The notes below the pieces were generated by a model. It made no database searches. It was not told the origin of the DNA and saw only the letters and a program-made list of their open reading frames with translations. This document shows, in pieces, positions 1 to 64,000 of a DNA stretch of 64,000 nucleotides. Within the stretch, counting starts at the first letter, position 1. Each line of letters begins with the position of its first letter. A program made the translations under genes and the position numbers. This DNA is from Falsirhodobacter algicola (GTDB taxonomy: Bacteria > Pseudomonadota > Alphaproteobacteria > Rhodobacterales > Rhodobacteraceae). The DNA is taken from the NCBI RefSeq assembly GCF_018279165.1, contig NZ_CP047289.1, positions 868,001-932,000 of the forward strand, written 5' to 3'.

Positions 1-339
1 CGCGAGCCAGATGGTGATGAGGCAGAACGGGAAGAGGAAGAAGATCGTGCCAAGCACCTCGATCCACAGCTGCACGCGGCGCGGCAGCATCCCATAGACC
101 AGATCGACCTTCACATGCTCGCTGCGCAGAAGGGTATAGGCCGCCGCCAGCAGGAACACCGCCGAGAAGAGATACCACTGCGATTCCAGCCACGCGTTGG
201 AACTGACGGAAAACACCTTCCGCATCACCGCATTGATCGCGCTGATCAACACCGCGACAAGAATCAGCCAAGACGCCGCCTTTCCGATGAACGTGTTCAC
301 CAGGTCGATAAGGCGTGACAACGCCAGTAAGCTCTTCAT
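1..339 (-). CDS. TRAP transporter small permease (DctQ family), C-terminus cut by window edge
   Basis: The 113 visible residues begin MKSLLALSRLIDLVNTFIGK and carry three hydrophobic segments at about residues 20-38, 52-71 and 91-112. The SSNAWLESQWYLF stretch before the second segment is typical of DctQ small subunits of TRAP transporters. Family knowledge: this inner-membrane protein pairs with a large DctM permease and a periplasmic binding protein for sodium-driven uptake of organic acids or similar solutes. The substrate cannot be inferred here. The start ATG at 339 follows a GGGGAGGG ribosome site, and a candidate promoter lies at 397-423. The rest of the protein, and probably dctM, lie to the left of the window. 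Confidence 0.85.
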   Translation of the reverse strand, partial: MKSLLALSRLIDLVNTFIGKAASWLILVAVLISAINAVMRKVFSVSSNAWLESQWYLFSAVFLLAAAYTLLRSEHVKVDLVYGMLPRRVQLWIEVLGTIFFLFPFCLITIWLA

Positions 340-396
340 GCGGACCCTCCCCTGCCTCACAGCCGATGCCTCCTCGCACCGCTGGATTCGGACCAG

Positions 397-423
397 ATTA
401 TGAAGCCGCCGTGATTGCGGCAA
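397..423 (-). promoter_or_regulatory. Candidate promoter of the TRAP transporter gene
   Basis: On the minus strand TTGCCG (423-418) is followed after 15 bases by CATAAT (402-397), one mismatch from a consensus -10 box. It sits 58 bases upstream of the DctQ start in the only sizeable gap (340-462) between that gene and dnaE2. The spacer is one or two bases short, so the call is tentative. Confidence 0.35.
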
Positions 424-462
424 GATGGCAAACGGGGTCCGGCTGCCTCAGGGGCCCGTGTG

Positions 463-3400
463 TTACCGAAAATCCCGTGTTTTCATCCGTATGGCATCCA
501 GATGCAGATCGGGGATGTACATATCGCGGGTGCGTGTGGCGGCCGGGTTCGCAGTCCCGCTCCGCCCGATTCCGGCAAGATCGCTGGAAAGATCGGTCAA
601 TTGCTGAACGACGAAGTGGACGACCTCCCCCTCGCGTTGGATGCGGCCGCTGGCGGCGATCATGCCGGCGGAGAGGATGGTGCGGCGGTTGGCCTCGAAG
701 ATCTTCGGCCAGACGACGAGGTTGGCGATGCCGGTCTCGTCCTCGAGGGTGATGAACATGGTGCCCTTGGCCGATCCGGGGCGTTGGCGGACCAGCACCA
801 GCCCCGCGATTTCGGCCCAGCGGCGGTTCGGCAGGGTCATTGCCTCGGCGCAGGTCAGGATACGGCGCGTCGCAAGATCGCCGCGCAGGAAGGCGACCGG
901 ATGCTGGCGCAGGGACAGGCCGGTGCGGCTGTAATCCTCGACCACCTCGCGCCCCGCGGTCATCGGGCGCAAGGGGACAGCAGGCTCTGCGCTCTCGGCG
1001 GCAGCGAAGAGCGGCAGGTCGGTGTCGGGCAAGCCCTTGATCGCCCAGACGGCTTGACGACGGCTCAGGCCGAAGCTGTGGAAGCCATCCGCTTGGGCAA
1101 TGCAGGTCAAAGCGGCAGCCGGAACGCGGGCACGGCGCCAGAGATCCTCGATCGAGGTGAAGGGCGCGGTGCGGGCAATCGCAGCGGCATGCGCCTCGGC
1201 CAGCCCCTTCACCATGCGCAGGCCAAGCCGGACGGCGCCCCCTTCCAGCGTGCAGTCCCATTGGGATGCATTGATGCAGAGGGGCCGGACCTCCACCCCG
1301 TGATCGCGGGCATCGCGCACGATCTGGGCGGGGGCGTAGAAGCCCATGGGCTGGCTGTTCAGCAGCGCCGCGCAGAAGGCGTCGGGGTGCCAGCACTTCA
1401 GCCAGGATGAGGCATAGGCGATCAGCGCAAAGCTCGCTGCGTGGCTTTCGGGGAAACCGTAGCTGCCGAACCCCTCAAGCTGCCTGAACGTCCGCTCGGC
1501 GAAGCCGGCTTCGTAGCCGCGCTTGACCATTCCGTCGATCAGCTTGTCACGGAACGCGCTGACACCGCCGGTAAACTTGAAGGTCGCCATGCTCTTCCGC
1601 AGCATGTCGGCCTCGCCGGGCGTGAAGCCCGCGCATTCGATGGCCACCCGCATCGCCTGTTCTTGGAACAGCGGCACGCCGAGCGTCTTGCCCAGCACCT
1701 TCTCCAGCTCGGGCTTGGGGTATTCCACCGGCTCCAGCCCTGCGCGGCGGCGCAGATAGGGGTGGACCATGTCGCCCTGTATCGGGCCGGGGCGGACGAT
1801 GGCGACCTGCACCACCAGATCGTAAAAGGTGCGGGGGCGCAGGCGCGGCAGCATCGCCATCTGCGCGCGGCTCTCGATCTGGAAGGTGCCGAGCGTGTCG
1901 GCCTTGCGGATCATCGCATAGGTGCGCGGATCTTCGGCCGGGATGCTGGCAAGGTCATAGTGGGCATCCTTGTGCTTTGCCACCAGTGCCAGCCCCTTGG
2001 CCATGCAGGTCAGCATTCCAAGGGCGAGGATGTCGACCTTCATGAACTTCAGCGCGTCGATGTCGTCCTTGTCCCATTCGATGATCTGCCGGTCCTGCAT
2101 CGCAGCGGGTTCGATGGGCACCAGATCGTCCAGCCGGTCATGGGTCAGCACGAACCCGCCCGGATGTTGGGACAGGTGGCGCGGCGCGCCCATCAGTTGC
2201 TGGGCCAGCTCCATGGTCAGGCGCAGCCGACGGTCCTGCGGGTTCAGGTTCAACTCGGCCAATTGCGCGTCGGTAATGCCCTCTTCGGACCATGCCCAGA
2301 TCAGCGAGGATAGCGCGGCGATCAGATCCTCGGGCAGGCCCATCGCCTTGCCGACATCGCGCAGCGCCCCCTTGGCGCGGTAGCGGGTGACCACGGCGGT
2401 CAGCGCGGCGTGGGTGCGGCCATAGGTCTCGTAGATCCACTGGATGACCTCTTCCCGCCGTTCGTGCTCAAAGTCGACATCGATGTCGGGCGGCTCGCGG
2501 CGTTCCTCGGAGATGAAGCGTTCGAACAGCAGGTCGTTTCGTCCCGGATCGATGGAGGTGATGCCGAGGACATAGCAGACCGCCGAGTTCGCCGCCGAGC
2601 CGCGCCCTTGGCAGAGGATGTTCCGCGAGCGGGCATAGCGGACGATGCTGTGGACGGTCAGGAAGTAGGGCGCATAGTCCAGCCGCCCGATCAGGGTCAG
2701 CTCGTGGTTCAGGGATCGGGTGACCTCGGGCGGGATGCCCTCGGGATAGCGGGTGGCCGCGCCCTCCCATGTCAGGCGGATCAGCGTGTCCTGCGGGGAA
2801 AGGCTCGGGTCGTCGCGTTCCTCGGGGTATTGATAGCGCAGGTCGCCAAGGTCGAAGGTGCAGCGTTCCATGATCTCGATGGTGCGGGCCAACGCCTCGG
2901 GGTGGCGGGCGAACAAGCGGGCCATTTCCTCGGGCGGTTTCAGATAGCGGTCGGCATGGCGCTCACGGCGGTGGCCGAGCGCCTCCACGGTGGTGGTGTG
3001 CCGAATGGCGGTGACCACGTCTTGCAGGATGCGGCGGGCGGGTTCGTGGTAAAGAACGTCGTTCGTCACCACCGTCGGCACATTTGCCTGCGTGGCGAGG
3101 TTCGCAAGGTTATGCAGCCGCAACTGGTCGTTCGGACGGCGGCGCAGGGTCAGGGCGAGGTAGGCGCGATTTCCAAACGTCTCGCGCATCCGGCGCAGAT
3201 GGAGGGCGCAGGTGTCGCCCGGCTGATCGGGGATGAGGATGACGATCAGACCGTCGGCATGCTCGATCAGGTCGGTCCAGTGCAACTGGCATTTGCCTTT
3301 GCCCGCGCGGCCCTTGCCCAAGGTCAGCAGACGGCAGAGCCGCGACCACGCCGCTTTGTCGGTGGGATAGACCAGCACCGCCATGCCGCAGATCAGGTCC

Positions 3401-3600
3401 AGACGGCAGCCCGCGACCAGCCGGATGCCGGTTGCCTTGGCCGCTTCCCACGCCCGGACAATCCCCGCGACCGAGTTGCGGTCCACCACGCCCAATGCCT
3501 CAATCCCCATCATCGCCGCGGTGGCGAACAGATGCTCGGCGCTGGACGCCCCGCGCAGGAAGGAGAAGTCGGTGGTGACCTGAAGCTCGGCATATCTCAT
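463..3600 (-). CDS. dnaE2: Error-prone DNA polymerase DnaE2 (ImuC), C-family polymerase of the SOS mutasome
   Basis: This 1045-residue polymerase has the length usual for DnaE2, shorter than replicative DnaE. An N-terminal PHP-type domain begins at [11 protein letters not shown] (residues 10-20). The palm holds QGRGSAANS (331-339) and the aspartate motif [12 protein letters not shown] (371-382). Helix-hairpin-helix and OB-fold regions follow, the OB segment including [12 protein letters not shown] near the end. Family knowledge: with ImuA and ImuB it copies past lesions and causes damage-induced mutation. Its ATG overlaps the imuB stop as ATGA (3597-3600), so the three genes form one translationally coupled operon driven by the LexA-controlled promoter near 5.8 kb. 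Confidence 0.95.
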
Positions 3601-5066
3601 CCGAACACCCCGTGGACGAACCAGCGATGCGAGCCGGTGGCGGCATCCTCGCCATCGCCCGCGCGGAAGATCCAGAGACGCTCGCCCGCGTCATCCTCCA
3701 CCCGAAAATAGTCGCGGACGGCAACGCGTTCGGCCTCGCGCGTCCACCATTCGCCGAAGATGCGTTCGGGGCCATCGGCACGTGCGATCCGGCGGCGGAT
3801 GCCGCGCCATGCGATCCAGACGGGGGGCTGGTCGGGCAGAAGCGCCATCGTCTCGATGGGTTCGGGGCGGGCGAACAGGCGCGTGGGGCGTGGCCAGTGA
3901 TCGGGCCAGCCCTCGGTGGTGGGTTCGGACAGCGCGGGAATGCGGCGGACGGAGCGTTCGGGCACATCGCTGGCGACGGGGGCGATGCGGTAGATGGCGC
4001 GATGGCCGACGCGGTTCGCCAGCGTGTCGATCAGGCCGGACAGGTCCGGTGCCTCGGGCGCGAGGGTGCTGGTCTGCCGCGCAGCCAAGGGCTCGGTGAT
4101 GGTGGCGGTCAGGGTCATGATCTCGATCCCGAAGCCGGGGGCGATGGTGGGGATCCTGTCGCAGAGCAGCCGCGTCAGGCGCTGCGGGTCACGCTGCGGC
4201 ACGGCGAGGCCGATGCGGACGGTCTGCAATTCGTGGTCCACACGATGGCAGATCAGGTCCAGACGGCGGACGCCTAGGCCGCGCTTGTCCAGTTCCGCGC
4301 AGAGGGCCACAACCAGCTTGCCAATGTACCGCGCGATGGTCTCGGCCGCGCCGATGGGTTCGGCAAAGGCGCGGCGGGTCTCGATTAGGCCTGGGGGGCG
4401 CAGGGCATCGATGGGCTCGGCTGCATCGCCGAACATCTGGTCGATGCGGCGGATTAGTTCGGGACCGAAACGGCGAGTCAGCGGCGCACGGGGCGCAGCC
4501 ATCAGATCGCCGATGGTGGCAAAGCCCATATCGCGCAGGCCCGCGACGGTGGCGGGGGGCAGGCGCAGCGCCTCGGGCGGCATCTGCGCCAGATCGCCGC
4601 CGAAGCGCGCCAGCGCATGGGCCGCGCCCCATGTGTCCGCAACCGCCGCCCGCGCCGTCACGCCCGACAGCGCAAGGCGGCCGGTCAGCGCCTCCAGCAG
4701 AGCATCCTCGCCGCCATGCAGGTGGTCCGCGCCGGTGCTGTCGATCACGATGCCGTCCGGCGGATCGACCGCGACGATGGGCGCGATGCGTTGCAGGATC
4801 CAGAACGCCAGACGCTCCAGACTGGCCAGATCGGCCTCTGGGTTCGCAGCTTCGATCCGCAGACCCTGCACCAGCGCCTGCGCCTTGCTGACCGGCATGC
4901 CGACGACAAGGCCAAGGCCCGCCGCGCCGGTATCTACCGCCGTCAGCACCCGGCGGTTGCCGAGGCGCCCCGCCAGCACCAGCGGCCTATCCGAAGGCGA
5001 GTCTTCCTGCCGTCGCAGCCGGTCCACCGGCCACATCGGCAGGAAGACCGAGATGACCCGTGCCAT
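3597..5066 (-). CDS. imuB: ImuB, catalytically inactive Y-family polymerase homologue
   Basis: The 489-residue protein begins [19 protein letters not shown], the ImuB form of the Y-family N-terminus. The aspartates that bind metal in active Y-family polymerases are not in their usual context here, and the later site reads [10 protein letters not shown] (107-116) rather than SIDE. This fits the known loss of catalysis in ImuB, which acts as the mutasome hub contacting the beta clamp, ImuA and DnaE2. The start at 5066 lies inside imuA, giving an unusually long overlap of about 80 bases, while the stop overlaps the dnaE2 start. Seen directly: the motif state and overlaps. The hub role is family knowledge. 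Confidence 0.92.
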
Positions 5067-5742
5067 CGCATGCCTCCAATTCGATATCGAAACTTTCGCC
5101 CGCCCGCGCGCGGAGCAATTCCACCATCCAACGCGCGCGGCCCACCCCCTGCACCGGCAGCGGTGCAGAAGGCAGCGCCGAAACCCGCCAGCGCGTCATG
5201 GCCGCCGTCGGTTGGCCGAAGTCGCTGGCCTCCGCCTGCCGGCGCCAGCGGCGCAGGGCGATCCCCGTGGTGCCCGAGCCCTTTGCCGCCAGATGCAACC
5301 GGCGCGAGGCGGTCATCGACAGCCGAGCCACATCGGCCACGACGCAGGCAAGACCTCCATGCCGCAACCCCTCCTCCATGCAGGCAAGAACGGCGGTGTC
5401 GTCTCCCGCCTCGACATGGATCACGCGGGTCGCGGGCAGGCCCGCCTGCTCCAACCCCGGTGCAAAGAGATCGGCCTGCGTCACGCACCACAGCACCTGC
5501 CCCGGCAGCCGTGCCGCGATGCCCGCCGCAAAGCAGGCCGCCGCCGCCCCATCGACCGCGCCATTGCCGCCGCCCGCCACCTCGTGCAGGCAACCGAGCG
5601 CAAGCCCGCCCTTGGTCAGGCGGCGGTCCAGTTCGGGCACGCCGAACGGTAGCACCGCCAATGGCGGGCCATGGCCGCCCTCGATCGCTGCGATCCGATG
5701 GCGCAGCGTGGCAAGGACCATATGAGCCGGCAAGGCAGACAT
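4987..5742 (-). CDS. imuA: ImuA, RecA-like mutasome component
   Basis: The 251-residue protein has the alphaproteobacterial ImuA layout: an HRIAAIEG start, a RecA-like core (LPFGVPELDRRLTKGGLALGCLHEV) with a degenerate nucleotide loop, and an end rich in charged residues. ImuA is known to bind ImuB and RecA and to be needed for DnaE2-dependent mutagenesis. I chose ATG 5742; a GTG at 5754 would add four residues but sits directly on the AAGGGGG ribosome site. It is the first gene of imuA-imuB-dnaE2, and a LexA box lies 38 bases upstream. Confidence 0.88.
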   Translation of the reverse strand: MSALPAHMVLATLRHRIAAIEGGHGPPLAVLPFGVPELDRRLTKGGLALGCLHEVAGGGNGAVDGAAAACFAAGIAARLPGQVLWCVTQADLFAPGLEQAGLPATRVIHVEAGDDTAVLACMEEGLRHGGLACVVADVARLSMTASRRLHLAAKGSGTTGIALRRWRRQAEASDFGQPTAAMTRWRVSALPSAPLPVQGVGRARWMVELLRARAGESFDIELEACDGTGHLGLPADVAGGPAATAGRLAFG

Positions 5743-5779
5743 GAGATTGGACACCCCCTTTGTGAGAACGATTGCATGT

Positions 5780-5794
5780 GTTCTTGTTTTGTTC
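5780..5794 (-). promoter_or_regulatory. SOS (LexA) box of the imuA-imuB-dnaE2 operon
   Basis: The plus strand reads GTTC-TTGTTTT-GTTC, an exact GTTC-N7-GTTC direct repeat (GAAC-N7-GAAC on the minus strand), which is the established LexA target of Alphaproteobacteria. It lies just downstream of a -35-like TTGACT (5814-5809) and 38 bases upstream of the imuA ATG, where bound LexA would block transcription. Confidence 0.88.
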
Positions 5795-5894
5795 TTAACC
5801 TATTTTCAAGTCAACAATCGACCCTTCAGCAGATCACATATGAACCATGTCGCAATCCGCGCATTGTCTTCCCATCGGGCAATGGAGGTGGTGC

Positions 5895-6401
5895 GTGGAT
5901 TGGAGCGGAATGTTCTTTCAGGACTGGCAGGGGATCGTCCGGACCATCATCGTCGGTGCGCTGGCTTATGCGCTGCTCGTGCTGTTTCTGCGGGTGTCGG
6001 GCAAGCGGACGTTGGCGAAGCTGAACGCGTTTGATCTGGTAGTAACGGTCGCGCTCGGCTCCACCTTGTCGGCGGTGCTGTTGCAGGAATCGATAGCCCT
6101 CGGCGAAGGCGCGGCCGCATTCGTTCTGCTGATCCTGCTGCAATACAGCGTCACGTTCCTCTCGGTCCGGTCGGCCCGCTTTGCCCGATTGGTCCGATCG
6201 GAGCCTGCGCTTTTGGCGCGTGACGGGCGATTCTGCAGCGGCGCCATGGTCGCCGAACGCATCACCGAGGACGAAGCGATGAGCGCTGCGCGGGCTTCGG
6301 GCGCGCGTGATATCCGTGACGTGGATTTCATGATTCTGGAAAGCGATGGCACCATCAGTGTGGGCGTGACGGAACGGGATCGTCCCCTCACCGATCGCTA
6401 A
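5895..6401 (+). CDS. YetF/DUF421-family membrane protein
   Basis: The 168 residues begin MDWSGMFFQDWQGIVRT when read from GTG 5895, which has GGAGG six bases upstream; ATG 5910 is the main alternative. The segments IIVGALAYALLVLFLRVSGKRT and FDLVVTVALGSTLSAVLL form hydrophobic helices typical of DUF421 proteins, and a cytoplasmic YetF-type domain covers the last 90 or so residues (FCSGAMVAERITEDE...DVDFMILESDGTISV). The biochemical role of the family is unsettled. It is divergent from imuA across a 152-base gap that holds the SOS box, so damage control is possible but not shown. Confidence 0.85.
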   Translation: MDWSGMFFQDWQGIVRTIIVGALAYALLVLFLRVSGKRTLAKLNAFDLVVTVALGSTLSAVLLQESIALGEGAAAFVLLILLQYSVTFLSVRSARFARLVRSEPALLARDGRFCSGAMVAERITEDEAMSAARASGARDIRDVDFMILESDGTISVGVTERDRPLTDR

Positions 6402-6431
6402 AATGCGACGGATATGGTCTTTGTCCCGTTA

Positions 6432-6456
6432 ACGGCGCCTTAGGGCGCAGCGCCGT
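6432..6456 (+). terminator. Hairpin after the YetF-like gene, possible terminator
   Basis: ACGGCGC (6432-6438) and GCGCCGT (6450-6456) form a 7-base-pair GC stem 30 bases after the YetF-like stop. No T run follows, so this is at best a weak or Rho-assisted terminator. Confidence 0.35.
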
Positions 6457-6507
6457 GAAAGGGGCGTCCCGGCAATAAGGGCCGGACCCTCAAAGCGGTA
6501 TGCGTCC

Positions 6508-7035
6508 ATGAAAAAACTTCTCTGTTCACTCTTCCTCCTGCTGGCGGCGGGTCAAGCCGTTGCGCAGGATGCGCCTTTGCTGCGGAATACGTTCTATGTC
6601 GGGACCGGCAATCAACGGCACGACGGCCCATCCGAAAGCGACAGCGCTCCTTTGTCGATCGGCCTGATGGGACAGGCCGCGAACAGCCGTCTGATCTTCG
6701 GCTTCGACATCGCCCGCGAAGGCACGAAGCTCGATTCGACATGGAACAAGAATGAAGACCTTACGTCAGGTGTGTCCTATAACCTTCTGATCGGAAGCAA
6801 CATTTACGACAGCGGCCTCCTGCGGTCGGACGTCGCGTTGCTGATCGGCCTTCGGGAGACATCGGCGGATTGCCCCCGCTCCTATCTCGGCTTTCAGTGC
6901 TATGCGGATAGCGAGCCGGAGACCGAATACAAAGGCAACTTCGGCGCGCTCATCACCTTCGCCTATGATCGCTTCACCCTGGGTCTGCGCGCAACCGGTG
7001 AGAGCACGCAACTGGTGACGGGTATTCGTTTCTGA
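6508..7035 (+). CDS. Exported small protein of unknown function, beta-barrel-like
   Basis: I do not recognise the family. The 175 residues start with a clear signal peptide (MKKLLCSLFLLLAAGQAVAQ, cleavage likely after AVA or AQ). The mature part alternates polar and hydrophobic residues (NTFYVGTGNQRHD, LIFGFDIAREGT, SGVSYNLLIGSN, ALITFAYDRFTLGLRATG) and ends in phenylalanine, as outer-membrane beta barrels do. Two cysteines in CPRSYLGFQC may form a disulfide. An eight-strand barrel or a periplasmic beta-sandwich would both fit. It stands alone between the YetF-like gene and a convergent tRNA-Val gene. Confidence 0.65.
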   Translation: MKKLLCSLFLLLAAGQAVAQDAPLLRNTFYVGTGNQRHDGPSESDSAPLSIGLMGQAANSRLIFGFDIAREGTKLDSTWNKNEDLTSGVSYNLLIGSNIYDSGLLRSDVALLIGLRETSADCPRSYLGFQCYADSEPETEYKGNFGALITFAYDRFTLGLRATGESTQLVTGIRF

Positions 7036-7050
7036 AGTCTTCGGAAATAA

Positions 7051-7126
7051 TGGTGGGCCGTGACGGGTTCGAACCGCCGACATTTTCGGTGTAAACGAAA
7101 CGCTCTACCAACTGAGCTAACGGCCC
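7051..7126 (-). tRNA. tRNA-Val (anticodon TAC)
   Basis: The minus strand folds as a complete 76-base cloverleaf: acceptor GGGCCGT/ACGGCCC, D arm GCTC/GAGC, anticodon stem TTTCG/CGAAA around loop TTTACAC (anticodon TAC), and T arm GGCGG-TTCGAAC-CCGTC. The CCA end is encoded. Its own promoter is visible at 7137-7164, 10 bases upstream. Confidence 0.97.
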
Positions 7127-7136
7127 GCCACGCGCG

Positions 7137-7164
7137 GTTATACCCACGCGCGGCGAAGGTTCAA
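7137..7164 (-). promoter_or_regulatory. Promoter of tRNA-Val(TAC)
   Basis: TTGAAC (7164-7159) and TATAAC (7142-7137) are separated by 16 bases on the minus strand. They lie wholly within the 44-base gap between the aglK stop and the tRNA, so the tRNA can be transcribed independently of the agl operon. Confidence 0.75.
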
Positions 7165-7170
7165 GGGGCT

Positions 7171-8256
<1,086 letters not shown>

Positions 8257-8265
8257 GCTACCTCC

Positions 8266-9447
8266 TCAGCCGCCCTTGACCGAGCCTGCGAGCAGGCCCC
8301 GGACGAAATATCGTTGCAATGAAAAGAACACGATCAGCGGCACGATCATCGAGATGAAGGCCGCCGCCGTCAGAAGCTCCCAGTTGTTCCCGCGCGAGCC
8401 GAGAAGCTCCACGATGCGGCCCGTCATCACCATCTCGCTGTTGGACGTGCCGAGGAACACCTTGGCGACCAAGAGGTCGTTCCACGTCCACAGGAACTGA
8501 AAGATGCCGAACGCCGCCAGCGCCGGCAGACACAGCGGCAGGATGATCTTGCGGAAGATCTCGAAATCGGTGGCACCATCGACGCGCGCGCTCTCGATCA
8601 CCTCGCGCGGCAGGCCGACCATGTAGTTGCGCAGCAGATAGATCGCGAGCGGCAGGCCGAAGCCGGTATGCGCCAGCCAGACCCCGATATAACCCCGGCC
8701 AAGCCCCACCGCGTTGTGCAATTGAAGCAGCGGGATCAGCGAGAGTTGCAGCGGCACGACCAGAAGCCCCACCACCGCCGCGATCAAAAGCGAGCGCCCC
8801 GGAAACGCCATCCATGACAGCGCATAGGCGGCATAGGCGGCAATCAGGATCGGGATCACGGTCGCCGGGATCGCCACCGTCAGCGTGTTGAGAAAGGCCC
8901 GGCCCATCCCATCCGCCGACAGTACGGTGCCGTAGTTGCCGGTCGTGAAATCGGGGGGTTGGGTGGAGGTCAGGAAAATCCGCAGCCCGCGTTCGGGCGG
9001 TGCGTCCGTGGCGGTATCCCCCTGCACCACCTGCGGCTCGGAAAAGGGTTGCGGCGCGGTCAGCTCATAGCTGCCATCGGCCTGCACAGTCAATTCGCCC
9101 ACGGCCATGGGCGCGGTGTCCCCCGCGGCAAAGGCCGAGGGATCGACCGGAGAGGTGCCGAAGGCGATAATCTCGCCCCCCGCCGCGTCGTCGCCAAAGA
9201 CGTTGCCCGACAGAACCCAAGTGCCGCCATTCTCCTCGGCGGTGTCCGGCAGACCGGTGCGCGCGGCCCAACGCTGTTCGGACGCGGTCAGCGCCGTCCA
9301 CCAGCCCGATGTCTGAAGCTGCTCCCGGTCGCGGAACGAAGACACGAGAAGCCCGATGGTCGGGATCGTCCACAGCAGCACCAGGACGAGGACCGCGATG
9401 TTCAGCAGCCAGCGGAGACTGACATTCTTACCTGCGATGTTTTCCAT
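8266..9447 (-). CDS. aglG: Alpha-glucoside ABC transporter permease AglG, with large periplasmic insertion
   Basis: The 393-residue permease has its first membrane helix at about residues 12-33, then roughly 150 residues rich in Gly, Ala, Thr and acidic residues that should face the periplasm, then five further helices. The EAA loop reads EVIESARVDGATDFEIFRKIILPLCLPALA in two adjoining pieces near residues 280-310 and contacts the ATPase. A long insertion after helix 1 distinguishes AglG-type permeases from ordinary MalG relatives. It follows aglF with a one-base gap. Substrate preference for alpha-glucosides such as sucrose, maltose or trehalose is inferred from family. Confidence 0.88.
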   Translation of the reverse strand: MENIAGKNVSLRWLLNIAVLVLVLLWTIPTIGLLVSSFRDREQLQTSGWWTALTASEQRWAARTGLPDTAEENGGTWVLSGNVFGDDAAGGEIIAFGTSPVDPSAFAAGDTAPMAVGELTVQADGSYELTAPQPFSEPQVVQGDTATDAPPERGLRIFLTSTQPPDFTTGNYGTVLSADGMGRAFLNTLTVAIPATVIPILIAAYAAYALSWMAFPGRSLLIAAVVGLLVVPLQLSLIPLLQLHNAVGLGRGYIGVWLAHTGFGLPLAIYLLRNYMVGLPREVIESARVDGATDFEIFRKIILPLCLPALAAFGIFQFLWTWNDLLVAKVFLGTSNSEMVMTGRIVELLGSRGNNWELLTAAAFISMIVPLIVFFSLQRYFVRGLLAGSVKGG

Positions 9448-9448
9448 C

Positions 9449-10432
9449 TCAGTCCTCCTCCTTCTGGGCGTTGCGGATGTTCCAGATCATGATCGGCAGC
9501 ACGGCCACCATGATGACGATGGCAATCGTCGCCCCACGGTTGAAATCGCCCGCGCGGAAGGACCAGTCATACATCAGGTTCGCCAGCACCTGCGTGCCCC
9601 ATTGGCCGTTGGTGATCGCGAACACGATGTCGAAGATCTTCAGGACCATGATGGTGATCGTGGTCCAGACCACGGCGATGGTGCCGTAGATCTGCGGTAC
9701 CTGAATGCGCCAGAACACCTTCCACGGCGAAGCACCGTCGAGGATCGCGGCCTCGATCGTCTCGTCGGGGATGCCGCGCAGCGCGGCCGACAGCAGGACC
9801 ATGGCAAAGCCCGCCTGCATCCAGACCATGATGATCATAAGGAAGAAGGTGTTGACGATCGGCAGCGTCAGCCACGCCTGCGGCTCTCCGCCAAGGGAGG
9901 TGACGACCGCGTTCAGAAGGCCGATCTGCGTTTGATCGCCCGCGCGGAATTCATAGATGAACTTCCAGATGACGGCGGCCCCGACGAAGCTGATGGCCAT
10001 CGGCATGAAGATCAGCGACTTGGCAATCGTGCCCCATTTGATCGAATCCGTCAGCTGCGCCGCCACGAGGCCGACCAGCGTCGACAACGTCGGCACGAAG
10101 ATCAGCCACAGCACATTGTTGAACAGGCTTTCACGGAACTTCGGGTCTTGAACCATCCAGATGTAATTCGCGAGGCCCGTGAACTCCCCATCCCGCGAAA
10201 GGGAGAGCCAAACCGAGGCGAACAGCGGATAGACCAGATAGACGCCGAGCAGCACGATGGCCGGCGCAAGGAAGATCCATGGACGGATCCGCGACGAGCG
10301 GCGCAGATTCTCAGGTCGGCCCCGGCGCGGCGGCAGCACACGGTCCAAGACCATGTTCGCGAGGTAGAAATAGGCAAGGCATCCGCCGACACCGATGACG
10401 ATGGTCAGAAGTGCAAAGAGTATCTGTGTCAT
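9449..10432 (-). CDS. aglF: Alpha-glucoside ABC transporter permease AglF
   Basis: The 327-residue integral membrane protein has six or more hydrophobic segments (for example TQILFALLTIVIGVGGCLAY and WIFLAPAIVLLGVYLVYPLF) and an EAA loop ETIEAAILDGASPWKVFWRI. Such loops couple CUT1 permeases to the ATPase. The ATG at 10432 overlaps the aglE stop as ATGA, which favours it over a GTG at 10450. With AglG it should form the heterodimeric membrane channel. Confidence 0.9.
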   Translation of the reverse strand: MTQILFALLTIVIGVGGCLAYFYLANMVLDRVLPPRRGRPENLRRSSRIRPWIFLAPAIVLLGVYLVYPLFASVWLSLSRDGEFTGLANYIWMVQDPKFRESLFNNVLWLIFVPTLSTLVGLVAAQLTDSIKWGTIAKSLIFMPMAISFVGAAVIWKFIYEFRAGDQTQIGLLNAVVTSLGGEPQAWLTLPIVNTFFLMIIMVWMQAGFAMVLLSAALRGIPDETIEAAILDGASPWKVFWRIQVPQIYGTIAVVWTTITIMVLKIFDIVFAITNGQWGTQVLANLMYDWSFRAGDFNRGATIAIVIMVAVLPIMIWNIRNAQKEED

Positions 10433-11778
10433 CTCCCCAACGCCTCCCACGTCGCTTCGATGGTTCCGGTCGCATCCTCGGCCGATTGGCCCGCTACGAA
10501 ATCGACCATCGCCGTCCAGAAGGCCCCGGCGCCGATCGCACCCGGCATCAGATCCGAGGCGTCGAAGCGGAAGGTCGTCGCGTTGACCAGAATCTCACCC
10601 ATGCCGCGCAGTGTCGGATCGCCATAAGCGTCGAGATTGGCCGTCGTCAGCGGTGTGAGGAAGCCAGTCTGCGACATCCAGATCTCGTGCGCGATGGGGG
10701 TGCGCAGGAATTCGAGGAACGCTTCGGCCACGGGGGTGTCATGCGCGATGGTGAAGGTCGTCCCCGCACCCAGCACCGGATCGCCGAGGTCCTTCGTCTC
10801 GAAGGGCGGCATGTAGAAGAAATCCACATCCGCGCCGAACTCCGTCCCAGTCGGGAAGAACGAGCCGATGAACGAGGCCTGATGCATCATCATGCAGCGC
10901 GGCGGGATGGAGAAGAGGCCCTGTGGGCTGTCGCGGTGATCGATCCAGCCGACCCCGCCCGCGCCGCCATCGACGAAACGGTCGGTCTTGGCGAACCAGC
11001 CGAACTCGTTCACGGCCTCCACGACGCGGGGATCGTCGAAGGGGATCTCATGGGCGACCCATTGGTCGTAGACCTCGGGCGGCTGGGTGCGCAGCATCAG
11101 ATCCTCCACCCAATCGGTCGCGGGCCAGCCTGTGGCCGAACCGGAGCCGAGGGCGATGCACCACGGCGTCACGCCGTCATCGGCCATCCGCTCGGTCAGC
11201 GCCTTCAGCGCCTCCATCGTGCGGGGGATCTCGTAGCCAAGCGCTTTGAAATTCTCGGGGGAATAGAAGACGAGGCTTTTCACGTCGATCTTGTAGGGGA
11301 AGCCATAAACCGCCTCCTGACCGTCCGGCCCGGCAAAGGTCACGAGCTTCACCCAACTGTCGCCGGCGGCATAATTCTCGCGCAGCCAGTCGGCGGTATC
11401 GTCGGCCAAGGGCGTAAGCCGCCCCTGCCCGGCCAGTTGCCGCGCCAGACCCGGCTGGGGGAACACGGCGATGTCGGGGGGCGAACCCGAATTGACATCG
11501 ATGACGATCTGCTGCTCGAAGCTGTCGGAACCGGCGTAATCCACGCGGGCGCCCGTAGCGGCTTCGAAATATTCGAACGTCCGGCGGAAGGTCACCTCAT
11601 CCTCGGCCGTCCATGGGCCGGATATGGTGACGCTCTGCCCTTGCAGATCATGCGTCGCGGCAAAATCCTCGTAGGATTGCCAATTGAATCGCGGGTCTTC
11701 GCCCGGCTGATACAGAAGCTCTTGTGCCCCTGCGGCTGTGGCCATGACCGACAGAGCCACCGACAGGTGTACGCGCAA
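10429..11778 (-). CDS. aglE: Alpha-glucoside ABC transporter periplasmic binding protein AglE
   Basis: The roughly 449-residue protein has a signal peptide (RVHLSVALSVMATAAGAQ) and then a family-1 solute-binding fold: SVTISGPWTAEDEVTFRR near the mature start, GSDSFEQQIVIDVNSGSPPDIAVFPQPG, and the GSGSATGWPATDWVEDLMLR segment seen in AglE proteins. I chose TTG 11778 because GGGAGGAGAGG lies just upstream and the signal peptide then begins properly; an upstream TTG at 11820 would translate through the operator. It binds the sugar and delivers it to AglF-AglG. Promoter and operator are described separately. Confidence 0.87.
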   Translation of the reverse strand: MRVHLSVALSVMATAAGAQELLYQPGEDPRFNWQSYEDFAATHDLQGQSVTISGPWTAEDEVTFRRTFEYFEAATGARVDYAGSDSFEQQIVIDVNSGSPPDIAVFPQPGLARQLAGQGRLTPLADDTADWLRENYAAGDSWVKLVTFAGPDGQEAVYGFPYKIDVKSLVFYSPENFKALGYEIPRTMEALKALTERMADDGVTPWCIALGSGSATGWPATDWVEDLMLRTQPPEVYDQWVAHEIPFDDPRVVEAVNEFGWFAKTDRFVDGGAGGVGWIDHRDSPQGLFSIPPRCMMMHQASFIGSFFPTGTEFGADVDFFYMPPFETKDLGDPVLGAGTTFTIAHDTPVAEAFLEFLRTPIAHEIWMSQTGFLTPLTTANLDAYGDPTLRGMGEILVNATTFRFDASDLMPGAIGAGAFWTAMVDFVAGQSAEDATGTIEATWEALGR

Positions 11779-11800
11779 ACGACCTCTCCTCCCTCGTTTC

Positions 11801-11820
11801 TTGTCAGACAAGTCTGACAA
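11801..11820 (-). promoter_or_regulatory. Perfect palindrome, probable operator of the agl operon
   Basis: TTGTCAGAC (11801-11809) and GTCTGACAA (11812-11820) are exact inverted repeats with a two-base AA centre. The element lies directly after the predicted -10 box and 23 bases before the aglE start, a position where a repressor would block transcription. The half TTGTCAGACAA resembles targets of FadR-type GntR regulators more than CG-centred LacI operators. No regulator gene is present in the window. Confidence 0.7.
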
Positions 11821-11828
11821 TCACGAAA

Positions 11829-11856
11829 CAGTTAGGTCGGTTCGCCTCGTGTTCAA
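11829..11856 (-). promoter_or_regulatory. Predicted promoter of the aglEFGK operon
   Basis: On the minus strand TTGAAC (11856-11851) is followed after 16 bases by TAACTG (11834-11829). The predicted transcription start then falls just before the palindromic operator. The -35 box lies within an inverted repeat (11844-11872). Confidence 0.55.
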
Positions 11857-11872
11857 CAAATTGACACGAGGC
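11844..11872. repeat. Inverted repeat overlapping the agl -35 region
   Basis: GCCTCGTG (11844-11851) and CACGAGGC (11865-11872) are exact inverted repeats. The stem can extend inward through TCAA/TTGA with one bulged T. It lies between tRNA-Val(CAC) and aglE with no T run on either side, so it could be a second operator, a processing hairpin of a tRNA-agl transcript, or a weak terminator. Confidence 0.55.
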
Positions 11873-11890
11873 ATGGTATCCAGTGGTGGA

Positions 11891-11965
11891 TGGTGGGCGA
11901 TGAGGGATTTGAACCCCCGACATCTTCGATGTGAACGAAGCGCTCTACCACTGAGCTAATCGCCC
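11891..11965 (-). tRNA. tRNA-Val (anticodon CAC)
   Basis: The minus strand forms a 75-base cloverleaf: acceptor GGGCGAT/ATCGCCC, D arm GCTC/GAGC, anticodon stem CTTCG/CGAAG around loop TTCACAT (anticodon CAC, reading GTG), and a T arm with GTTCAAAT. CCA is encoded. Its 3' end is 113 bases upstream of the aglE start on the same strand. Confidence 0.96.
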
Positions 11966-11975
11966 GATGCCGGGG

Positions 11976-12003
11976 GTTTATCTTTACTCATCATCCTCCG
12001 CAA
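11976..12003 (-). promoter_or_regulatory. Candidate promoter of tRNA-Val(CAC)
   Basis: TTGCGG (12003-11998) and ATAAAC (11981-11976) are 16 bases apart on the minus strand and end 10 bases before the tRNA. This copies the geometry of the stronger promoter of tRNA-Val(TAC). The -35 box overlaps the last codons of the HU-like gene. Confidence 0.4.
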
Positions 12004-12337
12004 GAGTATTTTCAGAGGTTTTTTCGGCGTTGTTCGGGAAGCGCAATTTCAGCGTCAGGGGGCCGTCCTCTTCCTTGCGTTTGATCACGCGCAGCCGGCC
12101 CAGAGGCGGCAAGGCAAGGTCCGTCCCTTCCTTCAGATTCTCGGCGATATTGGTCAGAAGCGCCTCGACGATGGGCTTCACGACGCCCTTCTTCTGGCCC
12201 GTCTGTTCCACGATCCGGTCCAGCAGATCGGGGAGCTTCACGACGGTGACGGGATCGGCGGCCACTTCGGGCACGGTGGGTTCGACGGTTTCGACGGGTT
12301 CGGCAGCTTTCGCACTACGGGTCGTCTTGGTGGCCAT
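11984..12337 (-). CDS. HU/IHF-family DNA-binding protein, divergent, with acidic tails
   Basis: From ATG 12337 the product has 117 residues. About 30 N-terminal residues are rich in Ala, Val, Pro and Glu (MATKTTRSAKAAEPVETVEP). An HU-like core follows: LPDLLDRIVEQTGQKKGVVKPIVEALLTNIAENL (in two helices), then LPPLGRLRVIKRKEEDGPL in place of the usual GFGTF strand. The arm is shortened and the end is acidic (ENTLAEDDE). HU proteins bend and compact DNA. The acidic ends are unusual and might weaken or tune binding. It lies 98 bases downstream of lon on the same strand, behind a strong terminator, so it probably has its own promoter. Confidence 0.75.
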   Translation of the reverse strand: MATKTTRSAKAAEPVETVEPTVPEVAADPVTVVKLPDLLDRIVEQTGQKKGVVKPIVEALLTNIAENLKEGTDLALPPLGRLRVIKRKEEDGPLTLKLRFPNNAEKTSENTLAEDDE

Positions 12338-12401
12338 GACAGTATCCCTCACTCTGTTGGAAGCCTGTCCATGCTAAGCACGAGCGCGCCGCAGGTTAAA
12401 G

Positions 12402-12427
12402 AAAAACGCGCCCGGAGGCGCGTTTTT
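12402..12427 (-). terminator. Rho-independent terminator of lon
   Basis: AAAAACGCGCC (12402-12412) and GGCGCGTTTTT (12417-12427) form an 11-base-pair stem with a CGGA loop. On the minus strand the 3' arm ends in a T run, 8 bases after the lon stop. The symmetry would also let it work in the other direction. Confidence 0.93.
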
Positions 12428-12435
12428 CGGTCGTT

Positions 12436-14841
12436 TCAGTGCGCCGTCGGCTGATGCGGCTGCTGTTCGGCCAAGCGGCGGGCGGCGGCGGCCTCTTCGG
12501 CGGCCTCGTCCCATTCCACAGGCTCGGGCATGCGGACCAGCGCCTCGCGCAGAACCTCGCGCACATGGCTGACCGGAATGATCCGAAGGCCCTGCGTCAC
12601 GTTCGCCGGAATTTCGGCCAGATCCTTCTCGTTCTCCTCGGGGATCAGCACCGTCTTGATGCCGCCGCGCAGAGCCGCGAGAAGCTTCTCCTTCAGGCCG
12701 CCGATGGGCAGCGCGTTGCCGCGCAGCGTCACCTCCCCCGTCATCGCGATGTCCTTGCGAACGGGAATGCCCGTCAGCACCGACACGATCGAGGTGACCA
12801 TCGCAAGCCCCGCGCTCGGCCCATCCTTGGGCGTCGCGCCTTCCGGGACGTGGACGTGGATGTCCATCGCCTCGAACCGCGGCGGCTTCACGCCCAGCTC
12901 CGGCGCGATGGACCGCACATAGCTGGACGCCGCGTCGATCGATTCCTTCATGACATCGCCGAGCTTGCCCGTCGTCTTCATGCGGCCCTTGCCCGGCAAG
13001 CGCAGCGCTTCGATCTGAAGCAGTTCCCCCCCGACCGAGGTATAGGCCAGACCCGTAACGACGCCGACCTGATCCTCTTTCTCGGCCAGCCCGAACTTGT
13101 AGCGTTTCACACCAAGGAAATCGCCGACATTCGCCGCCGTCACCTCGATCGCGGTGGCCTTGCCCTTCACGATCTCCGTCACGGCCTTGCGGGCCAGTTT
13201 TGCGATCTCACGCTCGAGGTTCCGGACCCCGGCCTCGCGGGTGTAGGAGCGGATGACCTCCGTCAGCGCGTCGTCCGAGACCGAGAATTCGCCCTTCTTC
13301 AGGCCGTGATTCTGCACCTGCTTGTCCAGAAGGTGCGATTTGGCGATCTCGCGCTTCTCATCCTCGGTGTAACCGGCCAGCGGAATGATCTCCATCCGGT
13401 CCAGAAGCGGGCCCGGCATGTTGTAGGAGTTCGCCGTGGTCAGGAACATCACGTTCGACAGATCGTATTCCACCTCGAGATAGTGGTCGACGAAGCTGCC
13501 ATTCTGCTCCGGGTCCAGCACCTCCAGCATCGCCGATGCCGGATCGCCGCGATAATCCTGCCCCATCTTGTCGATTTCATCGAGCAGGATGAGCGGGTTC
13601 GTGGTCTTGGCCTTCTTCAGCGCCTGAATGATCTTCCCGGGCATGGAGCCGATATAGGTCCGGCGGTGGCCGCGGATCTCGGATTCGTCGCGCACGCCGC
13701 CAAGGCTGATGCGGATGAACTCGCGCCCCGTCGCCTTCGCAACCGACTTGCCGAGAGAGGTCTTGCCCACACCCGGAGGGCCGACGAGGCACAGGATCGG
13801 CCCCTTCAGCTTGGTCGCGCGGGCCTGCACGGCAAGGTATTCGGTGATCCGTTCCTTGACCTTCTCCAGCCCGTGGTGATCGGCATCGAGGATCGCCTGC
13901 GCCTTGCCGATGTCTTTCTTGACCTTCGACTTCACGCCCCACGGCACGCCCAGAAGCCAGTCGAGATAGTTCCGCACGACGGTCGCCTCGGCGCTCATCG
14001 GGGACATCGATTTCAGCTTCTTGATCTCGGCATCCGCCTTCTCGCGGGCCTCTTTCGATAGCTTGGTCTTGGCGATGCGCGCTTCGAGTTCGGCGACCTC
14101 GTTCTGGCCGTCCTCGCCATCGCCGAGCTCCTTCTGAATGGCCTTCATCTGCTCATTCAGGTAATACTCGCGCTGCGTCTTCTCCATCTGGTTCTTGACG
14201 CGCGACTTGATGCGTTTCTCGACCTGAAGGACGCTCATCTCGCCCTGCATATGGCCGTAGATGCCTTCCAACCGCTCACCGATGTCCAGCGTTTCCAGAA
14301 GCGCCTGCTTCTGCGCGACATCGACCCCCAGATGGCCAGCCACCAGATCGGCCAGACGCGCCGGGTCGCGCGATTCGGACACCGCCGACAGCGCCTCTTC
14401 GGGGATGTTCTTCTTGATCTTGGCGTAGCGTTCGAATTCATCCGCGACGGCGCGCAGCATGGCGTCCACCGTTTCGGCATCGCCCGCGGTCTCTTCCATC
14501 GCCTCGGCGCGCGCCTCGAAGAAGCGGTCATTCTCGATGAAATCGGTGATGCGCACGCGCGTCTTGCCCTCGACCAGCACCTTCACGGTGCCATCGGGCA
14601 GTTTCAGCAGTTGCAGCACATTGGCCAAAACGCCCGTGCGGTAGATACCGTCATCGCCCGGATCGTCCACCGAAGGATCCATCTGCGCGGAAAGCAGGAT
14701 CTGGCGATCCTCGGACATGACCTCTTCCAGCGCGCGAACCGATTTCTCCCGGCCCACGAACAGCGGCACGATCATGTGCGGAAACACCACGATGTCGCGC
14801 AGGGGCAACACGGGATAGCTCGGTGCAAGTGTCTCGTTCAT
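12436..14841 (-). CDS. lon: ATP-dependent protease Lon (LonA)
   Basis: The 801-residue enzyme has the full LonA layout: N-terminal substrate-binding domain (1-200), coiled region (210-270), AAA+ module with Walker A GPPGVGKT (354-361) and Walker B LILLDEID (417-424), and a C-terminal protease domain with catalytic Ser676 in [10 protein letters not shown] and Lys719 in GGLKEKLL. The Ser-Lys spacing of 43 matches the E. coli enzyme. It degrades misfolded and short-lived regulatory proteins in the cytoplasm. It is a single gene with a strong terminator. I could not identify a convincing heat-shock promoter upstream. Confidence 0.98.
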
Positions 14842-14925
14842 CTCTGGTCCTTTCGCAAGAAGGCGCTGGCCCCGGTCATCGGCGACACCCGGCCCTCCCC
14901 GGATCTGAGCATCCTATCTGGTGAT

Positions 14926-14959
14926 GCGCCCGGCCGGAGTCAACCGCTCCGCCGGGCGC
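14926..14959 (-). terminator. Long GC hairpin between the Old Yellow Enzyme gene and lon
   Basis: GCGCCCGGC-(C)-GGAG (14926-14939) pairs with CTCC-GCCGGGCGC (14947-14959), giving 13 base pairs with one bulge. It begins 13 bases after the stop of the upstream minus-strand gene. There is no T run, so termination would have to be Rho-assisted or U-independent. Confidence 0.45.
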
Positions 14960-14972
14960 CGGACCCCCGCCG

Positions 14973-16052
14973 TCAGTCCAGTTGGGCCAGCGTCGGATAG
15001 TCCGTATAGCCTTCCGCACCACCACCATAGAGCTTGTCCTTGGGCAGCGGGTTCAGCGGCGCATCCTGCGCCAGACGCTCCGCAAGGTCGGGGGTGGAGA
15101 TGTAGGGCCGCCCGAAGGACACCATGTCGCCTTCGGCCGCGATCGCATCGGCGCGGTCGTGATAGCCGTTATTGGCGATATAGACGCCCTTATAGGCCGA
15201 ACGCAGCGCCTCGATGCCGCCCTCGGGCCAGTCGCGCGGGCCGCCGGTCTGCCCCTCGACCACCTCGAGGAAGGCAAGGCCATGCGCGTTGATGACATCG
15301 ATCACCTTGGCGAAGAGCGCCGCCGTATCGCTGTCGATGCCGACATTGTTGGCGTTCGACCACGGCGAGATGCGGATGCCGGTGCGGCCCGCACCCATGA
15401 CCGAGACGACCGCCCCGATGATCTCGTCCAGCAGACGGACGCGATTCTCGATGGAGCCGCCATAGGCGTCGTCGCGATGGTTGGTGGTGTCGCGCAGGAA
15501 CTGGTCGATCAGGTAGCCGTTCGCCGCGTGGATCTCCACCGCGTCGAAACCGGCGGCCTTGGCATTGGCCGCAGCCGTGCGCCAATCCTCGACGATGCGG
15601 GCGATCTCGTCCGTTTCCAGCGCACGGGGCACCGAGGTTTCGATCATGTTCGTGCCGTCGAAGGTCTTGCCATTGGCGCCGATCGCCGAGGGCGCAACGG
15701 GCGGCTTGCCATCCAGCAGCACTTCGTGGCTGATGCGGCCCACATGCCACAGCTGGATGGCGATCTTGCCACCGGCCGCATGGACGGCATCGGTCACGCG
15801 CTTCCAGCCGGTGACCTGCGCTTCGGAATAGATGCCCGGCGTCCACGCATAGCCCTTCCCTTCGGGAGAGATCTGCGAGCCTTCGGTGATGATGAGACCG
15901 GCACCGGCGCGCTGGCGGTAATACTCCTCCGCCAGATCGCTGGGCACGTCGCCATCGGGGTTCGCGCGGTTGCGCGTCAGCGGGGCCATCGCGATGCGGT
16001 TCTTCAGTTGAAGATCACCGACGGTGATGGGATCGAATAGATTGGCGGGCAT
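14973..16052 (-). CDS. Old Yellow Enzyme family ene-reductase (NemA-like)
   Basis: The 359-residue FMN enzyme begins MPANLFDPITVGDLQLKNRI and carries the substrate-binding pair His175/Asn178 in VEIHAANGY, the NHRDDAYGGS...NR motif, and FMN-binding residues near the end (VSFGRPYISTPDLA). Members reduce activated alkenes, maleimides or nitrate esters with NAD(P)H. The physiological substrate is unknown. An in-frame upstream extension to 16325 crosses the tgt gene and is rejected in favour of ATG 16052. It lies 53 bases downstream of tgt, so the two may be co-transcribed. Confidence 0.92.
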   Translation of the reverse strand: MPANLFDPITVGDLQLKNRIAMAPLTRNRANPDGDVPSDLAEEYYRQRAGAGLIITEGSQISPEGKGYAWTPGIYSEAQVTGWKRVTDAVHAAGGKIAIQLWHVGRISHEVLLDGKPPVAPSAIGANGKTFDGTNMIETSVPRALETDEIARIVEDWRTAAANAKAAGFDAVEIHAANGYLIDQFLRDTTNHRDDAYGGSIENRVRLLDEIIGAVVSVMGAGRTGIRISPWSNANNVGIDSDTAALFAKVIDVINAHGLAFLEVVEGQTGGPRDWPEGGIEALRSAYKGVYIANNGYHDRADAIAAEGDMVSFGRPYISTPDLAERLAQDAPLNPLPKDKLYGGGAEGYTDYPTLAQLD

Positions 16053-16105
16053 GGTCGTCTCCTTACTAGAGAAGCGAAGATATGCCGACGGCGCGCCCGC
16101 ACAAG

Positions 16106-17230
16106 TCACAGGATGTCGATATCGCCCTCGGCACGCGTGGCATGGAAATCGCGCACGAAAGCCGCAAGCGCCTCGGCAGCGATCGCATCGCGCAGCCCCT
16201 GCATCAATTCCTGATAGTAATGCAGGTTGTGCCATGTCAGCAGCATGGAGCCGATGATCTCCTGCGCGCGGATGACATGGTGCAGATAGCCGCGCGAATA
16301 GCTGCGGCAGGCCGGGCAGCCACATTCCTCATCCAGCGGGCGCGGATCGTCGGCATGGCGGGCGTTGCGCAGGTTCACGACGCCGCGGCGCGTGAAGGCC
16401 TGCCCCGTCCGCCCCGAGCGGGACGGAAGCACGCAGTCCATCATGTCGATCCCGCGTTCGACCGCGCCCACGATGTCGTCGGGCTTGCCGACCCCCATCA
16501 GATAGCGCGGCTTTTCCTCCGGCAGCATGTTGGGCGCGTAATCGAGGACATCGAACATCATCTTCTGCCCCTCGCCCACCGCAAGGCCGCCGACCGCGTA
16601 GCCGTCGAAATCGATGGCGCGCAGCTTCTCGGCGCTTTCGGCGCGCTGATCGGGGAAGACGCTGCCCTGCTGAATGCCGAACAGCGCATGGCCCGGACGA
16701 TCGCCGAAGGCATCGCGCGAGCGCTGCGCCCACCGCATCGACAGCTCCATCGACTTCCGGGCCGTCTTCTCATCGGCCGGGAACGGCGTGCATTCGTCGA
16801 AGGCCATCACGATATCGGAGCCGAGCAGACGCTGGATCTCCATGCTGCGTTCGGGCGTCAGGTGATGGCTGGAGCCGTCGATATGGCTCTTGAAGCGCAC
16901 CCCCTCCTCGGTCAGCTTGCGCAAAGCGGTCAGACTCATCACCTGAAAACCGCCGGAGTCGGTCAGGATCGGCCGCTCCCAGTTCATGAAGCGGTGCAGA
17001 CCGCCCAGCCGGGCGATACGCTCGGCCGTAGGCCGCAGCATCAGGTGATAGGTGTTGCCGAGCAGAATATCCGCGCCGGTAGCACGGACATTTTCGGGCA
17101 GCATGGCCTTTACGGTTGCCGCCGTACCCACGGGCATGAAGGCCGGGGTGCGGATCTCCCCCCTCGGGGTGGAGATTACGCCCGTGCGCGCTTTGCCGTC
17201 GGTGGCGAGCCTGCGAAAACTGACTGTCAT
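16106..17230 (-). CDS. tgt: Queuine tRNA-ribosyltransferase
   Basis: The 374-residue Tgt exchanges guanine-34 of GUN-anticodon tRNAs for the queuosine precursor. Seen: Asp91 in [12 protein letters not shown] (acid/base), nucleophile Asp265 in [12 protein letters not shown], and a zinc site C303-X-C305-X2-C308-X25-H334, exactly the family spacing. ATG 17230 is divergent from dctA across 191 bases. No other queuosine gene is in the window. Confidence 0.98.
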
Positions 17231-17421
17231 GCGCTTTCCTTTGCGCCAAAAACGCGTCTTTGGGAAGGGGGACGATGCGGCAGTGACACATCGCGCCGCG
17301 CCGCATGCACCCTCCCCCCACAGACAAATTGCGCAGATGTCGATTCAGCGCTACACGCGCAAGATCGACTTGTCCGTGCCGGACCACGCTCCGAATGGCA
17401 GCACCTTAGGGAGGAACATCG

Positions 17422-18786
17422 TTGCACTTCGAACCCACAGCAGGGGAGCTGCCAAAGCCGCGTCCCTTCTACACCCATCTCTACTTCCAGGTGATCGTCG
17501 CGATCATCCTCGGCATTCTGCTCGGACACTTCTATCCGACATTCGCCGCGCAGCTGAAACCGCTGGGCGACGCCTTCATCAAACTGGTGAAGATGATCAT
17601 CGCGCCGGTGATCTTCCTGACCGTCTCCACCGGCATCGCCGGGATGAGCGACATGAAGAAGGTCGGCCGCGTCGCGGGCAAGGCGATGATCTACTTCCTC
17701 ACCTTCTCCACGCTGGCGCTGATCATCGGCCTCGTGGTCGCGAACCTGTTGCATCCGGGTTCGGGGATGAACATCGATCCGGCCACGCTGGATACCGCCG
17801 CCGTCAACGACTACGCCGCCAAGGCGCATGAGACGACGGTCACCGGCTTCTTGATGAACATCATCCCGACGACGCTGGTCGGCGCCTTCGCGCAGGGCGA
17901 CATCCTGCAGGTGCTGTTCATCTCGGTGCTGTTCGGCATCTCGCTCGCCATCGTCGGCGAGAAGGCGCGTCCGGTGACGGAGTTCCTGACCTCGCTGACC
18001 TTCCCGATCTTCAAACTGGTCGGCATCCTGATGAAGGCGGCTCCGATCGGTGCCTTCGGCGCGATGGCCTTCACCATCGGGCGCTACGGCCTCGAATCGG
18101 TGATCAACCTCGCCTTCCTCGTGCTGTGCTTCTACGCCACGGCCCTGCTCTTCGTCATCGTCGTGCTGGGAGCGGTCGCGCGCTACAACGGCTTCTCCAT
18201 CTTCAAGCTGATCAAGTACATCAAGGAGGAACTCCTCCTCGTGCTCGGCACCTCCTCCTCCGAGGCGGCGCTGCCTTCGCTGCTGCAAAAGATGGAACGG
18301 GCGGGCGCGTCGCGTTCGGTCGTGGGCCTGGTCGTGCCGACCGGCTATTCGTTCAACCTCGACGGTACGAACATCTACATGACGCTGGCGGCGCTGTTCA
18401 TCGCGCAGGCCACCAACACCGACCTGACCCTCGGTCAGGAGATCCTGCTGCTGCTGGTCGCGATGCTGTCCTCGAAGGGGGCTGCGGGCATCACGGGCGC
18501 TGGCTTCATCACGCTGGCCGCAACGCTGTCGGTCGTGCCGACCGTCCCGCTGGCGGGCATGGCGCTGATCCTCGGCGTGGACCGCTTCATGTCCGAATGC
18601 CGCGCCCTGACGAACTTCGTCGGCAACGCGGTCGCGACCCTCGTCGTCGCCCGCTGGGAAGGCGAGCTGGACATGGACAAGCTGCACGCCGCCCTGAACG
18701 GCGAGCCGGAGCCCGTCGCCACCATGACGCCCCCGCGGAACGTCATGCCGGGGCTGCAGGAACAACCGCTGACTTCGACCGACTGA
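17422..18786 (+). CDS. dctA: C4-dicarboxylate:cation symporter DctA
   Basis: The 454-residue glutamate/dicarboxylate (DAACS) symporter has multiple membrane segments, the serine-rich re-entrant motif TSSSEAALP (277-285), and [12 protein letters not shown] (305-316), both central to substrate and cation binding. It imports succinate, fumarate and malate. The start is TTG 17422, 8 bases after GGGAGG. I looked in the 191-base divergent region for a sigma-54 -24/-12 promoter, known for rhizobial dctA, and found no good match. The gene ends in two successive hairpins. Confidence 0.95.
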
Positions 18787-18793
18787 TATGGAA

Positions 18794-18813
18794 AAGCCGC
18801 CCGGAGGCGGCTT
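18794..18813 (+). terminator. First terminator hairpin after dctA
   Basis: AAGCCGCC (18794-18801) and GGCGGCTT (18806-18813) form an 8-base-pair stem with a CGGA loop, 7 bases after the dctA stop. Only a short CTT tail follows, so it probably acts together with the second hairpin. Confidence 0.7.
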
Positions 18814-18832
18814 CTTCCACGGCACAGACAAG

Positions 18833-18857
18833 AAAGCCGCCCCTCGGGGCGGCTTTT
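18833..18857. terminator. Second, bidirectional terminator between dctA and the convergent small genes
   Basis: AAAGCCGCCCC (18833-18843) pairs with GGGGCGGCTTT (18846-18856), followed by TCC. On the minus strand the stem ends in TTTC, 9 bases beyond the stop of the 49-residue gene. It can therefore stop both dctA and the gatB operon. Confidence 0.8.
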
Positions 18858-18865
18858 CCTTTGGA

Positions 18866-19015
18866 TCACTCGGCGGGGTGGCGGTGCTTGCGTTCGGCCG
18901 CGCTGCGTTCCATCTGCCGGTCGAAGCGCCGGGACATCAGATGCGCCGCATAGACCCCGCACCCGCCCAAGGCGAGCGCGACAAAGGGGAATCCGTAGTT
19001 GAGAAAAGCCGTCAT
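18866..19015 (-). CDS. Tiny single-helix membrane protein (49 residues), unknown function
   Basis: I do not recognise the family. The reading frame starts MTAFLNYGFPFVALALGG, giving one membrane helix over roughly residues 3-25, followed by a basic, His- and Arg-rich cytoplasmic tail ending HRHPAE. Its ATG overlaps the stop of the 74-residue gene as ATGA (19012-19015), strong evidence of translation. It is the last gene of gatB-74aa-49aa, and the bidirectional terminator lies just beyond. A role with the adjacent small membrane protein is inferred from coupling only. Confidence 0.65.
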   Translation of the reverse strand: MTAFLNYGFPFVALALGGCGVYAAHLMSRRFDRQMERSAAERKHRHPAE

Positions 19016-19236
19016 ATCGAAGCCTCCTTCCTCAGATACCTAAGAACATAGAGCGCTAGGACATGAAAAACCAGCCCCACCGCAACCCAGAGAAAGAGTG
19101 ACAGCCCCGTGACCGTCACCCCCTCCGCCAGCGGGCGCAGCACACCGACCGCGATCAGGCCGATGCCGACGGCGTTCAGGAACGCCGCCATCAGCTTCAT
19201 CCGCTCGTTATGACACGCGAGCGGATCGCGCTGCAT
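19012..19236 (-). CDS. Small two-helix membrane protein (74 residues), unknown function
   Basis: The product has two hydrophobic helices (about residues 16-33, AAFLNAVGIGLIAVGVL, and 44-67, LSLFLWVAVGLVFHVLALYVLRY) and short basic ends. Its ATG (19236) shares a base with the gatB stop (TGATG), so translation is coupled to gatB. ATG 19200 is a possible shorter start but has no ribosome site. No enzymatic motif is seen. The partner downstream is another tiny membrane protein. Confidence 0.7.
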   Translation of the reverse strand: MQRDPLACHNERMKLMAAFLNAVGIGLIAVGVLRPLAEGVTVTGLSLFLWVAVGLVFHVLALYVLRYLRKEASI

Positions 19237-20747
19237 CAGAGGCCGAGCTTCTTCAGCACGATCTCGTTGACCACCTGCGGTGCGGCCTTCCCGCCCGAGG
19301 CCTTGATGACCTGACCGACGAACCAGCCCGCCAGCTTGGGGTTGGCCTTGGCCTTTTCCACCTGCGCGGGGTTGGCGGCGATGATCTCGTCCACCGCCGT
19401 TTCGATCGCGCCGGTATCGGTGACCTGCTTCATGCCGCGCGCGGCCGCGATCTCGGCCGGGTCGCCACCTTCGGTCCAGACGATCTCGAACAGATCCTTG
19501 GCCATCTTGCCCGAGATCTCCCCCGCAGCCATCAGATCGAGGATGCCGCCCAATTGCGCGGCGGATACGGGGCTGGCATCGATGCTCATCCCTTCCTTGT
19601 TCAGGCGGCCGAACAACTCGTTGATGACCCAGTTCGCCGCCTGTTTGCCGTCCCGGCCCGCAGCCACATCCTCGAAGAATGCGGCGGCATCGAGTTCGGC
19701 CGTCAGCACGTTGGCGTCGTAATCGGTCAGCCCGAAATCACCCATGAAGCGGGCCTTCTTGGCATCCGGCAGTTCGGGCATGGAGGCCGCGATGTCGTCC
19801 ACCCAAGCCTGCTCGATTTCCAGCGGCAGAAGGTCGGGATCGGGGAAGTAGCGGTAATCGTGCGCCTCTTCCTTCGACCGCATGGACCGCGTCTCGTTGC
19901 GGTCGGGGTCATACAGGCGGGTTTCCTGCACGATCGTGCCCCCATCCTCCAGAATGGCGATCTGGCGGCGCGCCTCGTAGTCGATGGCCGCCTGAATGAA
20001 CCGCATGGAGTTCATGTTCTTGATCTCGCACCGCGTGCCGAGATGGCTGAAATCCTGCGTTTCCTGATATTTCTCGTACTGACCCGGACGGCAGACCGAG
20101 ACGTTCACATCCGCCCGCAGGTTGCCGTTCTGCATGTTGCCATCGCAAGTTCCGAGATAGCGCAGGATTTGACGCAGCTTCAGCACATAGGCCGCCGCCT
20201 CTTCGGGGCCGCGGATGTCGGGACGACTGACGATCTCCATCAGGGCGACGCCGGTGCGGTTGAAATCGACGAAGCTCAGCGCCGGGTCCATGTCGTGGAT
20301 CGACTTGCCGGCATCCTGCTCGAGGTGGATGCGCTCGATCCGCACGCGGCGCGCAATGCCCGGCGCCATGTCCACGATCACCTCGCCCTCGCCCACGATG
20401 GGGTGATAGAGCTGGCTGATCTGGTAGCCCTGCGGCAGGTCCGGGTAGAAATAGTTCTTGCGGTCGAAGGCCGAACGCAGGTTGATCTCGGCCTTCAGGC
20501 CAAGGCCGGTGCGCACCGCCTGCTCCACGCAGAATTCGTTGATGACGGGCAGCATGCCCGGCATGGCGCAGTCCACGAAGGACACATGGCTGTTCGGTTC
20601 CGCCCCGAATCCGGTGGAGGCCCCCGAGAACAGCTTCGCCTCGGACGAGACCTGCGCATGGATCTCCATGCCGATCACCAGTTCCCAATCGTCGCGCGCG
20701 CCGGCAATCACCTTGGGTTTCGGCGTCTCGTAGGTCAGGTCAAGCAT
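19236..20747 (-). CDS. gatB: Asp-tRNA(Asn)/Glu-tRNA(Gln) amidotransferase subunit B
   Basis: The 503-residue GatB contains the signature [19 protein letters not shown] and the kinase-like core that activates and transamidates misacylated Glu-tRNA(Gln) or Asp-tRNA(Asn), followed by a C-terminal YqeY-like tRNA-binding region (from about residue 400). It works with GatA and GatC, which are not nearby. Two small membrane-protein genes follow with overlapping stops and starts. Confidence 0.98.
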
Positions 20748-20925
20748 TGGTCATCCTCTTGCACAGGGCCGGTTTTAAGCCTTCGGTCCCGGCGCGGCAA
20801 CCCTGTGCGCACATGCACAATCGGCAAGATACTGCCCATATATGCGCGTTTAGGTTGCAGGATGGGAACCCGTCCGGCACAACACGCGGGCCGCCCGCGA
20901 GGGGCGGTGCCACCGTGTTTGACCC

Positions 20926-21522
20926 ATGACGATCAGAACGCTCCTTCTCGGCGCCGTGCTTGCAATGCCCATCGCGGGTTGTGCAACCACCGACAGCTCG
21001 GCCACGCAGGCCACGGCCCTTCCCGCGATGCGGTGGGACTTCCGTCCCGAAGGGGCGACGTGGACGCGGCAGACCCTTGCGGCTGTCAGCCAGACGGAGA
21101 CGGATCTGACGCAGATCGTTCCCGACGATATCGACACATGGTGCCCCGGCTACCGCAGCGCCTCGGCCGATGAACGCCGGGCGTTCTGGACGGCGATGCT
21201 GTCGGCGCTGGCCAAGCACGAAAGCACATGGAACCCGGCGGCGGCGGGTGGCGGCGGCAAATGGATCGGCCTCGTGCAGATCGCGCCCCGCACCGCGCAG
21301 GCTTATGATTGCGACGCGACCACCACCGCCGCGCTCAAGAACGGCGCGGCCAATCTGGCCTGTGCGGTGAACATCGCCGCGACGCAGGTCGCACGCGACA
21401 ACATGGTGGCCGGTCCGCAGGGGCGGCGCGGCATGGGGCGCGATTGGGCGCCGTTCCGGTCATCCTCCAAACGCGCCGAGATGGCATCTTGGACACGCTC
21501 GCAGAACTACTGCGCGCTCTAA
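20926..21522 (+). CDS. Lipoprotein with lytic transglycosylase (SLT) domain
   Basis: The 198 residues have a lipoprotein signal with lipobox IAGC (Cys19) and a lysozyme-like SLT domain with the likely catalytic Glu99 in AKHESTWNP and the helix motif GLVQIAPRTAQAY. Conserved cysteines at CPGY, DCDAT, LACAV and the C-terminal YCAL suggest disulfides. It would cleave peptidoglycan glycan strands from the inner face of the outer membrane. It is divergent from gatB and ends in a good hairpin terminator. The substrate-binding groove looks short, so activity is inferred. Confidence 0.82.
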   Translation: MTIRTLLLGAVLAMPIAGCATTDSSATQATALPAMRWDFRPEGATWTRQTLAAVSQTETDLTQIVPDDIDTWCPGYRSASADERRAFWTAMLSALAKHESTWNPAAAGGGGKWIGLVQIAPRTAQAYDCDATTTAALKNGAANLACAVNIAATQVARDNMVAGPQGRRGMGRDWAPFRSSSKRAEMASWTRSQNYCAL

Positions 21523-21528
21523 GACGAA

Positions 21529-21552
21529 GGCGGCGCATCGCGCCGCCCTTTT
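21529..21552 (+). terminator. Terminator of the transglycosylase lipoprotein gene
   Basis: GGCGGCGC (21529-21536) and GCGCCGCC (21540-21547) form a perfect 8-base-pair stem with loop ATC, followed by CTTTTCC. It starts 7 bases after the stop. Confidence 0.88.
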
Positions 21553-21571
21553 CCTATCTTCGCTATGATGC

Positions 21572-22453
21572 TTAGGGGCTCGTCAGACGGGGCGATTTCT
21601 GCATGCCCGGCAGGCGCGTCATCTGCACGAGGCTGACCGCAGGGGCATGTTCGCCGCCCAGCGCCAGCGTTTCGGCGCGCAGCATCTCGATCCCCTCTTC
21701 CGACCGGGCCGAGATGCGGTCGGCGGCAATCGGATGCCCCACCGTCACGCGATAGGGCTGACGGTGCTTGTTCAGCACCTCGTGGAACAGGGTGATGTCC
21801 CGCAGCGTCGGGTGGATCAGGTCGAACAGATAGAACAACGTCGAGTTGCGGGCGCGGATGTTCAGCGGAATCACCGGCACATCGAACTTGCGCGCGATCA
21901 TCGCCGCCGAGGCCATCCACGGCCGCTCCATCAGCTTCAGCCCGGTGCGTTTGGCCAGCCGCCCCGAGGGGAAGATGACCCCGACCCGCCCGGCTTCCAT
22001 CGCCTTGCGGGTGTAATCCATGGTGTCGCGCGTCTTTTGCAGCGACCGCTTCTCCAGCCGCCATTCGACGGGACAGATCAGATCGATCATCTGCGGCATG
22101 ACGCGCAGGATGTCGCTGTTGGCATAGAAGAACAGATCTGGGCGCAGCGGCGACAGCAGATGATGCAGGATCACCCCATCGGCGATGCCGGTGGGGTGGT
22201 TCGCCACGATCATCGCCGGGCCGTTCCGCGGAATGTTCTCCAGCCCCGATATCTGGACATCGCGGGCGATCAGCTTGGCCAGCCGCCCCATCATTTCGGG
22301 CGTGGGAAGATCCCGGTACTCCGCACCCAGCGTCAGCGTGCGCTCATAGCCGAGCACGCGCGTCAGCGCGGCATAGGCCAGCCGGTGATGAGGGCGCCCT
22401 GAAAACAGCCAAGGCGCGCGCTCGGCGATCAACGGGTCGATGCGTTCTTTCAT
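21572..22453 (-). CDS. PlsC-type lysophospholipid acyltransferase
   Basis: The 293-residue protein contains an acyltransferase site NHPTGIADG (N85, H86, D92) with H-X5-D spacing instead of the usual H-X4-D, and the second motif VIFPSGRLAKRTG. The H-X5-D form is seen in the hemolysin/ornithine-lipid branch of the family. It may acylate lyso-ornithine lipid or another lysolipid at the inner membrane. It is convergent with the transglycosylase gene and 80 bases downstream of pepN. Given olsB at 35.6 kb, an OlsA-like role is possible but unproven. Confidence 0.8.
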   Translation of the reverse strand: MKERIDPLIAERAPWLFSGRPHHRLAYAALTRVLGYERTLTLGAEYRDLPTPEMMGRLAKLIARDVQISGLENIPRNGPAMIVANHPTGIADGVILHHLLSPLRPDLFFYANSDILRVMPQMIDLICPVEWRLEKRSLQKTRDTMDYTRKAMEAGRVGVIFPSGRLAKRTGLKLMERPWMASAAMIARKFDVPVIPLNIRARNSTLFYLFDLIHPTLRDITLFHEVLNKHRQPYRVTVGHPIAADRISARSEEGIEMLRAETLALGGEHAPAVSLVQMTRLPGMQKSPRLTSP

Positions 22454-22533
22454 GGTCCTTCACCTACACGGCGGCGTGACCATGATGTGGATCGAACGGG
22501 CGGGAAAGGCAAGGCCAGTGACGCATGGGCGGT

Positions 22534-25026
22534 CTATTTCCGCCGCCCGGCCATGCGGCCCGCCATCTCCGACAGATCGCGCGAAAGGCCCGGCGCGTTC
22601 AGGATACGCTCCAGCTCCGCCGCCATCATGGCCTGCCGGTCGGCATCGTAGCGGGACATGGAATCGAAGGCCTGCGACATGCGCGCCGCAGTCTGCGGGT
22701 TCGCCGCATCGAGGCGGATCAGCCAGTCGGCCAACAGGCGATAGCCGCTGCCATCGATCCTGTGGAAGCCCGCGTGATTGGCCGAAAGCGCCCCGAACAC
22801 CGCCCGGAAACGGTTCGGGTTCTTCCAATCGAACAGCGGATGTTCCACCAGCGCCGCCGTCACCGCCGGCGCATCCCCCGCGTGCAGGATCTGCAGGGTG
22901 AACCATTTGTCCATCACGATCCGGTCGTGCTGCCAGCGATCGCCGAAGGCCCGAAGCGCCGCCACGCCCGCGCCGGCATCCAGAAGCGCCGACAGCGCGC
23001 CGACCTCTTCGGTCATGTTATCGGCCGCATCGAAGACGCGCTGCGCCTCGGCGCCGCCATCCAGCCGCGACAGAAGGCCCAGCGCCTGCATGCGAAGCGC
23101 GCGCGCCCCTGCCTGCCCCGCATCCGGCGACCATGGCCCCGGCACCGGCGCCACGAGATCCCCAAGCCCATCCCGCAGCCGTTCGGCCAGCGCATCGCCC
23201 ATGGCGCGCCGTGCCGCGTGAATGCGGTCCGGGTCCGGGGTCACGCCCGCCTCGTGCAGGGTGCGGGCGATGTCGTCCTCGGCCGGAAGCCGCAGGGTCA
23301 GCGCCCGGAAGGCGGGATCGAGCCCCCCATCCAGCACTACCTCCGCCAACGCATCGAGCCACAGCGCGGACGGCGCATCGCCCCGCACCACCATCTGCGA
23401 CAGCACTTCCTTGGCCAGCGAACGGCCCGCATCCCAGCGGTTGAACGGGTCCGTGTCATGGGCCAAGAGGAACGCCCGCTCTTCGGCCGAAGACGGCTTC
23501 TCCAGCAGCACCGGCGCCGAGAAGCCGCGCAGCACCGACGCCACCGGGCGCGCCGCAAGCCCGTCGAAACGGAAGCTCTGCCGCGCCTCGGTCAGTTCCA
23601 GAACCTCGGTCGGGCGAACTTCCTGCCCGCTCGGATCCAGCAGGCCGACCGCGACGGGAATGACCTTGGCCCCATCCTGCGAGAGGGTCAGCGTGAAGGT
23701 TCCCCCCTCCCACGATTCCTCGGCGGTCACGCGCGGGGTGCCCGCCTCGGTGTACCAACGGGCGAACTGGGTCAGATCGCGGCCCGTCGCATCCTCGAAC
23801 ACGCGCAGCCAATCCTCGATGGTGCAGGCCTGCCCATCATGGCGTTCGAAATAGAGATCCAGCGCCCGCCCATAGGCCTCATCCCCGACGAGGCGCTTCA
23901 GCATGCCGATCACCTCCGCCCCCTTCTCGTAGACGGTGGCGGTGTAGAAGTTGTTGATCTCCTCATAGGCGTCCGGGCGCACCGGATGGGCGAGCGGCCC
24001 GGCATCCTCGCGGAACTGGCGGGCGCGCAGGGTCAGCACATCCTCGATCCGCTTCACCGCCGCGCTGCGCATATCCGCCGAGAATTGCTGATCGCGGAAC
24101 ACGGTCAGCCCTTCCTTCAGGCACAGCTGGAACCAGTCGCGGCACGTGATCCGGTTGCCCGTCCAGTTGTGGAAATACTCATGCGCGATGATCGCCTCGA
24201 TCCGGGCGAAATCCTCGTCCGTGGCGGTCTGCGGCAAAGCAAGGACGTATTTGGAGTTGAAGATGTTGAGGCCCTTGTTCTCCATCGCGCCCATGTTGAA
24301 ATCATCCACGGCGACGATGTTGAACACCGACAGATCATAGGCCCGGCCATAGACCTCCTCGTCCCAGCGCATGCTGCGCTTCAGGCTGTCCATGGCATAG
24401 GCGCAGCGATCCTCGTCCCCCGGACGAACCCAGATGTTCAGCGCGACATCCCGGCCCTCCATCGTGGTGAAGCGGTCCGAATGGGCCACGAGATCGCCCG
24501 CGACCAGCGCGAAGAGATAGGACGGCTTCGGCCACGGATCGTCCCATTCGGCCCAGCCCGGACCTTGGGCCGACGGATTGCCGTTCGACAGCAGCACCGG
24601 CATCTCGCTTTCGATGCGGACATGGAACGGGGCCATCACATCGGGGCGGTCGGGATAGAAGGTGATCTTGCGAAAGCCCTCGGCCTCGCACTGGGTGCAG
24701 TACATGCCGCCGGACATATAAAGCCCCTCCAGCGCGGTGTTCCCCGCGGGCGCGATCTCCACCTCCGTCTCCAGGACGAAGGCGCGGTCTGGTACGGTCA
24801 GGCTCAGCCCGGTCGCATCGGGTTCAGCCGAAACCGCCGCGCCGTCGATCCGCAGCGCCAGAAGCCGAAGCCCCTCCCCGTCCAGCCGCAGCGCGGTGCC
24901 GCCTGCGCCAAAGCGGATGCGGGTCGTCACCCGCGTCGCCTCGGGCGCAAGGCGGAACGTCATGGCCACATGCTCCACCGAGTGGGAGAAGGGCGTGTAA
25001 TCGGCAAGACGGACGGTTTCGGACAT
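22534..25026 (-). CDS. pepN: Aminopeptidase N (M1 metallopeptidase)
   Basis: The 830-residue enzyme shows the exopeptidase motif GAMEN (246-250), zinc-binding HEYFH (282-286) and the distal Glu305 in LKEGLTVF, the classic M1 set. A helical C-terminal half (from about residue 520) completes the E. coli PepN architecture. It removes N-terminal residues from peptides in the cytoplasm. The long in-frame extension to 25881 runs antisense through glcB and is not real; ATG 25026 gives the standard N-terminus. It is divergent from glcB. Confidence 0.96.
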   Translation of the reverse strand: MSETVRLADYTPFSHSVEHVAMTFRLAPEATRVTTRIRFGAGGTALRLDGEGLRLLALRIDGAAVSAEPDATGLSLTVPDRAFVLETEVEIAPAGNTALEGLYMSGGMYCTQCEAEGFRKITFYPDRPDVMAPFHVRIESEMPVLLSNGNPSAQGPGWAEWDDPWPKPSYLFALVAGDLVAHSDRFTTMEGRDVALNIWVRPGDEDRCAYAMDSLKRSMRWDEEVYGRAYDLSVFNIVAVDDFNMGAMENKGLNIFNSKYVLALPQTATDEDFARIEAIIAHEYFHNWTGNRITCRDWFQLCLKEGLTVFRDQQFSADMRSAAVKRIEDVLTLRARQFREDAGPLAHPVRPDAYEEINNFYTATVYEKGAEVIGMLKRLVGDEAYGRALDLYFERHDGQACTIEDWLRVFEDATGRDLTQFARWYTEAGTPRVTAEESWEGGTFTLTLSQDGAKVIPVAVGLLDPSGQEVRPTEVLELTEARQSFRFDGLAARPVASVLRGFSAPVLLEKPSSAEERAFLLAHDTDPFNRWDAGRSLAKEVLSQMVVRGDAPSALWLDALAEVVLDGGLDPAFRALTLRLPAEDDIARTLHEAGVTPDPDRIHAARRAMGDALAERLRDGLGDLVAPVPGPWSPDAGQAGARALRMQALGLLSRLDGGAEAQRVFDAADNMTEEVGALSALLDAGAGVAALRAFGDRWQHDRIVMDKWFTLQILHAGDAPAVTAALVEHPLFDWKNPNRFRAVFGALSANHAGFHRIDGSGYRLLADWLIRLDAANPQTAARMSQAFDSMSRYDADRQAMMAAELERILNAPGLSRDLSEMAGRMAGRRK

Positions 25027-25097
25027 GAGCGGCTCCTTTGCCGCGACCCTACGCGTTCGCGCATCCGGCGCAAGTCGATCCCTGCGCGGCCACCGCC

Positions 25098-25126
25098 TTG
25101 ATTCCCGCATCGCGCCGCCCTCTAAT
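25098..25126 (+). promoter_or_regulatory. Predicted promoter of glcB
   Basis: TTGATT (25098-25103) and TCTAAT (25121-25126) are separated by 17 bases. They end 24 bases before the malate synthase start, giving a short leader. Confidence 0.6.
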
Positions 25127-25149
25127 GCACGCCGGATTTGGAGGACAGC

Positions 25150-27318
25150 ATGACACGAACCGATCGCCACGGACTGCAGGTGGACGCACGCCTCGCCGCC
25201 TTCATCGAGGGCCGCGCCCTGCCCGGCCTGCCGGTGACGCCCGACGCTTTCTGGCAGGGGCTGTCGGATGCGCTGCACGGCCTGTCGGCCGAGAATGCCG
25301 ACCTGCTGGCGAAACGCGACGCCCTTCAGGCGCGGATCGACGCATGGCACCGCGATGGCCGCGGCGGCGATTACGCCGCTTTTTTGAAAGAGATCGGATA
25401 TCTGGCCGATGAAGGCCCGAGCTTTGCGATCCAGACGCAGGATGTTGATGACGAGATCGCGGTTCAGCCCGGCCCGCAGCTCGTCGTGCCGGTGATGAAC
25501 GCGCGCTATGCGCTGAACGCGGCCAATGCGCGCTGGGGTTCGCTCTACGATGCGCTCTATGGCACGGATGCGCTGGGTTCGACCCCGCCCGCCGGCGGGT
25601 TCGATGCCGCGCGCGGCGCCGAGGTCGTGGCATGGGGCCGCGCCTTCCTCGATCGCGCCGCACCGCTGGCCGAAGGGTCGTGGGCCGATGTGGCCGAGAT
25701 GCGCATCATCGACGGGCAGTTGCAGCTGCACCTGATCGACGGCACGCCCCGCCACGGCCATGACGCCGGTCTGCGCGATCCGGGCCAATGCGTCGGCTGG
25801 TCGGGCGCGGCCGATGATCCTTCGGCCATCGTCCTGCGCAACAACCATCTGCACATCCTCATCGACATCGACGGCGCCCACCCCATCGGCAGCACCGACC
25901 GGGCGCTCATCGCCGACATCCGGCTGGAATCGGCGCTATCGGCCATCATGGATTGCGAGGATTCGGTCGCCGCCGTCGATGCCGAGGACAAGGTTCTGGC
26001 CTATGAGAACTGGCTGGGCCTGATGACGGGCGATCTGGAGGAGTCGTTCGAAAAGAACGGCCGCCGCGTCACGCGCCGCCTGAACCCCGATCTGACCTTC
26101 ACCGCTCCGGCCGGGGCGGAGCTGGTGCTCAAGGGCCGCGCCCTGATGCTGGTGCGCAATGTGGGCCATCTGATGACCACGCCCGCCATCCTCGACCGTG
26201 CGGGGCACGAGGTGCCAGAGGGTATCCTCGATGCTTTCGTGACGACGCTTTGCGCGATGCATGACCGCCCGCGGCGTGCCAATTCGCGCACCGGCGCGAT
26301 CTATGTCGTGAAACCCAAGATGCACGGCCCCGAAGAGGTCGCCTTTGCGGACCGCCTGTTCGACGCCGTGGAACGGGCGCTGGGCCTACCGCAGCACACG
26401 GTGAAGCTCGGCATCATGGACGAAGAGCGGCGCACCTCGGTCAACCTTGCCGAATGCATCCGCGCCGCGCAGCACCGCGTGGCCTTCATCAACACAGGCT
26501 TCCTCGACCGGACGGGGGATGAGATCCACACCTCGATGGAAGCCGGGCCGATGGTCCGCAAGGGAGATATGAAGACCCAGCCGTGGATCACCTCCTACGA
26601 AAAGCGGAACGTGGAGATCGGTCTGGCCTGCGGGCTGAAGGGGCGCGCGCAGATCGGCAAGGGCATGTGGGCCGCGCCCGATCGCATGGCCGAGATGCTG
26701 GAGGCCAAGATCGCCCATCCCATGGCCGGGGCAAGCTGCGCATGGGTCCCCTCGCCCACGGCGGCGACGCTGCACGCGACGCACTACCATCAGGTCGACG
26801 TCCATGCCCGTCAGGAAGAGATCGCCGCCGCCGGTCCGCAAGGCACGCTGGGTGATCTGCTGACCATCCCGCTTGCCAAGGACCCGTCATGGTCCGACGC
26901 CGAAATCCGCGACGAGGTGGAGAACAATGCCCAAGGCATCCTTGGCTATGTCGTGCGCTGGATCGATCAGGGGGTGGGCTGCTCCAAGGTGCCGGACATC
27001 CACGATGTCGGCCTGATGGAGGATCGGGCGACGTGCCGCATCTCTTCGCAGGCGCTGGCGAACTGGCTGCATCACGGCATCATCGACGAGGCCACGGTCA
27101 TGGCCGCGCTGCAAAAGATGGCCGCCGTGGTGGACCGCCAGAATGCGGGCGATCCGGCCTATCGCCCCATGGCGCCCGGATTCGACGGCCCGGCCTTTGC
27201 CGCGGCCTGCGATCTGGTGCTGCGCGGACGCGAGCAGCCCTCCGGCTATACCGAGCCGGTGCTGCACGCCCGCCGCCTTCAGGCCAAGGCTCAGGCAGCG
27301 TCGACCGCCAGCGCGTGA
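25150..27318 (+). CDS. glcB: Malate synthase G
   Basis: The 722-residue monomeric malate synthase condenses glyoxylate with acetyl-CoA to malate. Seen: long N-terminal region, [27 protein letters not shown] in two parts, the [15 protein letters not shown] active-site segment, [22 protein letters not shown], and [33 protein letters not shown] (split over the active site). ATG 25150 follows GGAGG by 5 bases and is preferred to TTG 25138. Isocitrate lyase is not in the window, so it may serve glycolate/glyoxylate use or an ethylmalonyl-CoA pathway. Its end overlaps bolA by 28 bases on the opposite strand. Confidence 0.97.
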
Positions 27319-27542
27319 ATGCGCGTCATGATCGGGCCCAGCGCCTGATGGATCGCGCGGTGACGCGCGATCCGGCCCATCCCGGCCAGAGCCGGCGCGC
27401 GGATCACCACGCGGAAATGGCTCTCCCCCCCTTCGCGGAAGCCGGAATGCCCGCGATGCATCTCGCTCTCATCCTCCACCTCCAAGACTGTGGGCGTGAA
27501 TGCGGCGGTCAACCGCTCGTGGATCTCGTCGACTGTACGCAT
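27291..27542 (-). CDS. BolA-family protein
   Basis: The 83-residue product begins [15 protein letters not shown] and has the BolA core: [11 protein letters not shown] with the conserved His of the loop, [30 protein letters not shown] and a C-terminal helix. BolA proteins partner monothiol glutaredoxins in iron-sulfur and iron regulation. An upstream in-frame extension to 27716 lies over the J-domain gene and is rejected. The gene is divergent from the J-domain gene (73-base gap) and overlaps glcB tail to tail. Confidence 0.9.
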
Positions 27543-27615
27543 CGTGATGGGGACCCCCTTCTCCTCGGCGCTCAGATGTTTAAACTCCGGCGTCCGACTC
27601 GGAAAGGCCCTGACC

Positions 27616-28239
27616 ATGACCAAATCCCCCTTCGACTTCGATATTCGCGTCTCGACGGACAAGAAGCGCCGGAAGACAGGGCGGCGGGGCATGTCCGGGG
27701 CGCAGGAAACCTCCACGCGCGAATGTCAGGCACCGGGCTGCACCGAGCAGGGGCTCTATCGCGCGCCCCGCTCTCCCGATCACCTTGATGAATTCGTGTG
27801 GTTCTGCAAGGAGCATGTCCGGGAATACAACCTGAAGTGGAACTTCTTCCAAGGCAAGACCGAGGAGGATTTCCAGGAATTCCTCGACAAGGACCGCGTC
27901 TGGGGCCGTCAGACGAAGCGCGCCGACGAGGGGCATGTCTGGTCCCGCCTTGGCGTGAACGACCCGATGGAGATCTTGGGCGAAAAGGCCACGCAGAACC
28001 CCGGCCGCCCCACCGCGGCCACCGCCACGCGCAAACTGCCCCCGACCGAGCGCAAGGCGCTGGAGATCCTCGATGCGCGCGACACATGGACCCGGATCGA
28101 GATCCGCAAGCAGTACAAGAGCCTCGTGAAGGATCTGCATCCCGACATGAACGGCGGCAACCGCGCCGACGAGGAGCGCCTTCAGGAAGTCGTCTGGGCG
28201 TGGGATCAGATCAAGGACAGCCGCTATTTCCGCGACTGA
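27616..28239 (+). CDS. J-domain protein with N-terminal Cys/His cluster
   Basis: The 207 residues end with a J domain: TWTRIEIRKQYKSLVKDLHPDMNGGN with HPD at 175-177. The N-terminal part has C37-X4-C42...C64-X2-H67 (CQAPGC and FCKEH), a possible zinc or iron-sulfur site, joined by a WNFFQGKTEEDFQEF region. J domains stimulate the ATPase of DnaK-type Hsp70s. The client is unknown. It stands between bolA and cobS, so a job in metal-enzyme assembly is an attractive inference. Confidence 0.85.
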   Translation: MTKSPFDFDIRVSTDKKRRKTGRRGMSGAQETSTRECQAPGCTEQGLYRAPRSPDHLDEFVWFCKEHVREYNLKWNFFQGKTEEDFQEFLDKDRVWGRQTKRADEGHVWSRLGVNDPMEILGEKATQNPGRPTAATATRKLPPTERKALEILDARDTWTRIEIRKQYKSLVKDLHPDMNGGNRADEERLQEVVWAWDQIKDSRYFRD

Positions 28240-28290
28240 GGGCGGCGGCATGCGCCTCCGGCTCGTGCAGACGTGACATGATGTGCGCCC

Positions 28291-28315
28291 GAAGGCGGGA
28301 GGGTTTCGCGCCTTC
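28291..28315 (+). other. Hairpin between the J-domain gene and cobS
   Basis: GAAGGCG (28291-28297) and CGCCTTC (28309-28315) form a 7-base-pair stem with flanking CC/GG that can lengthen it. It lies 52 bases after the J-domain stop and 61 before cobS. No T run and no B12-box are present, so it is either a weak terminator or a leader structure. Confidence 0.4.
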
Positions 28316-28375
28316 CGGCCTTGCACCGCGCATATGAATGTTACATCAAACACCGAGCCATCAGAGGAACGAGAT

Positions 28376-29350
28376 ATGCTGGACATGCCCGCGAAACCCA
28401 CCGAGGAAATCTCTGTCCGTGAGGTTTTCGGGATCGACACCGACATGAAGGTGAAGGCGTTCGCCGAGCGCAGCGACCGCGTCCCCGAGGAAGACCCGAC
28501 CTACAAGTTCGACCCGGACACGACGCTCGCGATCCTTGCGGGCTTTGCCTACAACCGCCGCGTGATGATCCAAGGCTATCACGGCACGGGGAAATCCACC
28601 CATATCGAACAGGTCGCCAGCCGCCTGAACTGGCCGTCGGTGCGGGTGAACCTCGACAGCCACGTCTCGCGGATCGACCTGATCGGCAAGGATGCCATCA
28701 AGCTGGTGGACGGCAAGCAGGTCACGGCCTTTCAGGAGGGGATCCTGCCTTGGGCCCTGCGCAACCCCTGCGCGATCGTCTTCGACGAATACGACGCCGG
28801 CCGCGCGGATGTGATGTTCGTCATCCAGCGCGTGCTGGAAGCGAACGGCAAGCTGACGCTGCTGGACCAGAACGAGGTCATCACCCCCCACCCGTCCTTC
28901 CGCCTGTTCGCCACGTCCAACACGGTCGGCCTTGGGGATACGACGGGCCTCTATCACGGCACGCAGCAGATCAACCAAGGCCAGATGGACCGCTGGAGCC
29001 TCGTTGCGACGCTGAACTACCTGCGCCACGACGCCGAGGTGAACATCGTCCTGTCCAAGGCGCCCCATTACAACAACGAAAAAGGGCGCAAGCAGATCAG
29101 CCAGATGGTGACCACCGCCGATATGACGCGGACCGCCTTCATGAATGGCGATCTGTCCACGGTGATGTCGCCGCGCACGGTGATCGCATGGGCGCAGAAC
29201 GCCGAAATCTTCCGCGACATCGGCTATGCCTTCCGCCTGACCTTCCTGAACAAGTGCGATGAGCTGGAACGCCAGACGGTGGCCGAGTTCTATCAGCGCT
29301 GCTTTGGCGAGGAACTGCCCGAAAGCGCCGCATCCACGGCGATGAGATAA
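28376..29350 (+). CDS. cobS: Cobaltochelatase subunit CobS (AAA+)
   Basis: The 324-residue MoxR-like AAA+ ATPase has Walker [10 protein letters not shown] (67-75) and Walker B AIVFDEYD (133-140), with the N-terminal [20 protein letters not shown] typical of CobS. With CobT it forms the ATPase chaperone that drives CobN to insert cobalt into hydrogenobyrinate diamide in aerobic cobalamin synthesis. ATG 28376 has AGAGGA 7 bases upstream; longer starts at 28334 or 28283 lack one. cobT follows after 16 bases. cobN is not in the window. Confidence 0.95.
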
Positions 29351-29366
29351 GCCCGGGGAGGGCCGC

Positions 29367-31223
29367 ATGAGCAAGCTGCCGGAAAATCCCGCCGATCCGT
29401 TCAAGAAAGCCCTGGCCGAGGCCACCAAGACGATGGCCCGCGACCGGGAACTGACGGTCAGTTATTCCGTCGATCCGCCGGGGCAGACGCGCGATGGGAT
29501 GCGCCTGCCGCAGGTGACGCGGCGCATGACGCGCGACGAGGTGCTGCTGGCGCGCGGCACGGCGGATGCCTTCGCCCTGCGCCACCGCTATCACGATGAG
29601 GGCGTGGCGAGCCGTTACGCCCCCTCCGGCCCCCTCGCGCGCGACATCTTCGACGCGATGGAGACCGCGCGCTGCGAGGCGATGGGCGCGCGCGACATGC
29701 CCGGCACCGCGACCAATATCGACGCCAAGATCGCGCATGAGGCCGACCGCAAGGGATACGGCCAGATCAAGCGGGCGGAAGATGCGCCGCTGGCGCTCGC
29801 CGCGGGCTATCTGGTGCGGCATATGGCGACGGGGCGCGATCTGCCCGCCGCGGCCGCGAATGTGATGAACCTCTGGCGCGACCGCATGACGCTGGGCGAT
29901 CTGGAGGGGACGCTGGACGATCAGGCCGCCTTTGCGCGGATGGCCCGGCAGGTGATCTCCGATCTCGGCTATGGTGATCAGCTTGGCGAAGACCCGGACG
30001 CCGACGATGCCACCGACGACGCCGCCGATGAGGCGGAGCTGGACGACGATCAGCCCGACAGCAACGCCGATCAGGAAGGCGCCGACGACGAACCCGACGC
30101 CTCGCCCGAGCAGAGCCAAGAGCAGCAGCAGGACGCGGCGCAGGCGCAGGTCTCGATGGACGAGTCCGACCCGCAGCAGGAGGGCGAGGAAGCCGAGGCC
30201 CCCGAAGGCGAAGCCCCGAACGAGCCCCCGCCCCCGCCGGTCCATTCCGACGCCGATCCGAACTATGCCGCCTTCACCACCCGTTTCGACGAGGAGATCC
30301 GCGCCGAGGATCTGGCCGAACCGGCAGAGTTGGAGCGTCTGCGCGCCTATCTCGACCAGCAACTGGAGCCGCTGAAGGGCGCCGTCAGCCGTCTGGCGAA
30401 CAAGCTGCAACGCCGGCTTCAGGCCCAGCAGTCCCGCGCGTGGGAGTTCGATCTGGAGGAAGGCATCCTCGATGCGGGCCGTCTTGCCCGCGTGGTCGCC
30501 AACCCGACGACGCCGCTGTCCTTCAAGATCGAGCATGACACCGAGTTCCGGGATACCTGCGTGACGTTGCTCTTGGACAATTCCGGCTCCATGCGCGGGC
30601 GGCCCATCTCCATCGCGGCGATCTGCGCCGACGTTCTGGCCCGCACGCTCGAACGTTGTCAGGTCAAGGTGGAGATCCTCGGCTTCACCACCCGGGCCTG
30701 GAAGGGCGGCCAATCGCGCGAATCCTGGCTGGCAGAGGGGCGCAAGCCGCAGCCCGGTCGCCTGAACGATCTGCGTCATATCATCTACAAGGGGGGCGAC
30801 ACGCCGTGGCGGCGCGCACGCCCGAACCTTGGCCTGATGATGAAAGAGGGCCTTCTGAAGGAAAACATCGACGGCGAGGCGCTGGAATGGGCGCATCGCC
30901 GCCTGACCGCCCGCGCCGAGACGCGGAAGATCCTGATGGTCATCTCCGACGGGGCGCCGGTGGATGACAGCACCCTGTCGGTGAACCCGGCAAACTATCT
31001 CGAAAAGCACCTGCGCGATGTGATCGCCATGGTGGAGCGCCGCCGCGCCTGCGAGTTGATCGCGATCGGCATCGGCCATGACGTGACGCGGTATTACGAA
31101 CGCGCTGTCACGATCACCGATGTCGAACAGCTGGCCGGGGCGATGACCGAACAGCTTGCCTCGCTGTTCGATTCCGATCCGCGCAAACGCGCCCGCGTCC
31201 TCGGTATGAAGAAAGTTGGATGA
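29367..31223 (+). CDS. cobT: Cobaltochelatase subunit CobT (VWA domain)
   Basis: The 618-residue CobT has an N-terminal helical region, a strongly acidic Asp/Glu/Gln-rich linker (about residues 205-310), and a C-terminal von Willebrand A domain with the metal site LLLDNSGSM (Asp404, Ser406, Ser408). It binds CobS and is thought to link the ATPase ring to CobN. Its stop overlaps the start of the aminopeptidase gene as ATGA (31220-31223). Confidence 0.96.
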
Positions 31224-32992
31224 TGCTGCAGACCTTTACCTCCACCGCCCGTCCCGAACAGGGCCCGCCGCGCCTTGCCGCCCTGCGCGCGCAGATGCGC
31301 CATATGGGCCTTGCCGGCTACATCGTGCCCCGTTCGGACGTGCATCAGGGTGAATATGTCGCGGCGCGGGACGAACGTCTGTCGTGGCTGACGGGGTTCA
31401 CCGGCTCGGCCGGGTTCTGCATCGTGCTGCAAGACAAGGCGGGCGTGTTCATCGACGGCCGCTACCGCACGCAGGTGAAGAACCAAGTCGCGGCAGAATT
31501 CACGCCCGTGCCGTGGCCCGATGTGAAGCCCGGCCCGTGGATCCTCGAGCATACGCATGGCGAGATCGGCTTCGATCCGTGGCTGCACACGCAGGACGAA
31601 ATCTCGCAGCTGCGCGATGCGGGCGTCACCCTGCGCGCGGTGGAAAACCTCGTCGATATGATCTGGGACGATCAGCCTGCCCCGCCCAAGGGCCGGGCCT
31701 TCCTGCATCCCGACGCCTTGGCGGGCCAGACCTCGGCCGAAAAGCGGCAGATGGTGGCCAAGGGGCTGAAGGGCAAAGCCGTCATCCTGACCCTGCCCGA
31801 CAGCATCTGCTGGCTGCTGAACGTTCGCGGTTCGGACATTCCGCGCGTGCCGCTGCTGCATGCCTTCGCCATCCTGCACGACGATGCGCGGCTGGATCTG
31901 TTCGCCGATCCCGCGAAGATCCCAGAGGATGTGCTCGACCATCTCGGCCCGCAGGTTTCGCTGCATCCGAACACGGTATTTGCCGATATGCTCCGCCGCC
32001 TGCGCGGCCCGGTGCAGCTCGATCCCGCCAGCGCCCCGGTCGCCTTGCGCCTCGCGCTCGAAGAGGAAGGGACCAAGATCCTCGGCATCGAGGATCCGTG
32101 CCGCCTGCCCAAGGCCTGCAAGACCCCGGCCGAGATCGAGGGCATGCGTCAGGCGCATCTGCGCGACGGCGCGGCGGTGGTGGAGTTCCTTGCATGGCTC
32201 GACGCCCGCGCCCCCGAAGGGCAGTTGACCGAAATCGCCGTGGTGAAGGCGCTGGAAGCGTTCCGCCGGGCCGATGACTCGCTGCACGATCTGAGCTTCG
32301 ACACGATCTGCGGCGCCGGTCCGAACGGCGCGATGATGCATTACCGCGTGACCGAAGACACCGACCGCCCCGTGCGCATGGACGAACTGCTGCTGGTGGA
32401 TTCGGGCGGGCAATATCCCGACGGCACCACCGACATCACCCGCACCATGGCCGTCGGCGATCCGGGAGAGCTGGCGCGCGAGTGCTACACCCGCGTGTTG
32501 CAGGGGCTGATCAACTTGTCGCGGGTGCGCTGGCCCAAGGGCCTTGCCGGGCGCGACCTCGATCCCATTGCGCGGTTCCCCCTCTGGGTGGATGGGCGCG
32601 ATTTCAACCACGGCACCGGCCACGGCGTGGGCGCGTTCCTGTCGGTCCACGAAGGGCCGCAGCGGATCAATTCCATCTCCACCGTGCCGCTGGAACCGGG
32701 GATGATCCTGTCGAACGAGCCGGGCTATTACCGCGAAGGGGAGTTCGGGATCCGGCTGGAGAACCTGATCGTGGTCGAACCCGCGCCGCAGGGCCCGGAC
32801 GATCGCGAACAGCTGCGCTTCGAGACGATCACCTTCGCCCCCTTCGACCGCCGCCTGATCGACGTGACGCGCCTGTCGCAGGACGAACGCGATTGGCTGA
32901 ACGCCTATCACGCCCAAGTGGCCGAAAAGCTGTCGGATCGCCTGTCGGCCCCGGCGCTGGAATGGCTGCGCCTCGCGACTGCACCGCTTTAG
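31220..32992 (+). CDS. Xaa-Pro aminopeptidase (M24B, PepP family)
   Basis: The 590-residue protein has two creatinase-like N-terminal domains and a C-terminal pita-bread domain with metal ligands Asp394 and Asp405 in [17 protein letters not shown], the His of GTGHGVGAF, the Glu of SNEPGYY and the Glu of [10 protein letters not shown]. The 590-residue, three-domain form matches eukaryote-like aminopeptidase P rather than the 440-residue E. coli PepP. It removes an N-terminal residue before proline. Translation is coupled to cobT by the ATGA overlap; a functional link with cobalt insertion is not evident. Confidence 0.93.
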
Positions 32993-33050
32993 GGGTGACA
33001 GGGGGTGCATCGCCTGTATGATGCACCCCAAGCAAGCAATGGAGATGGCG

Positions 33051-33386
33051 ATGGCCGATGATATCCGTGTCCGCAAGGTGACCGGTCGCTGGGTCGTGCG
33101 CAGCGATGGCGCCGTTCTTGCCGAAACTTCCGCCGCGCTGGAACTGGAGGAAGGCAGCCACGCTCCGGTGATCTTCTTCCCGCGTCAGGACGTTGCGATG
33201 GCCTTCCTCGATGCCGAGGGGACGGAGACGCGCAGTCTGGGCAAGGCGACGCGGTTCGCGCTCGTCGATGCTTCGGCGACCACGCGCGATGTCGCGTGGA
33301 GCGTCGATGCCCCGCCCGGCCCGGCCGCCCGTCTGGCCGGGCATATCGCCTTCGACGCCGAAAAGGTAACGGTGGAGCGGCTCTAG
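33051..33386 (+). CDS. DUF427-family protein
   Basis: From ATG 33051 (GGAG six bases upstream) the product has 111 residues: DIRVRKVTGRWVVRSDGAVLAE, then HAPVIFFPRQDVAMAFL, matching the compact beta fold of DUF427 proteins with the conserved PVIYFPxxDV motif. The biochemical role of the family is unknown. Alternative starts at 33018 and 33039 exist. Its TAG stop lies in CTAG, which on the other strand is also the sufE stop. Confidence 0.8.
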   Translation: MADDIRVRKVTGRWVVRSDGAVLAETSAALELEEGSHAPVIFFPRQDVAMAFLDAEGTETRSLGKATRFALVDASATTRDVAWSVDAPPGPAARLAGHIAFDAEKVTVERL

Positions 33387-33793
33387 CCCGCTGCCGCCGC
33401 CACCTCGCGGATGCGCGTGATCATCGCGCGCACCCCGTTCGAACGCTGCGCCGACAGGTGCCGATCAAGGCCCAGACGGCCGAGTTCCGCCGCCGCGTCC
33501 ACCTTCCCCACCTCTGCCACCGGCAGCCCGGAATAAAGCGCGTGCAGCACCGCGATCAGGCCGCGCACGATCATGGCATCGCTGTCGCCTTCGAAGTCGA
33601 AATGACCGGCCTCGATCCGCGGGTGAATCCACACCTGACTGGCGCATCCCTCGACCTTGGTCGCCGGGGCCTTCAGCGCGTCGGGCATCGGCGGCATGGC
33701 CTTTCCAAGCTCGATGACGTGGCGGTAGCGTTCCTCCCAGTCCTCGAGGAAGTCGAAGGTTTCGGCAATGTCTTCGAAGGCCTGCGTCGCCAT
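33383..33793 (-). CDS. sufE: SufE-family cysteine desulfurase activator
   Basis: The 136-residue protein has the sulfur-accepting Cys50 in KVEGCASQVW and a SufE fold (FLEDWEERYRHVIELGK). It accepts persulfide sulfur from SufS for iron-sulfur cluster assembly. ATG 33793 gives the standard length. No other suf gene is adjacent. It is convergent with the DUF427 gene, sharing a CTAG stop palindrome. Confidence 0.94.
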   Translation of the reverse strand: MATQAFEDIAETFDFLEDWEERYRHVIELGKAMPPMPDALKAPATKVEGCASQVWIHPRIEAGHFDFEGDSDAMIVRGLIAVLHALYSGLPVAEVGKVDAAAELGRLGLDRHLSAQRSNGVRAMITRIREVAAAAG

Positions 33794-33911
33794 GTCCAAT
33801 CTCCATCCGGTGCGAGCCAGAGGTATGCGCTCGACCGGCGAAGGTCCAGTGCGGCTTCCCAAAGGGCCCCCGATAAGCTAGCACTTCGGGCATCTGACGG
33901 AGGAGGACGCG

Positions 33912-34343
33912 ATGACCCGTTGCCTGTTTGCCATCCTGATCGCCAGCACGGCGCTTGTCGGCTGCTCGCGGCTGAACCCGGCCACATGGTCCGGCGGCAG
34001 CAGCGCCCCGGCGCCCGTGGACACCCCCGCCCCCAAGGTCGATGAGCGTCCGCTGATCGCGCAGGTGACGGAACTGGAGGTCGATCGCACCGGTGGCGGC
34101 GCGATCATCCGGGCGACGGGCCTCGCGCCGACCCAAGGGTGGTACGACGCCGCGCTCGTCCCGGTCGAGACCACGGACGGCACGCTTCGCTTCGCGTTCC
34201 GCGCCGCCCCCCCGGCGTCGGAGCAGCCCGTCGGGCCCGCCGCCACGCGGGAAATCGTGGTCGCCACCGCCGTGGATGCGGCCACGCTGTCCCGCGCGGG
34301 CCGCATCACGGTGCAAGGCGCGACGAACGCCCTCAGCCGGTAA
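33912..34343 (+). CDS. Lipoprotein of unknown function
   Basis: The 143 residues open with a lipoprotein signal, lipobox LVGC (Cys18), then a Pro/Ala-rich linker (APAPVDTPAPKV) and a small domain of about 95 residues (LIAQVTELEVDRTGGGAIIRATG...). The repeating beta-like pattern suggests a sandwich fold. It is divergent from sufE and overlaps the end of rnd by 11 bases on the opposite strand. I do not recognise the family. Confidence 0.7.
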   Translation: MTRCLFAILIASTALVGCSRLNPATWSGGSSAPAPVDTPAPKVDERPLIAQVTELEVDRTGGGAIIRATGLAPTQGWYDAALVPVETTDGTLRFAFRAAPPASEQPVGPAATREIVVATAVDAATLSRAGRITVQGATNALSR

Positions 34344-35493
34344 GGGCGACGACACGCACCGCGTTGCCCTTGGCCGACAGGGCGATCTCGCCCCGGCACA
34401 GGCGCAGCGCGTCGTTCCCGAACGCCTCCAGCCGCCAGCCCTTCAGCGCGGGCATGTCGCGCTCGCCCGCCGCTAGCGCATCGAGCTCGGCCGAAGAGGC
34501 GATCAGCTTGGCCGCAACGCCCAAGTCTTCGGACTTGGCCTTCAGCAGCACGCGCAGCAGATCGGCCAAGGCCGGGTTCACCTGAAGCTGCTCCTTCGAG
34601 GAATCGGGCTTCGGCATCGCCTCGGGCTTCATCTCCTGCCCGGCCTTCACGGCCGCAAGGATACCGTCCGCAATCTCGCCACGCCGCGCCTCGCGCAGCA
34701 GAAGGCGCGAGCGCCCCAGATCCTCGACCGAGGCCGGTTTGGTGGAGGCCAGTTCCAACAGCGCATCGTCCTTCATCACCCGCGACCGGGGAACGTTGTG
34801 CGACTGCGCATAGGCCTCGCGGAACCGCGCAAGCTCCTTCACCACGGCAAGGAAGCGGGCCGAGGTGGTCCGCGTCTTGATCCGCTGCCACGCATCGTCG
34901 GGATGCACGGTATAGGTGGCCGGATCGCTCAGGATCGCCAGTTCCTCGGCGACCCAGCGTTCACGACCCGATTTCGCGATCTGCGCCGAGAGCGATTCGT
35001 AGATCACCCGCAGATGCGTCACATCCGCCAGTGCATAGGTCTTTTGCGCCTCCGACAGCGGGCGGCGCGACCAGTCGGTGAACCGCGAGGTCTTGTCGAG
35101 GTTCTCCCGCGCGATCTTGCGCACCAGCGTCTCGTAGCCGACCTGCTCGCCGAAGCCGCAGACCATCGCCGCCACCTGCGTGTCGAACAGGGGTTTGGGG
35201 ATCACGCCGCCTTCGACGAAGAAGATCTCCAGATCCTGACGCGCGGCGTGGAACACCTTCACCGTCCGCTCCCAACGAAACAGATCGTAGAGCGGAGCAA
35301 GCTCCAGATCGTCGCTTGCGATGGGGTCGATCAGCACGGCCTCCCCATCGCCCGGAAGGGCCATCTGAATCAGGCAGAGCTTGGACCAGTACGTCCGCTC
35401 TCGCAGGAATTCAGTATCGAGGGTGACATAGGGTTCGGCCTTGGCGGCTTCGCAGAATGCGGCCAACTCGGCGGTGGTGGTGATCGTACGCAT
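34333..35493 (-). CDS. rnd: Ribonuclease D
   Basis: The 386-residue exonuclease carries the DEDD core beginning TLDTEFLRERTYW (Asp26, Glu28), VFHAARQDLEIF, and the DEDDy Tyr in QKTYALADVTHL, followed by HRDC domains (from about residue 210). It trims 3' ends of tRNA precursors. A reading frame continuing 204 residues upstream runs through olsB in another frame and is not part of the gene; ATG 35493 starts properly with MRTITTTAELAAF. Confidence 0.95.
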   Translation of the reverse strand: MRTITTTAELAAFCEAAKAEPYVTLDTEFLRERTYWSKLCLIQMALPGDGEAVLIDPIASDDLELAPLYDLFRWERTVKVFHAARQDLEIFFVEGGVIPKPLFDTQVAAMVCGFGEQVGYETLVRKIARENLDKTSRFTDWSRRPLSEAQKTYALADVTHLRVIYESLSAQIAKSGRERWVAEELAILSDPATYTVHPDDAWQRIKTRTTSARFLAVVKELARFREAYAQSHNVPRSRVMKDDALLELASTKPASVEDLGRSRLLLREARRGEIADGILAAVKAGQEMKPEAMPKPDSSKEQLQVNPALADLLRVLLKAKSEDLGVAAKLIASSAELDALAAGERDMPALKGWRLEAFGNDALRLCRGEIALSAKGNAVRVVALTG

Positions 35494-35561
35494 GGAATGT
35501 CCTTCGCCGGTTCGTCCGGCTGATTTCGTCATACCGCCCTCCGGCCCCGAGGAAAAGCGCC

Positions 35562-36269
35562 TTAGGCCAGCCGCAGAAGCTGCGCCCGCGCGCGGGGAAT
35601 CCGCTCCAGTTCCACCCCCGTGAAGACGTGCATCGTGTCCATGTGATTGTCCAGAACCGCATGATCGGACACCCACCCCCCCATCAGAAGGTAGGAACGC
35701 AGCAGCGGCGGCATCCGGCGCAGCGCGTTCTGCATGTCGATGCTGTGATCCTGAAGCAGCGCGGCATAGGGAAACACCTGCGCCGCCTTCACGCCCGGCC
35801 GCCACGATACGGGCGCCTGATGCGCCTGCCGCAACAGCGCGAAGGCATCCTGATAGGGGTCCGGCTGCGTACCTTGGAACGAAGAGCAGCCAAAGACCAG
35901 CCGCGCCCCCCATGCGGTGATATAGCCCGCAAGCGCCCGCCACGCCGCCCGCACGATCGTCGCCTGATGGCGTTCGGGATGCAGGCAGAAGCGCCCCACC
36001 TCGATCATCGGGCCGTCGAAGCGGCGCAGCGCGCTCAGATCGTAATGCTGCGCGGCATAGCTCTGCTCCACCTCCTCGGGCATGAGGCGCAGAAAGCGGT
36101 AGCACGCCACGAGGTCGCCCCCCTCCTCCACCAGCACATGGGTGCAGACGGGATCGAAGGCGTCCCGGTCGGGGGCCGTCAGCCCGAAGGCCTGCGTCCG
36201 AAGCGCCTGCGCCCGGGCCATATCCCCGGCGCTGACGGCCTCCCGCACGCTGTAGCGTCCCACGCTCAT
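35562..36269 (-). CDS. olsB: L-ornithine N-alpha-acyltransferase OlsB
   Basis: The 235-residue GNAT-fold enzyme shows the OlsB signatures EVGRFCLHPERH, LVFGCSSFQGTQPDPYQDAFALL and PPLLRSYLLMGGWVSDHAVLD. It transfers a 3-hydroxyacyl chain from ACP to ornithine to form lyso-ornithine lipid, the first step of phosphorus-free ornithine lipid synthesis. The second enzyme OlsA is not adjacent; the PlsC-type gene at 21.6 kb is a candidate. It lies 68 bases upstream of rnd and is divergent from msrB. Confidence 0.9.
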   Translation of the reverse strand: MSVGRYSVREAVSAGDMARAQALRTQAFGLTAPDRDAFDPVCTHVLVEEGGDLVACYRFLRLMPEEVEQSYAAQHYDLSALRRFDGPMIEVGRFCLHPERHQATIVRAAWRALAGYITAWGARLVFGCSSFQGTQPDPYQDAFALLRQAHQAPVSWRPGVKAAQVFPYAALLQDHSIDMQNALRRMPPLLRSYLLMGGWVSDHAVLDNHMDTMHVFTGVELERIPRARAQLLRLA

Positions 36270-36368
36270 CGACGGCTCCCTAGCGAAATTGCGCTGCTCC
36301 CCCTACATATCGACCGTGGACAGGACGCGGGCAAGCCGTTCGCTGTCCTGCGGAAAGAGGAGACCGCC

Positions 36369-36764
36369 ATGGTTGAAAAAGTCATCAAATCCGATGCCGA
36401 CTGGCGCGAACAACTGACAGACGAGCAGTTCCGCGTCACACGGCAGCACGGGACCGAGCGCCCCGGAAGCCATGAGGATCTGCCCCGCGATCCCGGCACC
36501 TTCACCTGCATCTGCTGCGGTGCCCCCCTGTTCGAGCAGGACACCAAGTTCGAGAGCCATTGCGGCTGGCCGGCCTTCTATGCGCCCGCCGACAAGGATA
36601 TGGTGGGGATGAGCCGCGACAATTCCCTTGGGATGCAGCGGATCGAAGTGCACTGCAACCGCTGCGACGCCCATCTGGGGCATGTCTTCCCGGACGGCCC
36701 GCAGCCGACGGGGCTGCGGTACTGCATCAACGGGGTCGCGCTGGCGTTCCAGCCGAAGGATTAA
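36369..36764 (+). CDS. msrB: Peptide methionine-R-sulfoxide reductase MsrB
   Basis: The 131-residue enzyme has a zinc site from C47-X2-C50 and C96-X2-C99, catalytic Cys119 in GLRYCINGVAL, and the conserved GWPAF. Cys65 in SHCGWPAF is placed as a possible resolving cysteine. It repairs oxidised methionine with thioredoxin. ATG 36369 follows AGAGGAGA. Its TAA stop sits in TTAA, also the stop of the convergent BamE-like gene. Confidence 0.95.
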   Translation: MVEKVIKSDADWREQLTDEQFRVTRQHGTERPGSHEDLPRDPGTFTCICCGAPLFEQDTKFESHCGWPAFYAPADKDMVGMSRDNSLGMQRIEVHCNRCDAHLGHVFPDGPQPTGLRYCINGVALAFQPKD

Positions 36765-37222
36765 TCGACCACATCCTCGGCGCGCAGGCGGCCGACCGAA
36801 CCGAACAGCTGGCGCAGGAAGCTGCTGCCGTCCACGCCCGAGGTCGTCACACGGCGCGACAGCGGGACGACGCGGCCCTGCTCCAGCCCGAACCGCTCGA
36901 CGTTCGACACACGGTTCTGCGCATCGAAGCTGACGGCGACGACCTCGCGGTCGATCTCGCGGCGCAAGATGCCGAAGGTGCGGAAGCGGCTCTGGACATA
37001 GAACCACGCCCGATCGCTGACGAGGCCGGTCGCGGCGGGACGCCCGATCCGTTCCACCACCGTGTCGCGATTGTCGCCGATCTGAACCTGCGCAAGGTCC
37101 TGTTCCATGGGAACATAGCCGTGATTGCGATAGATCGGGCCGCAGGAGACGACGGATCCGAGGGCCAGTACGACGACCGCGCTTCGCAGCGCCATCGTCA
37201 TCTTTCGTCCTGAGCGAGCCAT
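36761..37222 (-). CDS. BamE/SmpA-OmlA-family outer-membrane lipoprotein
   Basis: The roughly 153-residue product has a signal region (ALRSAVVVLALGSVVSC) with lipobox VVSC, then PIYRNHGYVPMEQDLAQVQIGDNRDTVVERIGRPAATG, the characteristic start of SmpA/OmlA domains, and IDREVVAVSFDAQNRV. BamE stabilises the barrel-assembly complex. Starts at 37222 (AAGGGG upstream), 37201 or 37195 are possible. It is divergent from yceD. Confidence 0.85.
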   Translation of the reverse strand: MARSGRKMTMALRSAVVVLALGSVVSCGPIYRNHGYVPMEQDLAQVQIGDNRDTVVERIGRPAATGLVSDRAWFYVQSRFRTFGILRREIDREVVAVSFDAQNRVSNVERFGLEQGRVVPLSRRVTTSGVDGSSFLRQLFGSVGRLRAEDVVD

Positions 37223-37311
37223 GCGAACCCCTTGCCTTGCGGGCCAAGGGCCCATATCGAGCCTTGGCTTAACAGAAGGGCGCGCCCCTGTTCAAGAAAG
37301 GAAGCGCACGG

Positions 37312-37857
37312 ATGACAGATCAACCGCTTAGCCAGACCTATCGCGTCGCCAGTTTGCCGACGCGCAAACCCCAACGTTTCACGCTGACCCCGACCAAGGC
37401 GCAGCGCGCCGCCCTTGCGGCCGATCTCGGGATCACGCAGGTCCACGAGATGTCCTTCGCCGGAGAGATCCGGGCCGAAGGGCGTTCCGATTTCGTGCTG
37501 ACGGGCAAGCTGACCGCCGTGGTCGAGCAACCCTGCGTCGTCTCGCTGGAGCCGGTGATCACGCCGATCGCCGCCGATGCGCGCCGCCGCTACAGCGCGA
37601 ACTACGTCGAACCGGAGGCCGATGAGGTCGAAACCCCGGACGACGACGCTCTGGAACCCCTGCCCGCCGAGATCGACATCGCCATCGTCGCGGTGGAGGA
37701 ACTGGCCCTGAACCTTCCGGCCTATCCGCGCCGGGATGGGGCGCAACTGGGCGAGGCGGTGTTCACCGCTCCGGGCGAGGCACCGCTGAAAGATAACGAT
37801 CTTCGGCCCTTTGCCGGTCTTCAAGCCTTGAAAGACAAGCTGAACGGTGGCAATTAG
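37312..37857 (+). CDS. yceD: YceD/DUF177-family protein upstream of rpmF
   Basis: The 181-residue protein has the DUF177 pattern: a core around EIRAEGRSDFVLTGKLTAVVEQPCVVSLEPV and an acidic middle (EADEVETPDDDALEPLPAEIDI). DUF177 genes are found next to rpmF across bacteria and are linked to ribosome or 23S rRNA biology. It begins the yceD-rpmF-plsX-fabH-ihfA-merR block, though rpmF also has its own promoter. Confidence 0.9.
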   Translation: MTDQPLSQTYRVASLPTRKPQRFTLTPTKAQRAALAADLGITQVHEMSFAGEIRAEGRSDFVLTGKLTAVVEQPCVVSLEPVITPIAADARRRYSANYVEPEADEVETPDDDALEPLPAEIDIAIVAVEELALNLPAYPRRDGAQLGEAVFTAPGEAPLKDNDLRPFAGLQALKDKLNGGN

Positions 37858-37875
37858 GGCCACGATGAAAGGGGC

Positions 37876-37903
37876 TTGCGTAGCGGGAAAATGCCGCTAT
37901 GTT
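37876..37903 (+). promoter_or_regulatory. Predicted promoter of rpmF-plsX-fabH
   Basis: TTGCGT (37876-37881) and TATGTT (37898-37903) are 16 bases apart in the 152-base gap after yceD. The 100-base leader to rpmF includes a small stem TTACC/GGTAA. Confidence 0.6.
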
Positions 37904-38009
37904 CCGCGCCTCATTGAACATGCGGATCGGGCTCCGACGGATCGGGGAATTACCGCATCCGAGGTAAATCACGGGGGCACGTTCCCTCAATCAAACTGAG
38001 GTCGAGATA

Positions 38010-38216
38010 ATGGCTGTCCCGCAGAACCGCGTTACGAAATCCCGCCGCAACATGCGCCGCTCGCATGATGCTCTGGTCGCCGGCAACCCGGCAGAATGCC
38101 CGAACTGCGGCGAACTGAAGCGCCCGCACCACGTTTGCGGCGCTTGCGGCCACTACGACTCGCGTGAAGTCGTTGCGACCGCGACCGAGGTCGATTTGGA
38201 CGACGACGCGGCGTAA
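38010..38216 (+). CDS. rpmF: 50S ribosomal protein L32
   Basis: The 68-residue L32 starts [20 protein letters not shown] and keeps all four zinc-binding cysteines: C30-X2-C33 and C43-X2-C46. The C-terminal tail is longer and more acidic than in enteric L32 (VDLDDDAA). It is followed 20 bases later by plsX, the common bacterial order linking ribosome and lipid synthesis. Confidence 0.98.
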
Positions 38217-38236
38217 TCCGCCGGGTCCCGCAGTCC

Positions 38237-39340
38237 ATGTCGTCCGCACCGAAACTCCAGACGGCTGGCGATACGACCAGAATCGTCATTTCGGTCGACG
38301 CCATGGGCGGGGACCGTGGGCCGGCCGCTGTCGTGGCCGGTCTGGTGGCTTCGGCCAGCAAGAACGCGGAAATCGCGTTCATTCTTCACGGTGACGAAGA
38401 CGAACTCGGTCCGCTGGTCTCGCGTCAGGCCAGTCTGGCCGGTCGGTGCGAGGTTCGCCACGCCCCCCGCATCGTCACGATGAACGACAAGCCCAGCCAA
38501 GTGATGCGCAACGGCCAAGGCACGTCGATGTGGTCCACCATCGAATCGGTGAAGAATGGCGAGGCGGCCGTGGCCGTGTCGTGCGGCAATACCGGCGCGT
38601 TGATGGCCGTGTCGATGCTGCGCTTGCGCAAGCTGCCCGGCATCAACCGTCCGGCGATCGCGGGGCTTTGGCCGTCGCGCAATCCGGCGGGCTTCAACGT
38701 CATCCTCGATATCGGGGCGGACGTTCGGGCCGATGCCGAAGATCTTTTGCAATACGGCATCATGGGCGTGTCCTATGCCCGCAACGGCATGAACATCGCC
38801 CGCCCCCGCGTCGGTCTGCTGAATGTCGGCACCGAAGAGCATAAGGGCCGCGCGGGCATGAAGGATGCTTTCGACCTGATGGCCGCGCATGCCGAATCGG
38901 GGCAATACGAATTCGTCGGTTTCGTCGAGGGCGGCGATATTCCGAGCGATCGGTGCGATGTGATCGTCACCGACGGCTTCACCGGCAACGTCGCCATCAA
39001 GACGGGCGAAGGCACGGCCAAGATCATCGCCGATTTCCTGCGCGATGCGTTTCAGGCGACCTTCCTGTCGAAGATGGCCGCCCTGCTGGCCCTCGCCTCG
39101 CTGAAACGGCTGCAAAAGCGCATCGACCCGCGCCGCGTGAACGGCGGCGTGTTCCTTGGGCTGAACGGCACCGTGGTGAAATCCCATGGCTCGGCCGATG
39201 CGACGGGTGTCTCTTCGGCGATCAAGCTGGCCTTCCAGCTGGCGAAAACAGGATTCAACGATCGACTGGCCGCCCGCGTTGCCAACGCCGCGGCAGGACG
39301 CCAGACGATGGATATGACCAAGGACGGGACATCGGGATGA
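38237..39340 (+). CDS. plsX: Phosphate acyltransferase PlsX
   Basis: The 367-residue enzyme contains IVISVDAMGGDRGP, AVSCGNTGALMA, GLWPSRNPAGFNVILDIGA and FTGNVAIKTGEGTAK, the PlsX landmarks. It converts acyl-ACP to acyl-phosphate for glycerolipid synthesis. Its stop overlaps the fabH start (ATGA, 39337-39340). Confidence 0.97.
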   Translation: MSSAPKLQTAGDTTRIVISVDAMGGDRGPAAVVAGLVASASKNAEIAFILHGDEDELGPLVSRQASLAGRCEVRHAPRIVTMNDKPSQVMRNGQGTSMWSTIESVKNGEAAVAVSCGNTGALMAVSMLRLRKLPGINRPAIAGLWPSRNPAGFNVILDIGADVRADAEDLLQYGIMGVSYARNGMNIARPRVGLLNVGTEEHKGRAGMKDAFDLMAAHAESGQYEFVGFVEGGDIPSDRCDVIVTDGFTGNVAIKTGEGTAKIIADFLRDAFQATFLSKMAALLALASLKRLQKRIDPRRVNGGVFLGLNGTVVKSHGSADATGVSSAIKLAFQLAKTGFNDRLAARVANAAAGRQTMDMTKDGTSG

Positions 39341-40293
39341 CAATACGCGCCGCGGTCAAAGGCATCGGGCATTACCTGCCCGAACGCGTGATGGAGAACG
39401 AAGAGTTCACCAAGAGGATCGACACCTCGGACGAGTGGATTCGCACGCGCACGGGCATCGAACGCCGGCATATCGTGGCCGAAGGGCAGACGACCGCCGA
39501 TATTGGTGCGCGCGCGGCGCGGGCTGCGCTGGCCGATGCGGGCATGACGATCGACGACATCGACGCGATCATCGTCGCCACCTCCACCCCCGATTTCACC
39601 TTCCCCTCGGCCGCGACGATGATGCAGGCCGAACTCGGGATGCAGCGCGGGTTCGCCTTCGATGTGCAAGCCGTTTGCGCGGGCTTCGTCTACGCGCTCA
39701 CCAATGCCGACGGGCTGATCCGGACGGGTCAGGCCAACCGCGTGCTCGTGATCGGGGCGGAGACGTTCTCGCGGCTGATGGACTGGGACGACCGGTCGAC
39801 CTCGGTCCTGTTCGGTGATGGTGCGGGCGCGGTGGTTCTGGCCGCCGAAGACGGCGATCGCGGGATCCTGGGCGCCGATCTGAACAGCGACGGGCGTTAC
39901 CGCGATCTTCTCTATGCCGATGGCGGCACCTCCACCGGCAGCATCGGCGTTCTGCGCATGCAGGGGCGCGAAGTGTTCCGCCATGCGGTCGAAAAGCTCG
40001 CAACCACGGCCCATACCGCCTTGGGGCGTGCGGGCCTTACCGCGGCCGATGTCGATTGGATCGTGCCGCATCAGGCCAACCTGCGCATCATCAGCGCCAC
40101 GGCCGCCAAGATGGGCCTGCCGATGGAGAAGGTCGTCGTGACCGTTCAGGACCACGGCAATACCTCGGCTGCGTCCATCCCGCTGGCTTTGTCGGTCGGC
40201 AAACAGCGCGGGCAGATCAAGCCGGGGGATGTCGTGGTGACCGAAGCCATCGGCGGTGGTCTTGCATGGGGCGCAGTCGTTATCCGTCTGTAA
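39337..40293 (+). CDS. fabH: 3-oxoacyl-ACP synthase III
   Basis: The 318-residue condensing enzyme shows the catalytic triad Cys114 (AVCAGFVYAL), His245 (VPHQANLR) and Asn275 (HGNTSAAS), with TRTGIERRH and GDGAGAVVL motifs. It starts fatty-acid synthesis from acetyl-CoA and malonyl-ACP. ATG 39337 overlaps the plsX stop, ruling out the longer frame starting at 38953. Confidence 0.97.
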   Translation: MTIRAAVKGIGHYLPERVMENEEFTKRIDTSDEWIRTRTGIERRHIVAEGQTTADIGARAARAALADAGMTIDDIDAIIVATSTPDFTFPSAATMMQAELGMQRGFAFDVQAVCAGFVYALTNADGLIRTGQANRVLVIGAETFSRLMDWDDRSTSVLFGDGAGAVVLAAEDGDRGILGADLNSDGRYRDLLYADGGTSTGSIGVLRMQGREVFRHAVEKLATTAHTALGRAGLTAADVDWIVPHQANLRIISATAAKMGLPMEKVVVTVQDHGNTSAASIPLALSVGKQRGQIKPGDVVVTEAIGGGLAWGAVVIRL

Positions 40294-40356
40294 GGCGGTC
40301 AGTTGACTTGTGGGGGGTTCCGCCCCATCCTTTCGCAAACAGGAAGGGTTCCGGAC

Positions 40357-40659
40357 ATGTGCGCGAAAACGCTGACGAGAATGGATCTTAGCGAGGCTGT
40401 CTATCGCGAGGTGGGCCTGTCGCGCAATGAATCGTCCCAGCTTGTCGAAAGCGTCCTTCAGCACGTCTCCGACGCCCTCGCCTCGGGGGAATCGGTGAAG
40501 ATCTCCAGCTTCGGGACCTTCTCGATCCGCGACAAGTCCGCGCGCGTGGGCCGCAACCCGAAAACGGGCGACGAGGTGCCCATCAGCCCCCGGCGCGTGT
40601 TGACCTTCCGCCCGTCGCACCTGATGAAGGACCGCGTCCTAGCGGGCACGAAAAAGTAA
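40357..40659 (+). CDS. ihfA: Integration host factor subunit alpha
   Basis: The 100-residue IhfA has [38 protein letters not shown] and the DNA-wedging proline arm [19 protein letters not shown]. It bends DNA as a heterodimer with IhfB. ATG 40357 follows AGGAAGGG; an earlier frame start at 40303 is out of range. The gap to fabH is 63 bases, and merR follows after 12. Confidence 0.95.
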
Positions 40660-40671
40660 GACGAGGTTTTG

Positions 40672-41361
40672 ATGGAGAAATCGGCCGAGGCGTTTCGCAC
40701 CATCAGCGAAGTGGCCGACATCCTCCAGACACCGGCCCATGTGCTGCGTTTCTGGGAGAGCCGGTTCCCGCAGATCAAACCCGTCAAGCGCGCCGGTGGA
40801 CGGCGCTATTACCGCCCCTCGGACATCGCCCTTCTGTCCGGCATCCGTCATCTGCTGCACGAACAGGGGATGACGATCCGAGGGGTTCAGAAAATCCTGC
40901 GCGAGCAGGGTGTACGTCACGTCACGGAGATCAGCAGCGTGGAGGAAGCCGGCTTTGTCGAGGTGGAGGTCGAGGATGTCCCTCAGACCGCCGAGGTTCA
41001 CGCATTTCCGCAGAAGGCGGATCGCGCCCCCGCCGCCGAGATCGATCCCCGGTTGGTCGGATGGGAATTCACCCCCTCCGAAGATGGCGACGATTTCTTT
41101 GCCCAGAGCGCCGAGACCCCGCTTCTGGGTGACGAGGCGCCGCCTTCGCCCCTCAGCACCTCCGACACGCTGCTGGCGCGTGAGCGCGCCGAGCGGCTTC
41201 GCGAACAGGATCCTCCCATGCCCGACACCCTGCCCGCCCGTGCGCCGCTGATCCTGCGGCTGCTGGCGCTGGACCCGGACCGTGCGCGGCTGGCCGATGT
41301 GGCCCCGGTCCATGCACGCCTGAACGCGCTTCGGGCGCGCCTTCAGGACGAAGATCGTTAA
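40672..41361 (+). CDS. MerR-family transcriptional regulator with acidic C-terminal extension
   Basis: The 229 residues have an N-terminal MerR helix-turn-helix ([49 protein letters not shown]) and a C-terminal 130 residues that look disordered and acidic ([32 protein letters not shown]) with no metal cysteines. ATG 40672 has GAGG 5 bases upstream. The regulator is conserved after ihfA in this bacterial family, but its target is not known to me. Confidence 0.88.
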
Positions 41362-41386
41362 TTTGCAGCAGCATACGTTTTCCGGC

Positions 41387-41414
41387 TTGTGCCTGCCGTA
41401 AATCTGGGTATGTA
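41387..41414 (+). promoter_or_regulatory. Predicted promoter of tRNA-Pro
   Basis: TTGTGC (41387-41392) and TATGTA (41409-41414) are 16 bases apart, ending 12 bases before the tRNA. Confidence 0.65.
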
Positions 41415-41426
41415 TCCGCCCTGTGT

Positions 41427-41504
41427 CGGGCCGTGGCGCAGCCTGGTTAGCGCGTCCGTCTGGGGGGCGGAAGGCCGCGAGTTCGAATCTCGCCGGCCCG
41501 ACCA
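41427..41504 (+). tRNA. tRNA-Pro (anticodon GGG)
   Basis: A complete 78-base cloverleaf: acceptor CGGGCCG/CGGCCCG, D arm GCGC/GCGC with a 10-base loop, anticodon stem TCCGT/GCGGA around CTGGGGG (anticodon GGG), T arm GCGAG-TTCGAAT-CTCGC, and encoded CCA. A terminator follows at once. Confidence 0.97.
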
Positions 41505-41510
41505 CGACAG

Positions 41511-41538
41511 AAAGCCGTCCGTTCCGCGGGCGGCTTTC
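41511..41538 (+). terminator. Terminator of tRNA-Pro
   Basis: AAAGCCGTCCG (41511-41521) pairs with CGGGCGGCTTT (near 41527-41537), with one G-T pair, followed by C. It starts 7 bases after the tRNA. Confidence 0.85.
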
Positions 41539-41558
41539 GTCATTGAAAAGGGTGAGCA

Positions 41559-42617
41559 ATGATCGGCGTCCTTCCCTCGCAGAGCCTCCGCTCCATGATC
41601 GACGCAGGTGCGATCACGGCGACCCCCGCGATTCTGCCTGAACAGGTACAGCCCGCCAGCCTCGATCTGCGTCTTGGCACCCACGCCTACCGCGTCCGGG
41701 CCAGCTTCCTTGCCGGTCATGGCCGCAGCGTCAGCGACCGCATCGCCGAGTTCGAGATGCACCGCATCGACCTGACCGACGGCGCGGTGCTGGAAAAGGG
41801 CTGCGTCTATGTGATTCCCCTGATGGAGCGGCTGCGCCTGCCCGATGGCGTCAGCGGCATCGCCAATGCCAAAAGCTCCACCGGGCGGCTGGATCTGTTG
41901 ACGCGCACCATCACCGATGGCGGGGTGGAGTTCGACCGCATCGCCCCCGGCTATGACGGACCGCTTTTCGCCGAGGTCTGCCCCCGCAGCTTTTCGGTCC
42001 TCGTCCGGCCGGGGATGCGCCTGAACCAGCTGCGCCTCCGCTCGGGCCAAGCCGTGCTGACGGATGAGGAGTTGAGCCGCCTGAACGCCCAGACACCGCT
42101 GGTGGACGGGCCGGCGGTGATCTCGTCGGGCCTTGGGTTTTCGGTGGATCTCCGGCTCGATACGCGGGTGGGCTTTCGCGCCAAACCCCATGCGGGCGTG
42201 GTCGATCTGGCGCGCATCGGTCATTATCCCGCCGCCGATTTCTGGGAGGATATCCACGCCACCGATGGCCGCATCATCCTCGATCCCGGCGCATTCTACA
42301 TTCTCGTCAGCCGCGAGGCGGTGACGATCCCCCCGGACCATGCCGCCGAAATGGCGCCCTATCTTGCCATGGTGGGGGAGTTTCGCGTGCATTACGCCGG
42401 TTTCTTCGATCCGGGTTTCGGCCACGGCACCGGGGCCGGCTCGCGCGGCGTGCTGGAAGTGCGCTGCCACGAGGCGCCCTTCGTGCTCGAACATGGTCAG
42501 ATCGTCGGCCGGCTCGTCTATGAGCGCATGGCCGAAGTACCGGACCTTCTTTACGGTGCCGGCATCGCGTCGAACTATCAGGGCCAGGGGCTAAAACTGG
42601 CCAAGCATTTTCGTTAG
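41559..42617 (+). CDS. dcd: Two-domain 2'-deoxycytidine 5'-triphosphate deaminase
   Basis: The 352-residue protein is nearly twice the length of E. coli Dcd and holds two dUTPase-like halves: residues 1-175 (QPASLDLRLGTHAYRV, GIANAKSSTGRLDLLTR) and 176-352 (SVDLRLDTRVGFRAK, GVLEVRCHEAPFVLEHGQIVGRLVYERM). This double form is the alphaproteobacterial Dcd. It deaminates dCTP to dUTP for thymidylate synthesis. Its TAG stop overlaps the convergent small gene (TTAG, 42614-42617). Confidence 0.93.
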   Translation: MIGVLPSQSLRSMIDAGAITATPAILPEQVQPASLDLRLGTHAYRVRASFLAGHGRSVSDRIAEFEMHRIDLTDGAVLEKGCVYVIPLMERLRLPDGVSGIANAKSSTGRLDLLTRTITDGGVEFDRIAPGYDGPLFAEVCPRSFSVLVRPGMRLNQLRLRSGQAVLTDEELSRLNAQTPLVDGPAVISSGLGFSVDLRLDTRVGFRAKPHAGVVDLARIGHYPAADFWEDIHATDGRIILDPGAFYILVSREAVTIPPDHAAEMAPYLAMVGEFRVHYAGFFDPGFGHGTGAGSRGVLEVRCHEAPFVLEHGQIVGRLVYERMAEVPDLLYGAGIASNYQGQGLKLAKHFR

Positions 42618-42811
42618 CGCATACGCCGCGTGATGCGTGCGATCTTTTGGGCGCGCTTGGCCATGCCGCGGGCGCTCTGGGCCTGCGCGCGCTCTTCAGC
42701 GGTCATGGTGGCCGGGTCCTTGCCGCGCCGTGCGGCATAGTCGATGCCCTTGGTCATGACCTTCATCATGAACATGCGCATGATCATGCGCTGCATTCCG
42801 CTCCAGTTCAT
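42614..42811 (-). CDS. Small methionine-rich basic protein (65 residues), unknown function
   Basis: From ATG 42811 (AAGGAG 5 bases upstream, lying in the last codons of scpB) the product reads MNWSGMQRMIMRMFMMKVMTKGIDYAARR (in two parts), then an Ala/Gln/Arg-rich helix ending RITRRMR. Ten or so methionines fall in the first 25 residues. It is tied to scpB by the overlapping ribosome site and may be the last gene of the argS-scpB run. I do not know the family's role; a membrane or nucleic-acid binding helix is possible. Confidence 0.7.
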   Translation of the reverse strand: MNWSGMQRMIMRMFMMKVMTKGIDYAARRGKDPATMTAEERAQAQSARGMAKRAQKIARITRRMR

Positions 42812-42813
42812 CG

Positions 42814-43416
42814 TCACTCCTTGAACAGGTCTGCCTGTCCGGCTGGGGCCTCCTCGGCGTCGCGCTCGGGGGATGGTCGATTGTCCAGAAGGCCGGTTTC
42901 ACGCAGTTCCTTGAGCCCCGGCAGATCGCGCGCGCTCTCCAATCCAAAATGGTCCAGAAAGAGGTCCGTGACAACAAAAGTTACCGGGCGGCCCGGTGTC
43001 ATCCGGCGGCGGCCAAGGCGGACCCAGCCAAGCTCCATCAACTGATCGAGCGTTCCGCGGCTGACGGCGACGCCGCGGATCTCTTCGATCTCGGCCCGCG
43101 TGGCCGGTTGATGATAAGCGATGATGGCCAGCGTCTCGATGGCAGCGCGCGACAGGCGGCGATCTTCCTCCACCGTCTGCTGCATCAGGAAACCCAGATC
43201 GGGCGCCGTGCGAAAGGCCCAGCCCGCCCCGGCACGAACCAGCGTAACCCCCCGCCCCTCGTAGCGGCGGCGCAGCAGGCGCAGCACTTCGGCCGGATCG
43301 CAGCCCTCGGGCAGGCGCGCGGCCATCTCGGCCACCGTCAGCGGCTGGCGCGTGGCGAACAGCATCGCCTCCACCATGCGTTCCTGTTCGTCGATGCTGG
43401 GAATGGCCGGACTCAT
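42814..43416 (-). CDS. scpB: Segregation and condensation protein B
   Basis: The 200-residue ScpB has paired winged-helix domains: MVEAMLFATRQPLTVAEMAARL and LSRAAIETLAIIAYHQPATRAEIEEIRGV, the second being the family hallmark. It binds ScpA in the SMC-ScpAB complex that organises the chromosome. Its ATG overlaps the scpA stop (43413-43416). Confidence 0.95.
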   Translation of the reverse strand: MSPAIPSIDEQERMVEAMLFATRQPLTVAEMAARLPEGCDPAEVLRLLRRRYEGRGVTLVRAGAGWAFRTAPDLGFLMQQTVEEDRRLSRAAIETLAIIAYHQPATRAEIEEIRGVAVSRGTLDQLMELGWVRLGRRRMTPGRPVTFVVTDLFLDHFGLESARDLPGLKELRETGLLDNRPSPERDAEEAPAGQADLFKE

Positions 43417-44171
43417 GCGCGCCTCCGAACTTGAAGCGGAGCAAAGGTCCCGTCTTGGCGCAGGTCGATCTCTCCGCGCTTGGCAAGCTCCAAGACGGCG
43501 GCGAAATGTGCGGCGGTGGCCGAACGGCGGCGCTGCGGCCGATCGCCCCACCCCTCGGGGAGCCAGCCGTCGAGATCGCGCCAGTCGCCGTCATAGCCCA
43601 AAACGCCGCGCATCCGGTCCAGCGCCGCCTCCATGGTGAAGATGTCGTGCCGGTCCATCACGAAGGGGCGGAATTCGTCCCGCGTGCGCAGCCGGGCATA
43701 GGCGCGCATCAGATCGATCAGGTTCGCGGAATACTGGACGTTCCGCGTGCGGGCGATCGCCTCCTCCATCCCGCGGGGGAAGACATCCTGCCCAAGGCGC
43801 GGGCGCGCCATCAGGCTGGCGGCAGCCTCGCGCATGGCCTGAAGACGCTCCAACTGCCAACTGAGATGCGCGGCCAGATCCTCGGCCGAGGGGCCTTCCT
43901 CCTCCGGGTCGGGGGGAAGCAGCAGGCGCGATTTCAGATAGGCCAGCCATGCCGCCATCACGAGGTAATCGGCCGCAAGCTCGATCCGCAGCGATTTCAC
44001 CCGCTCCACGAAGGCAAGGTACTGTTCGGCGAGTTGCAGAACCGAGATGCGCCGCAGATCGACCTTTTGCGCGCGCGACAGGCTAAGCAGAAGATCGAGC
44101 GGGCCTTCGAACCCGTCGACATCGATGATCAGCGCCTCGGCGGACAGGCGTTCGGACACGTCCTGCGGCAT
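43413..44171 (-). CDS. scpA: Segregation and condensation protein A (kleisin)
   Basis: The 252-residue kleisin has the N-terminal FEGPLDLLLSLSRAQKVDLRRISVLQLAEQYLAF and LAADYLVMAAWLAYLKSRLLLP motifs (each in pieces) that contact the SMC neck, and a C-terminal winged helix. ATG 44171 shares its A with the nagZ stop (TGATG), which excludes the longer frame upstream. Confidence 0.95.
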   Translation of the reverse strand: MPQDVSERLSAEALIIDVDGFEGPLDLLLSLSRAQKVDLRRISVLQLAEQYLAFVERVKSLRIELAADYLVMAAWLAYLKSRLLLPPDPEEEGPSAEDLAAHLSWQLERLQAMREAAASLMARPRLGQDVFPRGMEEAIARTRNVQYSANLIDLMRAYARLRTRDEFRPFVMDRHDIFTMEAALDRMRGVLGYDGDWRDLDGWLPEGWGDRPQRRRSATAAHFAAVLELAKRGEIDLRQDGTFAPLQVRRRA

Positions 44172-45160
44172 CAGGCCCCCAGAAGCGCGGCCAGTTCCGC
44201 CTCCTGCGCGGCGATGTCGATGGGTTCGGGCGGGCGTCGGCAGGCCAGCGCAGCATTGGCGCGGCGCGCGGCGGCGGAGGTCAGACCGCCCACGGCTGCG
44301 GCCACCTCGATCCGGGCCTCCATCGGGCCGTTGCAATGCAGGACCACATCGCACCCGGCGGCGATCGCGGCGCGCGAACGCTCCCCCACCGGGCCGGACA
44401 GCGCACCCATTTCGATATCGTCGGTCATCAGCAGGCCGTCAAACCCGATCTGGGTACGGATCACATCGACGAGTATGGGTGAGCAAGTCGCCGGGCGATC
44501 GTCGAGCGCGGCGAAGACCACATGCGCCGTCATCGCCATCGGCAGATCGTTCAGCGCGCGAAAGGCCGCGAAATCGCTGCCATCCAGCTCTGCGATCGGA
44601 GCATCGACGCGGGGCAGATCGGCATGGCTGTCGCTGGTGGCGCGGCCATGGCCCGGCATATGCTTGACCACGGGCAGAACGCCTTGCGCCAGATGCGCCT
44701 CGGCCGCGATGCGCGCCAGACCGGCGACGGTATCGGGCGCCGTGCCATAGCAGCGGTTGCGCAGGAAGGGATGCGTCTCCTCCCCGGCCAGATCCGCCAC
44801 CGGCGCGCAGTTCGCATCGATCCCGTGACGACGCAGTTCCTCGGCGATCAGGGTCGAGCGGATGGCCATCGCGCGCGCCGGATCAGCGGCGCGAGCCAGC
44901 ATCTCTAGCGGCGGCAGATGGGCGCGCCAATGCGGCGGGCGCAGGCGCTGCACGCGCCCGCCCTCCTGATCGACGAGGATCGGCGCATCGCGGCCCACCG
45001 CCTCCCGTAACTCCGCCGTCAGGCGGCGCAGCTGGTCCGGCGTGTCCACGTTGCGCGCAAACAGGATGAAGCCGAAGGGATCGGCGTCGCGGAAGAAGGC
45101 CCGCTCCTCCCGCCCCAGTTCGAACCCATCGCAGCCGAAGATGGCGGCGCCGGTCGTCAT
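44171..45160 (-). CDS. nagZ: Beta-N-acetylhexosaminidase NagZ
   Basis: The 329-residue family-3 glycosidase has KHMPGHGRATSDSH (166-179) with the catalytic His-Asp pair and nucleophile Asp247 in LLMTDDIEMG. It removes GlcNAc from anhydro-muropeptides in peptidoglycan recycling in the cytoplasm. It overlaps the SPOR gene (ATGA) upstream and scpA downstream. Confidence 0.96.
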   Translation of the reverse strand: MTTGAAIFGCDGFELGREERAFFRDADPFGFILFARNVDTPDQLRRLTAELREAVGRDAPILVDQEGGRVQRLRPPHWRAHLPPLEMLARAADPARAMAIRSTLIAEELRRHGIDANCAPVADLAGEETHPFLRNRCYGTAPDTVAGLARIAAEAHLAQGVLPVVKHMPGHGRATSDSHADLPRVDAPIAELDGSDFAAFRALNDLPMAMTAHVVFAALDDRPATCSPILVDVIRTQIGFDGLLMTDDIEMGALSGPVGERSRAAIAAGCDVVLHCNGPMEARIEVAAAVGGLTSAAARRANAALACRRPPEPIDIAAQEAELAALLGA

Positions 45161-46128
45161 CGCACGATGACGGGGATGCAGGCCGCATTCTCGGCCAGCA
45201 GCGCCGAGCAGAAGCGCCGTGCGTCCGGCTCCCCTTCGAAGCCCTGCGCCCGAAGGCGGAAGAAGGTGCGCCCGCCGCTGACGGTCTGCTGCACGACCAG
45301 CTTCTTGCCCGCCAAAAGGCTGCCGAACTTGCCCGAAAGGCGCGTCCATTCGCTGCGCGCCTGCTCCGGCGAATCGAATGCGCCAAGCTGTACGAGGCTT
45401 TCCCCCGATTTCAGCGCCGTCACCGACACCTCTTGCGTGGAGGATGCGGGCACCGGAACGGCCGTCGCGCGGGCCAGCGCGCCCGGACGGATCTGCGGGC
45501 GCGGCGAATGAGTTACGGCACCGGGGGGTGCGGGCGGGATATCCGGCTCGCGCACCAGTTCCTGAGGGATCAGCGTCGGATCGATCGCGGGCGGCGGCAC
45601 GAACAGCTCCTGCACCGGATCGCCTTCGACGGTGGAGGCGCCGGTTTCCTCGCGGTCCTCGCGGACGGGCTGGCCGGAGGGTTCGGGCAGACGCTCGGGC
45701 ATCACGACGGTGCCGACCACGCCCGAGGCTTCGGCCACGGCGGCCATCACTTCGGGCGGGGGCGCATCGCCCTCCAGCCCCGGACCATCGCCAAGGTCGA
45801 GTTCGGCCGCATTGGGCGCCAGCATGATCTCGCTCGGGATCGGACCGGAGGTGCCGGTCGCGGCGATGTCATTGACCAGAAGGCCCTGATTGTCGGCGAT
45901 CTGACCGCCCGGATCATCCGGCGTCACGCGCATCGGGCCTTCCATCGCACGGATCACCGGAACGCCGCGCACATCGCGCACCGCCACGTTGTATCCCCAC
46001 ACGGCCAGCCCGATGACCATGGCAACGGAGCTGACGGCCCCGGCCAGATGAACGATCCGCTGCACACGCGCCGACCTCGGCGCATGATAATCCACCGAAT
46101 CGAATTCGTCGAAATCCACCTCAGCCAT
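45157..46128 (-). CDS. SPOR-domain membrane protein
   Basis: The 323-residue protein has a cytoplasmic N-terminus, one membrane helix (about residues 27-49, VHLAGAVSSVAMVIGLAVWGY), a long Pro/Glu-rich periplasmic linker, and a C-terminal SPOR domain (about 245-323, ESLVQLGAFDSPEQARSEW...GRTFFRLRAQGF). SPOR domains bind glycan strands stripped of peptides, usually at the division site. It precedes nagZ with an ATGA overlap, pairing denuded-glycan binding with muropeptide recycling. Confidence 0.9.
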   Translation of the reverse strand: MAEVDFDEFDSVDYHAPRSARVQRIVHLAGAVSSVAMVIGLAVWGYNVAVRDVRGVPVIRAMEGPMRVTPDDPGGQIADNQGLLVNDIAATGTSGPIPSEIMLAPNAAELDLGDGPGLEGDAPPPEVMAAVAEASGVVGTVVMPERLPEPSGQPVREDREETGASTVEGDPVQELFVPPPAIDPTLIPQELVREPDIPPAPPGAVTHSPRPQIRPGALARATAVPVPASSTQEVSVTALKSGESLVQLGAFDSPEQARSEWTRLSGKFGSLLAGKKLVVQQTVSGGRTFFRLRAQGFEGEPDARRFCSALLAENAACIPVIVR

Positions 46129-46196
46129 GTCACTGCCCCGCCGCGGCGTCCATGCACCGCAATCTTGCCTGTTCTTCACAACCGGCGGACGCCTTG

Positions 46197-47939
46197 TCAG
46201 CGCATTTCTTCGACCGGTGCGACGCCAAGGATACCCAATCCATTGGAAATCACAACGCCCGTCGCCCGCGCCAGTCCGATTTTCGCCTGCATCACGGCCA
46301 GATCGTCCTGCACGAAGCGCAGCGAGGGTTCGTCATTGCCGCGGTTCCACAATCCATGGAACTCCGCCGCGAGTTCCGCAAGGTAGAAGGCGACGCGGTG
46401 CGGCTCGTTATGCTTGGCCGCGATCTCCACGAGGCGGGGCCATTCGGACAGCTTTTTGATCAGCGCGATCTCCGCCTCATGGCCGAGCGCCGCGACATCG
46501 CCGCCCGCCAGCGTCAGATCGTCGGTCGCAACGCCCGCCTCGGCGGCCTTGCGCAGCACCGAATTGATCCGGGCATTGGCGTATTGGACATAGAAGACCG
46601 GGTTGTCCTTGGACTGCTCCAGCACCTTGTCGAAATCGAAATCGAGCGGCGCATCGTTCTTGCGCGTCAGCATGACGAAACGCGTCACGTCGGCGCCGAC
46701 CTGATCCACCACATCGCGCAGCGTCACGAAGGTGCCCGCGCGCTTCGACATCTTGAACGGCTCGCCGTTCTTGAACAGCTTCACGAGCTGCACCAGCTTC
46801 ACATCGAGCGGCACACGGCCCTCGGAGAGCGCGGCGACCGCCGCTTTCATCCGCTTCACATAGCCGCCGTGATCGGCGCCGAAGATGTCGATCAACTGAT
46901 CGAAACCGCGTTCGACCTTATCAAAGTGATAGGCGATGTCGGGGGCGAAATAGGTCCACGAGCCGTCCGACTTCATCACCGGGCGGTCCACGTCATCGCC
47001 ATGCGCGGTGGACCGGAACAGCGTCTGCTCGCGCGGCTCCCAATCTTCGGGGGTCTTGCCCTTCGGGGGTTCCAGCACGCCCTCGTAGATCAGGCCCATA
47101 TCGCGCAGACGTTGCAGCGCCGCCTCGATCTTGCCGGTGCCGTAGAGCGCCTTTTCCGAGGAATAGACGTCCATCTCCACGTTCAGCGCGGCCAGATCCT
47201 CGCGGATCATCGCCATCATCCGCTCGGTCGCGAATTCGCGCAGATCGGCCAGCCACACCGTTTCGGGCTGGTTCAGAAGACGGTCTCCATAGGCGTCCTT
47301 CAGGGCCTGCCCCACGGGGATCAGATAGTCGCCGGGATAAAGCCCCTCGGCGATCTCCGGCTCGAGGCCATGCGCCTCGCGGTAGCGTTCATAGGCCGAG
47401 CGCGCCAGAACATCGACCTGCGCGCCGCCGTCGTTGATGTAGTATTCCCGCGTCACATCGAAGCCCGCGAAGGCCAGCAGCTTTGCCAGTGCATCGCCGA
47501 CCACCGCGCCGCGGGTATGGCCCACATGCATCGGGCCGGTCGGGTTGGCCGACACGAACTCCACGTTGACGCGCAGGCCCTGCCCCACGGCGCTGCGGCC
47601 GTAATCGCCGCCCTGCGACAGGATGGCGGCCACGGTCTGCTGCCAGACGGCATCCTTCAGGCGGATGTTGATGAAACCGGGGCCTGCAACCTCCACCGCC
47701 GCGATGCGCGCATCCGCTTCCAGATGGCGGGCGAGGCCCTCGGCGATCTGGCGCGGCGGAAGGCCGGCGGGTTTCGCCAGCACCATCGCCGCGTTCGTCG
47801 CCATGTCGCCATGCGCCGCATCGCGCGGCGGCTCCACGGCGACGGCGGCCAGATCCAGCCCTCCGGGCAGATCCCCTGCCGCCTGCAGCGCGGCGATCGC
47901 TTCGGTCACGACGGTGCGGAGTTCGGTAAAGAGGTTCAT
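46197..47939 (-). CDS. argS: Arginyl-tRNA synthetase
   Basis: The 580-residue class I synthetase has the HIGH variant HVGH (138-141, in [15 protein letters not shown]) and FKMSKRAG as the KMSKS loop, with an N-terminal additional domain that recognises the tRNA D-loop and a DALR anticodon domain at the end. ATG 47939 gives the conserved [11 protein letters not shown] start. It begins the argS-SPOR-nagZ-scpAB run with a 68-base gap to SPOR. Confidence 0.97.
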
Positions 47940-47996
47940 GTCATTGTCCTGTCTGTCGCCTCCGGGATTGCCAGAGGCGACAGGCCGGGTCAATGC

Positions 47997-49142
47997 TTAG
48001 AGCTTGAGCGACAGGACCGTCGCCATCGACAGCTCGCCAAAGCCGTTGAAGCGGGTGTTGGTCGCCGCCGAATAGGCGCCCATCCCTTGGAAGATGACGA
48101 AATCGCCCTCCTCTACATCGCCCGCCAGCGGCAGTTCGCCCGGCAGGCGGTCCACGGAATCGCAGGTCGGCCCGAAGATGATGCGGTCCGACTTCTCGCC
48201 CGTGCGCAGCGTGCCTTGCGGGGTCATCACCTCGATCCGGTCGATCACGCCGATCATCGGAAGCTCCGTCAGGGAGCCATAGGTGCCGTCGTTCAGAAAG
48301 ACGTGCTGACCGTCGCGCACCGCCTTGATGCGGGCCGCAAGGGTGAAGGCATCCCCGCAAAGGCCGCGGCCCGGTTCACAGACCAGTTGCGGGCGGGCAT
48401 CGCCGAAGGCTTCGGTCGCGGTGCGGTCGATCAGATCGAAGATCGCATCGAGATCCGGCGTCACGGCGTTCAGCCGGTGGTTCGGGAAACCGCCGCCCAC
48501 GTTCAGACGCGCGATGCGCACGCCCGCGCCGCCGGCGATTTCGGCCGCCGCGCCGATATAGCTGCCCCATGCGGCCGGATCGGTGCATTGCGTGCCCGGA
48601 TGGAATGTCAGCGAGGGGATGAAGCCCGCCGCCGCGGCCTTCGCCAGCAACTCGGTCGCCAGTTCCACCGTCGCGCCGAACTTCGCCCCGAAGTTATAGG
48701 CCGCACCGGCGACCGGCAGCTTGAAGCGCACGCTGATCTCCGCGCCCTCGGCCGGGACCAGTTCGATCAGCTTGTCGAGCTCGGTGCCGGAATCGACGCT
48801 GTAGCTCTTCACCCCAAGCTCCACCGCGGTGCGGATCTCGTGGCGGGCGCGCACGGGGTTGTTGTAATGCAGGGCCGCATCGGGCACGAGGCGGCGGATC
48901 AGCCGCATCTCTGCCGGAGAGGCGACGTCGAACCCCCGGATCCCGGCTGCGGCCAGATTCTCGATCACCACATCTTCGGGGTTGGACTTCACGGCATAGG
49001 TGACCATGCCGGGAAAACCGTCGATGAACTTGCGCGCCATCGCTTGCAGGATGGAGGGCGAGAAGAACAACACGGGCGTTTCGGGGGACAGCGTCCGCAC
49101 ATATTCGGCCGGCGACGTCCAGATTGTTTTCGAGAGTCCCAT
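47997..49142 (-). CDS. Ornithine/lysine decarboxylase, fold-III PLP type
   Basis: The 381-residue alanine-racemase-fold decarboxylase shows the PLP lysine Lys52 in YAVKSNP, the phosphate loop in RLNVGGGFPNHR, CEPGRG (255-260), and the inter-subunit catalytic Cys327-Asp328 in FGPTCDSVD. Length and motifs match the eukaryote-like ODC of Alphaproteobacteria. It makes putrescine (and perhaps cadaverine) from ornithine or lysine. It lies 57 bases upstream of argS and has a long, structured leader that may be regulatory. Confidence 0.93.
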   Translation of the reverse strand: MGLSKTIWTSPAEYVRTLSPETPVLFFSPSILQAMARKFIDGFPGMVTYAVKSNPEDVVIENLAAAGIRGFDVASPAEMRLIRRLVPDAALHYNNPVRARHEIRTAVELGVKSYSVDSGTELDKLIELVPAEGAEISVRFKLPVAGAAYNFGAKFGATVELATELLAKAAAAGFIPSLTFHPGTQCTDPAAWGSYIGAAAEIAGGAGVRIARLNVGGGFPNHRLNAVTPDLDAIFDLIDRTATEAFGDARPQLVCEPGRGLCGDAFTLAARIKAVRDGQHVFLNDGTYGSLTELPMIGVIDRIEVMTPQGTLRTGEKSDRIIFGPTCDSVDRLPGELPLAGDVEEGDFVIFQGMGAYSAATNTRFNGFGELSMATVLSLKL

Positions 49143-49194
49143 CGGCGTTTCCTTTCTGCCAACAGAAGCGGTCCCGGCCCCCGGATGTTCCCGG

Positions 49195-49250
49195 AAGGCG
49201 GCACCTGCGAGGTTTCAAAGAACCAGGCCAGGTGCGTATGAGCCGCCCTT
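49195..49250 (-). promoter_or_regulatory. Structured leader of the decarboxylase gene, possible speF-type RNA element
   Basis: On the minus strand GCACCTG (49235-49229) pairs with CAGGTGC (49207-49201), enclosing an inner stem GGTT/AACC. An outer GGCG/CGCC pairing lies either side. The hairpin is in the 5' leader, 59 or more bases before the start codon. A conserved leader RNA (the speF motif) is known upstream of ornithine decarboxylase genes in Alphaproteobacteria; membership is inferred from position and I could not check the covariance model. Confidence 0.45.
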
Positions 49251-49270
49251 TTCCTGAAAACAAGGACGCC

Positions 49271-49298
49271 CCTATGCAGCACATGGACGCGTTTGCAA
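49271..49298 (-). promoter_or_regulatory. Tentative promoter of the decarboxylase gene
   Basis: TTGCAA (49298-49293) is followed after 16 bases by CATAGG (49276-49271) on the minus strand, just upstream of the structured leader. The -10 match is poor. Confidence 0.3.
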
Positions 49299-49431
49299 AG
49301 CGTTTTTTCGACCTCTTTGCGAAAACCCGCTTTTGCCAAGCATGACAGGGAAAAATGTCGTTCTCACGACGGGCTTTTCACCGGCGGCGAACGCCTGTAT
49401 CCCTGCCCCGTCAGCAAGAAGGGGCCGGACA

Positions 49432-52377
49432 ATGGCGATGGAAAAGACGTTCGACGCGACCGAGGCCGAGGCTCGCCTGTCCGCCATGTGGGAAGAGATG
49501 GGGGCCTTCCGTGCGGGGGCGAACGCCTCCCGCCCGGAAACCTTCTGCATCATGATCCCGCCGCCGAACGTCACCGGCTCGCTTCATATGGGGCATGCGT
49601 TCAACAACACGCTGCAGGACATCCTCGTGCGTTGGCACCGGATGCGCGGCTTCGACACGCTGTGGCAGCCCGGAACCGACCATGCCGGCATCGCAACGCA
49701 GATGGTGGTGGAACGCGAGCTTGCCCGCACCGGCCAGCCCGGACGCCGCGATCTCGGGCGCGAGGCCTTCCTCGAAAAGGTGTGGGAGTGGAAGGACAAA
49801 TCCGGCGGCACCATCGTGGGGCAGCTGAAACGGCTCGGCGCGTCCTGCGACTGGGACCGCGAGGCGTTCACCATGTCGGGCAATTTCCCCGAGGCCGTCG
49901 CCAAGGTCTTCGTGGAGATGTACCGCAAGGGCCTGATCTATCGCGGCAAGCGCCTCGTGAACTGGGACCCGCATTTCGAAACGGCGATCTCCGACCTCGA
50001 GGTGGAGAATGTCGAAACGCCCGGCCATATGTGGCACTTCAAGTACCGCCTCGCAGATGGCGCGACCTATGAATACGTCGAGAAGGACGAGGACGGAAAC
50101 GTCACCCTGCGCGAGACGCGCGACTATATCGCCATCGCCACGACCCGGCCCGAAACGATGCTGGGCGACGGCGCGGTGGCCGTGCATCCGAGCGACGAAC
50201 GCTATGCCCCGATCGTGGGCAAGATGGTGCAACTGCCGCTCTGCGATCGTCTGATCCCGATCATCGCCGACGAATATCCCGACAAGACCTTCGGTTCGGG
50301 CGCGGTGAAGATCACCGGCGCGCATGATTTCAACGACTATCAGGTGGCGCGGCGGGCGGGCCTGCCGATGTACCGCCTGATGGACACGCGCGGCGCGATG
50401 CGGACCGACGGCGCCCCCTATGCCGAGGCGGTCGCCCGCGCGCGCGAGATCGCCGCCGGATCGCCCACGACCGAGGCCGAGGTGGACAGCCTGAACCTCG
50501 TGCCCGCGAAATATCGCGGCATGGACCGGCTGGAGGCGCGCAAGGCGGTGGTGGCCGACATTACCGCAGCGGGCCTTGCGGTCACGCGGCTCGTCTCCTC
50601 CATCGACGAGGAAACGGGTTCGGAGCATCTGGAACGCCACCCGGTGGTGGAGTCCAAACCCATCATGCAGCCCTTCGGCGACCGCTCGAAAGTGGTGATC
50701 GAACCGATGCTGACCGATCAGTGGTTCGTGGATACCGGGCGCATCGTCGAACCCGCGCTGGAGGCCGTGCGCAGCGGCACAACGAAGATCCTGCCCGAGC
50801 GCGATGCGAAGGTCTATTTCCACTGGCTGGAGAATATCGAGCCGTGGTGCATCTCGCGTCAGCTGTGGTGGGGGCATCAGATCCCGGTCTGGTACGGCCC
50901 GCGCCGCATCCCCGAAGAGGAGGGCGTCGCCCCCTTCGATTGGTCCGAAACCGTCAGCTTCTGCGCCGCCAGCGAAGAGGAAGCGCGCCAGCAGATGCTG
51001 GATTATTACGGCGATTTCGCGCTGGTGCCGGTCGCGGACCGCGATGCCGCGCTCGCCCATGCCGAAACGCCCGATTCCGTCTGCTACTGGCGCGATCCGG
51101 ACGTGCTCGACACGTGGTTCTCCTCGGGGCTGTGGCCGATCGGCACCCTCGGCTGGCCCGAACAGACGCCGGAACTTCAGAAATACTTCCCGACCAACGT
51201 GCTGGTCACCGGCTTCGACATCATCTTCTTCTGGGTCGCCCGGATGATGATGATGCAGCTGGCCGTCGTCGATCAGGTGCCGTTCCGCACCGTCTATGTC
51301 CACGCCCTCGTCCGCGACGAGAAGGGCAAGAAGATGTCGAAATCGCTCGGCAACGTGCTCGACCCGCTGGAACTGATCGACGAATACGGCGCGGATGCCG
51401 TGCGCTTCACCCTGTCGGCCATGGCCGCGATGGGCCGCGATCTGAAGCTGTCGACCGCGCGCATCGCCGGGTATCGCAACTTCGGCACCAAACTGTGGAA
51501 CGCCTGCCGCTTCGCCGAGATGAACGGCGTCTGGGAAGGGCATGCGACGCACGCCGCCCCGCCCGAAGCCAGCGCGACGGTGAACCGCTGGATCATCGCC
51601 GAAACCTCCGCCGTGCTGGCCGAGGTGAATGCCGCGCTGGAAGGATACCGCTTCGATGTGGCGGCGAATGCGCTCTATGCCTTCGTCTGGGGCAAGGTCT
51701 GCGACTGGTATGTCGAATTCGCCAAACCCCTGTTCGACGGCGATGCCGCCGACGAGACGCGCCGCACGATGGCATGGGTGCTGGATCAGTGCATGATCCT
51801 GCTGCACCCGATCATGCCCTTCATCACCGAAGAGCTTTGGGCCACGACCGGCACCCGCGCCAAGGCGCTGGTCCACACCGATTGGCCCGAACATGCCGCC
51901 GCCGATGCCGACGCGACCGCCGAGATGACTTGGGTCATCTCCGTCATCGAGGGCATCCGCTCGGCCCGGGCGCAGGTGCGCGTGCCGGTGGGCCTGAAGC
52001 TGCAGGCGCAGGCGATCGGTATGGACGAGGCGGCCCGCGCCGCGTGGGACCGCAACGCCGCCCTGATCCAGCGCCTCGCCCGGATCGAGAGCCTGACGGA
52101 TGCCGACGCCATCCCGCAGGGCGCGATCACCGTCGCCGTCGAGGGCGCGACCTTCGCCGTGCCGTTGGAGGGCATCATCGACATCGCCGCCGAGAAGGCC
52201 CGGCTGGAAAAGACGCTCCAGAAGCTGGAGAAGGACATGAACGGGATCGCGGGGCGGCTGAAGAACCCCAAATTCCTCGCCTCCGCTCCGGAGGAGGTCG
52301 TGGACGAAGCCCGCGAGAATCTGGCCCAGCAAGAAGCGGAAGCGGCAAAGCTGCGCGCCGCCCTCGCCCAGCTTTGA
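49432..52377 (+). CDS. valS: Valyl-tRNA synthetase
   Basis: The 981-residue class I synthetase has HMGH (52-55, in [14 protein letters not shown]), a large CP1 editing domain with [10 protein letters not shown], the KMSKS loop [10 protein letters not shown] near residue 633, an anticodon-binding domain, and a C-terminal coiled coil (about 915-981, [16 protein letters not shown]) that grips the tRNA. ATG 49432 follows AAGGGG. It is divergent from the decarboxylase gene. Confidence 0.97.
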
Positions 52378-52384
52378 CCCCCTT

Positions 52385-52408
52385 GCGGCCCCCGACATCG
52401 GGGGCCGC
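52385..52408 (+). terminator. Perfect 11-base-pair hairpin after valS
   Basis: GCGGCCCCCGA (52385-52395) and TCGGGGGCCGC (52398-52408) are exact complements. The hairpin starts 8 bases after the valS stop, but no T run follows and the next gene starts 18 bases later, so attenuation or 3'-end protection are alternatives to termination. Confidence 0.5.
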
Positions 52409-52426
52409 CGCATCACCGGAAGTTCC

Positions 52427-53530
52427 ATGCCGCGCTATACGCCCCTGATCCGCTCGCTCCCCTCATCGGTGCCGTTCGTCGGCCCGGAAACGCAGGAGCG
52501 GGTGCGCGGGCATGCCTTCGCGGCCCGGCTGGGCGCGAATGAAAACGTGTTCGGCCCCTCTCCCCGCGCGATCGAGGCGATGCGGAACGCCGCCGCCGAG
52601 GCATGGATGTATGGCGATCCCGAGAACCACGACCTGCGCCGCGCGCTGGCCGCGCATCACGGCGCGGGTATGGAGAATATCGTCGTCGGGGAAGGGATCG
52701 ACGGCCTATTGGGGCTGCTGGTGCGGCTCGTGATCGGGCCGGGGGATGCAGTCGTCACCTCGGACGGGGCCTATCCGACCTTCAACTTCCATGTCGCGGG
52801 CTTTGGCGGGACGCTGCACAAGGTGCCCTATCGCGGCGATCACGAAGACCCGGAGGCGCTGATCGCCAAGGCACGCGAAACGGGTGCCAAACTCATCTAC
52901 CTTGCCAATCCCGACAATCCGATGGGCAGCCATCACAGTGCTGCCGCGCTGGAGCGGATGGTGGAGGCGGTGCCGGAGGGCGCGCTTCTGATCCTCGACG
53001 AGGCCTATGTCGAACTGGCGCCCGAGGATGCCGTGCCGACCATCGCGCCGGACGATCCGCGGGTGATCCGAATGCGGACCTTCTCCAAGGCCCATGGGAT
53101 GGCGGGGGCGCGGATCGGCTATGCGCTTGGCGCGGCGCCGCTGATTTCCGCCTTCGACAAGGTGCGTAACCATTTCGGCGTCAGCCGGATCGCGCAGGCG
53201 GGGGCGCTGGCGGCCCTGCAGGATGCCGATTGGCTGGCCCATATCCGCGCCAGCGTGGCGAGCAGCCGCGAGGCGCTTTCTGCCATCGCCCGGGACAATG
53301 GGCTGACGCCCCTGCCCTCGGCCACCAATTTCGTGACGATGGATTGCGGCGGCGACGGGGCCTTTGCCCGCCGCGTGCTGGAGGGGCTGGTGCAGCGGGG
53401 CATCTTCGTACGCATGCCGTTCGTCGCGCCCCACGACCGCTGCATCCGCGTCAGCACCGGCACCGAGGCGGACATGGCCGCCTTTGCCGCCGCCCTGCCC
53501 CATGCCTTGGCCGGGGCGCGTCAGTCCTGA
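52427..53530 (+). CDS. Class I/II PLP aminotransferase, HisC-like
   Basis: The 367-residue fold-I enzyme has a substrate segment LGANENVFGPSP, YLANPDNPMGS, DEAYVELAP and the PLP lysine Lys221 in TFSKAHGMAGARIG. It resembles histidinol-phosphate aminotransferase but stands outside any his operon, so it may act on other amino acids. Start ATG 52427 is 49 bases after valS. The last 10 bases overlap the convergent DUF4177 gene. Confidence 0.85.
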   Translation: MPRYTPLIRSLPSSVPFVGPETQERVRGHAFAARLGANENVFGPSPRAIEAMRNAAAEAWMYGDPENHDLRRALAAHHGAGMENIVVGEGIDGLLGLLVRLVIGPGDAVVTSDGAYPTFNFHVAGFGGTLHKVPYRGDHEDPEALIAKARETGAKLIYLANPDNPMGSHHSAAALERMVEAVPEGALLILDEAYVELAPEDAVPTIAPDDPRVIRMRTFSKAHGMAGARIGYALGAAPLISAFDKVRNHFGVSRIAQAGALAALQDADWLAHIRASVASSREALSAIARDNGLTPLPSATNFVTMDCGGDGAFARRVLEGLVQRGIFVRMPFVAPHDRCIRVSTGTEADMAAFAAALPHALAGARQS

Positions 53531-53874
53531 CGGGCCGGTCCAATCGGGCGCGCGACGCCTTCGGGGCTGTTGGCGACCGGCAGCGGCGTGGCCGCGCCCT
53601 GCGACACTTCCACCGCGCCGATGCGGGCGGCGGTGTCGTCCTGAAGCGGACGGCGGAACACCAGAAGGTTGTGGGTGACGGTGGCGCGGCGGGTCCAGCC
53701 GACCTTTTCCTCGCAGGGCAGCGTTTCGGCGCCGACGAATTCCCAGCCCTCACGGCCCACGCGATTCATCACGGCCGCCAGCGCCAGCGCATAGCGTTCC
53801 GAAGGATTGCGCACGCCCCGCGTCTTTTCGCCCTTCGCGGGGGCCGGAATGACCTGATATTCAAAGCGCGTCAT
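53521..53874 (-). CDS. DUF4177-family small protein
   Basis: The 117-residue product starts MTRFEYQVIPAPAKGEKTRG, with the DUF4177 pattern RFEYxVxPAP and GREGWEFVGAETLPCEE, and a variable C-terminal tail. The function of the family is unknown. It is downstream of aroG's convergent partner, not in its operon, and overlaps the aminotransferase tail. Confidence 0.75.
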   Translation of the reverse strand: MTRFEYQVIPAPAKGEKTRGVRNPSERYALALAAVMNRVGREGWEFVGAETLPCEEKVGWTRRATVTHNLLVFRRPLQDDTAARIGAVEVSQGAATPLPVANSPEGVARPIGPARQD

Positions 53875-53950
53875 GGCTGTCTCCTCTGCCTTGCAGTGGC
53901 GACATAGCCTTGCGCGGGCGGGAAGCCAACCGCGCAAGGCCAGCCTTGGA

Positions 53951-55321
53951 TCACAGTGCGATGCGCCGAGCGGCCTCGCGCCGATCCGAAAGCTCTTCGG
54001 CCACGAGGAAGGCCAGCTCCAGCGCCTGACTGGCGTTCAGACGCGGATCGCAGGCGGTGTGGTAACGGTCCGACAGATCCTCATCCGTGACGGCCCGCAG
54101 CCCGCCCGTGCATTCGGTCACGTCCTGGCCCGTCATCTCGAAATGCACGCCGCCGGGGATCGTGCCCTCGGCGCGGTGGATCGCGAAGAAGTCGCGCACC
54201 TCGGACAGAACGTTGTCGAAGGGCCGCGTCTTGTACCCCGAGGGCGACTTGATCGTGTTGCCATGCATCGGATCGCAGGACCAGACGACGTTCGCCCCCT
54301 CTTCCTGCACGGCGCGGATCAGGCGCGGCAGATGATCGCCCACCTTGCCCGCACCGAAGCGCGCGATCAGCGTCAGACGACCGGCCTCGTTCTCGGGGTT
54401 GAGGCGCGCCATCAGCACCTTCAGATCCTCGGCCGTGGTGGAGGGGCCGCATTTCAGGCCGATCGGGTTCAGCACGCCGCGGCAGAACTCCACATGCGCG
54501 CCATCGGGCTGACGCGTCCGGTCGCCGATCCAGATCATATGGCCCGAGCCCGCCACCGGATGGCCGCTGATCGAATCGACGCGGCAGAGCGCCTCTTCGT
54601 ATTCCAGCAGCAGCGCCTCGTGGCTAGTGTAGAAATCGACCGAGGACAGCGTATGCGCGGTATCGGGGTTCACCCCGGCCGCCGTCATGAAATCGAGCGC
54701 ATCGGCGATGCGGTTCGACAGCTCGCGGTAGCGTTCGGCCTTGTCATGCTCGGCAAAGCCCAGCGTCCAAGCGTGGACGCGGTTGATATCCGCGAACCCA
54801 CCCGTGGAGAAGGCGCGCAAGAGGTTCAGCGTCGCCGCCGCCTGCGTGTAGGCCTGCAGCATCCGCTGGGGATCGGGCACGCGCGCGGCGGCGGTGAAAT
54901 CGAAGCCGTTCACGATATCGCCGCGGTAGGAAGGCAGTTCCTGCCCGTCGATCACCTCGGTCGGGGCGGAACGGGGCTTGGCGAACTGACCGGCCATGCG
55001 GCCCACCTTGATCACCGGAACCTTCGCGCCCCATGTCAGCACGACGGCCATCTGCAGCATCACGCGGAACGTGTCGCGGATGGTGTCGGCGCGGAACTCG
55101 GCGAAGCTTTCGGCGCAATCGCCGCCCTGCAACAGGAAGGCCTTGCCCGCCGCCACATCGGCCAGCTGCGCGCGCAGGCGGCGCGCCTCGCCGGCAAAGA
55201 CCAGCGGCGGATATTTCCCAAGCTGAGCCTCGACCGCGTTCAGCGCGTTCGTATCGGGGTAATCCGGCATCTGGATACGCGGCTTCGCGCGCCAGTCGGA
55301 TTTGGTCCAGCCTTGAGTCAT
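53951..55321 (-). CDS. aroG: Class II 3-deoxy-7-phosphoheptulonate synthase
   Basis: The 456-residue plant-type DAHP synthase begins [23 protein letters not shown] and contains [28 protein letters not shown]-like sequence, [12 protein letters not shown], and the metal/PEP-binding [22 protein letters not shown] segment. It condenses phosphoenolpyruvate with erythrose-4-phosphate to open aromatic amino-acid synthesis. The frame upstream of 55321 is intergenic. A GGAGACGAAGG ribosome site precedes the start. Confidence 0.95.
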
Positions 55322-55464
55322 CCTTCGTCTCCACCGCTTGGGGTTCGTACGCGTATAGATCAAAAAACGCGCATGGGCTATCGCCATCGGGATGTTTCTG
55401 GTGCGAATGCTGCGGCGGGCCGCGCGGGCTTGCCAAGTCCGCCGCCATCGGGCAAGCCGGGCGC

Positions 55465-57294
55465 ATGCTGCGCATTTCCGACATAAGCTATTCGATCGAA
55501 GGCCGACCGCTCTTCGAGAACGCCTCGGCGACCATCCCGACCGGCCACAAGGTCGGCCTTGTCGGGCGCAATGGGGCGGGCAAAACCACCCTGTTCCGCC
55601 TGATCCGAGGCGAGATCGCGCTGGAGGGCGGCGAAATCAGCCTGCCCGCACGGGCGCGCATCGGCGGCGTCGCCCAAGAGGTGCCCTCCTCCTCCACCTC
55701 GCTGATCGATACGGTGCTGGAGGCCGACACCGAACGCGCGGCCCTTCTGGCCGAAAGCGCGACCGCGACGGACGCCGCCCGCATCGCCGAAATCCAGACG
55801 CGGCTGACCGACATCGACGCATGGTCCGCCGAGGGGCGGGCTTCGGCCATCCTCAAGGGGCTCGGCTTCGATGCCGAGGCGCAGCTGCGTCCCTGCTCGG
55901 ACTTCTCGGGCGGCTGGCGGATGCGCGTGGCGCTGGCGGGCGTGCTCTTTGCCCAGCCCGATCTCCTGCTCTTGGACGAGCCGACGAACTATCTCGACCT
56001 CGAAGGCGCGCTGTGGCTGGAGGCTTATCTTCAGAAGTATCCGCACACCGTCCTCATCATCTCGCATGATCGGGGGCTGCTGAACCGCGCGGTGCAAGGG
56101 ATCTTGCATCTCGACTCGAAGAAACTCACCTACTGGACTGGTCCCTATGACCAATTCGCCCGGCAGATGGCCGAACGGCGCGCCGTCCTGACGGCCGAGG
56201 CCAAGAAGCAAGACGCCCGCCGCGCCCATCTTCAGGCCTTCGTGGATCGGTTCAAGGCCAAGGCCTCCAAGGCCGCGCAGGCGCAGTCCCGCGTCAAACA
56301 GCTGGAGAAGATGGAGACGATCACCCCGCCCGAAGAAGCGCGGCAGATGGTCTTCACCTTCCCGGAGCCCGAGGAACTCTCGCCCCCCATCGTCAACCTC
56401 GACGGTGCGGCGGTAGGCTATGACGACACCCCGATCCTGCGGCGCCTCAGCCTGCGGATCGATCAGGACGACCGTATCGCCCTTTTGGGCCGCAACGGCG
56501 AAGGAAAATCCACGCTTTCCAAGCTGCTGGCCGGCAAACTTCAGACGATGGGCGGGCAGATCACACGCTCGTCCAAGCTGCGCATCGGCTATTTTGCGCA
56601 GCATCAGGTGGATGAGTTGTTCATCGACGAAACCCCGCTTCAGCACCTGCAACGGATGCGTCCGGCCGAGGGGCAGCCCCGGCTGCGGGCGCGCCTTGCG
56701 GGCTTCGGGCTTGGCGCCGATCAGGCCGAAACCGCCGTGGGCCGCCTGTCGGGCGGGCAGAAGGCGCGGCTGTCGCTGCTGCTGGCGACGCTGGACGCGC
56801 CGCATCTGCTGATCCTCGACGAACCGACGAACCACCTCGACATGGAAAGCCGCGAGGCGCTGACCGAGGCGCTCAACAGCTATTCCGGGGCGGTGGTGCT
56901 GGTCAGCCACGACATGCACCTTCTGTCGCTCGTCGCGGATCGGCTGTGGCTGGTGAAGGACGGCGCGGTCGCCCCGTTCGATCAGGATCTGGAGGCCTAT
57001 CGCCGCCTGCTTCTGCAAGGGGATGAGCCGGAAAAGCCGAAGGCCCCGAAGAAGAAGGTCAGCCGCGACGATGTCGCCACCCTCCGCTCCGAGGTGCGCA
57101 AATGCGAAGAGCGGGTGACCAAGCTGACCGACATGCGCGAGAAGTTGGCCGTCAAGCTGAGCGATCCCGCCCTCTATGACCGCCCCGACGAAGCGGCCGT
57201 CTGGCAGAAGAAATACGCCGAAGTGATGGAAGGCCTCGACCGGGCCGAGGATCTGTGGCTGCGCGCGCAGGAGAAGCTGGAGGCGGCCGGCTGA
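55465..57294 (+). CDS. ABC-F family ATPase (Uup/EttA-like)
   Basis: The 609-residue soluble protein has two ATPase modules: Walker [10 protein letters not shown] (34-42) with signature [11 protein letters not shown], and GRNGEGKST (about 342-350) with [11 protein letters not shown]. Both Walker B motifs ([26 protein letters not shown]) end in the ABC-F pattern. An interdomain linker (about 240-300) and a C-terminal coiled coil (from about 535) complete the Uup-type layout. ABC-F proteins act on the ribosome or DNA. ATG 55465 is preferred over the long frame starting at 55033. Confidence 0.93.
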
Positions 57295-57310
57295 GCCGGT
57301 TCGGCATGTG

Positions 57311-57886
57311 ATGGACAGCTTCGACATGGGCCGCGTCACCTACCTCATCCTGCTGCTGGCCTTCGTCGGCGGCTGGGTGATCGTGGAGTTTCGGGGCCGT
57401 ATGGGATCGGCCCTGCGCATCGCGATGGCATGGGGGCTGATCTTTCTGGCCGTCGCTGCGGGCTACGGCCTCTGGACCGAGATGGCGCCCACCCTCTCCC
57501 CGCGCCAAGAGGCGCTGGAGGGGGGCGAGATCTCCATCCCTCGGGCACCGGACGGGCATTACTACATCACGCTTCAGATCGAGGGGACGGATATCCGCTT
57601 CATGGCCGATACCGGCGCAAGCTCGGTCCTGCTGTCGGCACGGGATGCGCGGCGGCTGGGGATCGACCCGGACAGCCTGATCTATCTGGGAACCGCGCGC
57701 ACCGCGAATGGCGAGGTGCGGACCGCCCGCGTCCTTCTGACCGATGTCCGGCTGGGCGAGATCACGGATCTGACCCTGCCCGCCTTGGTGAACGAAGGCG
57801 ATCTCGACATCTCGCTTCTGGGGATGAGCTATCTGCGCCGGTTTGACATCAGCATCAGCGGGGATCGGATGATCCTGCGGCGCTGA
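57311..57886 (+). CDS. Membrane-anchored retropepsin-like aspartic protease
   Basis: The 191-residue protein has two N-terminal membrane helices (about 10-26 and 36-53), then a retropepsin fold with the single DTG site MADTGASSVLLS (Asp100) and SLLGMSYLRRFDISISGDRMIL. It matches the TIGR02281 group of clan AA proteases, which should work as homodimers in the periplasm. A GTG at 57308 is an alternative start. It overlaps the convergent GNAT gene by 32 bases. Confidence 0.87.
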   Translation: MDSFDMGRVTYLILLLAFVGGWVIVEFRGRMGSALRIAMAWGLIFLAVAAGYGLWTEMAPTLSPRQEALEGGEISIPRAPDGHYYITLQIEGTDIRFMADTGASSVLLSARDARRLGIDPDSLIYLGTARTANGEVRTARVLLTDVRLGEITDLTLPALVNEGDLDISLLGMSYLRRFDISISGDRMILRR

Positions 57887-58334
57887 AGGCCTGCGGATAG
57901 AGGATGCGGCCCGTGGCCGGAACCTCATGCCGCGCGTGGATCATCAGATGCGGCCCGGCATAGGCGCAGGCATAGCCCGCCGCCAGATCGGCGCGAAAGC
58001 CAAGCTGGCCATAGAACTCCGGATCGCCCAGAACGAAGATCGCATCGCAATCGGCCATATCCATCGCCGCGCGGATCAGCGCCGTTCCGATCCCGCGCCC
58101 CTGCCACAGCGGCGCCACCGCGACCGGAGCGAGCGCGCAGGCCCGGAAGGGCGCATCGAGCGGGCTGAGCATCAGATGGCCCGTCACCTCCCCATCCGCC
58201 TCGGCCACGAGCGACAGCGCAGCCTCCGGGCGCAGGGCATCCGCCAGATCCGCCTCTGCCGTACGGCCAAAGGCGTCGGTCAGCAGGGCGCGAACATCTG
58301 CAATATCCTCAGAGACTTCGCGGCGGATCTTCAT
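57855..58334 (-). CDS. GNAT N-acetyltransferase
   Basis: The 159-residue enzyme begins MKIRREVSEDIADVRALL and has the acetyl-CoA loop VAPLWQGRGIGTALIRAAM and FVLGDPEFYGQLGF, a YhbS-like pattern. The acceptor is unknown. Its ATG overlaps the holC stop (ATGA, 58331-58334), so it is in the pepA-holC operon; its tail overlaps the retropepsin gene. Confidence 0.87.
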   Translation of the reverse strand: MKIRREVSEDIADVRALLTDAFGRTAEADLADALRPEAALSLVAEADGEVTGHLMLSPLDAPFRACALAPVAVAPLWQGRGIGTALIRAAMDMADCDAIFVLGDPEFYGQLGFRADLAAGYACAYAGPHLMIHARHEVPATGRILYPQAFSAAGSSDPR

Positions 58335-58792
58335 GCGGCACCCGAGCGTTCGGCCTTCATCTCCCACCGGCCGGATTCCTCGGACCAGTACTGCGCCGTC
58401 ACCCCGGCGGCGACCACGCCGCGCCATTGATCCCGCGCCTGGGCCAGCGCCGCATTGTCCAGACCGTCGAACAGCACCCACAGCCGATCGAGGGGCGCGG
58501 CCTCGGCCGGATCGAACCCGGCCGTGCCCACCACCATCAGGCAGTTGGCATCGTTGCCGATCGCCCCGGTGCCCAAAAGCACCGGTTGCAGATCGTCATG
58601 CCCGCCCCCGTCCCGACCATGCGGCAGAAAGCTTTCCTCGTCCAAGGTCCAGAGCGCGTCGTCCAGCACCGACAGAACCGCCTCATCGCCGCGCACCATC
58701 ACGCGCCAGCCCGCGCCCAGCGCGCGTTTCAGCAGCGTGAAGGCCGTATCCTCCAGCCGGGACTGCGTCAGGTGATAGAACATCACCGCCAC
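58331..58792 (-). CDS. holC: DNA polymerase III chi subunit
   Basis: The 153-residue HolC begins MAVMFYHLTQSRLEDTAFTLLKRALGAGWRV and carries SFLPHGRDGGGHDDLQPVLLG, the conserved chi landmarks. Chi links the clamp loader to single-strand binding protein. It starts 3 bases after the pepA stop, the same pepA-holC order seen in E. coli. Confidence 0.9.
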   Translation of the reverse strand: MAVMFYHLTQSRLEDTAFTLLKRALGAGWRVMVRGDEAVLSVLDDALWTLDEESFLPHGRDGGGHDDLQPVLLGTGAIGNDANCLMVVGTAGFDPAEAAPLDRLWVLFDGLDNAALAQARDQWRGVVAAGVTAQYWSEESGRWEMKAERSGAA

Positions 58793-58795
58793 GGA

Positions 58796-60265
58796 TCAGC
58801 CCTCGCAGAGGTCGCGGATCATCCGGTTCAGCGCCAGAACCCCCCAACCCGTCGCGCCCTTCGGCGCATAGAGGCTGTCGGATTTCAGCAGCGCCGTGCC
58901 CGCGATATCGAGGTGGACCCACGGAACCTCGTCGCGCACGAAGCGGCGCAGGAACTGCGCGGCGACGATCGCCCCGCCGTCGCGCCCCGTGCCGACATTG
59001 CGGATATCGGCCACGCGCGAGCGCAGCACCCCGTCATAGGCATCGCCCATCGGCATCCGCCACGCGCCCTCGCCCTCGGCCCGCGCAGCGGCAAGGAACG
59101 CCTCGCACAGCGCATCGTCATTGGAAAAGACGCCCGTATTCTCATGGCCCAGCGCCACGACGATCGCCCCCGTCAGCGTTGCCAGATCGACGATGCCCGT
59201 CGGATTGAACCGTTCCTGCGTGTACCAAAGCACATCGGCCAGCACGAGGCGCCCTTCGGCGTCGGTGTTGATCACCTCGATCGTGTCGCCCTTCATGGAG
59301 GTGACGACATCGCCCGGCCGCTGCGCCTTGCCGTCGAGCATGTTTTCCACGAGCCCGACGAGGCCGACGACATTCGCCCGCGCCTTGCGCAGGGCCAGCG
59401 TCCGCATGACACCGGCCACGGTGCCTGCGCCGCCCATATCCATGGTCATGTCTTCCATCCCGCCCGCCGGCTTGATGGAGATGCCGCCCGAGTCGAACAC
59501 GACCCCCTTGCCGACCAGCGCCAGCGGCGGCTCGTCCCCGCCGCCGTTCCATTGCATCACCACCACCTTGGACGGGCTTTCCGAACCGCGGCCCACGCCC
59601 AGAAGCGCGCCCATCCCGAGTTCTTCGAGCTGCGCCTCCTCGAGGATCTCCACCTCGAGGCCCAGATCCTGCATCGCGGCCAGACGGGCGGCGAAATCGT
59701 CCGTCGTCAGGATGTTGGCGGGTTCGTTCACCAGATCGCGGGTGAAGAACACGCCTTCGGCGAGCGCGGCGAAGGGCGCGGCCTCGGCGGCGACGGCCTC
59801 GGCGCCCGTCACCATCATCGTGACCGGGCCAAGGGGGGCCGGACGCTCGCTCTTGCGGTCGGTGAAGGCATAGGCGCGCAGAGCCAGACCGAAGGAGAGA
59901 TCGGCCGCGCGCGGCACGGCATCGGCCAGAACCAGCGCGCCCTTGGGGCAGAGCGCGGCACCGATCGCAGCGCCCGCCTTGCGCACGGCAGCGGCATCGT
60001 CGCGCCGGTCCAGCCGCAGGATCTGCAACGTATCGGCCTGAAGCCCGGGCGGGAAGGCGATCTCCAGCCCCTCCCCGGCGCGCAGCCGCCCGAAGGCGTC
60101 CGAGGCCGCCGCCCGCTTCACCGTACCGCGCGTCAGCCGGTCCACCCGGCGCGCCGCAACGCCCAGCTTGCCTTCGGCGCCCACGAACACGGTGACACGC
60201 CCCGTCGCATCGGCGATGGATTCGATATCGGTCTCGACGAACCGTGTGACGACGGGCATGGTCAT
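58796..60265 (-). CDS. pepA: Leucyl aminopeptidase PepA (M17)
   Basis: The 489-residue enzyme has an N-terminal macro-like domain and a C-terminal catalytic domain with LVGKGVVFDSGGISIKP, the M17 signature NTDAEGRLVLAD, and metal ligands in those segments. It hydrolyses N-terminal Leu and other residues; in E. coli it also binds DNA. ATG 60265 starts MTMPVVTRFVETD; frames further upstream run over lptF. It is divergent from lptF. Confidence 0.95.
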   Translation of the reverse strand: MTMPVVTRFVETDIESIADATGRVTVFVGAEGKLGVAARRVDRLTRGTVKRAAASDAFGRLRAGEGLEIAFPPGLQADTLQILRLDRRDDAAAVRKAGAAIGAALCPKGALVLADAVPRAADLSFGLALRAYAFTDRKSERPAPLGPVTMMVTGAEAVAAEAAPFAALAEGVFFTRDLVNEPANILTTDDFAARLAAMQDLGLEVEILEEAQLEELGMGALLGVGRGSESPSKVVVMQWNGGGDEPPLALVGKGVVFDSGGISIKPAGGMEDMTMDMGGAGTVAGVMRTLALRKARANVVGLVGLVENMLDGKAQRPGDVVTSMKGDTIEVINTDAEGRLVLADVLWYTQERFNPTGIVDLATLTGAIVVALGHENTGVFSNDDALCEAFLAAARAEGEGAWRMPMGDAYDGVLRSRVADIRNVGTGRDGGAIVAAQFLRRFVRDEVPWVHLDIAGTALLKSDSLYAPKGATGWGVLALNRMIRDLCEG

Positions 60266-60391
60266 GGTCTTCTCCCAGCAATGATCCGCGTGACGGTATC
60301 GCGCACCCCGGCGGATGACCAGATAGCAGTTTTCCCCGCCGCGCGGATGGTCTAGCTTCGGGACAAAGGCATAAGAAACGTGAGGGCAGCC

Positions 60392-61483
60392 GTGGCAAGA
60401 TTCGACAGGTACATGCTGTCGCAACTCCTCCAGCTGTTCGGCTTCTTCTCGCTGATCCTCGTTGCCGTGTATTGGATCAACAGCGCAGTAGGCCTGTTCG
60501 ACGACCTGATCGGGGACGGACAGTCGGCGCTGGTGTTCCTCGAGTTCTCGTTGCTGACCCTTCCCAACGTGATCCGGCTGGTGCTGCCGATCTCGGCCTT
60601 CGTGGCCACGGTCTATGTCGTGAACCGCCTCACCGCGGAATCCGAACTCGTGGTGATGCAGGCCACCGGCTTTTCGTCGTTCCGGCTGGCGCGTCCGGTC
60701 GTGTTCTTCGGGCTGTTCGTGGCGGCGATGATGCTGATTCTGATGAACATCCTCGTCCCCCTCAGCCGCACGATGCTGGCCGACCGCACCGCCGAGGTGC
60801 AGGATTCGCTGGCCGCGCAATTCATCCGGGATGGCGAGTTCCTGCATCCGGCGGACGGCCTGACGCTGTTCATCCGCGAGATCGGCCCGAATGGCGAGAT
60901 CGGCGGCCTGTTCCTGCAGGATTCGCGTGGGCCGAGCCAAGTCACCTACACCGCCGGGCAGGCCTATCTGGTGCGCGCCGACAGCGGGCCGAAGCTGGTG
61001 ATGATCGACGGCATGGCCCAGACGCTTGAAAATGGCCGCCTTGCCGTGACGCGCTTTGCCGATTTCACCTATGACATCGGGGCGATGCTGTCCCCCGCCA
61101 AACGCAGCGCCCGCCGCATGAACGAGCTGTCCACGATCGAGCTTCTACACCCGACTGATGCCTTGGCCGAGGAGACGCGCTCCGACCGGGCCGAGATGGT
61201 GTTCGAGGGGCATGACCGTCTGGGTCAGCCCTTCCTCGGGCTTGCCGCCAGCCTGATCGGTTTTGCCGCGCTGCTGATGGGCGGGTTCAGCCGCTTCGGT
61301 CTTTGGCGGCAGATCGCGGTGGCGATCGTGCTGCTGATCGTCGTGCAGATGATCAACACCGTCGCAAGTTCCGCCGGGCCGACGGTGGGCTGGCCGCTCG
61401 CCTATGCCGCGCCGATCGCGGGCTGCGCAATCGGCGCCGTGCTCCTTGTCTGGTCGCAGCGCCCGAGGAGGCTTGCCCGATGA
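60392..61483 (+). CDS. lptF: LPS export permease LptF
   Basis: The 363-residue permease starts at GTG 60392 (GAGGG upstream; GTG 60380 is the alternative) and reads MARFDRYMLSQLLQLFGFF. It has three N-terminal helices, a beta-jellyroll periplasmic domain (about 130-255) and three C-terminal helices (IAVAIVLLIVVQMIN). With LptG and LptB it drives lipopolysaccharide export. Its stop overlaps lptG (ATGA). Confidence 0.94.
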   Translation: MARFDRYMLSQLLQLFGFFSLILVAVYWINSAVGLFDDLIGDGQSALVFLEFSLLTLPNVIRLVLPISAFVATVYVVNRLTAESELVVMQATGFSSFRLARPVVFFGLFVAAMMLILMNILVPLSRTMLADRTAEVQDSLAAQFIRDGEFLHPADGLTLFIREIGPNGEIGGLFLQDSRGPSQVTYTAGQAYLVRADSGPKLVMIDGMAQTLENGRLAVTRFADFTYDIGAMLSPAKRSARRMNELSTIELLHPTDALAEETRSDRAEMVFEGHDRLGQPFLGLAASLIGFAALLMGGFSRFGLWRQIAVAIVLLIVVQMINTVASSAGPTVGWPLAYAAPIAGCAIGAVLLVWSQRPRRLAR

Positions 61484-62571
61484 TCCTCAGCCTTTACGTC
61501 GCGCGCCGCTTTCTGCGGATGACCGCGCGGATCTTCCTCATCTTCTTCGCGATCCTGATGCTGATCGACATGCTGGATCAGCTGCGCCGCTTTTCGGGGC
61601 AGATCGGCCTGCGGCGCGCAGCGGAACTGTCGCTTCTGCATGTGCCCGCCAACATCTACACGATCCTGCCGCTGATCCTCGCGCTTGGCGCGATCGCGCT
61701 GTTCCTTGGGCTTGCCCGGTCGTCCGAACTGGTGGTGGTGCGGGCGGCGGGACGCTCGGCGCTGCGGTTTCTGGCCGCGCCCGTGGTCACGACGCTGCTG
61801 CTGGGCATCGTCCTCGTCGCGGTGCTGAACCCGATCGCGGCGGCCACGTCCAACCGCTATGAAACGCTGTCGGCCCAGCTGCGCCACGGCTCGGCCCAAG
61901 TGCTCTCCGTCTCGGCCGAGGGGCTGTGGCTGCGGCAGGGCGGCTCGGAGGGGCAGACCGTGATCCGGGCGCAGCGCACCAACACCGACGGCACTGCCCT
62001 GACCGGCGTCACCATCCTGACCTTCGACGCCGATGGCGCGCTGGCCCAGCGGATCGCCGCATCGCGGGCCGTGCTGGATCAGGGCGCGTGGAACCTGACG
62101 GAAGCCAAGATCTGGGATCTCTCCGATCCCAACCCCGAGGCCGACGCCCGTGTGATGGACAGCTTCACCCTGCCCTCCACCCTGACGCCCGACACGATCC
62201 GCGACGGCTTCCGCGACCCCACGGAAATCTCCATCTGGGATCTGCCCCGCTATATCCGCGGCCTCGAGGAGGCGGGCTTCCAAGCGCGCGAGCATCGCGT
62301 CTGGCTTCAGAGCGAGCTTGCCCTTCCCGTCTTCCTTGCGGCAATGGTGCTCATTGCGGCGGCCTTCACCATGCGGCATGCACGGCTTGGGCGCACCGGA
62401 CCGAAGGTGATGTTCGCACTTCTGCTGGCCTTCGGGGCCTTCTTCCTGCGCAGCTTCGCGCAAGTTCTTGGGGATAATGGCCAGATCCCCGTCCTTCTGG
62501 CCGCATGGACCCCGCCCGTTGCGACCGTTCTGGCCTCGATCGGGCTGCTGCTGCATCTGGAGGATGGCTGA
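61480..62571 (+). CDS. lptG: LPS export permease LptG
   Basis: The 363-residue permease begins MILSLYVARRFLRMTARIF, with six helices around a periplasmic jellyroll (SAQVLSVSAEGLWLRQGG). ATG 61480 overlaps the lptF stop, which excludes the longer frame from 61303. Its TGA shares a base with the lptD start (TGATG). Confidence 0.95.
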   Translation: MILSLYVARRFLRMTARIFLIFFAILMLIDMLDQLRRFSGQIGLRRAAELSLLHVPANIYTILPLILALGAIALFLGLARSSELVVVRAAGRSALRFLAAPVVTTLLLGIVLVAVLNPIAAATSNRYETLSAQLRHGSAQVLSVSAEGLWLRQGGSEGQTVIRAQRTNTDGTALTGVTILTFDADGALAQRIAASRAVLDQGAWNLTEAKIWDLSDPNPEADARVMDSFTLPSTLTPDTIRDGFRDPTEISIWDLPRYIRGLEEAGFQAREHRVWLQSELALPVFLAAMVLIAAAFTMRHARLGRTGPKVMFALLLAFGAFFLRSFAQVLGDNGQIPVLLAAWTPPVATVLASIGLLLHLEDG

Positions 62572-64000
62572 TGCGTTTCCGCGCCGCCCTGTTCGCGCTT
62601 GCCCTTTCGACCCTTCCCGCCATCGCGCAGGATCAGGATCAGGCCACGCTGGTCGCCGATGGCCTTCGGATCACCGATGACCGGGTGCTGACGGCCACCG
62701 GCAACGTGGAGATCTTCTATCAGGGTCAGCGCCTGCGCGCCCGCAGCGTGCGCTACGACAAGGGCAATGACAGCCTGTCGATCGAAGGGCCGCTGACCCT
62801 CGACGACGGCAAGGGCAATGTCGTGCTGGCCGATCAGGCCGAGCTTTCGGGCGATATGCGCGACGGCGTTCTGCGCTCGGCCCGGCTGGTGCTGGCGCAG
62901 CAGTTGCAGCTCGCCTCGACCGAGATCAACCGCATCGGCGACCGCTACACCCGGCTGGGCAAATCGGTGGCCTCGTCCTGCAAGGTCTGCGCCTCCAACC
63001 CCGTCCCCCTGTGGGAAATCCGCGCCGACGAGATCATCCACGACGAAGAGACGCGGCAGATCTATTTCCAGAACGCGCAGCTGCGCATGTTCGACACGCC
63101 GATCTTCTACATCCCGCGCCTGCGGATGCCCGACCCGACGGTGGAACGGATGCGCGGCATCCTGACACCGTCCGTGCGCACCACCTCCGATTTCGGAACG
63201 GGGCTGAAGCTGCCCTACTTCTTCCCCTTGGGCGAGACGCGCGATCTGACGCTGACGCCCTATGTCTCCAGCAAGAGCACGCGGTCGCTTGATCTGCGCT
63301 ACCGTCAGGCGTTCAATTCGGGCTGGATCGAGGTGAACGGCGCCATGTCGCGCGACGAATCCCTGCCAGGGGAAACGCGCGGATATGTCTTTGCGACGGG
63401 TGAGTTCACCCTGCCGCAGGATTACACGCTGAAGCTGCGCGTCGATACGGTGTCGGATTCGGCCTATTTCTATGATTACGGGCTGGAAGAGCGGGACCGG
63501 CTGGAAAGCAGCGTGGAGATCACGCGCACCCGCCGCAACGAATACATCTCGGGCCGTGTCCTGAACTTCCACACCACCCGCGACGGAGAGACGAATTCCA
63601 CCATCCCCTCGCTGGTCGGGACGGGGACGTTCCACCGGCGCTTCACCGGCGGGCCGCTGGGCGGCGAGGCCGGACTGCGCTTTCAGGTCTATGGGGCCGA
63701 GCGGACCTCCTCCATCCCCTATGATACCGATGACGACGATGACGACGACGCCGATGGCCGCGACACGCAGCGCGCGTCGATCCGGCTGGATTGGCGGCGC
63801 AACTGGATCCTGCCGGCCGGCGTCGTGGGCACCGCGATCGGCCAGTTCACGACCGATTTCTACAACATCGATCAGGATCTCGAATATGCCGGCACCACCA
63901 CCCGCAGCTACGGCACGGCGGCGGTGGAACTGCGCTGGCCGCTGGTGAAGGCCAGCGCGAACGGCGTCAGCCATGTGCTGGAACCGGTCGGCCAGCTCGT
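62571..64000 (+). CDS. lptD: LPS-assembly protein LptD, C-terminus cut by window edge
   Basis: The visible 476 residues start with a signal peptide (MRFRAALFALALSTLPAIAQ), an OstA-type N-domain (QDQATLVADGLRITDDRVLTATGNVEIFYQ), a CKVC pair (C-X2-C) in SSCKVCASNP, and the beginning of the outer-membrane barrel (MRGILTPSVRTTSDFG, then repeated amphipathic strands). An Asp-rich insertion of about 12 residues near 63720-63760 interrupts a barrel loop. LptD with LptE inserts lipopolysaccharide into the outer leaflet. Confidence 0.94.
   Translation, partial: MRFRAALFALALSTLPAIAQDQDQATLVADGLRITDDRVLTATGNVEIFYQGQRLRARSVRYDKGNDSLSIEGPLTLDDGKGNVVLADQAELSGDMRDGVLRSARLVLAQQLQLASTEINRIGDRYTRLGKSVASSCKVCASNPVPLWEIRADEIIHDEETRQIYFQNAQLRMFDTPIFYIPRLRMPDPTVERMRGILTPSVRTTSDFGTGLKLPYFFPLGETRDLTLTPYVSSKSTRSLDLRYRQAFNSGWIEVNGAMSRDESLPGETRGYVFATGEFTLPQDYTLKLRVDTVSDSAYFYDYGLEERDRLESSVEITRTRRNEYISGRVLNFHTTRDGETNSTIPSLVGTGTFHRRFTGGPLGGEAGLRFQVYGAERTSSIPYDTDDDDDDDADGRDTQRASIRLDWRRNWILPAGVVGTAIGQFTTDFYNIDQDLEYAGTTTRSYGTAAVELRWPLVKASANGVSHVLEPVGQL

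Follow-up and report, generated by a model that had tools for sequence, protein, structure and literature searches.

A 20-bp perfect palindrome after the promoter of an Agl-type sugar transporter operon in Falsirhodobacter, a candidate repressor operator of possible recent origin

AglR, a LacI-family regulator of Rhizobiales and Rhodobacterales, is described as a local regulator, encoded divergently from the single operon under its control (PMC4052901). Two GntR regulators of Pseudomonas have footprinted sites that resemble the one reported here. AlkR of Pseudomonas aeruginosa, of the FCD/VanR type, controls alkB2 and responds to acyl-CoA, and its site ATTGTCAGACAAT was footprinted with DNase I (PMC12042122). 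LhgR of Pseudomonas putida W619 controls the breakdown of L-2-hydroxyglutarate, and has a footprinted site, TTGTCTGACAA, at its own promoter (PMC8206213).

The window (the whole 64-kb stretch of DNA analysed) belongs to a Falsirhodobacter genome of 2.78 Mb and contains a four-gene sugar ABC transporter operon on the minus strand, composed of a binding protein, two permeases and an ATPase (Table 1). The aglE-like binding protein was 57-81% identical to its counterparts in the 80 relatives kept, and its gene was present in five of the seven genus genomes. The neighbours of the Agl-type cassette differ in each of five Falsirhodobacter genomes (L003, L004, L222, L223 and the window): DUF2382; a CDP-alcohol phosphotransferase with PhoX nearby; asparaginase; DctM with aconitase; and, in the window, tRNA-Val. 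These differing neighbours fit a mobile cassette that is re-regulated locally.

Table 1. Positions of the operon, its flanking tRNA genes and the elements of its control region within the window
Feature	Position	Strand	Evidence or remark
tRNA-Val(TAC)	7051..7126	-	directly downstream of operon; ARAGORN
aglK/ugpC/malK-like ABC ATPase	7171..8256	-	NCBIfam NF008653, 452.3 bits (cut-off 432); Pfam ABC_tran, OB_MalK
aglG-like permease	8266..9447	-	Pfam BPD_transp_1
aglF-like permease	9449..10450	-	Pfam BPD_transp_1; gene order matches relatives
aglE-like solute-binding protein of Agl-type sugar ABC transporter	10429..11778	-	TTG start at 11778; Pfam SBP_bac_1, 7.1e-20
Shine-Dalgarno run GAGGGAGGAGAGG	~11783..11795	-	sequence
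Perfect palindrome TTGTCAGACAAGTCTGACAA, proposed repressor operator	11801..11820	.	two TTGTCWGACAA cores that overlap, offset by 9 bases
Promoter	11829..11856	-	-35 TTGAAC 11856-11851, 16-nt spacer, -10 TAACTG 11834-11829
Second inverted repeat GCCTCGTGT-N11-ACACGAGGC	11844..11872	.	arms 11844-11852/11864-11872; overlaps -35 box
tRNA-Val(CAC)	11891..11965	-	directly upstream of control region; ARAGORN, Rfam RF00005

The operon sits between the two tRNA-Val genes of the window (7051-11965), and the 44-base gap that separates it from tRNA-Val(TAC) contains a promoter-like TTGAAC-N16-TATAAC at 7164-7137, recognized by eye. The two tRNA genes lie 13-14 bases apart in two of the six other genus genomes (L151 and L153 among the loci); in the remaining four, only tRNA-Val(CAC) was found within the stretch read.

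The control region is the 112-bp intergenic stretch, in which the Shine-Dalgarno run, the palindrome, the promoter and the second inverted repeat follow each other up to tRNA-Val. A TTG at 11820 was considered as start codon and rejected, since it is inside the palindrome and the Shine-Dalgarno run precedes 11778. The earlier note had read a promoter with 16-base spacing here, and the congeners agree with it: a module TTGATC/TTGATA-N16/17-TAG was found upstream of the gene in four Falsirhodobacter congeners, with spacers of 16, 16, 16 and 17 bases, so that it has the conserved spacing of a sigma-70-type -35/-10 pair. A strict consensus scan called no promoter, the one described here included, and the support for this promoter is therefore comparative. 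The leader from the -10 box to the start codon measures 50 nt in the window against 29-33 nt in three congeners (start codons placed by eye), a surplus that roughly equals the palindrome in length; the leader of the fourth congener (L004) is longer and unrelated.

Read on the minus strand, the palindrome is TTGTCAGAC-TT-GTCTGACAA (11820-11801), with two perfect arms of 9 nt each (11801-11809/11812-11820), placed right after TTGAAC-N16-TAACTG as the earlier note had described. The search of the genome that the note had proposed found the 20-mer once, and still once at up to 3 mismatches, a level at which the reversed control pattern also matched one place. There was no second site in the genome, so neither a regulon nor an autoregulated regulator was seen. 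Conservation upstream of the aglE-like gene, on which the earlier note had made its idea depend, was absent: none of the 82 relatives' upstreams has the palindrome, the four congeners included. It was also in none of the 393 other genomes of the family (394 searched). A looser pattern, run over 390 genomes of the order (those listed all belong to the family and overlap the 394), matched the window genome and one locus of genome G260 (L221), where the match is inside a coding frame taken by eye for rpoD. Searches of viral contigs for the palindrome or its 11-mer core gave no match, nor did a similarity search of the 161-bp region against plasmids. PhoB-type direct repeats were set aside because the spacing of such repeats does not fit, and a fused pair of transposon ends was set aside because the half-site has no excess in the window.

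Among the relatives, the corresponding position is usually held by another sequence. We compared 82 upstreams of 300 nt, and LacI frames were sought in 80 relatives with a home-made profile built from few seeds. The LacI-type palindrome CAAANCGNTTTG, presumed to be the AglR site, was present in 59 of the 82; these sites have a central CG and a sequence unlike the window palindrome, as expected from the view of the earlier note that the latter is not a LacI-type site. CAAAGCGCTTTG is likewise taken as a putative AglR site from its place beside a LacI gene, not from the paper. Of the 80 relatives, 59 have a LacI-family frame upstream, on the opposite strand; frame and site occur together in 56 loci, the site only in 3 and the frame only in 3. 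In 20 of the 82 relatives neither was found, and since 16 of these 20 are outside Falsirhodobacter, the lack is not special to this genus. For each relative we took the site closest to the start codon, together with the TTGAC closest to it; TTGAC was 40-46 bases from the site centre in 58 of 59 relatives, with 44 as the commonest value (20 relatives) and 46 in three. The window has 46 bases from the start of its -35 box to the palindrome centre, at the upper edge of this range. By sequence, a different palindrome is in the slot of the relatives' LacI-type site. In ten relatives (L017, L020, L026, L029, L032, L033, L041, L045, L048 and L049), the binding-protein gene has ATGTGATGGGAGGTAAATCACAT around its Shine-Dalgarno site, some 30 bases ahead of the start codon; this is an inverted repeat that could mask that site.

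At the window operon, neither the usual local repressor nor its site seems to be left. CAAANCGNTTTG with 1 mismatch gave no match in the control region, the nearest one (11237) being within a coding gene, and a search of the seven genus genomes for exact CAAAGCGCTTTG gave no match in any of them. All four LacI genes of the genome were tested, and no clear AglR orthologue was found among them, whether adjoining the operon or elsewhere; AglR is therefore probably not the regulator of this operon. The best of the four showed 32% identity (140 bits) to agl-adjacent regulators, the L074 match aside; compared with one another, those regulators have a median of 46% (274 bits). The exception is one gene with 72% identity to the LacI gene of L074 (L074:4511-5602), which is located 2.4 kb upstream of the L074 operon. 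Across the genus, where 30 of 47 LacI matches had loci and were tested, each of the seven genomes has one LacI gene with 70-74% identity to this L074 gene (L120-L125, L127, L186). Because two of these genomes have no transporter gene, it looks like a general regulator.

The earlier note had considered the palindrome more like a GntR site, and this likeness was borne out: its core matches the footprinted sequences of both AlkR and LhgR, and the core TTGTCNGACAA has the GntR operator form N(y)GTN(x)ACN(y). The search for a regulator gene, also proposed there, led to no assignment. The genome has 21 GntR and 4 LacI matches, and no site at up to 2 mismatches was found upstream of a GntR gene in the 16 of 21 neighbourhoods covered. 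Apart from the window, the 11-mer core occurs at 11 places in the congeners, of which those in L199 and L200 look intergenic and that in L190 overlaps a GntR helix-turn-helix match. L199 is the only one of these places where an adjoining FCD GntR gene was confirmed by Pfam; there, GATTGTCTGACAATC (L199:1499-1513) lies between the 3' end of this gene and the next genes, not in front of it. In the window genome no close orthologue of the L199 regulator was found, the best match covering part of the 107-residue query at 39%, and the two best own-genome matches in a related comparison gave 30-32%. An ABC-type ATPase frame was seen by eye further along from the L199 site. A match with 1 mismatch, ATGTCAGACAA, recurs at a similar place in four GntR loci (L095, L096, L100 and L102), by eye close to where the gene ends. 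Among the relatives' upstreams, the only exact 11-mer (L049) is downstream of an intact LacI-type site.

We propose that the palindrome is a repressor operator, most likely read by a GntR regulator of the FCD type whose gene is located elsewhere in the genome, and we hold this tentatively, with belief and doubt close to balance. The palindrome would begin about 2 bases after the predicted transcription start, with its centre near +11, and a dimer bound there would block RNA polymerase. The Agl-type cassette would be without its usual local LacI repressor (AglR) and operator, and the palindrome, seen in the window only, would fill the operator position under an unlinked FCD-type GntR regulator. 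What we infer here comprises the start site, the binding, the repression, which regulator acts and the signal it answers to. If an operator, it was most likely gained recently.

The strongest alternative is that the palindrome arose by chance or drift, as recent neutral sequence of the leader (e.g., a small insertion) to which nothing binds. The absence of the palindrome from every relative would agree with this, as would the failure to assign a regulator after 16 of 21 GntR neighbourhoods. The counts point the same way: the 64-kb window has 5 palindromes of the same class, no excess over ten shuffles, which gave 2-7 (mean 4.2), and the 11-mer occurs at 12 places in the seven genus genomes (the window's own included) against 12 for its reversed control. 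Since both counts are at control level, the support for the operator comes from place and sequence, and the palindrome is significant by its position, not by its rarity in the window. Position and sequence are what chance accounts for poorly, namely 20 perfect bases in the place where a conserved promoter would have its operator, with a match to a published GntR core. When the 112-bp region was shuffled 5000 times, an arm of at least 9 with a spacer of up to 4 appeared in 0.18% of the shuffles, and two repeats with a spacer of up to 11 in none. Against the operator reading, a single non-conserved site with no known regulator is weak evidence, and the share left to chance is substantial; we consider chance somewhat unlikely.

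The binder may also be a repressor from a different family (TetR-like, a LacI paralogue or other), for which the operator would be the full 20-bp dyad and not the 11-bp core. The perfect dyad of 20 bp is indeed longer than the GntR core of 11-13 bp, and the four LacI-family genes of the genome could supply such a protein. We regard this as rather improbable, because the core is an exact match to the footprints of two GntR regulators, and the relatives' LacI-type sites, with their central CG, are of different sequence. Still more improbable is an RNA element, in which a 5'-proximal stem-loop would stabilize the mRNA or affect translation. An 8-bp stem with a CUUG loop can form within 2 nt of the predicted start; however, folding of the leader does not exceed that of shuffles (z -0.81 and -0.20), the stem does not include the Shine-Dalgarno run, and Rfam matched only the tRNA.

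The second inverted repeat differs in its folding. The earlier note had placed a repeat over the -35 box, which is present, but its arms are of 9 bases and not 8. As RNA it forms a strong hairpin (z -4.57, none of 200 shuffles as stable) that begins 18 nt past the CCA 3' end of tRNA-Val, and it might be a 3' hairpin that ends or protects the tRNA-Val transcript, overlapping the -35 box only from shortage of space. This is slightly more likely than an operator, and as a reading in itself we take it as a tentative one. In two congeners (L152 and L155), hairpins with T-runs were seen by eye about 15-30 nt downstream of this tRNA, which favors the reading. The repeat of the window, however, has the hairpin of an intrinsic terminator and no T-run after it, no terminator was called, and none of the 82 relatives' upstreams contains it. 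As the hairpin includes the -35 box of the operon, read-through from the tRNA and initiation at the operon use the same bases.

Returning to the operator, we might speculate that, after loss of AglR, the lineage put the operon, now placed between two tRNA-Val genes, under an unlinked GntR/FCD regulator by means of a 20-bp operator in the vacated slot, which would expose it to a non-sugar signal, and that the replacement was very recent; we consider this full scenario unlikely. Overall, this is ordinary promoter anatomy with a possible replacement of the operator. If binding is true, the locus would be an example of regulatory rewiring in which the promoter module was kept and the repressor site was swapped to another regulator family; the sequenced sister species of the genus carry neither site. 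If nothing binds, it is ordinary promoter anatomy.

Compared with the AglR regulon, the locus has the same transporter genes, with a palindrome likewise just after the promoter; it differs in that the window has no clear AglR orthologue, the genus has no exact CAAAGCGCTTTG, and the palindrome sequence is unrelated. With the AlkR site it shares the identical core TTGTCAGACAA, whereas the window element is a 20-bp dyad of two overlapping cores placed before a sugar transporter. The 11-mer of the LhgR site is the other core of the window palindrome; the target of LhgR is the breakdown of L-2-hydroxyglutarate, and that of the window palindrome would be a sugar transporter.
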